Assembly: GCA_945949175.1 (NCBI GenBank)
Contig: CAMFDU010000006.1
Location: forward strand, 1 to 53,073
Length of the DNA: 53,073 nucleotides
Direction of reading: 5' to 3'
Source of the DNA: Gulosibacter massiliensis
Lineage (GTDB): Bacteria; Actinomycetota; Actinomycetes; Actinomycetales; Microbacteriaceae
Position numbers and translations under genes: made by a program. Of the stretch, positions 1 through 53,073 are shown piece by piece (position 1 is the first letter of the stretch; the number at the start of each line of letters is the position of its first letter). The notes beneath the pieces are model-generated. The model had not been told where the DNA came from and ran no database searches. It saw nothing but the letters and a program-made list of their open reading frames with translations.

Positions 1-417
1 CGACTGGTCGCGCGCGACGATGACAAAATCAACAGTGTCGAAATACTCACGCAGAATCTTTCCCAGTGTCGGAGTGGCGCGTTGATCGCCTATCTCGCAC
101 ACCATAACCACGCGGACGTCCCCTCCTCGTGAAGTCGCCTCAGCCACAATTGACGATAATCGACTGCGAATTACTGCAGGGGTCGCGTCCGTGATACGCC
201 GACGTTCCCTGGATGCGCTGAGTGGCGCGGCGGCAAGTTCTACCAGGTCGTGATGTTTGACGATCTCGCCCCGAGCCGGAAACCACAAGTCCCCCATTGG
301 ATAGATCACGGATCGCGGAAGTGTTCCGGCTAACGAGAGTCGAGAAAAATGATTGGCAAACGAGCTGGTTCCGGTTTTCATCGGCCCCAGGTGGACAAGG
401 AGTCGAACCTTTGACAT
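1..417 (-). CDS. Sulfotransferase-like protein, partial (third tandem copy)
   Basis: The reading frame is open for 139 codons from the ATG at 417 to the window edge, so the C-terminus is missing. The N-terminus has HLGPMKTGTSS, the same P-loop-like PAPS 5'-phosphosulfate-binding signature (KTGT) as the next two genes. It shares with its upstream neighbour a downstream block of the form YPxGDLWFPAxGxIxKH. The last visible residues (VARDQS) match where the neighbours carry the R...S 3'-phosphate-binding motif. Its ATG directly follows the TAG of the upstream gene with no spacer, so the two are probably co-translated. It is probably a cytoplasmic enzyme sulfating a cell-surface glycan or lipid; the substrate is unknown. 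Family assignment rests on motifs only. Confidence 0.7.
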   Translation of the reverse strand, partial: MSKVRLLVHLGPMKTGTSSFANHFSRLSLAGTLPRSVIYPMGDLWFPARGEIVKHHDLVELAAAPLSASRERRRITDATPAVIRSRLSSIVAEATSRGGDVRVVMVCEIGDQRATPTLGKILREYFDTVDFVIVARDQS

Positions 418-1434
418 CTAGATTCCCGTCGCCTTAAACCACGAACGCCATTCTGCCTGCTTTGATTCGGGTCCTAATGCCTTTCGGAGTTCGTTCCCAA
501 GATTTCCGTAGAGCGCGATGATTCGGGCACGTTCCTCTGGCGAAATCACCCAATCGCCGGAATCAGACGAACGAGTGTTGAACCCCGCCCGCATTACTTT
601 GGAGCGATCGGCGTTCAGGATTCGAAGAAAAAGTGAGTGAATTACTCCGGAAAGGAACGGGATGCGTCGGAGGCGGGATTTCAGCTTCTTCAGCGCAACA
701 AGGCGCTTTAGCGACGACAACGGAAGGCTGGGGTGAATTCGGCGCGAACCAAAATCGCCCTCTAATCGGGGGGCCGATTTTCCGGTCACAACTTTCATGA
801 AGCGATCAACCACTGCATACCCGTCTGATTCGTCTTCGAAATAGGGAATCAAGAAAAAATCATCGATGGGTAGTTCTTGTAACTGCGAAAGCATGCGCCG
901 ATAATCGTAGCCGATTGATCCGTTTCGATGCTGAAGCATCCCATACAAATCGAGGTCGGCCCGATCCGATCGCCATTCTTTGATTTTGTGAACAAGAAGT
1001 GATTGCGTTGCCTCTACTGGGGACCGCACGGCGAGAACAAAAATCACTTCATCAAACGTGGACTTAAACAAATCCACCAAGCGTCCGAGGTTCGCTCGGC
1101 CAACCAACGTTTCGCTAATGAACACCGCAGTCCTCTGGGAACCGCGTCCTTTAGCGACATGCGCCGCGAGATCGCGAACTTTGCGCACGATGTTGTCGGG
1201 AGTTTGAATCGCTGTTTTTCGGCCAGCCTTTTTGCGTCCGTTTGGGTACAAATAGTCGGCGAGTTGGCCGTGTTTGGTGATGCTCCCCGCTGCGGGAAAC
1301 CATAGATCGCCCGAGGGATAAACAACGTCCGACGGAAGAATCCCGGCTTGGTGTGCGGCAGAAAAGTAGGCGCCAATTGCGGTTGTCCCGGTTTTCATAG
1401 GTCCAACGTGAACAACTACTCGAGTAGTTGCCAT
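418..1434 (-). CDS. Sulfotransferase-like protein (second tandem copy, 338 aa)
   Basis: Residues 9-19 read HVGPMKTGTTA, a PAPS-binding 5'-PSB loop. Around residue 137 VRSPVEATQSLLVH fits the R(x)P...S 3'-phosphate-binding motif of sulfotransferases. It would transfer sulfate from PAPS to a hydroxyl or amine of an acceptor, here probably a glycan because the neighbourhood contains an LCP glycan ligase; that is inference. The ATG at 1434 is preceded by AAAGGAG at good spacing. It ends in TAG immediately before the ATG of the partial copy. The C-terminal third is basic (KKLKSRLRR), which could suit membrane or polyanion contact. A wider P-loop protein family is the alternative. Confidence 0.72.
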   Translation of the reverse strand: MATTRVVVHVGPMKTGTTAIGAYFSAAHQAGILPSDVVYPSGDLWFPAAGSITKHGQLADYLYPNGRKKAGRKTAIQTPDNIVRKVRDLAAHVAKGRGSQRTAVFISETLVGRANLGRLVDLFKSTFDEVIFVLAVRSPVEATQSLLVHKIKEWRSDRADLDLYGMLQHRNGSIGYDYRRMLSQLQELPIDDFFLIPYFEDESDGYAVVDRFMKVVTGKSAPRLEGDFGSRRIHPSLPLSSLKRLVALKKLKSRLRRIPFLSGVIHSLFLRILNADRSKVMRAGFNTRSSDSGDWVISPEERARIIALYGNLGNELRKALGPESKQAEWRSWFKATGI

Positions 1435-1481
1435 GGTGAATCTCCTTTGTTACCAAGCGTCGCGGTGAATAGTTACCGAGC

Positions 1482-1569
1482 GGAGACGGTGGGATTTGAA
1501 CCCACGGCTCCCTAAAGGGAACTCCACCTTAGCAGGGTGGTGCACTAGGCCGAACTATGCGACGTCTCC
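1482..1569 (-). tRNA. tRNA-Ser (anticodon GCU)
   Basis: An 88-base cloverleaf reads on the minus strand: acceptor GGAGACG/CGTCTCC, anticodon stem CCACC/GGTGG with loop CTGCTAA (anticodon GCT), a long class II variable arm, and T stem GTGGG/CCCAC with loop TTCAAAT. No CCA is encoded. It sits between two co-directional sulfotransferase-like genes, an odd place for a tRNA unless the flanking genes moved in around it. Confidence 0.95.
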
Positions 1570-1591
1570 CGTACGAGTCCATGTTACCCAC

Positions 1592-2500
1592 TTATTTCCT
1601 GCGAGGTGATTCCAGCTCCGCGAACCAGCGTTTCCAATCGTCGCGCTTGGATTTCGAGCCTAAAAACTTTTTGAATCGGGCATTTGACTCGCGATAACGC
1701 TCGACAATCTCGCGTCGTTCCCCGGCGGTAAGTGCCCAGCGAGCGCCTTGTGTCTCTCTCTGAATTCGCCTTAGGGCATAGTGATACATCCAAGCGGCGA
1801 GGTTTGTGAGGACTGGAATTGACCGAATTCTGGATAACTTCTGCTTGAGAAGTCCGATGCGAACAAGTTGCTCTTTCCCGAGAGACGCATTCATGCGCTC
1901 GGAGGTTTTGGCCATTGGTACCTGAATTCCCGTGTGTCGGGCAAATCGCTTCATGAGTGCGTCCGTCAAGTGGTCGTCTTCGAAATAGGGAAGGATTATC
2001 AACGTGTGGTCGTCCCCAGACCAGCGGTTCGCGTAAACGTCGTAATAGAAACGTTTTCGCGTGCCCCTCAGGATTTTGGCGTAATCGGGTCGAACGTAGT
2101 TGGGCGAGGTCCAGGATTGGACTCGATGCGCAATGAACGATAGAAGAGCCGCGCTTTGCGCTCGTGCGAAAAAAACAATCTCTAGTTTGTCCGCCATTTG
2201 CCGAAGACGCTTGATGATGTAGTCAGGAAACCGAGCCACGTTAAGCGCTTCGGCAACCAGCAAAATCGTGACTTCAGGCACATCACGTCGGCGTGCGTCA
2301 GCCACAATCTTCTCGAGTCGACGTTCAACGAGAGCGCCGCGACGTGTCCCCAAAAGTTCCAGTTGGGGATGTTTGGCGACATCTGATCGACTTTGAGGCC
2401 ACGCGCTTCCGCCCGGAATAATGAGTGAGTCGGGAAGTGGGGCAGAAAGAAGTCGTGACGACAGCGCTTCGGTTCCCGTTTTCATCGGGCCGATATGCAC
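1592..2500 (-). CDS. Sulfotransferase-like protein (first tandem copy, 302 aa)
   Basis: The N-terminus HIGPMKTGTEA is the PAPS-binding loop and FARAQSAALLSFIAH near residue 110 is the degenerate R...S motif. It is a diverged paralogue of the two downstream copies. GTG at 2500 is the only canonical start in frame near the motif, yet it removes the strand residues (R-V/I-V-V) that precede HxGP in both paralogues. The reading frame continues upstream without a stop through codons giving TIIGVRIVV, so a non-canonical ATC or ATT start is possible. It lies 26 bases after the LCP gene and may share its transcript. The predicted role is PAPS-dependent sulfation of a surface polymer; the acceptor is unknown. 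Confidence 0.68.
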   Translation of the reverse strand: MHIGPMKTGTEALSSRLLSAPLPDSLIIPGGSAWPQSRSDVAKHPQLELLGTRRGALVERRLEKIVADARRRDVPEVTILLVAEALNVARFPDYIIKRLRQMADKLEIVFFARAQSAALLSFIAHRVQSWTSPNYVRPDYAKILRGTRKRFYYDVYANRWSGDDHTLIILPYFEDDHLTDALMKRFARHTGIQVPMAKTSERMNASLGKEQLVRIGLLKQKLSRIRSIPVLTNLAAWMYHYALRRIQRETQGARWALTAGERREIVERYRESNARFKKFLGSKSKRDDWKRWFAELESPRRK

Positions 2501-2526
2501 GACAATGCGAACGCCGATGATTGTTC

Positions 2527-3747
2527 CTAAGAGCTGTTCGAGACGGAGCAGGTGTTTTGCGCAGCGGACTGACCCTTAATTCCGCTCAAAATCTCGCCGG
2601 ATCCCGTTTGTTCCGCTTTGTCTTCTATTTCAGATTCAACATCAGTTGCCTCTATCTCAGAACCGACCCCTGTCGAATCCTTGTCAAGACGGAACGGCGC
2701 GTCGTTGATAATTGCTGAAAACAGTGCGTCAGCCAGGTCTGGTAGCGGAGCAACCTTTCCGGCATACACCCCACCGAGCCCTGTGGTGCTGGGGTATTGA
2801 ACAAACATGATGTTCTCGCGAGGAATGTCCTTGAGCACCAATGCCATAGCCACCATGGTGTCGAGGTTTGACAACGAGTTCGACAATGTCATCGAATTGG
2901 CAGCGACAGATGCGAGCCCATAAACCTTGGCCGGATCGAGCAACACTCCCTCGTCTTGAATCTTCCGAACCAGCGAAGAAAGATAGACCTGTTGTGAAGA
3001 GATGCGGCCAAGATCTGACCCATCACCTACGCCGTGTCGCGAGCGAAGGAACGCGAGTGCTTCCCAACCTGAAATGTTGTACGTACCTTTTTCCGGAAAC
3101 TTGAGCCCTGTATACGGATCGTTCACTGGGGCGTTGACACACACGTCGACCCCACCGATTGCGGTGGCAAGCGACGCAACACCGTCAAACGTGATGAGAC
3201 CCGCGTAATCGATCGTGAGTCCCGTGAGGTTTTCGGCAGTGAGCACGGCGCACGCGAGCCCCCCGTAATAGAGCGCGACGTTGATTGGCTGCGCGGCCAT
3301 CGCAGCGTTCATGCCCGAACCGTCTTCGCGGGGGCACGACGGGAAAGGAATGACCATGTCACGCGGCACTGACACGGCAACGGCGCGCGAGTGGTCTTCA
3401 GAAACGTGAACGATTATGTTGACGTCATTGAGCGTCGCACCCGCCGCCTCGCCGCCAAATTTTGCGGGTTGATTAAGGCGAGTGTCAGACCCGACAATGA
3501 GAACGTTGAATGCGCCTTTGATCGCGCCAATTCCCGAGAGCTTGACTTCCTCTCCGGCTAAAAAAACGGAGTCGAAAGACGATGTGATCTTCCACGCGAT
3601 AATTCCCGCAATCGAAGCCGACGACGCGATCGCAACAGCAAGCGACAATCCCACAACACGCAGAAACGTCCCCCACGGCCTGCGAACAGAAGGTGTCGCG
3701 TGTCGCGGTGGTGCCTCTGGTGGTGTGATCGGTGTTGCGTTGGTCAC
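2527..3747 (-). CDS. LytR-CpsA-Psr (LCP) family glycan ligase, 406 aa
   Basis: Membrane-anchored LCP proteins transfer undecaprenyl-linked glycans to peptidoglycan outside the membrane. After a Pro-rich cytosolic tail there is one membrane helix (about 29-53), then the LCP domain with GSDTR, VPRDM and the Arg-rich FLRSRHGVGDGSDLGR, the acidic and Arg residues that hold the pyrophosphate. The start is GTG at 3747 with GGGAG six bases upstream; a longer frame would run into the tRNA-Ser gene and is rejected. The C-terminus is acidic (GSEIEATDVESEIE) and Ser-rich, not a LytR_C domain. With the sulfotransferase-like genes downstream it suggests a locus that builds or decorates a wall glycan. Confidence 0.9.
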   Translation of the reverse strand: MTNATPITPPEAPPRHATPSVRRPWGTFLRVVGLSLAVAIASSASIAGIIAWKITSSFDSVFLAGEEVKLSGIGAIKGAFNVLIVGSDTRLNQPAKFGGEAAGATLNDVNIIVHVSEDHSRAVAVSVPRDMVIPFPSCPREDGSGMNAAMAAQPINVALYYGGLACAVLTAENLTGLTIDYAGLITFDGVASLATAIGGVDVCVNAPVNDPYTGLKFPEKGTYNISGWEALAFLRSRHGVGDGSDLGRISSQQVYLSSLVRKIQDEGVLLDPAKVYGLASVAANSMTLSNSLSNLDTMVAMALVLKDIPRENIMFVQYPSTTGLGGVYAGKVAPLPDLADALFSAIINDAPFRLDKDSTGVGSEIEATDVESEIEDKAEQTGSGEILSGIKGQSAAQNTCSVSNSS

Positions 3748-3769
3748 TGTTCTCCCGGATGTTCTTGGC

Positions 3770-3853
3770 GGAGGGCGTGGGATTCGAACCCACGAGACAT
3801 TGCTGCCCACTGGTTTTCAAGACCAGCTCCATCGGCCTCTCGGACAGCCCTCC
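3770..3853 (-). tRNA. tRNA-Ser (anticodon UGA)
   Basis: The minus strand folds as a class II tRNA: acceptor GGAGGGC/GCCCTCC, anticodon stem CTGGT/ACCAG with loop CTTGAAA (anticodon TGA, reading UCA), a long variable arm, and T arm GTGGG TTCGAAT CCCAC. It lies between the HAD phosphatase and the LCP gene, and about 0.9 kb from seryl-tRNA synthetase. Confidence 0.95.
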
Positions 3854-3885
3854 GTCATTAAGTCTAACCGAGTGAATCGGGTGAG

Positions 3886-4701
3886 TTAGTCGAGTGTCGC
3901 CAAAGCCGATGGTAGACCGCCCTCGGACTCGTCGAGCGTCATTTCGCTCGCCGCGTTCCGCACTTCCTCTGGGGCTTGCCCCATCGCAATTCCGCGCCCG
4001 AATTCGCCGGCCCATTCGAGCATGTCGATGTCGTTACGGCCGTCCCCGATTGCCATCACGCGGTTTCGAGGTATTCCCCATCGTTCCCGGACCTTCTCGA
4101 GTGCTGTCGCCTTATTGACCCCTTGCGGCCCAATATCGAGCCACGAGGTGTACCCGATTGAATAGGTCACCTTGTGTAGGCCAAGCATGTCGACGACATC
4201 CGTGAAATAGTCCTGGCGAGAATTGGGGGCGATGACCACCACGCGGGTTGCCTGATCGGTCAACAGTTCCTCGAAGGTTTCCATCTTTTGGGTGTGCATA
4301 TTGACACCCGTTTCAGGAAACCAGCCGATATAACGCAGCAGCCCCGTCTCGTCTTCAACGGCGTAATGGGCGTCCGGAATTGTGTCGTGTATCTCGCGCA
4401 GCACCAGACCCGGATCGAACAACTCGACAGTATCCCGAACGAATCGCGTCGGGTGCGACTCGTCCCGACGAACGATGATTGCGCCATTCGCACAGACCAC
4501 GAATTCCGGCGAGATTCCTAGTTCGTTGATGAACGGAAGAGTCATCGGAACGGAACGACCAGTAGCGATGGTGACGTGGTGACCAGAATCAACCAGTCGC
4601 CTTACTTCTGTGATGGTCCAAGGGTTGAGGGTTCCATAGTCGGACACGAGAGTGCCATCAATGTCAATTGCGACCAGCCACGGTTCTGGGCGTTCCGCCA
4701 T
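3886..4701 (-). CDS. Cof-type HAD-superfamily phosphatase, 271 aa
   Basis: All four HAD motifs are visible: I, IDIDGTLV (nucleophile Asp near residue 12); II, TIATGRS; III, the Lys in VNKATALEKV; IV, GDGRNDIDML. The large insert between II and III is the C2 cap of the Cof/YidA branch, so the substrate is likely a sugar phosphate, nucleotide or FMN-like phosphate; which one cannot be told. The ATG at 4701 overlaps the serS stop (ATGA), so the protein starts at MAERPEP and not at longer in-frame extensions inside serS. It is the last gene of the pheA-serS-HAD operon. Cytoplasmic. Confidence 0.88.
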   Translation of the reverse strand: MAERPEPWLVAIDIDGTLVSDYGTLNPWTITEVRRLVDSGHHVTIATGRSVPMTLPFINELGISPEFVVCANGAIIVRRDESHPTRFVRDTVELFDPGLVLREIHDTIPDAHYAVEDETGLLRYIGWFPETGVNMHTQKMETFEELLTDQATRVVVIAPNSRQDYFTDVVDMLGLHKVTYSIGYTSWLDIGPQGVNKATALEKVRERWGIPRNRVMAIGDGRNDIDMLEWAGEFGRGIAMGQAPEEVRNAASEMTLDESEGGLPSALATLD

Positions 4702-5966
4702 CACGGAAGCGGCTCCGCGACGGCAAGGCCGCCGAGGTACGGGCGAAGTGCCTCGGGAACAGTCACCGATCCGTCCGCGTTCTGGTGCATCTCTAAAATT
4801 GCGACAAGCCAACGGGTCGTCGCAAGCGTGCCGTTCAGTGTGGCAACGGTTTCGGTTGATCCGCCGTCGGGGCGATACCGAATATTGAGTCGCCGCGCCT
4901 GGTACGTCGTACAGTTCGACGTCGAGGTTAGTTCGCGATACGTTCCCTGGGTAGGAATCCACGCCTCGATGTCGAACTTTCGAGCAGCCGACGAACCGAG
5001 GTCTCCTGCGGCAACATCAATCACGCGATACGACAATCCGAGCAGCCCCATCATCTCTTCCTGCCATGCCACGAGGCGGGCGTGTTCTGCTTCTGCTTCG
5101 GAAGGTGCGCAGTACGAAAACATCTCGAGTTTGTTGAACTGATGCACGCGCAAAATTCCACGAGTGTCTTTGCCATACGATCCCGCTTCACGGCGGTAAC
5201 AGGTCGACCAACCGGCATAACGTTTAGGCCCAGCCTCGAGGTCGATGATTTCGTCCGCGTGGAATCCCGCCAGCGCAACTTCGCTAGTTCCAGTCAAATA
5301 CAAATCATCCGCGGGTAGGTAGTAGATCTCATCAGAGTGCGCACCGAGGAAGCCCGTCCCTTGCATAATTGCGGGGCTAACAAGGGTCGGGGTAATGAGC
5401 GGCGTGAATCCGGCCGCGAGCGAGCGGTCAAGAGCGAGCGACATAAGCGCAATTTCGAGCCGCGCTCCGATTCCAGAAAGAAAATAGAATCGCGAACCAG
5501 ATACCTTGGTGCCTCGAACCGTGTCGATGGCCCCCAGCATTTCACCGAGTTCGAGGTGATCCCGAGGTTTGAACTCGAACGTCGGAATTGCACCCACTTC
5601 CCGCAGAGTAACAAAATTGTCCTCGCCACCGGCTGGAACTCCGCTAATAGTGATGTTCCCAATGCTGCCCGCAATACGCGTGAATTCCTCGCCGGCTTCG
5701 GACGCCGACCTTTCGGCCGCCTTCACCCGATCGGACAGGTCTTGAGCGGCGGCCACAAGAGTGGCCTTTTCTTCCTTGGGAGCGACCGCCACCAGTTTGC
5801 CGTGAGCATTTTGCTCGGCACGGAGTTTCTCAAACGCGGAAATCGCATCGCGGCGACCCTGATCGGCCGCGATGGCCGCATCGACGATCGAAGGATCGTC
5901 ACCACGTGCGATGACCGACGCGCGAACGGTATCCGGCTCGGTTCGCAAAAGCGTGGGGTCAATCAT
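4701..5966 (-). CDS. serS: Seryl-tRNA synthetase
   Basis: It charges tRNA-Ser with serine. The N-terminal coiled-coil arm (about 28-100, charged and Ala-rich) binds the long variable arm of tRNA-Ser. The class II core follows, with motif 2 around [17 protein letters not shown] and motif 3 around [14 protein letters not shown]. At 421 aa the length is normal. ATG at 5966, two bases after the pheA stop; its end overlaps the HAD gene by ATGA. Two tRNA-Ser genes lie within 4.5 kb downstream. Confidence 0.97.
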
Positions 5967-5968
5967 CG

Positions 5969-6892
5969 TTATGCCTCACCTCCGGCGATAAGACGGTCGA
6001 GCCACTCACGGGCATCAACGAACGCGGCGTCGGAATACTGAGCGGTCACGCTAGGGGTGTGTCCGTCGGCACGGCGGTAAGACCCGAGAAACTGCATCCC
6101 CGGGCTGTAGCGCCTTAGACCAAGAAGTGCGTCAGCAACTCGTTCATCTTCAATGTGTCCGTCAATATCGATCACGAATCGGTATCGTCCGAGGGAATCA
6201 CCGATGGGTCGCGATTCGAGTAACGACAAGTTCACTCCGCGCGTAGCGAACTGTTCCAGCATTTCCAGCAAACCTCCCGGACGGTCGTCGGGGAGTTCAA
6301 CGATGACCGTCGTCTTGTCAGTGCCGGTGCGCGGGGCAACGGGGCGACGACGGCCGATCAAAACAAACCTTGTCACAGCGGAAGGATTATCCCCGATTCC
6401 AGCATCGAGGGTCGCAAGATCTACGTGCGAGTCAAAACCAGCTGGAGCAATCGCGGCGTCACCGCGAGCGCCATCAACGATTTCATAGGCAGCGGCGACG
6501 TTGGATGTCGCTGGGAGGTGCTCGTGATGAGGGACGTTCGCTTCAAGCCAGCTACGGCACTGCGCATACGCGACGGGATGTGCGACAACAACTCGGATGT
6601 CAGCGATCGTCGTACCGGGCCGCACTACGACATCGAAGTTCACGGGAACAAGGTATTCGCCCAAAATCTGAAGTCCAGCCGACTGTGCAAGCGCATCCTG
6701 TGCAGCACTGACACCACCCTCGATGGAATTTTCGACGGCAATCATCGCCGCCACTGCTCGACCGTCAATAACCGCCGACAGTGCCTCACCGACATTGCTC
6801 ACGGCGAGCCAGTCGGCACCAGCGGCCTCGGGAACTTGTCCCAAGGCAGTCCACGTGAAGGTGCCGACGGGTCCTAAATAGGCGTATGTCAT
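5969..6892 (-). CDS. pheA: Prephenate dehydratase
   Basis: It converts prephenate to phenylpyruvate in phenylalanine synthesis. The N-terminal PDT domain begins [12 protein letters not shown] and carries the conserved [10 protein letters not shown] (TRF) segment. The C-terminal ACT domain has the ESRP motif ([11 protein letters not shown]), which binds phenylalanine for feedback inhibition. ATG at 6892 follows a clear AAAGGAG. At 307 aa it is a monofunctional actinobacterial PheA without chorismate mutase. It heads a three-gene operon pheA-serS-HAD, with serS only two bases downstream. Cytoplasmic. Confidence 0.96.
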
Positions 6893-6955
6893 GTCGGCTC
6901 CTTTCGAACACCCGGGGTTTCCAGACTATCGCCCGCGGCAGCGCTCAGCCGAGAG

Positions 6956-7723
6956 CTACCGGGCGTAGTCAGGGGCGGCGGGCAGGCCGAAGAACTCTTC
7001 CATCGTGATCTGCGGGGTGCGATTGAGTTCCGCCGCCAGATCATTTCCGACGTATCGCCAATGCCACGGCTCAAACTTATATCCCGTAATCGAGGTCTTT
7101 CCATTGGGATAGCGCAAGTGCCAACCGAATCGCCACGCGTTCTTAGTCAACCATTTTCCCTCTGGTGTCCTCGAAAAACACGCTTGGATCGTGCAGCCGG
7201 CAGTTGCCGATGCGATGTCGACAGACAGGCCCGTCTGGTGTTCGGAATAGCCGGGTCGTGCACTTTGCAAATCCGCCGCTTTTCGCCCCAAAGACGCTAC
7301 CCAGCCGTTGTAAACCGACACCTGTGTGGAGTATGAACGGTAAGCACTTTGAACGACGAGGTTTATACCGTCAGCCTTCGCCGCTCGAAACATCTTCAAA
7401 TACGCTTTCGCCGCGTCATCGCGAAGAGTTGGCTCATAGGTGTGTGGAACATCGAGCGTTCTGAGTCCCGACGGGACGTACTTTTTCGGCTGAATGCGGC
7501 GCCGTTTATCGGCTACCACCCAGAGTGAATCAGCGTCATCAATTGAATGCATTGTCATATCGAACGACGCAACCGTCGGCGCTGGAATTGGCACGGGCGT
7601 GATTGCCTCTGTGGCCAACGGCATTTGCATCGGCGCCGGGATTTCGGAGTGCGCTGGCGTCGTCGCAACACAACCCGCAAGAACTAACGCGACGAAAGGA
7701 GGGAGCGCACGTGAACGAATCAT
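6956..7723 (-). CDS. M15-family D-alanyl-D-alanine carboxypeptidase, lipoprotein
   Basis: A zinc carboxypeptidase of the VanY/DacB-like M15B type that trims the terminal D-Ala from peptidoglycan stem peptides outside the membrane. The N-terminus is a lipoprotein signal peptide with lipobox LAGC at about residue 18. Later it has SAYRSYSTQ, the metal-binding GYSEHQTGLSVDI (SxHxxGxxxD) and EPWHWRYVG (HxxH-type second site). ATG at 7723 is chosen because TAACCT stands six bases upstream, as at other leaderless starts here; GTG at 7726 is the alternative. It is monocistronic and divergent from a small acetyltransferase. Confidence 0.93.
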   Translation of the reverse strand: MIRSRALPPFVALVLAGCVATTPAHSEIPAPMQMPLATEAITPVPIPAPTVASFDMTMHSIDDADSLWVVADKRRRIQPKKYVPSGLRTLDVPHTYEPTLRDDAAKAYLKMFRAAKADGINLVVQSAYRSYSTQVSVYNGWVASLGRKAADLQSARPGYSEHQTGLSVDIASATAGCTIQACFSRTPEGKWLTKNAWRFGWHLRYPNGKTSITGYKFEPWHWRYVGNDLAAELNRTPQITMEEFFGLPAAPDYAR

Positions 7724-7729
7724 CACTCA

Positions 7730-7735
7730 AGGTTA
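7730..7735 (-). promoter_or_regulatory. Predicted -10 element, leaderless start of the M15 gene
   Basis: TAACCT (read on the minus strand) ends six bases before the ATG at 7723, and there is no Shine-Dalgarno sequence. This spacing puts the transcription start at the A of the start codon. Inferred from pattern only. Confidence 0.5.
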
Positions 7736-7817
7736 TCGGGCGTATGCTTTCCGTCGTGCCGCAACCGACCGCTGCAGAAAACTGCCAGTCGGCCACCACT
7801 GCGCTTGAGGAGGATTG

Positions 7818-8090
7818 ATGGAGCTACAAATTGACAACGACCGCATCACGGGTCTGCGTGGTGGCATTGCCGTCGGATGGGTTGATTTCGAGGTCACCGA
7901 CGGCGTAGCCCGCCTGTTTCACACCGAGGTCCTGCCGACGATGCGTAACACGGGTGCTGGCACGGACCTCGTGGTTTCCGTACTCGAATGGTTCCGCGAC
8001 AACACGGAGTACCGAATTGTCGGAGTATGCCCATTCATCCCCGTGGTGATTCGACGACACCCCGAGTTTGAGGCGCTCACAACCCGTTAG
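7818..8090 (+). CDS. Small GCN5-related N-acetyltransferase (YjdJ-like, PF14542 type)
   Basis: A 90-residue stand-alone acetyltransferase core. The order LFHTEV, then an alpha region with RNTGAG at the acetyl-CoA loop, then GVCPFIPVVIRRHPEF matches the short GCN5-related family PF14542 (HTEV...CPF...HP). The acetyl-CoA loop RNTGAGT deviates from the common RGxGxG. The start is ATG at 7818 behind a strong GAGGAGG; the TTG just before it is less likely. The last four bases overlap the end of phoU on the other strand. The substrate is unknown; cytoplasmic. Confidence 0.85.
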   Translation: MELQIDNDRITGLRGGIAVGWVDFEVTDGVARLFHTEVLPTMRNTGAGTDLVVSVLEWFRDNTEYRIVGVCPFIPVVIRRHPEFEALTTR

Positions 8091-8746
8091 TCGTCGAGGT
8101 CGTTGTCCGACCAGTCCGCGGTCGTCAGGTAGCTCACCTTTGACGAAATCTCGACGACGTGATCAGCGATGCGCTCAAAGTATCGACTCGCGAGCGTCAC
8201 ATCGACTGTCTGAACGGCTTTTTCTTTCCATTTTTTGTCGAGGACAATTTCAAACACCTCGCGGTGAAGTTCGTCGACTCGTTCGTCCGCGGCCTGAATC
8301 GATCGAGCGAGATCGACCGAGGTGTTTTTGAGGAGTTTCACGAGCTTTTTGCACAAGCGAATATCGATTCGTGCCATTTCGTCGAAGGTGTCAGACAACG
8401 TTTCTGGCACGGCGGAATCCGGAAAGCGGAATCGTGCGATGGTGGCAATGTGTGACGCAAGTGCTGCCATGCGCTCGAGTGACGCAGAAATGCGAAGAGT
8501 CGACACCAACGTCCGCAGATCGCGCGCAACGGGCGCATGGAGGGCTAGCGTGCGAATGACGAGTTCGTCAAGAGATAACGCCTTCTCGCTGACGCCTTCT
8601 GCACCGAGGAGGGCTCGGTCTGCCGCTTTGACGTCCGCTTCCAAAAGTGCCATCGACGCGTCGGAAACAATGCTGAACACACTTTCAGCGATCTCAACAA
8701 TTCGCTCTTGAACGGACTCTAATTCCAGATCAAACATTTCGCGCAT
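8087..8746 (-). CDS. phoU: Phosphate-signalling regulator PhoU
   Basis: PhoU links the phosphate transporter to the SenX3-RegX3 sensor and dampens the Pho response. The protein is all-helical with two repeats of the three-helix PhoU domain, each bearing a metal-binding E/D-x-x-R-D/xxDH-like patch (ARDLRTL and RYFERIADHVVEI). ATG at 8746 (MREMFDLEL, the usual PhoU start) gives 219 aa, the standard length. It is divergent from senX3-regX3 across a 142-base control region, the usual actinobacterial arrangement. Cytoplasmic, at the membrane. Confidence 0.95.
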   Translation of the reverse strand: MREMFDLELESVQERIVEIAESVFSIVSDASMALLEADVKAADRALLGAEGVSEKALSLDELVIRTLALHAPVARDLRTLVSTLRISASLERMAALASHIATIARFRFPDSAVPETLSDTFDEMARIDIRLCKKLVKLLKNTSVDLARSIQAADERVDELHREVFEIVLDKKWKEKAVQTVDVTLASRYFERIADHVVEISSKVSYLTTADWSDNDLDD

Positions 8747-8888
8747 GGCAACCCTCTCAATCAGTCCTTCTAACGAACCAGAGCAGGGTGAACTCTGCTC
8801 TAACAACTCGCTAACGCACGGTGAAATAGCATTACCGTGTGGTGTGAATACCACGATAGCGTGCCGTTCGTCACCTAACCTGAACTGA
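8747..8888. promoter_or_regulatory. phoU / senX3 divergent control region
   Basis: This region carries repeated GTGAA cores at 8788, 8821 and 8844, spaced 33 and 23 bases, i.e. close to whole helical turns. The first lies inside an inverted repeat GAGCAG-N8-CTGCTC (8781-8800). PHO-box operators of actinobacterial PhoP and RegX3 are direct repeats with a G/GTTCACC-like core (its complement is GGTGAAC, present at 8787). A -10-like TAACCT at 8876-8881 precedes the senX3 ATG by seven bases. RegX3 autoregulation is inferred. Confidence 0.45.
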
Positions 8889-10031
8889 ATGGTAACAATT
8901 GAGATTCTCGCGGTGGTGACGTCAATTGTGGCGGTCACCGCCATCGGTGCTACCTATTTGTTTTTCCGATCGGTGCGGATCCGCTCTGGTAGTTCCCCGT
9001 CCGACGAATCACTTACCGACATTGCGTCAAGCCTCATCAGTGTTCTGGCGACAGCCGGGTTTGTGGTGGATAATTCCCTCGCGGTGCTTCGCGCCACTAA
9101 CAGTGCGATTGCTCTCGGTCTGGTTTCAGGTCGCGTAATCCGCAATAGTGAAATCCGAAAACTCGTCCGCCACGCCAAAGATTCCGATTCGACTCACGAA
9201 GTCGAGTTCGAGCTCACGCTCGGTGCGGGTGGTGACGTTCGTTTCTTGCGCGCTCGCGCGGTTTCCATCGGAAGCGATTTCGTGCTCGTGCTCGTCGAAG
9301 ACACAACCGAAGAACGCGACTTTGAGACAATTCGTCGCGACTTCATCGCGAATGTCACACACGAAATCAAAACCCCCATCGGGGCGATTACGTTGCTCAG
9401 CGAGGCGATGGAGGGTGCGTTAGACGACCCGAAACAAATGCACAAGTTTGCAGCCAGCCTTCGTCGCGAAGCTCGTCGTCTGTCCAACCTGGTAACCGAG
9501 ATCATCCAATTGTCGCGCGTTGAATCCGCTGACATTCTGTCTAACGCCCGTCCCGTCAATGTCGGGGCCGTAATTCGTGAGGCGCTCGAGCGCACGGTTG
9601 TTGTCGCCGAAGCAAAGAACATTGAAATCAATGCCAAGTTCTCCGACGACATTCTCGTGATGGGTGACGGCGAACTGTTGACCGTTGCCGTCAAAAACCT
9701 TCTCGAAAACGCGATTCAGTATTCAGACAAAAACCAACACGTCGGCATCGGCGTCACTGCCCGAAATGGGCACGTTGATATCATCGTCACAGATCAGGGT
9801 GTCGGAATTCCCGCAGACGAACAAGCCCGAGTTTTTGAACGGTTCTATCGCGTTGATGAATCCCGCGACCGCACAACGGGTGGAACAGGTCTCGGTCTCA
9901 GTCTCGTGAAACACATCAGCATGAGCCACCGTGGTGAGGTTACCCTGTTTTCACAACAGGGCGTCGGGTCAACTTTTACCATTCGCCTGCCTAGGCTTGT
10001 GGACACTAGCGAGGAGAACTCCCATGAGTAG
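8889..10031 (+). CDS. senX3: Sensor histidine kinase SenX3
   Basis: Phosphate-responsive membrane kinase. An N-terminal membrane helix (about 4-28) is followed by a PAS-like sensing region (about 45-140), the HisKA phospho-acceptor NVTHEIKTPIGA (His near 158), and the HATPase domain with N box NLLENAIQYSD, G1 DQGVGIPADE, and G2 GGTGLGLSLVKH. ATG at 8889. Its end overlaps regX3 by eight bases, so kinase and regulator are co-translated. At 380 aa it has the SenX3 length. The phoU neighbour supports the Pho role. Confidence 0.93.
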   Translation: MVTIEILAVVTSIVAVTAIGATYLFFRSVRIRSGSSPSDESLTDIASSLISVLATAGFVVDNSLAVLRATNSAIALGLVSGRVIRNSEIRKLVRHAKDSDSTHEVEFELTLGAGGDVRFLRARAVSIGSDFVLVLVEDTTEERDFETIRRDFIANVTHEIKTPIGAITLLSEAMEGALDDPKQMHKFAASLRREARRLSNLVTEIIQLSRVESADILSNARPVNVGAVIREALERTVVVAEAKNIEINAKFSDDILVMGDGELLTVAVKNLLENAIQYSDKNQHVGIGVTARNGHVDIIVTDQGVGIPADEQARVFERFYRVDESRDRTTGGTGLGLSLVKHISMSHRGEVTLFSQQGVGSTFTIRLPRLVDTSEENSHE

Positions 10032-10707
10032 TGTGCTCGTAGTAGAAGACGAACAATCCCTCCGAGAGCCTCTGGTGTACATCCTGCAGCGTGAAGGGTT
10101 CGACGTGCTCGAAGCCGTGGATGGGCCATCCGCACTGATTCAATGGCAAAACAACTCTCCTGATTTGATTCTGTTGGATCTGATGCTTCCGGGCATGAGC
10201 GGCGTCGACGTTTGTCGCGAAATCCGAACGAAGTCCACGGTCCCAATCATCATGGTCACAGCCAAGGATTCGGAAGTCGACAAAGTCGTTGGTCTAGAGA
10301 TCGGTGCTGATGACTATGTTGTGAAACCATATTCGACCCGCGAATTACTCGCGCGGATCAAGGCTGTTCTGCGTCGCGGCGCCTTTCCGGATTCGAACGA
10401 AACGCGTTCTGTTCTCGAAGCGGGTCCAGTCCGCCTCGACACCGAACGACACGCGGTGACCGTGAATGGCCAACCAGTGACACTGCCACTCAAAGAATTT
10501 GAGTTGCTCGAATATCTGATGGACAACACCAACCGAGTGTTGACGCGCGGTCAAATCATCGACCGCGTCTGGGGTTCGAACTATTACGGCGACACGAAGA
10601 CGCTCGACGTCCACATTAAGCGCATCCGAGGCAAAATCGAGCCCGACCCCGCTAATCCGAAGCTCATCATGACGGTTCGCGGCCTCGGCTACAAATTCGA
10701 GGTCTAG
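10024..10707 (+). CDS. regX3: Response regulator RegX3
   Basis: OmpR/PhoB-type transcription factor activated by SenX3 under phosphate limitation. The receiver domain has acidic pocket VVEDEQS, phospho-acceptor Asp in LILLDLMLPG (near residue 52), Thr in VTAKDS and Lys in DDYVVKPYS. The C-terminal winged helix ends in VRGLGYKFEV, the usual wing. ATG at 10024 starts MSSVLVVEDE; longer upstream frames lie inside senX3 and are rejected. The 3' end overlaps the convergent lipoate-ligase gene by four bases. Confidence 0.94.
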   Translation: MSSVLVVEDEQSLREPLVYILQREGFDVLEAVDGPSALIQWQNNSPDLILLDLMLPGMSGVDVCREIRTKSTVPIIMVTAKDSEVDKVVGLEIGADDYVVKPYSTRELLARIKAVLRRGAFPDSNETRSVLEAGPVRLDTERHAVTVNGQPVTLPLKEFELLEYLMDNTNRVLTRGQIIDRVWGSNYYGDTKTLDVHIKRIRGKIEPDPANPKLIMTVRGLGYKFEV

Positions 10708-11753
10708 GGAACTCGACGCAACCACTCATCGGTGCGAAATTTCTCTGCCACCAGTTGAGCCGTTCGGAATCGCTCATCATCCGTGATGACACCGTCAGTC
10801 AACCCATAGAGCCCCCGGAATGTCTCGACCATCGTGTCGATTACCGCGGTACGTGTCATTCCCGACTGGCTCTTGATGGGATCCACCCGCTTTGCGGCAC
10901 TCGTGACCCCTTTATCGCTCAACTTTTCGCGACCGATTCGCAACACCTGCAACATCGCGTGTGCATCGATGTCGTAGGCCATCGTGACATGGTGCAACAC
11001 CGCGCCGTTACCCAAACGCTTTTGCGCTGCCCCGCCAATCTTGCCCATAGGGCTAGCTATATCGTTGAGAGGTTTGTATTCTGCAGCGATTCCAATCGAG
11101 TGAAGTGCCTGCAGTACCCAATCGTCGAGAAACGCGTAAGAATCCGCGAAGGACATTCCACGTACAAGGTCGGCAGGGGCATATATCGAGTAGGTGATGG
11201 TGTTGCCTGGTTCGATAAACATCGCGCCACCTCCGCTCACTCGGCGAAACACACCGATGCCTCGGGCGGCTGCGGCTTCTAAATCGACCTCGTTGCGAAG
11301 TGATTGAAATGACCCGATGATGACGGCTTTTTCGTTCCACTCCCAAAACCGCAGAGTCGGTCCGCGGCGACCCGCGCCCACTTCTTCGGTCAAGACTTGG
11401 TCTAGAGCCATGTGTTCGGCCGCCGATAGTGGCTCTGGTGCAAGGAATTCCCAGTCGTACTCTGCGAAGGATCGTGCTTCGGCAATCGCGCGGCGGACAG
11501 CTGTTGCGACTGCTTCCGGGTGGACCCCAAGCATGACGACGTCGTCTGGGAGTGCGTCCCGAACTTTGCGTGCGATTTCGCCCGCGTCGGACGTGACGGG
11601 AAGTCCCTCGATTGCGAGTGTCATTGCCTCTAGCGCTTCGTCGGGTTCGAGAAAGAAGTCTCCTGAAATCACTACGTCGACAAAATTGCCGTCTCGTTCG
11701 TCGGCCTCGACGACAATCAGTTTTCCGCCGGGAACCTTGTATTCACCCTTCAT
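10704..11753 (-). CDS. Lipoate-protein ligase family protein with N-terminal accessory domain
   Basis: It attaches or transfers lipoate (possibly octanoate or biotin) to a lysine of 2-oxoacid dehydrogenase or glycine-cleavage domains. Residues 1-90 (MKGEYKVPGGKLIVVE...) resemble the accessory domain that is C-terminal in E. coli LplA but N-terminal in this actinobacterial type. The catalytic domain follows with FRRVSGGGAMF (lipoyl-AMP pocket) and MGKIGGAAQKR, whose Lys contacts the activated acyl group. 349 aa. ATG at 11753 overlaps a 33-codon upstream ORF (ATGA). Convergent with regX3. The exact substrate is unproven. Confidence 0.85.
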   Translation of the reverse strand: MKGEYKVPGGKLIVVEADERDGNFVDVVISGDFFLEPDEALEAMTLAIEGLPVTSDAGEIARKVRDALPDDVVMLGVHPEAVATAVRRAIAEARSFAEYDWEFLAPEPLSAAEHMALDQVLTEEVGAGRRGPTLRFWEWNEKAVIIGSFQSLRNEVDLEAAAARGIGVFRRVSGGGAMFIEPGNTITYSIYAPADLVRGMSFADSYAFLDDWVLQALHSIGIAAEYKPLNDIASPMGKIGGAAQKRLGNGAVLHHVTMAYDIDAHAMLQVLRIGREKLSDKGVTSAAKRVDPIKSQSGMTRTAVIDTMVETFRGLYGLTDGVITDDERFRTAQLVAEKFRTDEWLRRVP

Positions 11754-11851
11754 GACGTCGAGAATTCACGTCGCTGCGCGGACGCCCCCGCCAAATACTT
11801 GTTGACCAGCGAAAGGTCACAGGTGTACTTAGTTCCTCGGACTTTGGCCAT
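11750..11851 (-). CDS. Small ORF (33 aa) translationally coupled to the lipoate ligase
   Basis: ATG at 11851 opens a 33-residue frame (MAKVRGTKYTC...REFSTS) whose TGA overlaps the ATG of the lipoate ligase. A -10-like TAAAAT stands seven bases before this ATG, the spacing seen at leaderless starts elsewhere in the window. The peptide is basic, has one Cys and no membrane segment. I do not recognise it. It may be a real microprotein or a leader that sets translation of the ligase. An in-frame ATG at 11860 would add three residues. Confidence 0.45.
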   Translation of the reverse strand: MAKVRGTKYTCDLSLVNKYLAGASAQRREFSTS

Positions 11852-11858
11852 GAGGCCC

Positions 11859-11864
11859 ATTTTA
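11859..11864 (-). promoter_or_regulatory. Predicted -10 element for the 33-aa ORF / lipoate ligase
   Basis: TAAAAT on the minus strand, seven bases from the ATG at 11851, with no Shine-Dalgarno sequence between. It is back to back with the MFS promoter (TAGGAT at 11895-11900). Confidence 0.4.
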
Positions 11865-11894
11865 GGCGGTGCGGGGGAAACCGCTCCGCCTGCC

Positions 11895-11900
11895 TAGGAT
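11895..11900 (+). promoter_or_regulatory. Predicted -10 element, leaderless start of the MFS gene
   Basis: TAGGAT, seven bases before ATG 11908. It supports 11908 over the nearby ATG at 11899, which it would overlap. Confidence 0.45.
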
Positions 11901-11907
11901 GAGAAGC

Positions 11908-13245
11908 ATGGTCGTTCGTCGTAAAGGTAAGTCACGTGAACCGCGACCCTCAATGTTCCGGGCTTTGGCAAATCGTAACTTCCGCATCTGGATTATTGGC
12001 GCGCTACTCGCCAACATCGGCGGGTGGGGGCAACGCGCAGCCCAGGATTGGCTCGTCCTCACCGAACTCACCAATAATGATGCCGTTGCGCTCGGATTCA
12101 GTCTCGCACTGCAGTTCGGCCCAATTCTGATCCTCGGACCGTTCGTCGGACCGTTCATCGACCGATTCCCGGGTCGGACCATTATTTTTTGGTCAGCTGT
12201 TATCGAGACCCTCTTTGGTGTTGTTCTCGGAATTGCGGTTCTGACCGGTATTGCAACACTCGGGCTCGTGTATGCACTCGCTCTCGGGCTCGGAATCACT
12301 CAAGCGATAGAAACGCCTGCCCGACAAATCTTTGTCAACGAACTCGTCAGCAAAAACAACGTTTCCAATGCCATCGGACTCAATTCGATGATGTTCAATA
12401 CCTCGCGACTCATTGGTCCAGCGCTGGCAGGAATCGGTATCTCGTTAGTTGGGACGGGCTGGACACTTCTTTTTGGCGGCCTCAGCCTCGCCTCAGCAGT
12501 TGTGGCCATTTCGATGCTTCGCCGTGGCGAATTGCACTCGGTTCTGAAGGCTCCAAAGGAACGCGGTCAATTCCGAGCTGGGCTTGCCTACATTCAATCG
12601 CGCGCAGACCTCCTCATCGTGCTCACGATGCTTTTCGTCGTCGGTGCTCTCGTGTTCAATTTCGGGATATTTTCAGCCACCATGGCCGTCATCGAATTCG
12701 GGCTCGGGGCGCATGACTACGGCTTCATCATGTCGGCTCTCGCCGTGGGATCGCTTGGTGGGGCTCTTCTCGTGGCCCGAAGCTCCCGTCCTCGACTTTC
12801 GGTGATTACGATGGCTGCCGCGTCGATTGCCGTCGGAGGTCTCGCGGCGGCGCTCGCACCGACCGTGACATCGTTCGTTGTCCTTTTTCCCATCTTGGGT
12901 TTCGGTGCGGTGCTCATGGTTGCAACTATCAACGGTTACATCCAAACCACGACAGACGAAATTTATCGCGGGCGGGTGATGGCAATTTTCTCGACCCTGC
13001 TCATGGGCGCGACACTCATCGGCTCGCCTCTCGCGGGGTGGGTATCGAACGTTTTCGGTCCCCGTTGGGCGATCGGCGTTGCCGCCCTGGGCGGGTTGTT
13101 TGCGACGGTTGTCGCGTTGGTGTGGATGCGAAGTTCTCACAACATTTCGACCATGGACACGGTGCGGTCTGCGTTCACTCGATCGTCGACCGACACGTCC
13201 GACACGGCAACCCAGGTGATCACCATCACCGAACGTGGACCTTAA
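11908..13245 (+). CDS. MFS transporter, EntS/MFS_3-like exporter
   Basis: A 445-residue integral membrane protein with about 12 hydrophobic helices in two halves split by a charged central loop (LHSVLKAPKERGQFR). It starts RALANRNFRIWIIGALLANIGGW, typical of the MFS_3/EntS branch, and carries an FIDRFPGRT-type motif A between helices 2 and 3. Such proteins export siderophores, drugs or other small molecules; no siderophore genes are nearby, so the substrate is open. The hydrophilic C-terminus is Thr/Ser-rich. Start chosen from the -10-like hexamer. Followed by an Lrp-type regulator 57 bases downstream. Confidence 0.85.
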   Translation: MVVRRKGKSREPRPSMFRALANRNFRIWIIGALLANIGGWGQRAAQDWLVLTELTNNDAVALGFSLALQFGPILILGPFVGPFIDRFPGRTIIFWSAVIETLFGVVLGIAVLTGIATLGLVYALALGLGITQAIETPARQIFVNELVSKNNVSNAIGLNSMMFNTSRLIGPALAGIGISLVGTGWTLLFGGLSLASAVVAISMLRRGELHSVLKAPKERGQFRAGLAYIQSRADLLIVLTMLFVVGALVFNFGIFSATMAVIEFGLGAHDYGFIMSALAVGSLGGALLVARSSRPRLSVITMAAASIAVGGLAAALAPTVTSFVVLFPILGFGAVLMVATINGYIQTTTDEIYRGRVMAIFSTLLMGATLIGSPLAGWVSNVFGPRWAIGVAALGGLFATVVALVWMRSSHNISTMDTVRSAFTRSSTDTSDTATQVITITERGP

Positions 13246-13266
13246 CGCTCCAAAACCCCCGAATCC

Positions 13267-13296
13267 TTGGAAACCACGCACTAAATCACCTAGAGT
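13267..13296 (+). promoter_or_regulatory. Promoter of the Lrp-type gene (leaderless)
   Basis: TTGGAA (13267-13272), an 18-base spacer, TAGAGT (13291-13296), then six bases to the GTG at 13303. It is the best two-element promoter match in the window. No Shine-Dalgarno sequence precedes the GTG, so a leaderless transcript is predicted. Confidence 0.55.
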
Positions 13297-13302
13297 AGTG
13301 CC

Positions 13303-13740
13303 GTGGACGCAACTGACAAGCGGATTATTGAGCAACTGCGCGAGAATGCCCGTGCTGGCTACGCCGAAATCGGCGATGTCGTGGGTTTATCGGCAAGCGC
13401 CGTGAAACGCCGCGTCGACCGGCTCGTTGATTCGGGGGCGATCCGCGGTTTCACCGTGAACGTAGACCCTGCCGCCGAAGGTATCGGCGTCGAAGCATAC
13501 GTGGAACTGTACTGTCGCGGAACGGTCTCGCCGGACGACTTGCGCAAACTCCTACACGGAGTCCCCGAGGTGGTCTATGCGGGGACTGTGTCCGGACAGG
13601 CTGATGCAATTGTGCACATGCGGGCCTCGTCAATCCCTGCCCTTGAGGCGGCGCTTGAAAAGGTTCGCATTGCGCCCAACGTCGACCACACGCGTTCATC
13701 CATCATGTTGTCGAGGCTCGTTCATCGTCGGATTCTGTAA
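13303..13740 (+). CDS. Lrp/AsnC-family transcriptional regulator
   Basis: A 145-residue feast/famine regulator. The N-terminal winged HTH (DATDKRIIEQLRENARAGYA; SASAVKRRVDRLVDSGAI) binds DNA. The C-terminal RAM domain binds amino acids and makes octamers; GTVSGQADAIVHMRASS is its conserved stretch. GTG at 13303. It may control the MFS exporter upstream or itself; the sequence does not decide. Cytoplasmic. Confidence 0.92.
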   Translation: MDATDKRIIEQLRENARAGYAEIGDVVGLSASAVKRRVDRLVDSGAIRGFTVNVDPAAEGIGVEAYVELYCRGTVSPDDLRKLLHGVPEVVYAGTVSGQADAIVHMRASSIPALEAALEKVRIAPNVDHTRSSIMLSRLVHRRIL

Positions 13741-13792
13741 AAAATGTTCTGACATGTGTCGTTGCCGGCGTTCGTGACGCGAGAATGGATAC

Positions 13793-14818
13793 ATGCGAAT
13801 TGGAGTCCTTACTTCAGGCGGCGATGCCCCTGGTCTTAATGCGGTGATTCGTGGCGCTGTGCTGAACGGCGAACGTCATTACGGGATGTCCTTCATTGGC
13901 ATCAGGGATGGCTGGCGTGGCTTGGTCGACGCCGACTTCCAAAAACTCGAACGAGCTGACGTCAAGGGAATTGGCAAGATGGGCGGGACCATTCTGGGTT
14001 CCTCTCGAACCAATCCTTTCGAGGGCAACGGTGGCATTGACCGCATCAACAAGGTCATGTCGGACGCCGGCATGGATGGACTTCTGGTCATCGGCGGAGA
14101 AGGGACTCTCGCCGCAGCAAATCGCCTTTCTGAGGCCGGAGTCAAGATTGTTGGCGTACCTAAGACGGTGGACAACGACCTGTCCGCCACCGATTACACG
14201 TTTGGTTTTGATACCGCGGTAAACATTGCCACTGATTCCATGGACCGTCTGCGCACGACCGGAGACTCGCACCACCGCTGCATGGTCGCGGAAGTCATGG
14301 GCCGCCATGTTGGCTGGATTGCTCTTCACTCTGGGATGGCGGCAGGTGCCCACGCGATCCTAATTCCCGAGCGGAAAACCTCACTGGACGAAATTGTCGG
14401 TTGGGTTAAATCAGCCTACGAGCGCGGCCGCGCACCGCTTGTGTGCGTTGCCGAAGGATTTCTTTTGGACACGATGGACGACGCGCACAATGAACGTGGG
14501 CTCGATGCCTTCGGTCGACCGCGCCTTGGTGGAATTGGCGAGAAACTCGCCCCATTAATCGAAGCAGCGACGGGTATCGAGACACGTGCAACGACACTTG
14601 GTCACATCCAGCGCGGGGGGACCCCGTCGGCTTTCGACAGAGTTCTCGCCACTCGGTTTGGGATGAACGCGGTTCGAGTTGTTTCCGAGGGTGGCTGGGG
14701 TTCTCTGGTGGCGCTTCGTGGCACCGACATCGTCACCACAACCTTCGAGTCTGCACTCGGGCAACTCAAAACCGTCCCCGATGCCCGCTGGTCCGAAGCC
14801 GCTCTGCTCTTCGGCTAG
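13793..14818 (+). CDS. pfkA: 6-phosphofructokinase, actinobacterial group III
   Basis: It phosphorylates fructose 6-phosphate in glycolysis. The order is LTSGGDAPGLNAVIRG at the N-terminus, GGEGTLAAA, PKTVDNDLSATDYTFGFDTA, MGRHVGWIALHSG and HIQRGGTPSAFDR. The Gly after GGE is what ATP-using enzymes have (pyrophosphate enzymes have Asp), while the Lys in PKTVDND is the residue of pyrophosphate enzymes. This G/K combination is known in ATP-dependent group III PFK of Streptomyces. 341 aa, ATG at 13793 with GAGAAT six bases upstream. Its last bases overlap the convergent hemD. Confidence 0.93.
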   Translation: MRIGVLTSGGDAPGLNAVIRGAVLNGERHYGMSFIGIRDGWRGLVDADFQKLERADVKGIGKMGGTILGSSRTNPFEGNGGIDRINKVMSDAGMDGLLVIGGEGTLAAANRLSEAGVKIVGVPKTVDNDLSATDYTFGFDTAVNIATDSMDRLRTTGDSHHRCMVAEVMGRHVGWIALHSGMAAGAHAILIPERKTSLDEIVGWVKSAYERGRAPLVCVAEGFLLDTMDDAHNERGLDAFGRPRLGGIGEKLAPLIEAATGIETRATTLGHIQRGGTPSAFDRVLATRFGMNAVRVVSEGGWGSLVALRGTDIVTTTFESALGQLKTVPDARWSEAALLFG

Positions 14819-15612
14819 GCGTCGCGGAATTCCAATAATGCGTCAATAAGCGCGTCGATGCTGCGTTCCGCGGCGGTGTGTGACACGGCCAAGCCCGCCT
14901 GCTGGGCGTCGAACGCGGTCCGAGGGCCGATGCAAATGACCGCGGTCGACTCCGGTATGGGACTGAGTTGTTCGGCAAGTTGTCGCGCAACGCTTCCCGA
15001 ACTCACCAGGATCGCAGTGATGTCTCCCGAGTGGACCCGAGTGCGCACATCTGCTGGAATCGGAACTCCGACAGTTCGGTAGGCAGACACAAAGGTCGCA
15101 TTGATTCCGCGCTGGTCGAATCCCGCGGCGAGTATAGGTTCCGACGTTTCAGAGTGAGGAACAAGAATTGTGGACTCCGTGAAACCGTCGGGTAGCGAGC
15201 TGATGAATCCACGAGACGAGTTGTCGGTCGACGGCACGAAATCCACCTGAATACTCGCAAACGACAAGGCTTGAGCCGTCGTTTCTCCAATAGCCGCAAC
15301 ACGAGTTTTCTCGGGAATCTCGACCTTGTGGTGTTGAAGCACGTCGACGGTCGTCGCGCTGGTCAGGACAATCCAGTCATAGAATCCGGCGGCGAGCGAG
15401 TCGAACTGGGATTGAAGAGCGCTGGCGTCATCCGCAGAAGCAAAGTTGATGACAGGAGCAACGACCGTTCGTGCACCGAGTGTTGTCAGCCGATTGGTGA
15501 TGTCCTCTGCGAATCGTCCACCGCGGGGAATGAGCACGGTCTGATCGCCGAGTCGGCGAATGACCGGAATGCTCGCCGTCGGGCTCACCTCGCGAATAGC
15601 AAAATCAGTCAT
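14815..15612 (-). CDS. hemD: Uroporphyrinogen-III synthase family protein
   Basis: It closes hydroxymethylbilane to uroporphyrinogen III in haem synthesis. The family is poorly conserved. The support here is the two-domain Rossmann-like pattern, TVLIPRGGRFAEDITNRLTTLGA at the start, DWIVLTSATTVDVL, AAIGETTAQAL, then TILVPHSETSEPIL and AILVSSGSVARQL in the second half. ATG at 15612 (MTDFAIREV) overlaps the upstream DUF3618 gene by eight bases. Other hem genes are not in the window. Cytoplasmic. Confidence 0.82.
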   Translation of the reverse strand: MTDFAIREVSPTASIPVIRRLGDQTVLIPRGGRFAEDITNRLTTLGARTVVAPVINFASADDASALQSQFDSLAAGFYDWIVLTSATTVDVLQHHKVEIPEKTRVAAIGETTAQALSFASIQVDFVPSTDNSSRGFISSLPDGFTESTILVPHSETSEPILAAGFDQRGINATFVSAYRTVGVPIPADVRTRVHSGDITAILVSSGSVARQLAEQLSPIPESTAVICIGPRTAFDAQQAGLAVSHTAAERSIDALIDALLEFRDA

Positions 15613-15838
15613 CGCCAAAGACCGCCCATGCAACGGCGCTCACTACGACGACTCCGAGGATACCTGCGCCAATCATCCACGGGAGGGGGTTGGCCTGATA
15701 CGAACCAGCGACCCGTTCGCTTAATACCTTGCGTTGTTCCGTAAGGTCCAGTTTGTGCTCGAGCTCGGAAACCGACTTCTGGAACTGTTTGCGTCGTGCC
15801 GCAATGTCCGCTGCAATTTTTTGTCGCTCACTTGCCAT
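15605..15838 (-). CDS. DUF3618-like small membrane protein
   Basis: 77 residues: an N-terminal charged amphipathic helix (QKIAADIAARRKQFQKSVSEL) as in DUF3618, then one membrane helix (about 53-73) ending in GDD. It overlaps the holin-X gene upstream by 11 bases and hemD downstream by eight. With its two upstream neighbours it forms an envelope-stress-like trio (YtxH-like, holin-X, DUF3618) common in actinobacteria. Function unknown. Confidence 0.75.
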   Translation of the reverse strand: MASERQKIAADIAARRKQFQKSVSELEHKLDLTEQRKVLSERVAGSYQANPLPWMIGAGILGVVVVSAVAWAVFGDD

Positions 15839-16226
15839 CGGTCGTTCTCTTCCCTAAGTTTCGGAAATCGTTGGCAATCTGGTCAACCGACTCGAAGGGG
15901 GTGAAGCCCTTGCGAATCGACGCGACACCGAGTGCGATAAAGGCGAGGCCGCCGACCAGGGCGACTCCAGCGACCGTTAGTGCGGCTGCCCACGCCGGCA
16001 TAAACTCTGCCAGAACAAGAATGAGGGCCACAACAAGCATCGTCAGGAACATGGACACCAGCGTCATGCCCAGCGTCACCCACCCAATTCCGATGCCGGC
16101 AGCTCGCAGTTTCCCTGCAAATTCAGATTGCAGTAAGCGAATTTCGGCCCGTACTAGATCACTGAGTTCCCGCGGTAAATCCGCCACTAACCGAAAAAAG
16201 CCACGCGTTTTCGCGTCTTTCGCCAT
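15828..16226 (-). CDS. Putative actinobacterial holin-X family protein (PF07332)
   Basis: 132 residues. An N-terminal amphipathic region (FRLVADLPRELSDLVRAEIRLLQSE) is characteristic of the family. Two membrane helices follow (about 44-73 and 79-103), then a cytosolic tail. Despite the name, chromosomal members are housekeeping membrane proteins rather than phage lysis proteins; the role is not established. Second in the three-gene set 16601-15605 and overlaps the next gene. Confidence 0.82.
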   Translation of the reverse strand: MAKDAKTRGFFRLVADLPRELSDLVRAEIRLLQSEFAGKLRAAGIGIGWVTLGMTLVSMFLTMLVVALILVLAEFMPAWAAALTVAGVALVGGLAFIALGVASIRKGFTPFESVDQIANDFRNLGKRTTDGK

Positions 16227-16232
16227 TAGCGT

Positions 16233-16601
16233 TTACTTCTTCGGTTTAGCGGCGGGACGAGCGGGAGTTGTTCTCTTTGCCGTGGGCTTGGCCGCGGGCT
16301 TTGCCGGGGGCTTGGCCGAAGACTTTCGTGCCGCGGTTGCGGGTTTGGTTGGCGCCTTGGCCGACCGAACAGCTTCGACGCGCTCCGCGATTTTTTTGAC
16401 GTTCTCGGTCACGGCCGAGGCAACCTCGGGCGCGTTTTCCTTGACGAACTCGGTCGCAGCATTCACTTGCTCTTGCACTCGTGGGTCGTTCCACACCTTG
16501 AGTGCAGCGTTCTTCATCTGGTTGTAGCGCGCCCGACCATCGCGAGTACCGAGGACGTAGCCAATACCGAGACCAAGTACCAAAAGAATTTTTCCACGCA
16601 T
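16233..16601 (-). CDS. YtxH-like membrane-anchored protein with Ala/Lys/Pro-rich tail
   Basis: 122 residues. The start MRGKILLVLGLGIGYVLGTRDG is a short membrane segment followed by the conserved GTRxGRARY motif of YtxH-like actinobacterial proteins. A helical region comes next (40-85), and the last 40 residues are repeats of AKP/AAKP (KPPAKPAAKPTAKR), histone H1-like and basic. ATG at 16601 has AAGGAGG. The basic tail may bind nucleic acid or wall polymer; unproven. First of three co-directional genes. Confidence 0.75.
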   Translation of the reverse strand: MRGKILLVLGLGIGYVLGTRDGRARYNQMKNAALKVWNDPRVQEQVNAATEFVKENAPEVASAVTENVKKIAERVEAVRSAKAPTKPATAARKSSAKPPAKPAAKPTAKRTTPARPAAKPKK

Positions 16602-16671
16602 TACGAACCTCCTTGCAAGCCTGTGAGATTTAATAGCCTAACCCTGATTAGCGACGGCAAAAACCGAATGA

Positions 16672-16694
16672 GCGTCTCGATTCTGAAGAGACGC
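16672..16694 (-). terminator. Probable terminator of the M13 peptidase gene
   Basis: Hairpin GCGTCTC-N9-GAGACGC directly downstream of the pepO stop at 16702. On the minus strand a run of five T (16659-16663) follows eight bases after the stem. Confidence 0.55.
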
Positions 16695-16701
16695 CCCCGC
16701 C

Positions 16702-18651
16702 TTACCAAATGGTCACACGCTCGGTGGGGTCGAGCCACATCGGGTCAGCCGACGTCACACCGAACGTCTCGTGAAAGACGTCCAGATTTCTGACGATCTG
16801 GTTGCACCGGAACTCTGGCGGAGAGTGGGGGTCAATCGCGAGAAGCCTCAGAGCCTCTTCGTCACGTGCGGATTGGCGCCATGCCTGCGCCCACGACAAG
16901 AAGAATCGTTCCGCGCCGGTCATTCCATCGACTACGGGTGGCTCGCTACCATTCAACGCCAATAGGTACGCCTTCCAGGCGATGCTGAGTCCGCCGAGGT
17001 CGCCGATGTTTTCACCGATTGTCAATTCACCGTTGACCGTGTGACCCGGAAGTGCACGTGGTTCGAGCGCGTTGTACTGGTCGATTAGCGCCCGCGTGCG
17101 TTCCGTAAATCGCTCGCGGTCGACATCGCTCCACCAGTTTGATAGTCGCCCATCCCCGTCGAACTCACTTCCCTGGTCGTCAAAGCCGTGGCCGAGTTCA
17201 TGCCCGATGACTGCACCGATTGCCCCATAGTTCGCTGCGGCGTCGCGCTCGGCGACAAAAAACGGGTACTGCAGAATCGCCGCGGGGAAAACAATTTCGT
17301 TGAAGCCGGGGTTGTAATAGGCGTTCACCGTCTGTGGCAGCATGAACCATTCGCCACGGTCGAGTGGCTTACCTACCTTGCCCGTTTCGCGCGCAAAGTC
17401 GAACCGCGCAATGGTGAAGACGTTTGCGACAAGGTCATCGACCGATACGTGAACGGACGAATAATCACGCCAGCGAACCGGATAGCCAATCTTGGGGGTG
17501 AATTTATCCAGCTTCTCGAGTGCGCGTCTCTTCGTCTCGTCACTCATCCATTCGAGATTCGAGATTGATTGGCGATATGCCTCAATCAGATTGGCGATGA
17601 GGAGGTCCATCTGGGACTTCGCCGCGGGCGGAAAGTGCCGCTCGACGTAGAGCTTTCCGACCGCTTCACCGAGTCCGCCCTCGACAATTCCAACGCCACG
17701 CTTCCAGCGGTCCCGCAACTGGGGAGTGCCCGACAGTGTCGTTCCATAAAACGCAAAGTTCTCATCGACAAAATCCGCTGACAAGTAAGGAGCAAGTCCG
17801 TGGATGACCTGCCAGCGCAACCAGTCAGACAATGACTCGAGGTCAGAGGACTCAAAGATTGCGCGGGCGCCTTCGACAAACGAGGGCTCGCGGACCACAA
17901 CTTCGGTAAAGACATTGTCCGCAACATCGAGAGCGTCGCGCCACGGTGCGGCCACCGGCCCGAGTGACGTGGCGAATTCATCCCAGCCCACCAAATTGTA
18001 GGTGGCGTGGGTATCGCGCGTCTTTACGTTGTCCCAGTGAATTGCCGCAAACTTTTCCTCGATGGAATAGACCCTCGTTGCGCGGTCGAAGGCGTCCGAA
18101 AAGCCCGCAATTGCAAACATTCGTTCGAGGTGACCTCGGTACGCTTCGCGAATCGAGGCAAAGGTTTCCTCGCGGAAATACGATTCGTCGGGTAGTCCAA
18201 TTCCGCTCTGCTCGAGGAAAACGAGGTATCGCTCAGGGTCACCTGGATCGTTGTCGACCCACATCGACAGGAACGAACCAATTCCGTCTCGTTCGAATTC
18301 ACCCAGCGCTGACATGAACTCTGCGAGGCTTCCTAAGCCATCGATTCGCTTCAGAAGTGGCGTCAAGGGTGTGGCGCCGAGTACGTTCACGGCATCGACG
18401 TTCATAAAGCTCGTGTACAGGTCGCCAACCTTGCGGGCCTCGGTACCCTCGGCGGCCGTTTGGCACTCTTCGATAATTTCGCGAACAGCCTTTTCGGCCT
18501 CTTCGGCAAGAACATGGAAAGACCCGTATCGGGCGCGATCCTCAGGAATCGGAGTCCGCTCAATCCAGCGTTCGTTGATGTGTCGGTATAGATCATCGGC
18601 AGGACGAATTGCGTCGTCGCGCTCGTCGATTTCAATTCCAGACGTCGTCAT
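16702..18651 (-). CDS. pepO: M13-family zinc metallopeptidase (PepO / neprilysin-like)
   Basis: A 649-residue endopeptidase. It has the zinc site IGHELGHGFDDQGSEFD (HExxH), the third ligand and aspartate in GENIGDLGG, the substrate-binding NAYYNP near the middle, and the C-terminal CNQIVRN. No signal peptide is visible, so it is probably cytoplasmic and cleaves short peptides, as in other actinobacterial members. ATG at 18651 with AGGAG five bases upstream; the GTG two codons earlier would sit on the ribosome site. It stands alone between the Ktr genes and a terminator. Confidence 0.95.
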   Translation of the reverse strand: MTTSGIEIDERDDAIRPADDLYRHINERWIERTPIPEDRARYGSFHVLAEEAEKAVREIIEECQTAAEGTEARKVGDLYTSFMNVDAVNVLGATPLTPLLKRIDGLGSLAEFMSALGEFERDGIGSFLSMWVDNDPGDPERYLVFLEQSGIGLPDESYFREETFASIREAYRGHLERMFAIAGFSDAFDRATRVYSIEEKFAAIHWDNVKTRDTHATYNLVGWDEFATSLGPVAAPWRDALDVADNVFTEVVVREPSFVEGARAIFESSDLESLSDWLRWQVIHGLAPYLSADFVDENFAFYGTTLSGTPQLRDRWKRGVGIVEGGLGEAVGKLYVERHFPPAAKSQMDLLIANLIEAYRQSISNLEWMSDETKRRALEKLDKFTPKIGYPVRWRDYSSVHVSVDDLVANVFTIARFDFARETGKVGKPLDRGEWFMLPQTVNAYYNPGFNEIVFPAAILQYPFFVAERDAAANYGAIGAVIGHELGHGFDDQGSEFDGDGRLSNWWSDVDRERFTERTRALIDQYNALEPRALPGHTVNGELTIGENIGDLGGLSIAWKAYLLALNGSEPPVVDGMTGAERFFLSWAQAWRQSARDEEALRLLAIDPHSPPEFRCNQIVRNLDVFHETFGVTSADPMWLDPTERVTIW

Positions 18652-18675
18652 GGTCACTCCTGTAGATGGGTGGTG

Positions 18676-19353
18676 TTAGTTGAGCAAACCGAATTGTTCC
18701 GCTTGCTTGGTCGGACCTGCCACCAGGATCTCGTCGAACTCGGCAACAATCGTGTCGCTATCGGCGTTGACCCAGTTTCCATTACCTCGCTTGACCGCCA
18801 TGACCGTCACACCGTAACGTTTACGAATCTCGGAATCCCCAAGTCGGGTTCCGATGATGTGCTGATTGGCCGTTGTCTTGATGATGACGTAAGTGTCGTC
18901 GACCTCGATGAAGTCCGTTGATCCCTTGACCTGGTGTGCGACGCGACGGCCCATATCGTGTTCGGGGTAGACGATGTGGTGCACGCCGATTTGCCCGAGG
19001 ATTTCGCCGTGTTCGATCGATGTTGCCTTGGCCCACACTTCCTTGGCTCCAATTTTTATCAAATAGGCCCCAATCAAAATGCTTGCGAGAACATCGGATC
19101 CGATTGCGATCACGCAGACGTCGTAGTCCTTGACGTGGAGTTGCTCGAGAGCCTCACCAACGCCGGGGTCGACGCGAACCACTTTCGTCAGCAACCCGTT
19201 GTGCCGTTGGACGCGATCTTCGTCAGTTTCGATTCCCAGTACCTCCACCCCGCTCTCCATGAGCTCGCAGGCCAGGGCCGCACCAAAACGTCCGAGTCCG
19301 AAGACGGCGACGTTACGCACGCTCTTTCGCGTGCCAAATGTTTTTTTAACCAA
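18676..19353 (-). CDS. ktrA: Potassium uptake regulatory subunit KtrA/TrkA
   Basis: A cytosolic RCK ring subunit that gates the KtrB channel by ATP/ADP or NAD(H) binding. The RCK_N Rossmann motif VFGLGRFGAALACELM with the acidic strand end GIETDED is at residues 12-45, and an RCK_C domain covers about 135-225 (DTYVIIKTTANQHIIGTRL). TTG at 19353 is chosen because AAAGG lies seven bases before it and it gives the usual 225 aa; longer frames run deep into ktrB. It overlaps ktrB by eight bases. Confidence 0.92.
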   Translation of the reverse strand: MVKKTFGTRKSVRNVAVFGLGRFGAALACELMESGVEVLGIETDEDRVQRHNGLLTKVVRVDPGVGEALEQLHVKDYDVCVIAIGSDVLASILIGAYLIKIGAKEVWAKATSIEHGEILGQIGVHHIVYPEHDMGRRVAHQVKGSTDFIEVDDTYVIIKTTANQHIIGTRLGDSEIRKRYGVTVMAVKRGNGNWVNADSDTIVAEFDEILVAGPTKQAEQFGLLN

Positions 19354-20710
19354 GGAGTGGCCTTTCTTTGGGGAATTCGTAAAGGTTGGGGCGATGCCTG
19401 AGGACAAGTGCTGTACTCAGCGTAAGAGGACCAAGTCGACCAACAATCATCAGCACAATGAGGTTGATGAGCGCAGCGTCAGGGAGGGACGGGGTAATTC
19501 CAGTGGACAATCCCACCGTGCCAAAAGCACTGATGACCTCGAAGATTATCTTGTCCGTGTCGATGTCGGTGACAACCTGCATTAGAACGGTCGAAAGGGC
19601 GACGTATGCGACGGCAAGAAGTCCAATGGTGATTGCTTGTCGGTGAACCGAACGTGAAAGGCGTTTTCCGAAAATGTTAACTGCCGAATCACCGCGTAGC
19701 TCGGTCCACACAATGTAGGCAAGTACCGCAAACGTCGTGAGACGAATTCCGCCTCCGGTGCTACTCGGGCCAGAACCGATGAACATTAGAGCGTCGAGCC
19801 CCAACCAGGTCTCTGGGTAGAACGTGCCGACGTCGAGGGTGTTGAAGCCCGAGCTACGGGTTTGGACCGAGTGAAAAAACGAGGCCATGATTTTGGTGAG
19901 CGTGTCGAGGGGCCCCAGCGAGTTCGGGTTGGACCACTCCAGCACCGCGATATAAATAGTGCCACCGATGGTCAATATCACTGTCATCGCAAGAACAATG
20001 TTGAGGTTCATCGTCCACACCCGTGGAGCCCACCCGACGCGTCGCAATTCGATCAACACGGGGAAGCCGACGCCAGCAATGATGATCAGTGCGCAAACGG
20101 TCAGGTTCACAACAGGGTCATAAAGAAAGCCCACGAGGTTGTCGGGATAGAGAGAGAATCCCGCGTGGTTAAACGCCGACACCGAGTGGAAAACTCCTGA
20201 CCAGAGCGCTTCCCCGAACTCGTAGTCGTATTCCCACCAGAACCACGTGGTCAAGATGACCGCACCCACCAATTCAAAGAACAAGACCAATTTGACGATT
20301 CGGGTGAGAATCTCGCGCATCGTGCCCATGTCCTGAGGAGTTCGAAACTCGGTCGAGATAAGGTCGGTGCCGCTCGTCGACAATCTCCGAAACACGAAAA
20401 TGGCGATGAATCCGGACACCATCATGATCCCCAACCCCCCCATTTGAATGAGCAACAGGAGGACTACCTTGCCAAAGTCGGTTAGCGCCGAGGACACGTC
20501 GATGACTGTCAGCCCAGTAACCGAAACTGCGGAAGAGGACATGAAATACGCGTCCACAAACGATAGTGGGCTGCCGGTTGAGGAAATTGGAAGCGAAAGA
20601 AATATCGCACCCACGGTGATGAGCACGAGATAGACCACCAATACGACCTGGGTCGGGTGTATCGAGAAACGACCACGGAGTCGCTCTCGGAGGGAGGTCA
20701 GTGAAGCCAC
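19346..20710 (-). CDS. ktrB: Potassium channel subunit KtrB/TrkH
   Basis: 454-residue membrane subunit taking up K+ (with Na+ coupling in many KtrAB systems). The four M1-P-M2 units each show a filter: SAVSVTGLTV, SAFNHAGFS, QTRSSGFNT and GTVGLSTGIT. The third filter has Ser rather than Gly in its first half, common in this family. The GTG at 20710 is preceded by TAATCT at six bases, so it may be leaderless. Followed by ktrA in the same operon; divergent from nucS. Confidence 0.95.
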   Translation of the reverse strand: MASLTSLRERLRGRFSIHPTQVVLVVYLVLITVGAIFLSLPISSTGSPLSFVDAYFMSSSAVSVTGLTVIDVSSALTDFGKVVLLLLIQMGGLGIMMVSGFIAIFVFRRLSTSGTDLISTEFRTPQDMGTMREILTRIVKLVLFFELVGAVILTTWFWWEYDYEFGEALWSGVFHSVSAFNHAGFSLYPDNLVGFLYDPVVNLTVCALIIIAGVGFPVLIELRRVGWAPRVWTMNLNIVLAMTVILTIGGTIYIAVLEWSNPNSLGPLDTLTKIMASFFHSVQTRSSGFNTLDVGTFYPETWLGLDALMFIGSGPSSTGGGIRLTTFAVLAYIVWTELRGDSAVNIFGKRLSRSVHRQAITIGLLAVAYVALSTVLMQVVTDIDTDKIIFEVISAFGTVGLSTGITPSLPDAALINLIVLMIVGRLGPLTLSTALVLRHRPNLYEFPKERPLLG

Positions 20711-20716
20711 CTCGCT

Positions 20717-20734
20717 AGATTACGCCCATAGGCT
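20717..20734. promoter_or_regulatory. Back-to-back -10 elements for ktrB and nucS
   Basis: On the minus strand TAATCT (20717-20722) lies six bases before the ktrB GTG. On the plus strand TAGGCT (20729-20734) lies six bases before the nucS GTG. Neither start has a convincing Shine-Dalgarno sequence at normal spacing. The whole divergent gap is 30 bases, so the -35 regions must sit inside the opposite coding sequences. Confidence 0.45.
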
Positions 20735-20740
20735 GGAAAC

Positions 20741-21436
20741 GTGAGATTAGTCGTCGCAACTTGTTCGGTGGATTACGCCGGTCGGCTCACCGCGCACCTT
20801 CCGCTGGCAACCCGCACGCTGATGTTGAAGGGCGATGGAAGTGTTCTAATCCATTCGGATGGCGGCTCATATAAGCCACTCAATTGGATGAGCCCGCCCT
20901 GCATCATCGATTTCATGGAACCTGACGACGACCTTGTCGCTGCGGGGGTAATCGAACTGTGGCGAGTGACGCACGCAAAGACAGCGGACATGCTGGCGAT
21001 TTCGATTTTCGAAATCCACCACGATTCAACCCACGAACTCGGAGACGATCCGGGGCTTGTCAAGGATGGTGTCGAGGCACACCTGCAGCGCCTCTCTGCC
21101 GAGCAGATTGCGGTCTACGGAGAAGGCTTCAGTTTGATCCGGCGGGAATACCCAACCGCGATCGGGCCCGTTGACATCCTTGCGCGGGACGCAAACCAAG
21201 CGGTCGTCGCAATTGAGATTAAGCGTCGCGGTGATATTGATGGCGTTGAACAATTGACGCGATACCTCGAACTGCTCAACCGCGACCCAACCCTCGCGCC
21301 GGTTACCGGAATCTTTGCGGCTCAAGAGATAAAGCCGCAGGCACGCACTCTGGCCGAAGATCGGGGCATTCGCTGCGTCGTCCTTGACCTCGACGAGTTA
21401 CGCGGCGGCGATACCGACCACGACAGACTGTTCTGA
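20741..21436 (+). CDS. nucS: Mismatch-specific endonuclease NucS (EndoMS)
   Basis: NucS cuts both strands at mismatches and is the replacement for MutS/MutL in actinobacteria. The N-terminal DNA-binding half starts [16 protein letters not shown]. The C-terminal RecB-like nuclease has GPVDILARD and AIEIKRR (the D...ExK site) followed by [12 protein letters not shown]. The extreme C-terminus DHDRLF fits the sliding-clamp-binding tail. 231 aa, GTG at 20741. It overlaps the next gene (TGATG). Confidence 0.95.
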
Positions 21437-22086
21437 TGACCTACACCGCCGTACTGTTCGACCTCGATGGCACCATCGTCGATTCCGCACCAGGAATCTT
21501 CCATTGCTTCGAACACACGTTTCGCATGCTGCACAGAGAGGCTCCAAGTCGCGACGTGATGCGCCCGTTCCTCGGGCCCCCGCTCGCCACGACGTTCGGA
21601 GAACTCCTCGGAATGTCTGGCGACGAGCTTGAACGCGCGATCGCCATCTACCGCGCCGAATACGCAGCGGGCGGAGCCATCACTGCCGACCTCTTCCCCG
21701 GCGTGATAGAGGTTGTCCGAGCAGTTCGAACAGCGGGAATCCCCGTTGCCTTGGCGACATCCAAGGTCGAAACTGGCGTTCGTATGGTTTTGCGGCACTT
21801 CGCTCTTGAGGAGGATTTCGATGTGCTGGGTACCGCCTCGGACGACGACGTCCGGTCGGCGAAAGCGGACGTCGTTCGCTTTGCCCTGGATGCTCTCGAC
21901 GAGGCCGGTGCCGACATTTCACGCGTTGTCCTGGTGGGTGATCGAATTCACGACGTAGAGGGTGCTGCCATACACGGCGTCGACAGCGTACTGGTGCAGT
22001 GGGGTTATGGCGACGAGGGCGAATGGTCAGAAGCGACCGCGACCGTCTCCACCCCAGCGGGGCTGCGCGAGTTCCTCGGCGTCTAG
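21436..22086 (+). CDS. HAD hydrolase, phosphoglycolate-phosphatase-like
   Basis: 216 residues with motif I LFDLDGTIVDSAPG, a small helical C1 cap (about 18-85), motif II ALATSK, the motif III Lys in SAKADVV and motif IV VGDRIHDVEGA. This layout is Gph/PpaX-like; phosphoglycolate or pyrophosphate are candidate substrates. Phosphoglycolate is released when damaged 3' ends of DNA are repaired, which would suit its coupling to nucS, but that link is inference. ATG at 21436 overlaps the nucS stop; the 3' end overlaps convergent copA by four bases. Confidence 0.87.
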   Translation: MTYTAVLFDLDGTIVDSAPGIFHCFEHTFRMLHREAPSRDVMRPFLGPPLATTFGELLGMSGDELERAIAIYRAEYAAGGAITADLFPGVIEVVRAVRTAGIPVALATSKVETGVRMVLRHFALEEDFDVLGTASDDDVRSAKADVVRFALDALDEAGADISRVVLVGDRIHDVEGAAIHGVDSVLVQWGYGDEGEWSEATATVSTPAGLREFLGV

Positions 22087-24281
22087 CTCGTTCGAAACGC
22101 CTGGAGTCGCGCCGAATTGAGCACAACAAACACTGATGAAAAAGCCATCGCGAGTCCCGCAACCGCCGGTCCCATGATTCCCGCGAGGGCGATGGGAATT
22201 GCAATCGCGTTGTAGCCAAATGCCCACACTAGGTTTCCACGAATCGTCCCCAGTGTCGACCGCGACAGTCGAATAGCGTCGGCGACGCGGCGAAGGTCGG
22301 TCGTCACCAGGACAATGTCGCTCGTTTCAATCGCAACGTCAGTGCCGTGGCCCATTGCGATACCCAAATCGGATTGAGCGAGTGCGGCCGCATCGTTTAT
22401 TCCGTCCCCGACCATCGCGACGACCTCTCCTTGTTGCTGAAGACGTGCGACGAGGTCGCGCTTGTCGGCCGGGTTCATCGCGCCGTGGAATTCGTCGATT
22501 CCCGCCTCGCGCGCAACCAATTCGGCTACGGCGGTGTTGTCGCCCGACGCCATGACGGCGCGAATGCCAAGTTTCGACAAAGACCTAATCGCCTCCCTCG
22601 AACTGGGTTTCACGACGTCACTGATTGCAATGAACCCAATCACGCGGTTCCCGTGCGCGACGCAAACGAGGGAACGTCCCGCCGAAGTCCACTCGGCAGC
22701 CACGTCGGAGATTGCTTTAGGTACAGGACCTGTTGTCTCGGCCACCCAATCCAATGAACCAGCTCGAACAACCGTCTTTCCCAGATTTCCCGTTACACCC
22801 CGCCCCGGTTCAGCCACTACTCCGGAAGCAACCTCGCCCATGAGTCCGCGGGTAGTTGCTTCGGCGACGACCGCTCGAGCCAATGGGTGATCGGTGCCCA
22901 TTTCGACACGGGCTGCATCCCCGAGAACAGTTTCCGCCAACACGCCATCGGCGAAAATGTCGACCACAGAGGGGTGGCCGCTCGTCAGCGTTCCGGTCTT
23001 GTCGACGACGACGGTCGTAATACGGCGCGTGCTCTCGAGCACATCGGTTCCGCGAATGATGATGCCGCTGCGTGCTCCTCGGCCGGTTCCAGCGAGTAGT
23101 GCCATCGGTGTCGCAAGGCCCAGTGCGCACGGGCAGGCAATGACGAGAGTCGCCACGGCGATTGACACAGCGTGCGTCGCATCACCCGACATTACGAACC
23201 ACACGATTCCGCCAGCGGTGGCAACCACAATCACGAGGGGAACAAATACCGCCGAAATGCGGTCGACCAGTTTTTGAATAGGGGCTTTACCCGCCTGGGC
23301 TTCTTCGACCATTCGGGTGAGCCTGGCGAGTTCAGTGCCGGTGCCGACCGCGGTGGCAACGACCACTAGTCGTCCCCCTGCATTGATCGTTCCACCGATG
23401 AGTGTCGAGCCGGGACCGACGGGAACAGGCACACTCTCGCCCGTCACCGCACTCGCATCAATCGCAGATTGTCCCTCGATGATTCGTCCGTCAGTCGGCA
23501 CAATCCCGCCGGCCAGAACAACAAACGTGTCGCCTTGTTGCAGAGCACCAGCCGGGATCGTCACCTCACGGCCATCGACGAGAAGAACAGCCTGCTTGGC
23601 GGCGGTGTTGAGTAGCGCGGTGAGCGACATCTTCGCAGCGCGCTTAGAGCGCGATTCCAACAAGCGTCCGAGCAAAACAAACGCGGTAACCACCGCGGCC
23701 GATTCAAAATAGAGGGAATGGGGGCTATAGCCAAACAACGCCATGTCCATACGCATTCCGATGGTGCCCGCCATAGTAAAGAACAGCGCATAGATCGACC
23801 ACAGATACGCCACCGCAACGCCTAAAGACACAAGAGTATCCATTGTCGTTGCACCGTGGCGCGCGTTGCGGACGGCGGCTCGGTGGAACGGCCACGCCCC
23901 CCACGTCACAATTGGGGTCGTGAGGACAGCAGCCACCCACTGGAAACCGTCGAATTGCCAGGAAGGAATCATTGACACAAGAAGCACTGGTATCGCGAGA
24001 GCAAGAGAGACGAAGACTCGCAGCGTAAGCACCGGGTCCGTGGGGGGTTCCGTTTCGCGCTGTTCGCGGTCGATCACCCGAGCGCCGTACCCTACTTTCG
24101 TGATGGCAGCGATGAGGTCGGTCGCGTCTGTCACGCCATCAATGTCAACGGACGCTCGCTCGGTCGCAAAGTTGACCGTGACCGTGACACCAGGAACTGC
24201 CGCGAGGGCGCCCTCGATCCGCCCCGCACACGTCGCACAGGTCATGCCCTCCAGCGCCAAATCGACGTGGGTGCTGGGCAT
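22083..24281 (-). CDS. copA: Copper-exporting P1B-type ATPase CopA
   Basis: 732 residues. A single N-terminal heavy-metal domain with GMTCATCAGRIE; the actuator loop with TGES; the transport motif IACPCALGLATP; DKTGTLTSGHP with the phosphorylated Asp; the HP motif GTDHPLARA; the ATP-site GDGINDAAALAQSD. In the last helices YNAIAIP and MAFSSV (YN and MxxSS) specify Cu(I), or Ag(I). It exports copper across the membrane. ATG at 24281 overlaps the stop of the copper chaperone gene (TAATG). No CsoR- or CopY-type regulator is adjacent. Confidence 0.95.
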   Translation of the reverse strand: MPSTHVDLALEGMTCATCAGRIEGALAAVPGVTVTVNFATERASVDIDGVTDATDLIAAITKVGYGARVIDREQRETEPPTDPVLTLRVFVSLALAIPVLLVSMIPSWQFDGFQWVAAVLTTPIVTWGAWPFHRAAVRNARHGATTMDTLVSLGVAVAYLWSIYALFFTMAGTIGMRMDMALFGYSPHSLYFESAAVVTAFVLLGRLLESRSKRAAKMSLTALLNTAAKQAVLLVDGREVTIPAGALQQGDTFVVLAGGIVPTDGRIIEGQSAIDASAVTGESVPVPVGPGSTLIGGTINAGGRLVVVATAVGTGTELARLTRMVEEAQAGKAPIQKLVDRISAVFVPLVIVVATAGGIVWFVMSGDATHAVSIAVATLVIACPCALGLATPMALLAGTGRGARSGIIIRGTDVLESTRRITTVVVDKTGTLTSGHPSVVDIFADGVLAETVLGDAARVEMGTDHPLARAVVAEATTRGLMGEVASGVVAEPGRGVTGNLGKTVVRAGSLDWVAETTGPVPKAISDVAAEWTSAGRSLVCVAHGNRVIGFIAISDVVKPSSREAIRSLSKLGIRAVMASGDNTAVAELVAREAGIDEFHGAMNPADKRDLVARLQQQGEVVAMVGDGINDAAALAQSDLGIAMGHGTDVAIETSDIVLVTTDLRRVADAIRLSRSTLGTIRGNLVWAFGYNAIAIPIALAGIMGPAVAGLAMAFSSVFVVLNSARLQAFRTS

Positions 24282-24496
24282 TAGTGGACTAGTTCGTAGC
24301 CGGCGTCGTCGATGGCCTTTTCAAGAGCCACAGCGTCAACGTCTGAATCACTCTCGATGTGCAGAGTCGACTGGCCGTTCGCCACGAGGTCGATTGTTAC
24401 CCCCGTAACTCCGGGCACGAGTGCCGCCGCCCGAGACACCGTCATCACGCAGTGGTTACAAGTCAACCCGGTGACCCCGAAATCTGCAATGCTCAT
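24281..24496 (-). CDS. copZ: Copper chaperone (HMA domain protein, CopZ-like)
   Basis: 71 residues forming one ferredoxin-like heavy-metal-associated domain with the metal-binding GLTCNHC near residue 10 and the GY near the C-terminus (DDAGYELV). It carries Cu(I) to the CopA N-terminal domain. ATG at 24496 has AAAGGAT upstream; coupled to copA by a one-base overlap. Confidence 0.93.
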   Translation of the reverse strand: MSIADFGVTGLTCNHCVMTVSRAAALVPGVTGVTIDLVANGQSTLHIESDSDVDAVALEKAIDDAGYELVH

Positions 24497-24579
24497 GTGG
24501 TTATCCTTTCACTACTTCGTGAAACAACCATTAGGTCCTCGTTATTCCGAACAATCGAAGAACGATGTCGATTTGTGGT

Positions 24580-24661
24580 GCGCAAGAGGGGACTTGAACC
24601 CCTACGCCCTTACGGGCACTGGCACCTGAAGCCAGCGCGTCTGCCATTCCGCCACTTGCGC
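24580..24661 (-). tRNA. tRNA-Leu (anticodon CAG)
   Basis: 82-base class II tRNA on the minus strand: acceptor GCGCAAG/CTTGCGC, anticodon stem CTGGC/GCCAG with loop TTCAGGT (anticodon CAG), variable arm GCCC-GTAA-GGGC, T arm AGGGG TTCAAGT CCCCT. A tRNA-Leu at this spot next to fhaA also matches mycobacterial gene order. Confidence 0.95.
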
Positions 24662-24745
24662 GCGTCCGCGGACGTGCCCGTCAAGGCTATCACGGCGAGC
24701 GCCGGCCAAACCCGCGAGGTGCAGGGGTGCAACACCCGCCACGGT

Positions 24746-24751
24746 TAGAAT
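24746..24751 (+). promoter_or_regulatory. Predicted -10 element of the fhaA-pknB operon
   Basis: TAGAAT, 24 bases upstream of the fhaA GTG, leaving room for the strong ribosome site GGAGGGGG. It is the only good hexamer in the 114-base gap after tRNA-Leu. No clear -35 box. Confidence 0.35.
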
Positions 24752-24775
24752 TGGGGCGACCGTGGAGGGGGAACC

Positions 24776-25447
24776 GTGGGCATGTTGGACAACGTTGAAC
24801 GTGGTCTTGAGCGACTCGTCGGCGGCGCTTTCGCCAAGTCTTTTCGGGGTGGTGTTCAGCCGATCGAAATCATCGCCGCACTCAAGCGTGAAATCGATTC
24901 ACACGCCGTCGTCGTGCAACGTGACCGCATCCTCGCTCCTCACGCCTACACGGTAGGGCTCAATTCCGATGACATTGTGCCTCTCAACGCTCATGGCGCC
25001 GTTCTGATCGGTGAATTGACCGACGGGATCCGTGCTTATGCCACTCGCCAGCGATATAGCTTTGCCGCCCCTGTATCCATCACTCTCGTTGCGGCGTCGG
25101 ACATTGCGCGTGGCGTGATCAAGGTCGCGTCACAGGCACTCGACGCGGTGTCTGAGTGGCACCCCGCGCTCGAAATCAATGGCGAAACGATTCACCTGAG
25201 CGGTCCCGAAATCATCATCGGCCGAGGTTCGACGGCGACAGTCATAATCAGCGACAGCGGTGCATCGCGTCATCACGCTCGTATCCTGTGGGGTGGCAAA
25301 ATCGCGGGACTCGAAGACATGCAGTCAACAAATGGGACCAAACTCAATGGAACTCGGGTGACGTCTTCGCCCCTCGATCAGGGTGACGTCATTCAGATTG
25401 GCGGTACAAAAATGGTATTCCGAATTCTTCCGGGAGTATCGGCGTGA
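24776..25447 (+). CDS. fhaA: FHA-domain protein FhaA (DUF3662 + FHA)
   Basis: The N-terminal DUF3662 domain (about 1-115, MLDNVERGLERLVGGAFAK...) is followed by a C-terminal FHA domain that reads phosphothreonine: IIGRGSTATVIISD, GASRHHARI, STNGTKLNG. FhaA links phosphorylated partners such as MviN to wall synthesis at poles and septa. At 223 aa it is much shorter than M. tuberculosis FhaA because the Pro-rich linker is missing. GTG at 24776 behind GGAGGGGG. First gene of the seven-gene operon; overlaps fhaB by GTGA. Confidence 0.92.
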   Translation: MGMLDNVERGLERLVGGAFAKSFRGGVQPIEIIAALKREIDSHAVVVQRDRILAPHAYTVGLNSDDIVPLNAHGAVLIGELTDGIRAYATRQRYSFAAPVSITLVAASDIARGVIKVASQALDAVSEWHPALEINGETIHLSGPEIIIGRGSTATVIISDSGASRHHARILWGGKIAGLEDMQSTNGTKLNGTRVTSSPLDQGDVIQIGGTKMVFRILPGVSA

Positions 25448-25941
25448 GTGAGCTAACCCTTTTCGTCCTCCGCTTCGGTTTCCTCGGGTTGATGTGGGTT
25501 TTCGTTTTCGCCATTGTGTTCGCGTTGCGAAGTGATCTGTTCCGCCACTATGTTCGCCGAGGCGAGCGGACTCAGGGCGACATCACCCATAACCCCGGAG
25601 CCGAATCGTCGCCATTCCTTCCGCCCGTCGCCACCACGTCGACGTCAAACCCTGCACAACGACTTGTGATTGTCGCGGGCGCCAGAGAGGGGCTTGAAAT
25701 TCCGCTCGAGTCGGACAAGCTCACGATTGGCCGCAGTGCACAATCGGGTCTCGTCATCCGCGACGAATATACGTCGACCAACCACGCGCGTTTGCAATTG
25801 TGGAACGGGGACTGGGTCATTCAAGACCTGAGCTCGACTAACGGCACGTTCGTCGATAACCAGCGCGTTAGCGTCCCCACTCCGGTTCCAATGTTTACCC
25901 CCGTGTCTGTCGGCTCGACCATTTTTGAACTGAGGCCATAG
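25444..25941 (+). CDS. fhaB: FHA-domain protein FhaB (FipA)
   Basis: 165 residues: one N-terminal membrane helix (about 5-28), a variable linker, and a C-terminal FHA domain with LTIGRSAQSGLVIRD, STNHARLQ and SSTNGTFVDN. It is a membrane-tethered phosphothreonine reader that recruits kinase-modified proteins during division. GTG at 25444 overlaps the fhaA stop, and its TAG overlaps the pstP GTG. Confidence 0.93.
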   Translation: MSELTLFVLRFGFLGLMWVFVFAIVFALRSDLFRHYVRRGERTQGDITHNPGAESSPFLPPVATTSTSNPAQRLVIVAGAREGLEIPLESDKLTIGRSAQSGLVIRDEYTSTNHARLQLWNGDWVIQDLSSTNGTFVDNQRVSVPTPVPMFTPVSVGSTIFELRP

Positions 25942-27179
25942 TGGACGCCCGCGTCCTCTCGGTGGCGAGCAGTCACATCGGGCGAGTCCGAGCAAGCAAT
26001 CAGGACTCGGGTTACGCCGGTACCCATCTCTTTCTTGTTGCCGACGGGATGGGTGGTCACGCGGGTGGTGACGTCGCCAGTTCACTCGCTACTCAGGCCG
26101 TGACCGCCGTCGCCGATGAACGGTTTGAATCGATCGAAATCGCTCAAGAGCGACTCGTGGAATCGGTGAAGAACAGTGCCGCCGAACTTATCGAGGCGGT
26201 GCGCGAACACCCAGACCTTTCCGGCATGGGGACGACCGTAAGCGCACTCCTTCGTCATAACAACCAGGTTGTCATCGCTCACATCGGTGACTCGCGAATC
26301 TATCGCTTACGCGGCGGAGCTCTCGAACAAATCACGACCGACCACACTTTTGTGCAGAAGCTCGTTGAAACGGGACGAATCACGCCGGAGGAAGCGTTGG
26401 TGCACCCACGTCGAAACGTTCTGATGCGCGTTTTGGGTGATGTCGCGGGAAGCGTCGACGTCGACACGGCGGTGCTCGACACCGAACCCGGCGATCGATG
26501 GATGCTGTGCTCGGACGGCTTGTGCGGTTACGCAAGTGAAAATGCAATCGCCAACATTCTCAAATCCGAACCAGATGCAGCCAAAGCCGCTAGCAAACTC
26601 ATCAATCTGGCTCTCGAACGCGGTGCGCCCGACAATGTGACGGTGGTGATTGCCGGCGTCAACGAGACAAACATGAGTGCGGCAGCCAAACCAATGCTTG
26701 TTGGGGCGGCGTCCCAACCGCTCATCTTTGACACGATTACCCAGCGCCTTCCCAAAATTGCTTCGCGAATCTTTAATCTCGGTGCAAATCTGGAAGAAGC
26801 GGAACACTTCGAAACAGCTGACTATCTCGACACGCTGATTGCCGAAGACAAAAGGCGTGCGTCAAAACGTCGAATGCGATGGACCATTTATCTCACGAGT
26901 GCAATCGCCGTTCTTGCGATGATTGGCGTCTACGGTTACGTCTGGACGCAATCGCAATTCTTCGTCGGATCCGACGAGGACAGCGTCGTGATTTACCGCG
27001 GTGTCAACGCCGACTTTGGGTCAATCCCACTCAACACAGTCGTGCGTGACACCAATATTTCATTGACATCGCTCTCGCAGTTTGTGCGGACTTCCGTCGA
27101 ACTCACCATCCCTGTGTTGAGCCTGAAACAGGCACTGCTCGTTGTCGAAAGGATTGAGAATGTCTCTCAGTCCCAATAA
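25941..27179 (+). CDS. pstP: Ser/Thr protein phosphatase PstP (PP2C)
   Basis: It reverses PknA/PknB phosphorylation. The PP2C domain (1-235) shows RASNQDS, VADGMGGHAGGD, GMGTTVSAL, HIGDSRIYR, MLCSDGL and GAPDNVTVVI, i.e. the Asp ligands of the Mn centre. A membrane helix lies at about 310-332 and a short extracytoplasmic tail follows. GTG at 25941. Its last 20 bases overlap rodA. Confidence 0.96.
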   Translation: MDARVLSVASSHIGRVRASNQDSGYAGTHLFLVADGMGGHAGGDVASSLATQAVTAVADERFESIEIAQERLVESVKNSAAELIEAVREHPDLSGMGTTVSALLRHNNQVVIAHIGDSRIYRLRGGALEQITTDHTFVQKLVETGRITPEEALVHPRRNVLMRVLGDVAGSVDVDTAVLDTEPGDRWMLCSDGLCGYASENAIANILKSEPDAAKAASKLINLALERGAPDNVTVVIAGVNETNMSAAAKPMLVGAASQPLIFDTITQRLPKIASRIFNLGANLEEAEHFETADYLDTLIAEDKRRASKRRMRWTIYLTSAIAVLAMIGVYGYVWTQSQFFVGSDEDSVVIYRGVNADFGSIPLNTVVRDTNISLTSLSQFVRTSVELTIPVLSLKQALLVVERIENVSQSQ

Positions 27180-28554
27180 CACCGAGTATTCGACGATCAC
27201 CGAACAGCTGATGCTGCGACTCAAGGTGCCCACCAAGTTACGCAACCTCGAGGCAACGCTTATCATTTTTGCGATGATTGTGACGTCGGCCGCTCTAGCG
27301 CTCGTCGACCTCGGTGCAACAGGAAAACTAAATCCGCCGATTATCGGGCTGAGTCTTGGGCTGGGCGCGATTGTGCTCGCCATGCACATCGCACAACGGT
27401 TCGTCGCCCGCGATGCCGACCCGCTGATCTTGCCCATCGTGACGCTTCTCAACGGGCTAGGGATTGCGATGATCCACCGCCTCGACCTTGCCGCTGGACT
27501 CACGGGGTGGCAAGCCAATGCGACTCGGCAGATGGCCTGGACTGCAATCGCCATTGTCGTGGCGATAGTCGTCATCATCGTTATCCGAAATCATCGAGTA
27601 CTGCAGCGCTATCGCTACGTGTGGATGCTCATCGGCGTCGGCCTGTTGATGCTCCCGCTCGTTCCCGTCATTGGTACGACCATCAACGGCGCACGGTTGT
27701 GGGTCAACCTCGGTTTCGTAACTTTCCAGCCAGGAGAAATCGGCAAAATCGCTCTCGCGCTATTCTTTGCCGGTTATCTCGTCACTGCGCGCGACTCCTT
27801 GTCGGTCGTCGGAAAACGAATGTTCGGGGTGACGTGGCCTCGAATCAAGGATCTCGGCCCTATCTTTGTCGTCTGGATCATTGCGATGCTGGTTTTGATT
27901 TTCCAGCGTGACCTCGGAACATCGCTGTTGTACTTCGGTCTCTTCCTCGTGCTGATGTATGTTGCAACGGGTCGAGCCATCTGGTTCGTTGTGGGCGGTG
28001 GTCTTTTCGGGACAGGAGCACTCGTCGCGAGCCAATTCCTCACCTACGTGCAGGGTCGCTTCGCTGCGTGGCTCGATTCTTTCAACCAAGAGAATTATGA
28101 CGCAGTTGGTGGTTCTTATCAGCTTGTCCAAGGACTGTTCGGCCTTGCGTCCGGCGGAATAGTTGGAACGGGGCTTGGCGGCGGTCACCCTGGAATCGTC
28201 CCACTCGCCGAATCGGACTACATCATGGCAAGCCTGGGTGAAGAACTCGGCCTCATCGGCGTGTTTGCGATTCTGACGCTCTTCATGCTTTTCGTTGCGC
28301 GCGGAATTCGAATCGGGGTCAATGGGGCGGATGACTTCGGGCGGCTCCTCGCGGTCGGCCTTACCTTTGTCATCGCACTTCAAGTCTTTATCGTGGTCGG
28401 CGGGGTCACCCGCGTGATCCCGGTAACGGGACTCACAACACCCTTCCTTGCTGCTGGTGGGTCGTCGCTCGTCGCTAACTGGATTATCGTTGCCCTACTT
28501 TTGCGACTCAGCGACACGGTTCGTCACCAGCGCGAAGAGGTGGTGGGGGCATGA
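27160..28554 (+). CDS. rodA: SEDS peptidoglycan glycosyltransferase RodA/FtsW-type
   Basis: 464 residues with about ten membrane helices. It polymerises lipid II during elongation and partners with the class B PBP encoded next. Signatures: INGARLWVNLGFVTFQPGEIGK, FQRDLGTSLLYFGLFL, and SDYIMASLGEELGLIG, which contains the catalytic acid loop. ATG at 27160 has AAAGGA at good spacing and lies inside the end of pstP. The start codon of pbpA overlaps its stop. Confidence 0.95.
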   Translation: MSLSPNNTEYSTITEQLMLRLKVPTKLRNLEATLIIFAMIVTSAALALVDLGATGKLNPPIIGLSLGLGAIVLAMHIAQRFVARDADPLILPIVTLLNGLGIAMIHRLDLAAGLTGWQANATRQMAWTAIAIVVAIVVIIVIRNHRVLQRYRYVWMLIGVGLLMLPLVPVIGTTINGARLWVNLGFVTFQPGEIGKIALALFFAGYLVTARDSLSVVGKRMFGVTWPRIKDLGPIFVVWIIAMLVLIFQRDLGTSLLYFGLFLVLMYVATGRAIWFVVGGGLFGTGALVASQFLTYVQGRFAAWLDSFNQENYDAVGGSYQLVQGLFGLASGGIVGTGLGGGHPGIVPLAESDYIMASLGEELGLIGVFAILTLFMLFVARGIRIGVNGADDFGRLLAVGLTFVIALQVFIVVGGVTRVIPVTGLTTPFLAAGGSSLVANWIIVALLLRLSDTVRHQREEVVGA

Positions 28555-30005
28555 TCAAAGAACTGAATCGCCTAAGCCTCGGAATCGGCGCTCTTTTCGG
28601 CACTCTTTTCGTGTCAGCCACCGTTATCCAGGTGTTTCAAGTAGACAACCTTCGAGTGGATCCCCGAAATGTCCGCACCGTTTACGACTCTTATGCGACT
28701 GAACGAGGATCAATACTCGTCGGTTCCACCCTTATCGCAGAGTCAGTTCCCGCCGACGACGTTTACCGTTACCAACGCGTCTATCACGGTGGAGGCCTGT
28801 ACGCCCCGATTACCGGGTACTACACCATCAATCAGGGCATCAGCGGACTCGAGTTTGCAATGAACGACAAGCTGAGTGGCCAGTCGAACTCACAGTTCTT
28901 TGATCAAGTCATGGCTCTCGTCTCGGGTACCGATCCGCGCGGAGCGTCAGTCAAGCTCACCGTTAATGCGGCTGTTCAACAAGCCGCTCGTGACGCTATG
29001 GGTGAACTGACGGGCGCCGCCATCGCCATCGAGCCGTCGACCGGGCGAATCCTTGCGCTCGTTAGCACCCCGTCGTTTGACCCGAACGATCTGGCGTCCC
29101 ATAACAACGAAGCTGTTCTGTCGGAATACACGAGCCTCGTGAATTCGGCATCCCAGCCGCTGATTAACCGAGCAATCGCGGGTGACCTGTACCACCCCGG
29201 ATCGGTCTTCAAACTGGTTGTTGCCGCCGCCGCTCTTGACTCGGGAATCATGTCGGAACAGTCAACCGTTCCCAACCCAGCGAAGTTGAAGTTACCCCTC
29301 AGTGACTCCGTGATTCGGAACTGGAGCAAAAACTCCTGTGGCCCCGGGGAAACGGTTACGATCGCCACAGCCTTGAGCTTGTCGTGCAACATTCCATTTG
29401 CCGAAATTGGCGCCCAAGTCGGTGAATCCCAAATTCACGACTATGCCCAAGCGTTCGGATTCGGGGCAACGGTCGAAATTCCGATGACCGTCACGCCATC
29501 CACATTCCCCTCGGGAATGGACGAAGCACAACTGATGCTGTCTGCCTTCGGACAGTTCGATGTCCGCGTGACTCCGCTCCAAATCGCGATGATCAGCTCG
29601 GCGATTGCCAATGGTGGTGTCCTCATGTCCCCCACAATCGTCGACTCAGTTCTCGCGCGCGATCTTTCGCCTCTCGCCCCATTCACCCCCGTTGAATACT
29701 CGACGCCGATTGGTCCAGAGACCGCGAGCATTCTTCGCGACATGATGGTCGCCGGCGTGTCCGACGGCGTTGCCAGCGGCGCACGAATCCGTGGTGTGTC
29801 GGTCGCCGGTAAGACCGGTACTGCCGAAAACGGCGAGGGTCAGCCCTACACTCTCTGGTTTACCGGGTTTGCGCCAGCCGAAAATCCGCGCGTCGCTGTC
29901 GTCGTCGTCGTGGAAAACGGTGGAGGCGTCGGTCAATCCGCCAGCGGAAACTCTCTCGTCGCACCTATTGCACGCAAGATTATGGAGGCGGTGTTGGCAC
30001 AATGA
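28551..30005 (+). CDS. pbpA: Class B penicillin-binding protein PbpA (transpeptidase)
   Basis: It crosslinks peptidoglycan outside the membrane. One N-terminal signal anchor (10-30), a dimerisation region, then the transpeptidase domain with PGSVFKLV (SxxK, catalytic Ser), SLSCNIPF (SxN) and GKTGTAENG (KTG). At 484 aa it is the size of actinobacterial PbpA. ATG at 28551 overlaps rodA; the TGA overlaps the pknA ATG. Works with RodA and is controlled by PknA/PknB. Confidence 0.96.
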   Translation: MIKELNRLSLGIGALFGTLFVSATVIQVFQVDNLRVDPRNVRTVYDSYATERGSILVGSTLIAESVPADDVYRYQRVYHGGGLYAPITGYYTINQGISGLEFAMNDKLSGQSNSQFFDQVMALVSGTDPRGASVKLTVNAAVQQAARDAMGELTGAAIAIEPSTGRILALVSTPSFDPNDLASHNNEAVLSEYTSLVNSASQPLINRAIAGDLYHPGSVFKLVVAAAALDSGIMSEQSTVPNPAKLKLPLSDSVIRNWSKNSCGPGETVTIATALSLSCNIPFAEIGAQVGESQIHDYAQAFGFGATVEIPMTVTPSTFPSGMDEAQLMLSAFGQFDVRVTPLQIAMISSAIANGGVLMSPTIVDSVLARDLSPLAPFTPVEYSTPIGPETASILRDMMVAGVSDGVASGARIRGVSVAGKTGTAENGEGQPYTLWFTGFAPAENPRVAVVVVVENGGGVGQSASGNSLVAPIARKIMEAVLAQ

Positions 30006-31621
30006 GACCTCAAATTGGGCACGTCTTTGGTGGACGATATGAATTGAAATCTCGCCTTGCCATCGGTGGAATGGGTGAGGTCTGGCAGGCCGTAGACAAG
30101 GTCATTGAACGCCAGGTCGCAATCAAAATTCTCAAGGAAGAATACTTGGGCGACAAGGCTTTCCGTGAGCGTTTTCGAGCAGAGGCGCGTCATGCTGCGC
30201 TGGTCAATCACGAGGGCATCGCGAGTGTTTACGATTTTGGTGAAGAAGAGGGAAGCGCGTACCTGGTCATGGAACTCGTGCCAGGAGAAGCGTTGTCAAC
30301 GATTATCGAACGGGAACGATTCCTGTCCCCCGAACGAGTTCTTGACATTGTCGCCCAAACTGCATCGGCTCTGCACGCTGCTCACCAGGCGGGTCTGGTT
30401 CACCGGGATGTGAAACCCGGAAATCTGTTGATCACCCCCGATGGACGCGTAAAAATCACCGATTTTGGTATTGCGCGGGCCGTGGATCAGGTTCCCTTGA
30501 CGGCGACCGGGCAGGTTATGGGTACGGTTCAATATTTGTCGCCAGAGCAGGCTTCGGGAAAATCAGCGACAGCCCTCACCGACATCTACTCACTCGGGAT
30601 TGTGGCTTATGAGGCACTGGCCGGAAAGCGGCCGTTTACCGGCGAATCCCAGGTGGCGATTGCGATGGCACACATCAAAAATCCACCACCACCTCTGCCC
30701 GAAAGTATCCCACTGGCTGTCCGAAACTTGATTTTTGCGTGTCTCGCAAAAAAGCCGGAACGCCGTCCAACCTCAGCACGCCAACTCGCTCGTGCAGCTA
30801 TTGCGATTACGCGCGGTCGTGTCGGTGAGGCGTTGGCGCTTGTTCCCGCTGTCGACGATGAACCGCATGACGTGACGGAAGACACCTCGACCCGCATATT
30901 GCCGGTGTCTGTGTCGACGAGCGAAACTGCTTCTCCCCGCCGATTCCCCCGTCTACCCCGAACATGGCTTCTTGTCGGCCTTGTTGTCGTGCTTGCTGTC
31001 CTCTTGATTGGAATAGTTGCTGCGCTGGTCTTCCGGCCAACAGAGACCGCGCCGAGCCCGACTCCGTCAGCAACGAGCTCTTCCGTCCCGACTCCTACCC
31101 CGACCGACCCATTGTCGGGAAACGTGATTATCACCGAGGACGAGTTCATCGGCCTGACAATCAACCAAGTTAGTGAAAAGCTCGACAGCATGGGCCTTCG
31201 ACTCGACGCCGTTACGGGGAACATCGCGACGTCGGTCGATATGGTCGGAACGGCCTACCGAGTCAATCCTCAAGGAAGCGTCCCGCCGAATACGCTCATT
31301 GCGGTCTACTTCTACGACACAATCCCAACGCCCACGTCTCCGGGGGCACTTACCGTGAGCGCCGGTCCATACACCGCAGGATCAACAATCACAATCTCTT
31401 GGCCAACGTATCGCCAATGTCCTGCGGATTTCGACATCGATTCGTATGAATTCACTGTCAACGGTGGTTCCTTCTCGAACGCCAGCACCTTTGGTCCGCG
31501 GACGACTGCTGCAGATCTCATCATTGACGACAACACCACCGAAATACGGGTGTCGTATATCGTCCGCTGTGGAAACCTCGCGTCAAATCCATCAGAAGAT
31601 TTGGTGATTCCTGTTGAGTGA
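30002..31621 (+). CDS. pknA: Ser/Thr protein kinase PknA-like with PASTA and Ig-like ectodomain
   Basis: Kinase domain 1-270: IGGMGEV, Lys in VAIKIL, HRDVKPGNLL, DFGIAR, activation loop TGQVMGTVQYLSPEQ. The juxtamembrane stretch is Thr/Ser-rich, then a membrane helix (about 323-346). Outside are a Pro/Thr linker, one PASTA-like domain (ITEDEFIGLTINQVSEKLDSM) and about 100 residues with FN3/Ig-like spacing and two Cys (RQCPAD, VRCGNL). Mycobacterial PknA has no PASTA, so this ectodomain is unusual. ATG at 30002. It controls wall growth and division with PknB. Confidence 0.92.
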   Translation: MRPQIGHVFGGRYELKSRLAIGGMGEVWQAVDKVIERQVAIKILKEEYLGDKAFRERFRAEARHAALVNHEGIASVYDFGEEEGSAYLVMELVPGEALSTIIERERFLSPERVLDIVAQTASALHAAHQAGLVHRDVKPGNLLITPDGRVKITDFGIARAVDQVPLTATGQVMGTVQYLSPEQASGKSATALTDIYSLGIVAYEALAGKRPFTGESQVAIAMAHIKNPPPPLPESIPLAVRNLIFACLAKKPERRPTSARQLARAAIAITRGRVGEALALVPAVDDEPHDVTEDTSTRILPVSVSTSETASPRRFPRLPRTWLLVGLVVVLAVLLIGIVAALVFRPTETAPSPTPSATSSSVPTPTPTDPLSGNVIITEDEFIGLTINQVSEKLDSMGLRLDAVTGNIATSVDMVGTAYRVNPQGSVPPNTLIAVYFYDTIPTPTSPGALTVSAGPYTAGSTITISWPTYRQCPADFDIDSYEFTVNGGSFSNASTFGPRTTAADLIIDDNTTEIRVSYIVRCGNLASNPSEDLVIPVE

Positions 31622-33416
31622 CAATCCGCAACCCCGAGCACTCGGATTGGACTCAATTGTGAATTCTGAGTTCTTATTTGGAAATCGCTATCGTCCCGAG
31701 GCATTGATTGGGCGAGGTGGAATGGCCAATGTTTACGTCGGTACCGACACTCGATTAAGGCGACGAGTCGCGATAAAGACGTTGCGGCCAGAAGTGGCGG
31801 TCGATGCGGATTCTCGCAAACGATTCCAACGCGAAGCCCACTCGGTCAGTGCGATGGGACACCCGAACATCGTTCGTGTGTATGACGCAGGCGAGCAGAT
31901 TATCCCTGATGTGTCTGCAGAAATTCCGATTCCTTTTATCGTCATGGAGTACATCGATGGCAAAATCCTTCGACGACTCATGGATGCTGGTGCGTTCGAA
32001 CCGAAGGTCGCAGTGCATATCGCATTAGGAATTCTCGACGCGCTCGATGAGTCCCATCGATCGGGAATCATTCATCGGGACATCAAACCGGGAAACGTCA
32101 TGATTACCCATTCGGGGCTGGTTAAGGTGTGTGACTTTGGTATCGCGCAAGCCGTAGAGGATCCAACGAATGATCCTTCGGCAATTGTCGGCACGGCTCA
32201 GTATTTCTCTCCTGAGCAAGCAAAAGGTGACATCATTGACGGTCGCAGCGACCTGTATTCAACTGCAGTAGTCCTTTTCGAAATGGTTACCGGGTCACCG
32301 CTGTTCACCGGAGACACATCGGTGTCGATTGCGTTCCAGCATGTAACGCAAACCGCTCCCCGCGCGCGAAGTCGCCGCCCCGAATTGTCACCGGATCTCG
32401 ACATGATCATCGCCAAAGGTCTGGAGAAAAATCCCGACGCTCGATATCGGACCGCTGGCGAGTTTGCCGCGGCGTTGAGGTCTGTAACCACACTGGTGGG
32501 AGGTGGTCGTGCAGATCATGCAACCAGGCCACCCGAAACTCCCCCGGTTCCCGTTTCGAGTGTCGCAACGTCGGGGTCAGAACTAGGTGGGGATTCGCAA
32601 ATCGGCGTAGAATCAGGCTTTAACAACAACGCCAACCCCAATGGAACAGACATGGACCTCAAAGACCTTCGCCCACTTCTCAACAGCGACACGCCTCCAA
32701 AGGGAGACGTCGTCCGATGGGTGCTGCTCGGCTCTGCAGGGATTTTGGTTATTGCCTCGATAGTTGTCGGTTTGATGTACTGGGTGCTCACCGTGAACTC
32801 AGGCAACACCATCGGGTCTCTCGCGGTCGCGATGCCCGATGTGACTGCAGAGTCATTCGAGACAGCCGAGTCTGAATTGACAGCTCTGGGCCTCACCGTC
32901 GTCCGCCGTGTTCAGGTAAGCGAAACCGTCGCCGAAGGCACCGTCATCTCGACTTCGCCAGAAGCTGGGGTGAGTATCGCTGTGGGAGAGATTGTGACCG
33001 TTGTTGAGTCCTCTGGAAAACCAATAGTCACCGTTCCGTCTATCGATTTCATGACATTGGTGAATGCGACAGCAGAGCTCGAAGGAGCCGGCTTCATCAT
33101 TGGAGAGGTGACACCGGGCTATTCACCAACTGCCGAAGTGGGGGCAGTCGTCGGCAGTGACCCAACTGCAGGAACCAGAATTTCGGCCGGCAGTGTGGTC
33201 GACATCATCATCTCTAACGGCAAAATCAATATCCCCGATGTGGTGGGGATGAGTATTGGCAAAGCGACAGGACTACTTCAGGGCTCTTCGTTGCAACTCG
33301 ATGTAACTGTTGTTCCCGACACCTCGTGTGGCGGTCAGGTTATCGGGTCGCAGTCAATCAAGGGCGAGGCACCCCAGCGTTCGGCGATTTCGATTGTGTA
33401 CTGCGCTGCGGACTAG
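31614..33416 (+). CDS. pknB: Ser/Thr protein kinase PknB with three PASTA repeats
   Basis: Kinase domain about 20-295: GRGGMANVYV, AIKTL, HRDIKPGNVMI, DFGIAQ, GTAQYFSPEQAKG. A long linker precedes the membrane helix (about 363-388), and three PASTA repeats that bind muropeptide or lipid II follow (starting VAMPDVTAES, VTVPSIDFMT, INIPDVVGMS). Two Cys in the last repeat may pair. TTG at 31614 overlaps the pknA stop by eight bases; GTG at 31659 is a weaker alternative. It ends one base from convergent trpG, leaving no intergenic terminator. Confidence 0.94.
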   Translation: MSDNPQPRALGLDSIVNSEFLFGNRYRPEALIGRGGMANVYVGTDTRLRRRVAIKTLRPEVAVDADSRKRFQREAHSVSAMGHPNIVRVYDAGEQIIPDVSAEIPIPFIVMEYIDGKILRRLMDAGAFEPKVAVHIALGILDALDESHRSGIIHRDIKPGNVMITHSGLVKVCDFGIAQAVEDPTNDPSAIVGTAQYFSPEQAKGDIIDGRSDLYSTAVVLFEMVTGSPLFTGDTSVSIAFQHVTQTAPRARSRRPELSPDLDMIIAKGLEKNPDARYRTAGEFAAALRSVTTLVGGGRADHATRPPETPPVPVSSVATSGSELGGDSQIGVESGFNNNANPNGTDMDLKDLRPLLNSDTPPKGDVVRWVLLGSAGILVIASIVVGLMYWVLTVNSGNTIGSLAVAMPDVTAESFETAESELTALGLTVVRRVQVSETVAEGTVISTSPEAGVSIAVGEIVTVVESSGKPIVTVPSIDFMTLVNATAELEGAGFIIGEVTPGYSPTAEVGAVVGSDPTAGTRISAGSVVDIIISNGKINIPDVVGMSIGKATGLLQGSSLQLDVTVVPDTSCGGQVIGSQSIKGEAPQRSAISIVYCAAD

Positions 33417-33417
33417 T

Positions 33418-34053
33418 TCACGAGCTCATGAGAGGGCTGAGCGTTCGAGCAAGGCGTGAGACGCCAACCATTCCAGTCGATTCGAGCCAGTTTCCGATTA
33501 TCGTGTAGCCGCCCTCTGTCATTACCGACTCGGGGTGAAATTGAACACCCCACAGCGGTGCGGAAACGTGTTCGACAGCCATGATGACGCCGCCTTCGGT
33601 CCGAGCGGTGATGCGAAGTTCTGCTGGCGTTGTGTTGTCGACAATGGCAAGGGAATGATATCTCGTTGCGCGAAAAGGGCTCGGCACACCATCGAACATC
33701 GCCGAATTTTCGTGCACGACCGCACTGGTCTTTCCGTGCATCAATTCGTCCGCGTGCGTCACTAAACCACCCATTGCCTCGGCGATGGCCTGGTGCCCGA
33801 GACACACTCCAAGCAAAGGAATGTTGTGGGCCACGGCATAGCGAATGATAGGGATTGACAACCCTGCATCCCCTGGTGTTCCCGGGCCGGGTGAGATGAG
33901 AATGCCGTCAAATCCTTCGAGCCGTTGGGAAATTTCGGTCTCAATAAATCCGTCGTTTCGAATTACGTCGATCTCTGCTCCCAGCTGTTGAACATAACCA
34001 GCGAGCGTGTAAACGAACGAGTCGTAATTGTCGAGTATGAAGATTCTCGTCAC
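33418..34053 (-). CDS. trpG: Class I glutamine amidotransferase, anthranilate/ADC synthase component II
   Basis: It supplies ammonia from glutamine to chorismate in tryptophan or p-aminobenzoate (folate) synthesis. The triad is visible: Cys in GVCLGHQAIAEA, and His and Glu in GVQFHPESVMTEGG. LDNYDSFVYTLAGYVQQLG and ISPGPGTP are family marks. GTG at 34053 behind GGTGGG gives 211 aa; it overlaps the stop of the upstream 52-codon gene (GTGA). The component I partner is not in the window. Same location as trpG in mycobacteria. Confidence 0.92.
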   Translation of the reverse strand: MTRIFILDNYDSFVYTLAGYVQQLGAEIDVIRNDGFIETEISQRLEGFDGILISPGPGTPGDAGLSIPIIRYAVAHNIPLLGVCLGHQAIAEAMGGLVTHADELMHGKTSAVVHENSAMFDGVPSPFRATRYHSLAIVDNTTPAELRITARTEGGVIMAVEHVSAPLWGVQFHPESVMTEGGYTIIGNWLESTGMVGVSRLARTLSPLMSS

Positions 34054-34208
34054 TGACCCACCGTTGATTCGGTTTGAATGAAGTTTTCGGCAACCCAGGG
34101 GAATACCCATTCGACGCACACCGACAGAACCAATATGCCGAGGACGACCGCCTCAATAACTTTTAGCCAACGTGGTCCTGGAAGGACACGCCACAGTGCG
34201 GAGTACAT
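34050..34208 (-). CDS. Small single-pass membrane protein (52 aa) coupled to trpG
   Basis: ATG at 34208 opens MYSALWRVLPGPRWLKVIEA, a membrane helix of about 20 residues (VVLGILVLSVCVEWVFPWV) and a short outside tail to TGA at 34050, which overlaps the trpG GTG. The start pattern (MYxALWRxLPGPxxLK) is one I associate with small membrane proteins at this place in other actinobacterial genomes; function unknown. Too short for usual length filters, but the coupling, reading frame and hydrophobic profile support it. The upstream AAGGGAA is rather distant for a ribosome site. Confidence 0.72.
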   Translation of the reverse strand: MYSALWRVLPGPRWLKVIEAVVLGILVLSVCVEWVFPWVAENFIQTESTVGQ

Positions 34209-34275
34209 GTTGAGTTGGTTCCCTTCGATGGTTTTGCTGAGCGATGGCCATTGGAATTGACGCTACCGTTCATTG

Positions 34276-35046
34276 TCATGGATTGTGAGCCGTGCCGGCA
34301 ACCTCCGCTGGAGCACCTTTCTTCCGAGGAACGAAGGATTCGAAAACTGAATACGCGATGAATCGTTCTGAAATCGTCCCTTTCGGGTGGCAGGTCGTCA
34401 TCGTGAGAATCCTTTCCTTCGCAACAATTGACAGTTGGGGGACTTCGTTGAGCACGGTTGATGCGCTCGGATAGACAAATTCCATATTCCGAAATCGATA
34501 AACGTACCAGCCTTCCTCAGTCTCGATATATATTCGATCACCAACACGAAGTTGGTCGATTTGACCAAATGATGCCCCGAAAGTTCCGCGGTGCGCAGCG
34601 AGCGCAAAGTTCCCCAAAGCACCCAGCGCTGACGTTGACGAGTAATGCCCGACACCCGCGGTGGAGTCATTGAGAACAGTCTTCATATCGACGGATTCTT
34701 TGATGGTCCTTTTGAAGTGTGCGCCAAATCTGGGGACAATCATTGTCGCAATGGATGTGCCCTTAGGCGCTGGTTGGACAACAGGCGGCTCTGGTGATCG
34801 GCCGACTCCCTGCGAACTACTGATTTCGCGATCGAACTCGACGACGTCGGTTGCGCTCATTTCCCAGGATTCGGACAGTGAGGTGGCTGCCGAATCCTGC
34901 CGAGCGCCCGCAACAATATCGCCAAGCCAGACGTACCACAGATAAAAAAACAACGCCACGGCACCGATTGTGATGAAGACATCACTCACAATCACCCGAA
35001 GAAGCGCCATTTTGCGTTTCCGGCGGATTGCGCGACGAGAATGCAT
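34276..35046 (-). CDS. Class E sortase (first of tandem pair, 256 aa)
   Basis: A membrane transpeptidase that joins surface proteins to the wall. One N-terminal signal anchor (about 18-40), then the sortase barrel with catalytic His in ALAAHRGTFG, Cys in MTTCHPKGT and Arg in SERFIAYSVFE. ATG at 35046, six bases after the stop of the second sortase gene, with only a poor ribosome site. Sequence blocks such as RVGDRIYIETEEGWYVYRF are shared with its neighbour, so they are tandem duplicates. Confidence 0.92.
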   Translation of the reverse strand: MHSRRAIRRKRKMALLRVIVSDVFITIGAVALFFYLWYVWLGDIVAGARQDSAATSLSESWEMSATDVVEFDREISSSQGVGRSPEPPVVQPAPKGTSIATMIVPRFGAHFKRTIKESVDMKTVLNDSTAGVGHYSSTSALGALGNFALAAHRGTFGASFGQIDQLRVGDRIYIETEEGWYVYRFRNMEFVYPSASTVLNEVPQLSIVAKERILTMTTCHPKGTISERFIAYSVFESFVPRKKGAPAEVAGTAHNP

Positions 35047-35051
35047 GTCAC

Positions 35052-36005
35052 TCAATTTTGACGTACCACGGCCAAAACTTCTGTCGGTGTACCGTTTTCC
35101 CGAGGAACGAAGGATTCGAAAACTGAATATGCGATGAGTCGTTCCGCTGCGGACAATTTCGGGTGACAAGTGGTAATCGTGAGAATGCGTTCTTGGGCCC
35201 CGATGGTCGTCTGTGGGACGGGATTCAGTACGTCGACCTCGCTGGGCCAGACGAATTCCAAATTTCGAAAGCGATAGATATACCAACCGTTTTCGGTTTC
35301 GACGTAGATGCGGTCGCCCACCCGCAAATTGTCAACCCATCCGAATGCCGCGCCGTAAGTCGTCCGGTGACCCGCGATCGCAAAGTTTCCAATCTCGCCG
35401 AGAAGGTTGCTGGTCGGATAGCGTCCGACCGACGTTGCAGTGTTGTTCAGAACGGTTGCAAGATCAACCGATTCTGCGATTGTCCGCACGTACCTCTCGC
35501 CAAATCGCGGAATTATCAGCGCAGCGAATGGTTCTGCATCATTCACCGGTGTCATGACCGGAGGCGTCGTCGCGACAAAAGCGCCATCCGATGAACCGAT
35601 CGCTCGATCGAATTCAGTTTGCCCACTTGTCGTGACTTGCCACTGTTGTGACAGTGAAGCAGAGGCCTTGTCCTGCGCAGCACCCTGAACCACATCGTTG
35701 AACCAAACATGCCATCCGAGAAACAAGAGAACAAACAACCCAGCAGTTACCAACATTTCACCGGCGATACCGAGCGCTCGGTCGACGAACTCTCGTGTCG
35801 TGACAAGAATTCCGATTCCCCGCCAGTCAATGAAGGACCGAGGGCGCTTTCGGGCCGTTATCTCTTCAATCGGCTTGTTGATTCCTGGTGGCTCTCGCAG
35901 CGCGTAGGTGCGGTCTGTCGCCGCCGAATCTGAGTTCGCGGTCGATCGACGACGCCATTCGATTATGAGCAATCGGAGGTTAAATCTGTCGAAGCGACGA
36001 GGCAT
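35052..36005 (-). CDS. Class E sortase with N-terminal extension (317 aa)
   Basis: Same fold and triad as the downstream gene: His in AIAGHRTTYG, Cys in ITTCHPKLS, Arg in AERLIAYSVFE. It has about 70 extra cytosolic residues before the membrane helix, basic and Arg-rich. TACACT stands seven bases before ATG 36005, suggesting a leaderless start. No LPxTG/LAxTG substrate gene is obvious in the window. Divergent from crgA. Confidence 0.92.
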   Translation of the reverse strand: MPRRFDRFNLRLLIIEWRRRSTANSDSAATDRTYALREPPGINKPIEEITARKRPRSFIDWRGIGILVTTREFVDRALGIAGEMLVTAGLFVLLFLGWHVWFNDVVQGAAQDKASASLSQQWQVTTSGQTEFDRAIGSSDGAFVATTPPVMTPVNDAEPFAALIIPRFGERYVRTIAESVDLATVLNNTATSVGRYPTSNLLGEIGNFAIAGHRTTYGAAFGWVDNLRVGDRIYVETENGWYIYRFRNLEFVWPSEVDVLNPVPQTTIGAQERILTITTCHPKLSAAERLIAYSVFESFVPRENGTPTEVLAVVRQN

Positions 36006-36012
36006 GTCTTCA

Positions 36013-36055
36013 AGTGTAACTGCGGGTTCCTAGTGCAATCGGGTATCGGTATGCT
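36013..36055. promoter_or_regulatory. Divergent -10 elements for the sortase pair and crgA
   Basis: TACACT on the minus strand (36013-36018) is seven bases before ATG 36005. TATGCT on the plus strand (36050-36055) is six bases before the crgA ATG at 36062. Confidence 0.45.
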
Positions 36056-36061
36056 GGAGAT

Positions 36062-36307
36062 ATGGCAAAGAAAACTCTCGACGACGCTGCCCCAAGCAAC
36101 AATTCATCGCGCGTTGCTCAAGACACACCTAACCCGGTTTGGTTTAAGCCCATAATGTTTGGCTTCATGCTCCTTGGCCTCGCGTGGATTTTGACGTTCT
36201 ACGTCAGTCAAGGCCTGTTTCCGATTCCGTCGGTCGGCGCGCTCAATATCATTATCGGTTTCGGCTTGATGTTCATCGGGTTCCTGATGACCACTCGCTG
36301 GCGTTAA
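36062..36307 (+). CDS. crgA: Cell division protein CrgA
   Basis: 81 residues with a polar N-terminus and two membrane helices (about 31-50 and 59-77) that match CrgA (PVWFKPIMFGFMLLGL, GLMFIGFLMTTRWR). CrgA recruits or tempers FtsZ, FtsQ and PBPs at the septum. Position between a sortase and the rhomboid/ppiA genes is the usual one. ATG at 36062. Confidence 0.95.
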   Translation: MAKKTLDDAAPSNNSSRVAQDTPNPVWFKPIMFGFMLLGLAWILTFYVSQGLFPIPSVGALNIIIGFGLMFIGFLMTTRWR

Positions 36308-36328
36308 CCGCGAATAACAACGGTGTAA

Positions 36329-36360
36329 TTATCCACTTCTGTGGATAACTTTGTGGGTAA
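36329..36360. other. Cluster of three DnaA-box-like 9-mers / hairpin between crgA and rhomboid gene
   Basis: TTATCCACT (36329-36337, plus) faces a perfect TTATCCACA on the minus strand (36340-36348). Together they make an 8-bp-arm hairpin (TTATCCAC-TTCT-GTGGATAA). A third, TTACCCACA on the minus strand, is at 36352-36360, 12 bases from the second. The gap lies between convergent genes, so the hairpin may also end transcription, though it lacks a T-run and is AT-rich. A DnaA-binding role is inferred from the consensus. Confidence 0.55.
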
Positions 36361-36366
36361 GTTGTG

Positions 36367-36924
36367 TCAGCGTCGTGTTCGGCGCAGCACCAATGTCGTC
36401 ACGAGTCCCCCAATCAACCCACCGATGTGGGCTTCCCAAGCGATTCCGGGCACGATGAACCCGATAGCCAGGTTGAGACCAATGATGGCGAGAAGCGACA
36501 CGTTATTGCTCCCAAAGCCCCGGTTGATCAAGAAAAGCGCAGAAAACAGCCCAAAGATTCCCGCCGACGCGCCAACCGTCAACGATTCTGGACTCAAAAC
36601 CATGACAGCGAGGCAGCCGGTGATTACCGACACTGTAAAGACGAGCAGGAATCGCGCCGGCCCGATTACGCGTTCAATCAGGTTACCGAGAACCCAAAGC
36701 GAGTAACCGTTAAACATAACGTGAATGATTCCGTTGTGAATGAAAGCGGACGTGATCATGCGCCACGGTTCCGACCACATCAACGGTGGATAAAACCCAA
36801 AGAAATACACGAGGGACTCTCCGACGACGAGTTGGGCTACGTAACCGAAAGCGATAAGGGCCAGCAACGCGAAGGTGGCCGGAGTTCTACTTCGTCGAAT
36901 ACTCGACCACAGCTCGTTTGTCAC
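36367..36924 (-). CDS. Rhomboid-family intramembrane serine protease
   Basis: 185 residues with six membrane helices. The catalytic Ser is in VGASAGIFGLFSALF (GxSxG), the His in WEAHIGGLIGG, and the oxyanion-side HNGIIHVMFNGYSL (HxxxHxxxN) is in helix 2. It cleaves membrane proteins within the bilayer; substrates are unknown. GTG at 36924 overlaps the end of ppiA by four bases. Same position as Rv0110-like genes near ppiA in actinobacteria. Confidence 0.93.
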   Translation of the reverse strand: MTNELWSSIRRSRTPATFALLALIAFGYVAQLVVGESLVYFFGFYPPLMWSEPWRMITSAFIHNGIIHVMFNGYSLWVLGNLIERVIGPARFLLVFTVSVITGCLAVMVLSPESLTVGASAGIFGLFSALFLINRGFGSNNVSLLAIIGLNLAIGFIVPGIAWEAHIGGLIGGLVTTLVLRRTRR

Positions 36925-37442
36925 GAGATAGTGATGTGAGACATTACAACGGGCTCAAGTGGTCGATCGCCCGCCCCGGTTGCGACCGATTCGATAGCCG
37001 TCACAACCGCGCGGGACTCGTCATCCGAAACCTCGCCGAAAATCGTGTGTTTTGCCTGTAGCCACGGAGTTGGGGCAGTGGTGATGAAGAATTGCGATCC
37101 GTTGGTGCCGGGACCGGAGTTAGCCATCGCCAAGATAAAGGGTTGGCTGAAGTTCAATTCTGGATGGATCTCGTCGTCGAATTGGTAGCCAGGCCCGCCA
37201 AAACCCATCCCGAGAGGGTCGCCACCCTGAATCATAAAGCCGGGAATAATGCGATGGAACACGACTCCGTTGTAAAGGGGTGTGGTCATCTTTTCCCTTG
37301 ATTCCGGATGTGTCCATTCCGTGCTTCCATCGGCAAGACCGACAAAGTTCGCGACCGTTTTCGGTGCGTGGTTACCAAACAAGTTAACTCGGATGTCCCC
37401 GTGATTGGTGTGGATTGTTGCGGTCTGTGTGTGGATTGACAT
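36921..37442 (-). CDS. ppiA: Cyclophilin-type peptidyl-prolyl isomerase
   Basis: 173 residues, cytoplasmic, with active-site blocks FHRIIPGFMIQGGDP, FILAMANSGPGTNGSQFFITT and AKHTIFGEV. It speeds proline isomerisation in folding. ATG at 37442 lacks a ribosome site; CAGAAT six bases upstream may be its -10. Coupled to the rhomboid gene. Confidence 0.95.
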   Translation of the reverse strand: MSIHTQTATIHTNHGDIRVNLFGNHAPKTVANFVGLADGSTEWTHPESREKMTTPLYNGVVFHRIIPGFMIQGGDPLGMGFGGPGYQFDDEIHPELNFSQPFILAMANSGPGTNGSQFFITTAPTPWLQAKHTIFGEVSDDESRAVVTAIESVATGAGDRPLEPVVMSHITIS

Positions 37443-37516
37443 ATGTCTATTCTGCCCCGTTTCGATGTGCGCTCACGACATTGGTGAGTCATAATGTAGA
37501 GGTCGAAGGAGTAACG

Positions 37517-37810
37517 ATGGCACGGTCCTATTCACGAGAACGCGCGTTTCTTCGCGATGCCGCAAACTCTGGATTCGGTCGACAGCGTGAGGTTCTAGAG
37601 TCCGCTGGAAAGTTGCTTGGCAATTTGGTTCAACTTGCTGGCCGGAAGCTCGTTCAGAAAACCCCCCTGCGGCCAAAGAAGTCAGGGATCGGTGGCTTTA
37701 TTGGCGCGGGGCTTGCGGTGGCGATTGTCGCTGTAGTCGCCTATGTCGCGTGGCAGCTGCTGCGGACCGATGACAACGCCTGGGTCGACGATGAATTCGA
37801 TGTCGACTAG
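37517..37810 (+). CDS. Hypothetical single-pass membrane protein (97 aa)
   Basis: ATG at 37517 follows AAGGAG. The N-terminus is basic and polar (MARSYSRERAFLRDAANSG), followed by an amphipathic stretch rich in Lys (GRKLVQKTPLRPKK), one membrane helix (about 64-84) and an acidic tail (DDEFDVD). I do not recognise the family. The upstream region holds CTCAC-N7-GTGAG (37472-37488) and TAATGT as possible operator and -10. It overlaps the convergent reductase by four bases. Confidence 0.7.
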   Translation: MARSYSRERAFLRDAANSGFGRQREVLESAGKLLGNLVQLAGRKLVQKTPLRPKKSGIGGFIGAGLAVAIVAVVAYVAWQLLRTDDNAWVDDEFDVD

Positions 37811-39381
37811 GCGTCGAGCGTAATTTCGGCACCTTCCGCGCGCGAAACGCAGGGGTACATAACTCCTAGTTTGTCTTTGTCCCCGTCAGGCATCACGCTG
37901 TCGAGGTGGCTCGGTTTTCCATCGATGATCCGAGTCTCGCACGTGCCACACACCCCTTTGCCACACGATGTATCAATGGGCACTCCCGCTTTCGCAAGCG
38001 CATCTGCGATCGAGACATCCGCGGCGACGTTGACTTTTCGGCCCGTCGATGCGAGTCGCACAACAAACGGCTTTGCTCCGCCTTCAATTTCGCGAAGGAC
38101 CGGATTGAAGCGCTCGACGTGGGCACGATTACGTTCGACCCTTTGTTCGATTTCAGACATCAGCGTTTCGGGACCACAGCAATAAACATCCGCGTTGGTT
38201 GATTCCAACAATCCCGACAGGTCAAACCGACCCGAGGTGTCAGATTCATGAATGGTGACACGTTTTCCGTATTCGGAAACCACATCGTCGGCAAAAGCCA
38301 TCCCTTCCTTATTCTTGCCCAAATACAACAAGCGCCAGTCTCGTTTTGCAGGGAGGGATTCAATCATCGCTCGGATGGGGGTGATTCCGATTCCACCGGC
38401 AATAAACAAATAGGTTCGAGCCGGGACCAGCGGGAAATGATTGCGCGGTCCGCTGACGGTGATAACAGTTCCCGCTTTGACGTTGTTATGGATCCAGGTC
38501 GAACCCCCCTCGGGCCCGTGAGTGTCGAGAACCGCGATGTCGTAACCCGTGCGATCGGTGCTGTCACCGCAGAGGGAATACTGGCGTTCCATGCCATTGG
38601 CGAGATGGAGGGTGATGTGCGATCCTGCATCCCACCACGCGGTTCGCCCCCCACCGACCGGGATGAGTCGAATTCCGAGAACATCCTTCGCTTGGCGCGT
38701 GACTTTTTGCACGACCATTGTTCGCTTGTCACGGCTATCTTCATCAGGGTTTTCGAGAACCACAGCGTCGCGTTCAGCTTGAGCGGCAATTCGCAGCGCG
38801 GAAACTTTCGCATCAGCCACCGCTCGCCGTTCGCGCAGCGCGATCACGACAAACCGAATCATGAGCGCAATCATGGCCATAGAAATGACAAAGATTGATA
38901 CTGCCGCGTACCACCATGACCCGACATCAGAGCCCGAAAATGCGGCGTGGATGCCGATGGCAAAGAAGACGAAATAGGACAAGTAGTGAATTGCTTTCCA
39001 CAACGCACGCGGCAACTTGTCCATCACGAGCGAGGTGAGGTAGACGACAGACATCACCCACATCGCGACGACGCCGACAGCAAGGGCAAGATTGATCAGC
39101 TCTGTAGCTCCCTCGTAAGTCGCGACGCCCGGAATGAAGAGGTCCGCGGCGTCAAATTTAACGTAGGGGTCGAGTGTGAGAGCGAGCGTATGAATGCTTG
39201 CGAGCAGAACCGTGAGCGTGCTGAGGTATTTGTGTAGATCTTTTAGCCAGGCTGGATTGTCGAGTCCGCGAAAGACACGGCTGGCAAGCAAAACACCCCA
39301 CACTAGGGAAAACGACATGAGACCCCACGCAGTGAGTGCGCTGACGCGAGAGACGTACCACCAGATGTGTGGGTCGTTCAC
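37807..39381 (-). CDS. Ferric-reductase-like membrane domain fused to flavin reductase and [2Fe-2S] ferredoxin
   Basis: 524 residues in three parts. About 10-190: a membrane domain with two His pairs (HKYLSTLTVLLASIH and HYLSYFVFFAIGIH), spaced 14 and 13 residues as in di-heme ferric reductases and NOX. About 225-425: FAD/NAD(P)H reductase domain (ERQYSLCGD, AGGIGITPIRAMI, CCGPETL). About 440-524: plant-type ferredoxin (DTSCGKGVCGTC plus a distal Cys in MYPCVSRA). Electrons may pass between NAD(P)H, iron-sulfur, flavin and haem across the membrane. GTG at 39381 has GGAAGGA and overlaps the apbE stop. The acceptor is unknown. Confidence 0.88.
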   Translation of the reverse strand: MNDPHIWWYVSRVSALTAWGLMSFSLVWGVLLASRVFRGLDNPAWLKDLHKYLSTLTVLLASIHTLALTLDPYVKFDAADLFIPGVATYEGATELINLALAVGVVAMWVMSVVYLTSLVMDKLPRALWKAIHYLSYFVFFAIGIHAAFSGSDVGSWWYAAVSIFVISMAMIALMIRFVVIALRERRAVADAKVSALRIAAQAERDAVVLENPDEDSRDKRTMVVQKVTRQAKDVLGIRLIPVGGGRTAWWDAGSHITLHLANGMERQYSLCGDSTDRTGYDIAVLDTHGPEGGSTWIHNNVKAGTVITVSGPRNHFPLVPARTYLFIAGGIGITPIRAMIESLPAKRDWRLLYLGKNKEGMAFADDVVSEYGKRVTIHESDTSGRFDLSGLLESTNADVYCCGPETLMSEIEQRVERNRAHVERFNPVLREIEGGAKPFVVRLASTGRKVNVAADVSIADALAKAGVPIDTSCGKGVCGTCETRIIDGKPSHLDSVMPDGDKDKLGVMYPCVSRAEGAEITLDA

Positions 39382-40358
39382 GTATAGTCCTTCCAATTGA
39401 CCGTCTGTGCTGTTGTACCATCACGATAGACGACGAATGCTGCGGCCCCGAGGGTGGGCGCCCACGTCAAAAAGTCGCGCCGTGTAAACCCAGCCTTGGT
39501 AATCACTTCCGCGATTCCCGCTGACACGGCGATAACCGAGACGGTGACGACATTGGAATCCATAGATTGACCGGTATGAACGTCGATGAGGTGATTTGCC
39601 GGTCGGCCGTCGATATCCCACGTTCGCTTAAGTGTGCTTGACGTCGCGACAGCGCCATCCACCAAATTGACCCTCGCGATCGAGCGTGATTCGACAAAGG
39701 GATCTTCGATGTCGATTCGCCAGTGACCACCGTCCGGCGGGGTTCCCCCGATTCGAACATCACCGCCAATTTCGGCGAGGACGCCCAGTGCGCCTTGTTC
39801 AAGCGCCATTGTGGCTAGAACATCGGCCGCGATACCTTTCCCGATACCACCCGAGTCGAGAGTGACACCTATTGGGAGGGTGACGATGTTGTCGTGAATC
39901 GTTGTACCGGTCATCTCGATTGGCCACCGCGCGCTAGCGGGTAGAACCGTGATGTTTGACGGATTTACGCGCGATGCCACATAACCTTCGGCCAATAGTT
40001 TGGGCAATATTGTTGGGTCATATTCGCCATCGGTGATCACGCGGGCCGCCAACATTTCACTCACGAGTTTCGCGGTCAACGGATTAACTTTTACCGGGGC
40101 TCCTTCGGCGTTGTTGAGTCTCGTTATGTCTGATTCGGGCAAGAACCGACTCCACAGGGACTGCAAGAACCCGGCGTTCCGCACGAGGTCATCGAGCATA
40201 TCCTCTGTGCCGCCAACCAGAACAAAGTTTGCAACAGTTCCCATCGTGAAAAACGTGCGAGTGACAGTGTGTGCGCCCGCTTCGCCTTGAGCAGCCCGAA
40301 TGGCGTCCGCCGCGATCGATGAGATTGGCTGGTTACTTCGAGCCACTAGAACTGCCAT
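39378..40358 (-). CDS. apbE: FAD:protein FMN transferase ApbE
   Basis: It attaches FMN from FAD to Thr of target proteins outside the membrane. Visible motifs: TFFTMGTVANF at the start, GVTLDSGGIGKGIAADVLA, and the metal/FAD site HLIDVHTGQSMDS. 326 aa. No clear signal peptide, so it may act in the cytosol or be exported by another route. ATG at 40358 lies inside the end of the basic-protein gene and its stop overlaps the reductase start. No FMN-binding-domain target is visible in the operon. Confidence 0.93.
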   Translation of the reverse strand: MAVLVARSNQPISSIAADAIRAAQGEAGAHTVTRTFFTMGTVANFVLVGGTEDMLDDLVRNAGFLQSLWSRFLPESDITRLNNAEGAPVKVNPLTAKLVSEMLAARVITDGEYDPTILPKLLAEGYVASRVNPSNITVLPASARWPIEMTGTTIHDNIVTLPIGVTLDSGGIGKGIAADVLATMALEQGALGVLAEIGGDVRIGGTPPDGGHWRIDIEDPFVESRSIARVNLVDGAVATSSTLKRTWDIDGRPANHLIDVHTGQSMDSNVVTVSVIAVSAGIAEVITKAGFTRRDFLTWAPTLGAAAFVVYRDGTTAQTVNWKDYT

Positions 40359-40665
40359 GATTCTTTGGCGCGGGTTTCTTTGGCGCGGGTTTCTTTGGCG
40401 CGACAGGAGCAGCTTTCACCGGCGCGACAGGAGCCTGCACCACAACGGCCGGCGTCGTCTTTTTCTTCTTTTTCTTTGCGATGGTAGCGGTCGGCGTTGG
40501 CGCGGCAGGTGTTGATGGGGAAATCGTCGATGCGGCTTCTTCCGCGTTCGCTAACGCTGTCGCTTCCTGAGCTTGCGCTTGAAGTCCTGCAACTCCTGCA
40601 AACATCGCTCCCGCGGTTGCAACAGTCACCAAGACCCGTGCCTTAGTAGCAATAAAGTGAGCCAT
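40333..40665 (-). CDS. Secreted Lys/Pro/Ala-rich basic protein
   Basis: 110 residues. A signal peptide (about 1-33, ATKARVLVTVATAGAMFAGV...AQA) is followed by an Ala/Thr/Pro spacer, a run of six Lys, and repeats of KKPAP near the C-terminus (APKKPAPKK), ending HGSSSGSK. I recognise no family. The polycationic tail could bind anionic wall polymers or the poly-acidic protein encoded just upstream. ATG at 40665 shares a base with the stop of that gene (TAATG); its end overlaps apbE by 26 bases. Confidence 0.7.
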   Translation of the reverse strand: MAHFIATKARVLVTVATAGAMFAGVAGLQAQAQEATALANAEEAASTISPSTPAAPTPTATIAKKKKKKTTPAVVVQAPVAPVKAAPVAPKKPAPKKPAPKNHGSSSGSK

Positions 40666-41204
40666 TAGTCGTCATCCTCATCGTCGCGATCGTCGTCTTC
40701 GTCTTCGTCTTCATCTTCATCTTCGTCTTCGTCTTCGTCTTCGTCTTCGTCTTCGTCTTCGTAGTCGTCATCCTCGTACGAGCCGCCAGCCGAACCAGAA
40801 CTCGTTCCATGCGATGTCCCTGAGTTTGTCCCCGACGATGAGCCGGCGTTTGTTCCCGAGTCCGTGCCGTAGGAACCGCCAGCCGAACCGGAGCTCGTGC
40901 CATCAGGAGCTACTGACGACGTGCCGGCCGCACCGGGTATTCCATCAATCGACGCCTCAGCGAGCGTCGCGTTGAGGTCGTTGGTAACTCCCGCGGCTGT
41001 TATGAGCGGGGCCATCGGTGCAGACGAGGATGCAAACGGGTTCGCTGCACCTGCTACCGAACCGGCTACCGCATTGGTGGTGTCGGCGAGAAGTCCGGAA
41101 ACGTCATCGATGTCGATCGCACCGGAGTTCACCGCTACGGTTCCGAGACCGACACCAGTCGTTGCTGTCATGCCGAGTAGGAGGAGGGGGCCTTGTATGT
41201 TCAT
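40665..41204 (-). CDS. Secreted Ser/Gly-rich protein with long Asp/Glu C-terminal tail
   Basis: 179 residues. A hydrophobic N-terminus (GPLLLLGMTATTGVGLG), an Ala/Gly-rich middle, a Ser/Gly/Thr linker that repeats GTSSGSAGGSY twice, and about 40 almost purely acidic residues made of ED pairs. Such tails bind Ca2+ or other cations, or polycations. No FMN-binding, haem-binding or metal-cysteine motif is seen. ATG at 41204 has GAGG close upstream; the N-terminus lacks the usual basic n-region, so export is likely but not certain. First gene of the operon; divergent from the two-component genes. Confidence 0.7.
   Translation of the reverse strand: MNIQGPLLLLGMTATTGVGLGTVAVNSGAIDIDDVSGLLADTTNAVAGSVAGAANPFASSSAPMAPLITAAGVTNDLNATLAEASIDGIPGAAGTSSVAPDGTSSGSAGGSYGTDSGTNAGSSSGTNSGTSHGTSSGSAGGSYEDDDYEDEDEDEDEDEDEDEDEDEDEDDDRDDEDDD
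40695..40760. repeat. Hexanucleotide microsatellite, 11 units of (G/A)TCTTC
   Basis: Eleven uninterrupted six-base units, two with A in the first place. On the minus strand each is GAAGAC or GAAGAT, so all encode Glu-Asp. Slippage would change tail length in steps of two residues and never the frame. Confidence 0.95.
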
Positions 41205-41324
41205 GTCCTCAGTTTCCCTCGATTGCCAAAGGCGAACAACGAGGTTTAGTAAAGAAACGTCCAAGGTTTTCTCGGTGAGCGCAAAAAGAGCCCTGATGAG
41301 TCGGATTCATGGCACTCTCTAATC

Positions 41325-41993
41325 ATGACGATTTTGCTGGTGGAAGACGATCGAGCTATTGCGGACGCGCTCGTCGACGGACTGCGCGTCAACGGATATT
41401 CGGTTACGCATGTTGTCCTCGGCAGCGAAGCCATCTCAAAGGTTCGAGACGGCGGAATCACCACAGTGATTCTCGATCTCGGACTCCCTGATATTGATGG
41501 AACCGAAGTTTGCCGTCAGATTAGAACGTTCTCGCATGTGCCCATCATCGTTGCGAGTGCGCGGGAAACCGAAATGGACCGCGTGACCGTGCTTAACATG
41601 GGTGCTGACGATTATGTGGTGAAACCATTTGGAATCAAAGAATTGGTGGCGCGAATTCAGGCGGTGATGCGGCGAGCAACTGGCACGGTTGCACCGATAA
41701 CACATATCGAAGTCGGTTCCCTTGTCATTGACACCAAATCTCGGACGGTGAGTGTTGGTGAGACGTCTGTCGCATTCACCCCGAAAGAATTTGACCTGCT
41801 TGCCTATCTCGCACGAGAACCGGGCACCGTATTTCGACGAGCCGATATTCTTCGTGACGTGTGGCAAACGACCTGGTACGGAACGACAAAAACCCTTGAT
41901 GCTCATGTGGCGAGCATTCGCAAAAAACTCGGCAGCGCCGAGTGGGTGGAGTCAGTCCGTGGCGTCGGATTCACCTTAAGGATTGTGACGTGA
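41325..41993 (+). CDS. OmpR-family response regulator
   Basis: 222 residues. Receiver domain with VEDDRA, phospho-acceptor Asp in VILDLGLPD (near residue 50), VASARE and DDYVVKPFG. The C-terminal winged helix ends TKTLDAHVASIRKKLGS...VRGVGFTL. It is divergent from the acidic-protein operon, with 120 bases between, so it plausibly controls it. Coupled to the kinase gene by GTGA. Confidence 0.93.
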   Translation: MTILLVEDDRAIADALVDGLRVNGYSVTHVVLGSEAISKVRDGGITTVILDLGLPDIDGTEVCRQIRTFSHVPIIVASARETEMDRVTVLNMGADDYVVKPFGIKELVARIQAVMRRATGTVAPITHIEVGSLVIDTKSRTVSVGETSVAFTPKEFDLLAYLAREPGTVFRRADILRDVWQTTWYGTTKTLDAHVASIRKKLGSAEWVESVRGVGFTLRIVT

Positions 41994-43387
41994 GGCGCAT
42001 TTTCCTCGCGTCGATTGTCGGTGTCAGTTGCGTGCTTCTTATCGCCCAGGGCGCGGCTGTCGTAGGTTACGTCTCGGCGTCTGAACAAGACCGAATAATC
42101 ACCGAGTATGAGCGGGATGCGTTCATTCTGGGTGGTCGGGTAAAGACGCTACTTGAATCTCCTAATCGCGTCGACCCAACTCTTGCGTTATTGGTGAACA
42201 AGTATGCGACCGAAGGTAACACTCAGGTAATTGTGGTCGATTCAGCCGGTATTGGCGTCCTCACCAGCGATCCCACCGAACTTGCACTGGGAACGGATTA
42301 TTCGAATCGTCCCGAGATTGCGAGTGCACTTCTTGGAAATGTGACCTCAGGCGAACGCTGGTCAGAGACTCTTCAGGCCAATCTTGTTTACGTTTCTGTT
42401 CCGATTATCAGCGGTTCGTCCATTTACGGCGCCGTTCGTTTGTCTTTTCGCCACGGCGAGATTGACATCGCGGTCACGGAAAAAACCGCGATCCTCTGGT
42501 GGGTGGCTGGTGGTTCGCTGCTCCTAGCGGCCGTCATGTCGTTTGTGGTTTCCGGTTTGGTTACTCGACCGCTCCGACGGGTTGAATCGCAGGTAAACGC
42601 GCTGGCCCTCGGTGACTTCTCGGGTCGACTACCAGAAGACGCCGGCCCACATGAGATTCGGTCGTTGGCCGTCGCGTACAATTCCATGGCGTCGAAGTTG
42701 GATTCGCTCATCAGGCAGCAACGCGCTTTTGCCTCGGACGCTTCTCATCAGTTGCGCACCCCTCTTACGGCGTTGTTGCTGAGAATCGAACGAGCTCGCG
42801 AAGCTCTTCTGCTCGATCCAGTATCTGCCGATGAACGTCTCGGTGACGCGGAGCTCGAAGTCGAGCGACTGACATCAATTGTCGAGGGGCTTCTGGCGAT
42901 TGCTCGATCGGAGGGCGGTTCTCACGACGTCGTTGACGTTGACCTCGCCGTTCTGGCCCATGAACGCGTCGAGAACTGGCGTGCGCTCGCGGAAGAACGT
43001 GAGGTCACCATCGCCTATGAGGGCCCAACCCACGCAATAGGGGTCGCGTTAACGAACGCACCTGAACAGATTGTCGACAACCTGGTGGACAACGCAATCG
43101 GGCATTCGCCCCAAGGGACCGCAGTCTTGGTTCGAGTTCGAGAACTCAAAGACCAAATCGAGTTAGCCGTCATCGATTCCGGTACTGGGATGACGGTCGA
43201 TCAATGTAACCGGGCTTTCGATCGCTTCTGGCGGGCGGATGCGACTAAAGATGGAAGCGGACTTGGTCTCGCTATCGTCAAACACTTGGCTGAACTAAGT
43301 GGTGGGTCGGCGACACTTGTGCCGGGACGCGGCGGATCGGGCGTTGTCGCAACTGTTCTACTGCCGCGAGCGCAGCCGACCTCGTAG
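41990..43387 (+). CDS. Membrane sensor histidine kinase
   Basis: 465 residues. Two membrane helices (about 5-27 and 161-185) flank a periplasm-side sensor of about 130 residues with the look of a PAS/sCache fold (VVDSAGIGVLTSDP). A HAMP linker (TRPLRRVESQVNALALGDF) follows, then HisKA FASDASHQLRTPLTALL (phospho-acceptor His) and HATPase with NLVDNAIGHSPQG, DSGTGM and GSGLGLAIVKH. GTG at 41990. The signal is unknown; by context it may be a redox, metal or envelope cue. Confidence 0.93.
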   Translation: MRRIFLASIVGVSCVLLIAQGAAVVGYVSASEQDRIITEYERDAFILGGRVKTLLESPNRVDPTLALLVNKYATEGNTQVIVVDSAGIGVLTSDPTELALGTDYSNRPEIASALLGNVTSGERWSETLQANLVYVSVPIISGSSIYGAVRLSFRHGEIDIAVTEKTAILWWVAGGSLLLAAVMSFVVSGLVTRPLRRVESQVNALALGDFSGRLPEDAGPHEIRSLAVAYNSMASKLDSLIRQQRAFASDASHQLRTPLTALLLRIERAREALLLDPVSADERLGDAELEVERLTSIVEGLLAIARSEGGSHDVVDVDLAVLAHERVENWRALAEEREVTIAYEGPTHAIGVALTNAPEQIVDNLVDNAIGHSPQGTAVLVRVRELKDQIELAVIDSGTGMTVDQCNRAFDRFWRADATKDGSGLGLAIVKHLAELSGGSATLVPGRGGSGVVATVLLPRAQPTS

Positions 43388-43420
43388 TCCACGACGTGAT
43401 TGTCACGGCACCGCGACAAA

Positions 43421-44320
43421 TCACCCGGTCTTTTGGCGAGGGGCGACAGCCTGGTTATCGCGTCCAGCAAGATACGAGCCGGCAACGACTAACGGCAGGC
43501 CGATAAGAATTCCCGTCGTGATTGGTTCGCTCAGGAAAACGATTCCCAGGATCGTTGCCACCAACAGATTGATATAGGTGATGAGCGTTGAACGACGTGG
43601 ACCCACGTGTTTGATCAACGCGAAAAATAAAACAAATGCGAGCGCCGAACTGATGACGCCCAGAACGATTATGGCAACCCACGCTTCCAGTGGCGGGCTT
43701 AGAGCAACATCACGGGGAAGTGTCACAAACGCGAAGGGCGCATAAATCACCGAGACCATCGCCAATGCGATTGCGCTTAGGGACAAGCCGGAGACGTGAG
43801 GCATTGTTCGGCCTGCCACAATCGGCGCGATGGCGTAGCAGATGGCTGAAGCTGCCAACATTGCGACCGGAACGACGTCGATGGCACCGCTAAAGGCGTC
43901 GATTCCGACGAGGACGAAGACCCCGAGAAACCCAAGTATCAACCCAGCGATGGTGACGGGGTGACGGGCCGCACGGTCTCCGAGGAAAGTCCCCGTGATA
44001 AACGCCGCGATAAAAGGAATTGTTGTCATCATGAGCCCCGCGAAGCTACTCGCAATTGAACGTTCTGCTTCTGTGATGAGCCACCACGGGCCGACCATTT
44101 CGAGTGTGGCAAACAGCAGAACTCCGCGCCAATTCCTCAATGTCGCACGGAACTCGCCCCGATAAATCACAATCGGCAAAAGCACGAGCGCCCCGAGAGT
44201 CACGCGCAGCCACACGATGCTCAGAGTGCTGAACGACTCGATGGCTATCGCAATGAAATAGTAGGGAATTCCCCAGGCAACCCCGACAGCCAGGAATAAG
44301 ACAAGTGCGCGCGATGACAC
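43421..44320 (-). CDS. EamA/DMT-family transporter
   Basis: 299 residues with ten membrane helices in two EamA repeats, e.g. LSIVWLRVTLGALVLLPI in the first and SSALAFVLFFALIKHVGP with LINLLVATILGIVFLSEP-type conserved Glu-Pro in the second. It probably exports amino acids or other metabolites; the substrate is unknown. GTG at 44320. Two possible functions, efflux or lipid flipping, cannot be told apart. Confidence 0.87.
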   Translation of the reverse strand: MSSRALVLFLAVGVAWGIPYYFIAIAIESFSTLSIVWLRVTLGALVLLPIVIYRGEFRATLRNWRGVLLFATLEMVGPWWLITEAERSIASSFAGLMMTTIPFIAAFITGTFLGDRAARHPVTIAGLILGFLGVFVLVGIDAFSGAIDVVPVAMLAASAICYAIAPIVAGRTMPHVSGLSLSAIALAMVSVIYAPFAFVTLPRDVALSPPLEAWVAIIVLGVISSALAFVLFFALIKHVGPRRSTLITYINLLVATILGIVFLSEPITTGILIGLPLVVAGSYLAGRDNQAVAPRQKTG

Positions 44321-44332
44321 AGTGCGTCGAAA

Positions 44333-44686
44333 CTATTTCGTCCGCGACGATCTAGCGGCGTGTATTTCCGCAAGGATCTGTTGGGTTTCACGATGGGCTG
44401 CCATCACCGCTGAATGGGTTTCGTTGTCGCGGCGCTCGGTCTTACGAGACTGAACGTTTTGTCCGACCATGATGATGGGAAGCAAGACAAGTTGCAGGAA
44501 GGTCTGTGCGACCCACGCGACGATGATGACAAGGTCGCCAGTCGCCAGTGCTGCGGGAAGAGAGATGATCGCGAGGACCGCGAAAACAATTGCGGCCCAC
44601 ATCGTTCCGACTACAGAGGTGATTCGCTCACCCCAGCGCTCGAGTGTGGTTCCCGCTAGGTTGTCGTGGCGTCGCTGCTGGTTCAC
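44333..44686 (-). CDS. Small two-helix membrane protein (117 aa), DUF1003/low-affinity iron permease-like
   Basis: Two membrane helices (about 25-47 and 51-73) are followed by IIMVGQNVQSRKTERRDN, which loosely recalls DUF1003 and the low-affinity iron permease family (a helix pair, then QN-x-R and a charged tail), and a cytosolic helix. The likeness is weak. GTG at 44686; TAGACT six bases upstream suggests a leaderless start. That promoter abuts the decayed tRNA-Ala copy at 44707. Confidence 0.6.
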   Translation of the reverse strand: MNQQRRHDNLAGTTLERWGERITSVVGTMWAAIVFAVLAIISLPAALATGDLVIIVAWVAQTFLQLVLLPIIMVGQNVQSRKTERRDNETHSAVMAAHRETQQILAEIHAARSSRTK

Positions 44687-44692
44687 GTGTGA

Positions 44693-44698
44693 AGTCTA
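44693..44698 (-). promoter_or_regulatory. Predicted -10 element, leaderless start of the 117-aa gene
   Basis: TAGACT on the minus strand, six bases from the GTG at 44686, with no Shine-Dalgarno sequence. The -35 region would fall in or near the tRNA-Ala-derived repeat. Confidence 0.45.
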
Positions 44699-44706
44699 TT
44701 CCTCGC

Positions 44707-44724
44707 GGAGACTAGGGGGATCGA
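44707..44724. repeat. Decayed copy of the tRNA-Ala 3' end (attachment-site-like repeat)
   Basis: These 18 bases match the 3' end of tRNA-Ala at 45419-45436 in the same orientation at 17 of 18 positions (GGAGACTAGGGG shared, one mismatch, then ATCGA). The likeness fades beyond. The copy is separated from the intact tRNA by about 710 bases holding a single foreign-looking gene. This is the arrangement left by integration at a tRNA 3' end. Confidence 0.7.
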
Positions 44725-44765
44725 CTTCCCTAGCAAAGACGGGAGTTGTAGCGGGTCTATTTGCA

Positions 44766-44789
44766 TTTTCAGACTATTTTTCAGACTAT
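44766..44789. repeat. Perfect 12-bp tandem repeat upstream of the HEAT-like gene
   Basis: TTTTCAGACTAT occurs twice head to tail (44766-44777, 44778-44789) in an AT-rich stretch 52 bases before the GTG at 44841. It could be a regulator-binding iteron or promoter element. TATATT at 44787-44792 is a candidate -10. Confidence 0.75.
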
Positions 44790-44840
44790 ATTTTCGAGTA
44801 AATCTATCGTTCTGAGATCAAAGCATTGGGGGTTGTTGCC

Positions 44841-45365
44841 GTGGCTGGGGTTAGGGACACTCTTTCTGGTGGGACAAGAACCTCCATTGGCGATGCAGAC
44901 CAGGTTATACAGAAACTACTCAAGGCCCCCTCTGGTCTAGCCGAGGTTTACAAACTCTTTCTTGATGAAGATCCAGTGGTGGCCATGCGATCAAGCTACG
45001 TTGCTATGAGGGTTGCCGAGCAGAAGCCTGAGTCTGTAAAGCCTTTTACAAAAGACCTTTTGAAGAATCTTGAGCTCTACACCCAGCAGGAGGTTCGCTG
45101 GCACATTCCCCAACTACTAGTTCACGCAGAACTAACCAAAGCTCAAAGACACAGAGCCTACGAAGTGATTATGGATTGGGCTGAGACCGATAAAAGCAAG
45201 ATCGTCGGATACTACGGCTTTCAAGCTGCAGCGGACTTTGCGGAAGTCGATGAGGTATTACTTCAAGACTTCATTCCAAGGATTAGAAAAGCCAATAACT
45301 CCGGCGCTAAATCAATTCAGAATCGCTGCAAGAAGATTGCCAAGCAATTGGATATTGCTCTGTAG
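44841..45365 (+). CDS. HEAT-like helical-repeat protein of foreign codon usage (174 aa)
   Basis: An all-helical protein with paired amphipathic helices in the HEAT style (e.g. DEDPVVAMRSSYVAMRVAEQ, and a DNA-alkylation-repair-like rhythm), without a signal or membrane segment. I cannot name a family. GTG at 44841 has GGGGG eight bases before it; TTG at 44826 is an alternative. Seven of ten Arg codons are AGA or AGG, and Leu CTA and Lys AAA are common, unlike neighbours, which use CGN almost only. It lies alone between a decayed and an intact tRNA-Ala 3' end and has its own terminator, so it looks horizontally acquired. Confidence 0.75.
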   Translation: MAGVRDTLSGGTRTSIGDADQVIQKLLKAPSGLAEVYKLFLDEDPVVAMRSSYVAMRVAEQKPESVKPFTKDLLKNLELYTQQEVRWHIPQLLVHAELTKAQRHRAYEVIMDWAETDKSKIVGYYGFQAAADFAEVDEVLLQDFIPRIRKANNSGAKSIQNRCKKIAKQLDIAL

Positions 45366-45374
45366 CGAGGGTTG

Positions 45375-45416
45375 GAAAAAGAAATCTCCCCCCGTTTCCG
45401 GAGGGAGATTTTCTTT
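45375..45416 (+). terminator. Rho-independent terminator of the HEAT-like gene
   Basis: AAAGAAATCTCCC pairs with GGGAGATTTTCTTT (one bulged base) around a short GC-rich loop, starting ten bases after the stop codon. The 3' arm ends in TTTTCTTT. Because the stem is flanked by A-run and T-run it can work in both directions, so it may also end the tRNA-Ile/tRNA-Ala transcript, whose 3' end is at 45418. Confidence 0.85.
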
Positions 45417-45417
45417 G

Positions 45418-45490
45418 TGGAGACTAGGGGAATCGAACCCCTGACCTCCTGCTTGCAAAGCAGGCGCTCTACCAATTGAGCTAAGTCCCC
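45418..45490 (-). tRNA. tRNA-Ala (anticodon UGC)
   Basis: 73 bases: acceptor GGGGACT/AGTCTCC with discriminator A, anticodon stem CCTGC/GCAGG with loop TTTGCAA (anticodon TGC), T arm AGGGG TTCGATT CCCCT. The last 18 bases are repeated at 44707. No CCA encoded. Paired with tRNA-Ile as downstream of gyrA in mycobacteria. Confidence 0.96.
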
Positions 45491-45516
45491 GTTTTTTGCG
45501 GTTTCGGGAAACCGTG

Positions 45517-45590
45517 TGGGGCTACCAGGACTTGAACCTGGGACCTCTTCGTTATCAGCGAAGCGCTCTAACCACCTGAGCTATAGCCCC
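45517..45590 (-). tRNA. tRNA-Ile (anticodon GAU)
   Basis: 74 bases: acceptor GGGGCTA/TAGCCCC with discriminator A, anticodon stem CTTCG/CGAAG with loop CTGATAA (anticodon GAT), T arm CCAGG TTCAAGT CCTGG. Follows gyrA and the DUF3566 gene and precedes tRNA-Ala. Confidence 0.96.
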
Positions 45591-45653
45591 TAAACCTGTC
45601 CGAGCCTATCGCATTTAGGTCGGGCCAAAAAATCGAACAAGTGGGTCCCCGGC

Positions 45654-46028
45654 TCAGTCGTTTGTGAACGCGATCCGTATTCCGCCGGTAATGCGGGCGA
45701 TGAAGTTGAACCCCAAGGCGGCGAACGCTCCAATAGCAGTTCCACACACGATGCCCGCGATGACCTGAATCAAGGTGAAGACTATGACCGATGGGAACGA
45801 CATGAGATTGGTCAGCCCCAAAAAGTCAATTCCGACGATCGAGCTCACGATTCCGTTCAATGTGTCGACCACCCCGAGAACCGTAAAAATGAGCCACCCC
45901 AGAATGTTGACAACAGCGAAGACCAACGAAAGTGTCAGCGATACGATAAAGGAATTTCGTGTAGCCGACCAAAAGTCGATGTGAACGAGGCGAAGCCGAA
46001 CCTGCTTTTCCGAGGATACTTTACTCAT
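45654..46028 (-). CDS. DUF3566 membrane protein
   Basis: 124 residues. The start [30 protein letters not shown] is the family mark; two membrane helices (about 29-52 and 83-108) flank a loop with short amphipathic helices. The homologue downstream of gyrA in M. tuberculosis (Rv0007) has been tied to the cell-division envelope; the molecular role is unclear. It overlaps gyrA by eight bases. Confidence 0.9.
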
Positions 46029-48600
46029 TGTCCGTGTCTTCCATTTCTGTCATGTCTGATTCGGTCGATTCCGTCGAATCGATTTCCGTTATCGAGTCTA
46101 GATTACGCTCGACGTTGCGGGCGATAGCAAGAATTCGGTCTCCCTCGTCGGGGCGGGCGAACACAACGCCCATGGTGTCCCGGCCCTTGGCGGGAACACC
46201 GTCGACGCTCGAACGCACGACCTTTCCGCCTTCCATGATTACAAGGACCTCGTCCCCATCATCAACAATGAGGCCCCCGGTTAATCCACCACGCTCGTCC
46301 GTCAGTTTCGCGACCTTGATGCCGATTCCGCCACGATTTTGAACACGGTATTGGCTGACCTCGGTGCGTTTCGCAAATCCGCTTTCAGTGACGACAAAAA
46401 CGTAGCCGACGTCAGAAACAACCGCGGCCGACAACAGTTCGTCGCCGGTGCGAAGTGAGAGACCCTTAACACCCGCCGTCTTTCGACCGGTCGGGCGCAG
46501 GCTCGCGTCGTTTGCGGCGAAGCGGAGTGACATTCCTGCTTTGGATACGAGCAAGACCTCGCTGTCGGAATTGACCAACATTGCAGACACCACCGCGTCA
46601 AGATACGTCGGCTGGCCCTCGTCGTTAAGTATGGGCTTACCGTCTTTGCCCTTTTCTACCGCAAGATCGATGGCGAAAACTCCGCCCGTTCGGTTGGTGT
46701 CGTAGTCGGTGAGTTTTGATTTCTTGACCAATCCTTTACCCGTGGCGAGAACAAGGTATTCCGCTGCAGCATAGTTTCGGACGTCGAGTATTTGTGCGAC
46801 CGATTCACCCGGCAGAAGCGCGAGTAGGTTTGCGATGTGTTGACCTTTGGCATCGCGGGCTGCCTCGGTTAGCTCGAATCCTTTGGCGCGATACACGCGA
46901 CCCTTGTCGGTGAAGAACAAAAGCCAATGGTGCGTGGTGGTGACAAGAAAGTGTTGTACGACGTCATCGGCCCGCAGTTTTGCGCCCTTGATGCCTTTAC
47001 CGCCTCTATTTTGAGAGCGATAGTTGTCGCTGCGCGTGCGCTTAACGTAGCCATCGCGAGTGACGGTGACGACGATTTCTTCTTCCGGAATGAGATCCTC
47101 GTTACGAAGATCGCCCTCGCTTGGAACAATCGCTGTACGCCGGTCGTCGCCGTATTTCTCGACAATTTGGGTCAATTCGGCGCTAATGATTCCCCGTTGA
47201 ACCTCTTCGTCAGCGAGGATTCGATTAAACTCAGCAATTTGCAATTCGATTTCTGCGGCCTGATCCATGATTTTCTGGCGCTCGAGCGCCGCCAGACGGC
47301 GAAGTTGAAGGTTGAGGATTGCCATCGCCTGAATGTCGTCCAGAGCGAGAAGCTTGATCAGGCCTTCTTTAGCTTCGTCAACCGTTGGCGATTTGCGAAT
47401 CAGCGCGATGACCGCATCAAGGGCGTCAAGGGCCTTCAAGTAACCGCGCAAAATGTGTGCATCCGCTTCCGCCTTGTCTAGGCGGAACTGAGTGCGGCGC
47501 ACAATGACACTTACTTGGTGTTCCACCCAATGGGTGATGAATTGGTCGATTGGCAGGGTTCGAGGAACACCGTCCACAATGGCGAGCATGTTCGCACCGA
47601 AATTGTCTTGCAATTGGGTCTGACGGTAAAGATTGTTGAGAACAACCTTGGCAACAGCATCACGCTTGAGAACAATCACGAGTCGTTGGCCAGTTCGACC
47701 ACTCGATTCGTCGCGAATATCCGCGATGCCTTGGAGTTTGTTCTCTTTGACAAGGTCGGCAATCTTCATCGCCAAGTTGTCGGGATTGACTTGGTAGGGA
47801 AGCTCGGTGATAACAAGACACGTACGTCCGTGGATTTCCTCGGTTTCGACTACCGCACGCATGGTGATCGATCCGTGCCCTGTCCGGTAGGCCTCGTCGA
47901 TTCCTGTGGTACCGACAATCAAGGCACCGGTGGGGAAGTCCGGACCCTTTACTCGTTGAAGGATCGCGTCAAGCAGCTCGTCGCGTGATGCCGTGGGGTT
48001 GGAGAGGTGCCAGAGCGCTGCTTCACTCACTTCGCGAAGGTTGTGCGGCGGAATGTTGGTCGCCATACCCACGGCAATACCAACCGATCCATTGACCAAC
48101 AGGTTCGGAAAACGGCTCGGTAAAACCGATGGTTCTTTGGTCTGGCCGTCATAGTTGTCCTGAAAATCAACGGTGTTCTCGTCGATATCGCGGACCATCT
48201 CCATCGCGAGCTGAGCCATTCGGGTTTCCGTGTATCGAGGAGCCGCAGCGCCGTCGTTTCCAGGAGAGCCAAAGTTGCCCTGCCCCGAGGCGAGCGGATA
48301 ACGGAGGCTCCACGGTTGAACGAGGCGAACCAGCGCATCGTAAATTGCCGTGTCTCCGTGGGGGTGGAATTGACCCATGACATCGCCAACCACGCGAGAA
48401 CACTTCGAAAACGACTTGTCTGGTCGGTAGCCACCGTCGAACATGGCATAGATCACACGTCGGTGGACAGGTTTGAGACCGTCGCGAACGTCAGGCAACG
48501 CACGTCCGACGATAACGCTCATCGCATAATCAAGATACGAACGCTGCATCTCCATCTGGAGATCGACTGGTTCTATACGTTCTGTCGGTTGGTCGGTCAT
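46021..48600 (-). CDS. gyrA: DNA gyrase subunit A
   Basis: 859 residues. The catalytic Tyr is in APRYTETRM (Tyr123). The quinolone region reads [15 protein letters not shown]; Thr at the Ser83-equivalent place occurs naturally in several species. The C-terminal DNA-wrapping pinwheel has the GyrA box QNRGGKG and a second degenerate copy QNRGGIG. The tail is acidic and Ser/Thr-rich ([15 protein letters not shown]). With GyrB it introduces negative supercoils. ATG at 48600, 26 bases after gyrB. Confidence 0.98.
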
Positions 48601-48626
48601 TTCGCGTTGTCCCTTAAAGTCGATTC

Positions 48627-50630
<2,004 letters not shown>

Positions 50631-50659
50631 CTACCGCGAAAGGTACCCGCGATACGGGA

Positions 50660-50694
50660 AATACGCGCCTGTGCGCGCCTCTTTCGCGCGTATT
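50660..50694. other. Inverted repeat in the gyrB-dciA gap
   Basis: AATACGCGC and GCGCGTATT (9-bp arms, 17-base loop rich in CG) lie between the dciA stop and the gyrB start. It could end dciA transcription or be part of the gyrB promoter; there is no T-run on the minus strand. Confidence 0.4.
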
Positions 50695-50709
50695 ACCAAA
50701 TCACGTGAC

Positions 50710-51195
50710 TTATCCGTAGGTGTCTCGCGGACCGCGCCATTTCACGCTCCGAGGGCCCCGAATTTTGTTGGGGACACCAGGACCAACGACAGAGATTTTC
50801 TCGACCTCTGAATTTGGAAATCTGATAAGAATTTCCGCGAGGATCTCATGGCGCATTAACCGAAGGTTTGTCGCCCACGCCGATGAGTCGCATCGAACGG
50901 TAACAAGGTCCTCGTGGACTTCGGGAACAGTGTGCGCAGCGACATCAATTCCAACGATTTCTTCCCATTGGTCGATGACGGACTCACGTGATAAGAATGG
51001 CCCCCACCCCCGTTCGGTAATTGTTTGGGACACGATCGGACCGATCGCCTTTGGGTCTCGTCCTTTCTCGAAAGGCAAAGAGCCCTTTTGCTCAGGGACG
51101 ACCGTGTTTCGGCGGCGCTTACGTCCAGAGAAAACCTCGACCAAGTGTTCGAAGAAGCGAATTGGCTCGTTCGAGTTGATTGGCGATTCAGGCAT
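50710..51195 (-). CDS. dciA: DUF721 / DciA-family protein
   Basis: 161 residues. The basic N-terminal part (GRKRRRNT) is followed by the DUF721 domain: ESVIDQWEEIVGIDVAAHTVPEVHEDLVTVRCDSSAWATNLRLMRHEIL. DciA-type proteins load or regulate the replicative helicase in bacteria lacking DnaC; for the actinobacterial form this is likely but not shown here. ATG at 51195 with GGGAGG; overlaps recF by eight bases. Its place between recF and gyrB is the classic one. Confidence 0.9.
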   Translation of the reverse strand: MPESPINSNEPIRFFEHLVEVFSGRKRRRNTVVPEQKGSLPFEKGRDPKAIGPIVSQTITERGWGPFLSRESVIDQWEEIVGIDVAAHTVPEVHEDLVTVRCDSSAWATNLRLMRHEILAEILIRFPNSEVEKISVVGPGVPNKIRGPRSVKWRGPRDTYG

Positions 51196-52291
51196 CAATC
51201 CTCCCGCCGATAACGGTGTGTTGGCGTCCTACAAGCGAAGATGGAATTGTGGCGGCATCGGCCGCGGTGATAATCACATGCTCGATTCCCGACAAGTGCT
51301 GACCGAGGCGGTTGCGGCGATTTGCGTCGAGTTCAGAAAAAACATCATCGAGGACTACCACCGGGTCACCGGCGATTGACCCGTGCCGGACGATGTCCAC
51401 CTGAGCCAAGCGCAGCGCCAAGGCGCACGACCATGCTTCCCCTTGGCTGGAGTGGGTTCGGGCCGGCAGGTCATTGAGGACGATCAACATGTCGTCACGG
51501 TGCGGCCCGAAAAGAGTCGAGCCACGATCTATCTCGTCACGTTGTTTCACGTGAAACAACGTCCGCAGCGCGTCGGCGATGTCGGGCTCGGCTGTGTTGC
51601 CGGGGATTGACTCAGACATGGCGACCGATACAAAGTCTGATGACGAAGCGATCGCCTGATAGTGCGTGCTTAGTCGGGGGGATAAGTCCTCGACCAGGCG
51701 CCGTCGGGCCACCATTATTCGCGTGGCAAGACTGATGAGGCTATCCGTCCATGTGTGGAGGGTTCCCAGTGGGGCGGCCGACGTGGGGCGAAGAGATTTC
51801 AAGAGGGTGTTTCGCTGTCGCAGTACACGCTCATAGTCGGCGATGTCACCAGCCAAGGCTGGTGATGATTCCGCCACGAGGTCATTGAGAAACATTCGCC
51901 GCCGTTCGGGCTCGCCTCGTACGAGCTCCATATCTTCAGGAGCAAACAATACGAGCGGCAATAGTCGCGCGAGCTCGCGTCGTTTGGTTACTGCCCCATT
52001 CACGCGAATCGTGTTCGCGCCAGAACCTGCCACGCGCAAATCGACCGCGAGGCGGCGTGTGTCGTGCTGAACTGTCATCCTGATAATCGCCTCGGACGCG
52101 CCACTTTTGACCAGAATCGCATCACTCGCTGTGCGGTGTGAGTGGCCTGACGCGGAATAAACCAAAGCCTCGACGAAGTTGGTTTTCCCCTGGCCATTAG
52201 GGCCGATAAGAACCGTTGGTGAGCTCGCAAAATCAAACAACTGGTGCTCGTAGTTCCGCCAACCGATAAGTTCGGCGGAGATGATTTTCAT
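51188..52291 (-). CDS. recF: DNA replication/repair protein RecF
   Basis: 367-residue SMC-like ATPase that helps load RecA at gaps. Walker A GPNGQGKTNFVEAL, signature region GSTLFGPHRDDM, Walker B VVLDDVFSELD. ATG at 52291, three bases after the dnaN stop. The coding sequence contains a parS site, read as codons for LFHVKQ, just before the conserved RDEIDRG. Confidence 0.97.
   Translation of the reverse strand: MKIISAELIGWRNYEHQLFDFASSPTVLIGPNGQGKTNFVEALVYSASGHSHRTASDAILVKSGASEAIIRMTVQHDTRRLAVDLRVAGSGANTIRVNGAVTKRRELARLLPLVLFAPEDMELVRGEPERRRMFLNDLVAESSPALAGDIADYERVLRQRNTLLKSLRPTSAAPLGTLHTWTDSLISLATRIMVARRRLVEDLSPRLSTHYQAIASSSDFVSVAMSESIPGNTAEPDIADALRTLFHVKQRDEIDRGSTLFGPHRDDMLIVLNDLPARTHSSQGEAWSCALALRLAQVDIVRHGSIAGDPVVVLDDVFSELDANRRNRLGQHLSGIEHVIITAADAATIPSSLVGRQHTVIGGRIDA
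51543..51558. promoter_or_regulatory. parS centromere site inside recF
   Basis: TGTTTCACGTGAAACA, the exact 16-bp consensus for ParB binding. The palindrome extends perfectly to 24 bp (51539-51562). It is the only exact copy I found in the window. ParB spreading from here would organise origin segregation; parA/parB are outside the window. Confidence 0.93.
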
Positions 52292-52294
52292 GGC

Positions 52295-53073
52295 CTAGCG
52301 ATTGAGCAGGTTCGGCTGCATGAGATACCGGTATGCCTGTTCGATCGATTCGGAGTCCTTCGACGAGTGTGCAGTAAAAAGAACGGGACCGGCTTTCACT
52401 GGGTCGGACGACGGCGTAAAACCAAGTCGAACGAATTCACTATGAGCGCCGGCGACTCCGTCGATCACCAATCGGGGTTTGAGCCACACGAATGTGTCGT
52501 CACCGACAAGGTGGGCGTCGACGGTTTCTTGTGCGCTCGCCGTTTCGGCGGCGCTGGTTTCGAGAAGCACTCCCTCTTTGGAGAAGGTGTATTTGATTGC
52601 TCCGTCACGCTCGAGCACTAACGAAACCCGGCGAGTTGCGTCGATTAAGTCAGACGAGAGCACGATGGCATAGGCAGAACCGCCGCCCTTTTCGTCGAGC
52701 AATCCGCGAACTTTCGGAAAGGATCCTTTTGCGAGCGACGACGTCACCACCCGATTGCCAGCAGAAATTGCGACAAGTTCTCGGTCTCCGCCGGACAGCA
52801 ATGACATGGTTACAGTCTGTTCGGACTGAAACATCTTTCCCGCCTCGATTAGCACCCGCGCTGGGACGAGGATTTGTGATGGTTCCACTATTCCTGTTGC
52901 AGACCACTTGACGTCCCGCGATGCGATGCGATAACGGTCTGTTGCGGTGAACGAAATGTTTTCTGGGGAAAGTTCGACGGAGATATTCATAATCGCCGGC
53001 TGCCCGTCATCTTTGAGCGCTGCGACGCCAACCTGGGCGATTGCCTCGGCCAGCTGCTCTCCGTCAAAACTGC
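52295..53073 (-). CDS. dnaN: DNA polymerase III sliding clamp (beta), 5' end missing
   Basis: Open to the right edge, so the N-terminal part is outside. The visible frame starts ...SFDGEQLAEAIAQVGVAAL and includes NISVELSPENISFTATDRYRIA, WSATGIVEPSQILVPARVL and the C-terminus with LTAHSSKDSESIEQAYRYLMQPNLL (the pocket-forming end of the clamp). It ends four bases before recF. dnaA and oriC are expected beyond. Confidence 0.96.
   Translation of the reverse strand, partial: SFDGEQLAEAIAQVGVAALKDDGQPAIMNISVELSPENISFTATDRYRIASRDVKWSATGIVEPSQILVPARVLIEAGKMFQSEQTVTMSLLSGGDRELVAISAGNRVVTSSLAKGSFPKVRGLLDEKGGGSAYAIVLSSDLIDATRRVSLVLERDGAIKYTFSKEGVLLETSAAETASAQETVDAHLVGDDTFVWLKPRLVIDGVAGAHSEFVRLGFTPSSDPVKAGPVLFTAHSSKDSESIEQAYRYLMQPNLLNR

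Follow-up and report, generated by a model that had tools for sequence, protein, structure and literature searches.

The stretch of DNA analyzed here (the window; 53,073 bp, contig C6 of the 1.24-Mb, 94% complete genome of Gulosibacter massiliensis) contains a 712-bp unit (44707-45418) located between a displaced and the functional 3' end of a tRNA-Ala gene. The integration target, tRNA-Ala(TGC), is encoded on the minus strand at 45417-45490 (ARAGORN; 45418-45490 by Rfam tRNA), next to tRNA-Ile on the same strand (45516-45590; tRNA scan) and close to a gene that was read as gyrA from its open reading frame. The opposite flank is a chromosomal gene for a 117-aa protein (44333-44686, minus strand) that has a DUF1003-like match below the Pfam cut-off and lies beside tRNA-Ala in genomes where the site is empty. 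As the preliminary description stated, the intact core completes the tRNA, and the interval between the two cores contains a tandem repeat, a single plausible gene and a hairpin resembling a terminator. The left end module (44702-44789, plus strand), aligned with nine other left ends with one single-base gap, consists of the displaced copy of the tRNA-Ala 3' end (the left core; 44707-44724, plus strand), a spacer and, 63 bp from the core, an arm-type tandem repeat, CAGACTATTTTTCAGACTAT (44770-44789, plus strand), whose units are putative integrase arm-binding sites. The module is followed by the cargo gene (44841-45365, plus strand) and by the hairpin (45382-45411, minus strand), found by a hairpin/terminator scan just 3' of the tRNA gene; it is terminator-like on the minus strand, that is, in the direction of the tRNA, and none was called on the plus strand by the scan. 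The right core (45419-45436) is the 3' end of the tRNA-Ala gene itself.

The left core repeats the tRNA-Ala 3' end in the same orientation with one mismatch (17/18), as originally noticed, and is unique: no second match to 44707-44724 was found on either strand of the 53-kb window with up to 4 mismatches. In first-order Markov simulations of a 1.5-kb flank, the best chance match was 15/18, reached once, and 17/18 occurred in 0/2000 runs. The displaced copy had also been described as decayed at its outer end, which is hardly so: comparison of the two ends (GCGGAGAC vs GTGGAGAC) shows that the likeness ends within the T-arm, toward the element, which is what a crossover at the core would leave. 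For the 3' ends of the two tRNA-Ser, tRNA-Leu and tRNA-Ile of the window, there is no displaced copy with at most 4 mismatches in 18, the sole likeness at this threshold being between one of the tRNA-Ser ends and the second tRNA-Ser.

The cargo gene has a lower GC content than the window (47.6% vs 56.1%). The open reading frame as listed spans 44826-45365 with a TTG start; comparison with a relative at the same site in another genome of the genus (G003) suggests that translation starts at the GTG at 44841, giving a protein of 174 aa. The two genes share 76% identity, with dN of 0.15 and a dS of about 2.8, which is saturated; the gene is under purifying selection. AlphaFold2 modeling of the protein from a two-sequence alignment yielded an all-helical, HEAT-like structure (mean pLDDT 89), and comparison of this model with PDB produced weak matches (best E = 7e-3), mostly of the HEAT, TOG and ARM type. 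Searches with the sequence gave a best E of 0.046 in Pfam (below the cut-off), 0.022 in PADLOC and 0.61 in PDB, and no relatives were detected in phages, plasmids or viral_contigs. The protein is most likely a small protein-binding scaffold. The gene is rare: a first survey recovered it in 2/60 genomes, G. massiliensis included, so that its presence in all relatives, the outcome that would have spoken against an integrative unit, was not seen, and a search with a two-sequence profile recovered it in 5/249 genomes of the family, again including the present one.

We compared the tRNA-Ala site across 15 genomes of the genus, including that of the window. It was readable in 13 (G004 and G012 gave nothing), of which 5 are empty, 7 are occupied and 1 (G010) has another neighborhood. 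At all five empty sites (G005, G006, G009, G011 and G014), only one core is present and tens of bases separate the tRNA-Ala 3' end from the 117-aa gene, as predicted for relatives lacking the cargo gene. The start of the 117-aa gene at these sites accordingly lies tens of bases from the tRNA 3' end (compare 44686-44710 in the window), and a -10-like box, TAGACT, was seen by eye just upstream of it; cassette insertion may alter transcription of this gene. The occupied sites hold at least five kinds of cargo: the HEAT gene (G000, the window genome, and G003); a gene for a small membrane protein (G013 and G007, where the site is split over two contigs broken inside the insert); a gene for a 118-aa protein (G008); a membrane protein gene together with a helix-turn-helix gene (G001); and a TupA-like ATP-grasp gene (G002, on a contig that stops before the tRNA). 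A second core was recognized at four of the seven occupied sites (G000, G007, G008 and G013), although in G007 and G008 it comprises 12 bases only and fails a threshold of 2 mismatches in 18; the remaining three (G001, G002 and G003, including the relative of the HEAT gene) showed no clear second core or arm. Displaced tRNA 3' ends in the same orientation are present in the G007, G008 and G013 units as well as in units from Rhodoluna, Aquiluna and acMicro-4. In a tree of flanking proteins, built from partial data for some of the genomes, the sister of G. massiliensis (G011) has an empty site, the next branch (G013) carries a different cassette, and G003 is distant.

The ends of these units are shared among cassettes with unrelated cargo, including membrane protein, GNAT and glyoxalase genes. 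Ten left ends were aligned, all chosen for having an arm, a selection that omits the arm-less units (the second acMicro-4 cassette, the G455 and G385 units, and the inserts of G001, G002 and G003); the whole alignment has one one-base gap, there is hardly any variation in the core GGAG[AC]CTAG or in the two repeat units, and the distance from core to arm is 63 bp in nine ends and 62 bp in one. Two sub-types of the left spacer can be distinguished by eye. Left ends of one sub-type (83-89 bp) are 72-89% identical in BLAST comparisons; that of the window is 80-82% identical to those of Rholim, WLDG_c30 and G007 and 72-76% identical to those of acMicro-4 and G013. At the right side, the distance between arm and core is 75 bp in five and 74 bp in one of the six right ends that have an arm, and a BLAST comparison of the right ends (74-80 bp) of five cassettes, which among them carry three kinds of cargo, gave identities of 93.2-98.7%. 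A right arm is absent from the window unit, which has the left arm only, from that of G008 and from both Aquiluna units. Unit lengths extend from 80 bp (G455, which has no gene) and 391 bp (G451, with a frame of ~32 aa) to 1759 bp (Aquiluna BS301), besides a 3428-bp insert in G385.

In the actinobacterial genomes scanned, exact matches to the arm repeat were confined to the tRNA-Ala site. With at most 2 mismatches, CAGACTATnnnTCAGACTAT had 6 matches in 4 of the 15 genomes of the genus, all at the tRNA-Ala site (5 exact and 1 with one mismatch), vs 11 for the reversed pattern, so that only exact matches carry weight. Among 398 genomes of the family, CAGACTATnnnTCAGACTAT followed by A or T had 8 exact matches in 5 genomes from 3 of 85 genera, all 8 at the tRNA-Ala site (one of them on a contig, G007:C3, that stops short of the tRNA yet includes both core and 117-aa gene); the reversed control had 0 among the matches listed. 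A scan of genome_contigs covering 84,980 species yielded 15 loci, 10 of them actinobacterial. These ten come from 8 genomes (Aquiluna, Rhodoluna, acMicro-4, Microbacteriaceae and others), five already encountered in the genus and family scans and three new; every one of the ten loci has a core and 9/10 have tRNA-Ala on the locus. The five non-actinobacterial loci have no core and look like chance matches; L065 and L071 were inspected, and the tRNA scan covered all but L068. The 25 matches in viral_contigs were likewise judged to be chance: none has tRNA-Ala, they are repeats of a few viral sequence families, and a short core-like word occurs 173 bp away in 2/25 and 63 bp away in none. The cassette family is patchy in distribution. 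Within the acMicro-4 genus, the arm (at most 1 mismatch) was found in 1/19 genomes, and in the Rhodoluna genus the tRNA core was matched in 25/40 genomes, 3 of which have another core within 1.5 kb; a wider look at G385, also of this genus, placed a second core 3.4 kb away.

The membrane protein cassette provides a direct comparison of cassette and flank. Between G013 and G007, it is 99.3% identical over 152 bp and 97.4% over 190 bp, against 77.2% for the gyrA-side flank; between G013 and acMicro-4, it is 90.2% identical over 502 bp, against 65.5% over 767 aligned bp of flank. The identity of the cassette is far above that of the flanks, which implies that the cassette moved recently, between species and genera, without them, and it is complete, at 502-503 bp, in two genera. 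Its cargo has no relatives in viral_contigs. A Pfam search with nine other cargo proteins gave no match for five; the matches were glyoxalase (WLDG), TipAS (the second acMicro-4 cassette), GNAT (Rhodoluna) and TupA-like ATP-grasp (G002), with no recombinase among them, and the window cargo has no match over the cut-off.

We propose that the 712-bp unit belongs to a family of small, mostly single-gene cassettes for which the tRNA-Ala 3' end is the specific insertion site and which use an integrase acting in trans, a reading to which we assign a probability of roughly 70%. The notion of a tiny integrative unit that encodes no integrase is supported by the displaced core, the empty sites and the lack of a recombinase among the cargo matches. 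Judging from the sequences at hand, the family appears to span small-genomed Microbacteriaceae (the genus of the window, Rhodoluna, Aquiluna and acMicro-4). The excised circle would carry a core flanked by arms, resembling attP; this circle would be recombined into tRNA-Ala by an arm-binding tyrosine integrase that a phage, plasmid or conjugative element provides in trans, and recombination between the cores would excise the cassette. The arrangement may correspond to a lambda-type attachment site: arms lie 62-63 bp from the core in all ten left ends with an arm and 74-75 bp in all six right ends with one, but the window has the left arm only. Integron cassettes, too, are mostly single genes with a recombination site and are exchangeable; here, in contrast, the platform is a tRNA gene, and a direct-repeat core is combined with separate arm sites. 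Tentatively, and with considerably less confidence, the units could be seen as a distinct integron-like, tRNA-based cassette system, in which a single gene with a core, arm-type sites and a terminator makes up the minimal unit. Such units would circulate among small-genomed actinobacterial genera, sometimes stack at tRNA-Ala, and depend on one non-resident recombinase that arrives transiently. Streamlined aquatic bacteria have few mobile elements, yet their gene content is variable; sub-kilobase units that contain little more than a gene and its recombination ends could let genes move one at a time while adding next to nothing to the genome. The defined ends (core, arm and 62-63 bp spacing) make the cassettes searchable, and the arm motif is a handle for finding the enzyme.

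A helper recombinase was sought in several ways. The PF00589 search, which covered the 15 genomes of the genus and 7 genomes with arm matches (5 of them carriers), detected two matches in the genome of the window, both of the XerC/XerD type by reading, two in each of the carriers G060-G063 and three in G064. Enzymes of the XerC/XerD type are not known to have an arm-binding domain and are therefore not the first choice as a helper. The carrier G007 encodes a full-length phage-type integrase elsewhere (G007:C161), an unlikely helper because neither core nor arm is present on its contig. Like the integrase on G014:C6, it is flanked by other genes, and the stretches fetched around both contain neither a tRNA nor a core or arm. 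Two other non-Xer integrases were rejected as well: that of Rhodoluna G064:C5 is ~80 bp from tRNA-Arg and ~56 kb from tRNA-Ala, and around that of G010 the 20 kb fetched contain neither a tRNA nor a core or arm. The phage-type integrases of G007:C161 (L140) and G014:C6 (L139) are related to each other, each with a small gene upstream, and are located at a site other than tRNA-Ala. No adjacent integrase was noticed in the stretches read, which covered between a few kb and some tens of kb at a small number of sites. Five scans of viral_contigs with the ends or the core found no helper; the tRNA core had 6 matches there, none with arms and, by eye, among viral tRNA genes. None was found in plasmids with the left end as the query or in phages with both ends, where the right end had three records, each matching 25-26% of the query and one being a tRNA-Ala gene of a phage. 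As these searches revealed none, mobilization by an integrase encoded elsewhere is a hypothesis.

The most serious alternative is that internal deletion of a larger island, with loss of its integrase, left the unit behind as a cis-mobilizable element (CIME), in line with the suggestion in the preliminary description that it might be the scar of such an island. CIMEs have attachment sites at both ends and no integration genes and are described in a review as decayed integrative and conjugative or integrative and mobilizable elements (PMC5704250), and integrase-less Dehalococcoides islands have accreted in tandem at the 3' end of the RNA gene ssrA, beside serine-recombinase islands (PMC3146451), both accounts, as far as they were available to us, presenting integrase-less elements that keep attL and attR as products of decay. 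The 712-bp unit is CIME-like in that it retains predicted attL and attR sites without integration or transfer genes, and longer inserts do exist at this tRNA, namely the 1759-bp unit of Aquiluna BS301 and a 3428-bp, three-gene insert without an arm in G385. However, in contrast to CIMEs and the Dehalococcoides islands as described in these sources, no intact partner was found for the present units, and their ends recur with unrelated genes: compact units with nearly identical right ends surround different cargo, and two genera carry a complete copy of the same 502-503 bp cassette. Independent deletions would not be expected to leave common ends around different genes, and we consider deletion from an island unlikely.

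Still less probable, in our assessment, is that the site is a hotspot at which the conserved tRNA and neighboring genes serve as homology for recombination, with no site-specific recombinase involved. Such homologous replacement of islands has been described in aquatic bacteria, as far as the published accounts available to us go (PMC10872708, PMC7771536), and would fit the fact that no recombinase was found for these ends. It does not, however, predict displaced tRNA 3' ends or arms at nearly fixed spacing, nor would it be expected to transfer cassettes without their flanks (90-99% vs 65-77% identity).

That the HEAT gene is an old chromosomal neighbor of tRNA-Ala, lost in most relatives, and that the 18-bp likeness arose by chance is very improbable. 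In its favor, the distant G003 has a relative at this site, for which dS is saturated and a second core is not clear, and the weaker homologues of genus g95 were seen without a displaced tRNA end. Against it, none of the 2000 simulations gave 17/18, the core is single at empty sites, and the slot is filled differently among genomes by other cassettes that share the left end.

Several precedents are partly similar to the cassettes, the nearest kinds being tRNA-targeted cassettes of additive islands and CIMEs. In 'Ca. Actinomarinales', gene cassettes with a direct repeat at tRNAs form a flexible island (PMC7771536); these tRNAs belong to an envelope-sugar island, in another order than the present hosts, and the main text, where the word 'integrase' occurs 0 times, gives, in what was available to us, no end modules, arm repeats or spacing. 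The fGI-2 island of 'Ca. Methylopumilus' contains the terminal 20 nt of a tRNA gene in a varying number of copies and holds 330 bp-42 kb with 1-63 CDS of mostly unknown functions (PMC10872708); it is likewise an additive island with a repeated tRNA 3' end, but differs in its target (tRNA-Lys) and host (Methylophilaceae), and the portion of the account available to us describes no arm-type ends. Tycheposons, which the same paper characterizes as tRNA-associated, 4-200 kb in size and equipped with a tyrosine recombinase, share with the cassettes the link to tRNA, the carriage of cargo and occurrence in streamlined aquatic bacteria; by comparison, the window unit is 712 bp long, units here range from 80 bp to 3.4 kb, and no recombinase was recognized in them. 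The remark in the preliminary description that an element of this kind belongs to no known class was thus too strong, given that tRNA-targeted cassettes and integrase-less islands have been reported (PMC7771536, PMC10872708, PMC3146451); for the tRNA-repeat cassettes, these descriptions, in the parts available to us, name neither recombination sites nor an enzyme. Titles and abstract openings in the literature revealed no report on the cassette ends described here.

The terminator-like hairpin was considered as a mark of the cassette and dropped. At the five empty sites of the window genus, there is no hairpin between the core or tRNA and the 117-aa gene, and the cassettes bring one. In the Rhodoluna genus, a hairpin was seen by eye beside the tRNA at 23 of 25 sites, with or without a cassette (one more site had half a hairpin at the contig end, and one had too little sequence), so that the terminator is not diagnostic there. 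Across the cassettes, a hairpin is usually found beside the tRNA by eye, the second acMicro-4 cassette being an exception without one. This bears also on stacking: a tandem pair was demonstrated in acMicro-4 only, and tandem arrays in L066, L067, L074, L075 and G451 were not upheld, because the hairpin before their left core may belong to a preceding unit or be the host's own terminator. An 80-bp unit of core, hairpin and core without a gene was observed in G455 (L182, cores at 6642 and 6722 of the reverse complement). The three-gene G385 insert (L183, reverse complement) has the core of the same tRNA-Ala at 12260 and a displaced core at 8832, preceded by a hairpin.

The expectation that the HEAT gene would also occur next to other tRNA genes was borne out in part, in two species of another genus, g60. 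In G082, a broken copy of the gene is followed ~0.5 kb on, in sequence resembling that of G211, by a 14/15 match to the tRNA-Ser end of G211; the tRNA-Ser of G082 itself is off the contig. In G211, a hairpin-like stretch comes after the gene, together with a 12/13 copy of the tRNA-Ser(GGA) 3' end, located ~0.9 kb before tRNA-Ser(GGA) itself, with frames read as HEPN and MNT in between; the scan of G211 contained one unrelated match of like score, making 12/13 alone weak. From these sequence matches, the HEAT gene probably lies near displaced tRNA-Ser 3' ends in that genus as well. Of the weaker homologues in genus g95, one is upstream of the tRNA-Arg 5' end and the other is without a tRNA on the locus. 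The HEAT cassette of the window, which is without a right arm, may now be fixed.

Two further observations concern target sites. The loci of G211:C13 (L201) and G082:C5 (L200) are a possible second hotspot at tRNA-Ser(GGA). In the WLDG bin, one contig (L190, G061:C24) carries tRNA-Ala(TGC) at 8868-8941 with a cassette of its own and no tRNA-Ile, the contig ending there, and another contig (L191) carries tRNA-Ile and tRNA-Ala with a cassette; the two tRNA-Ala genes represent either a second copy or a mixed bin.
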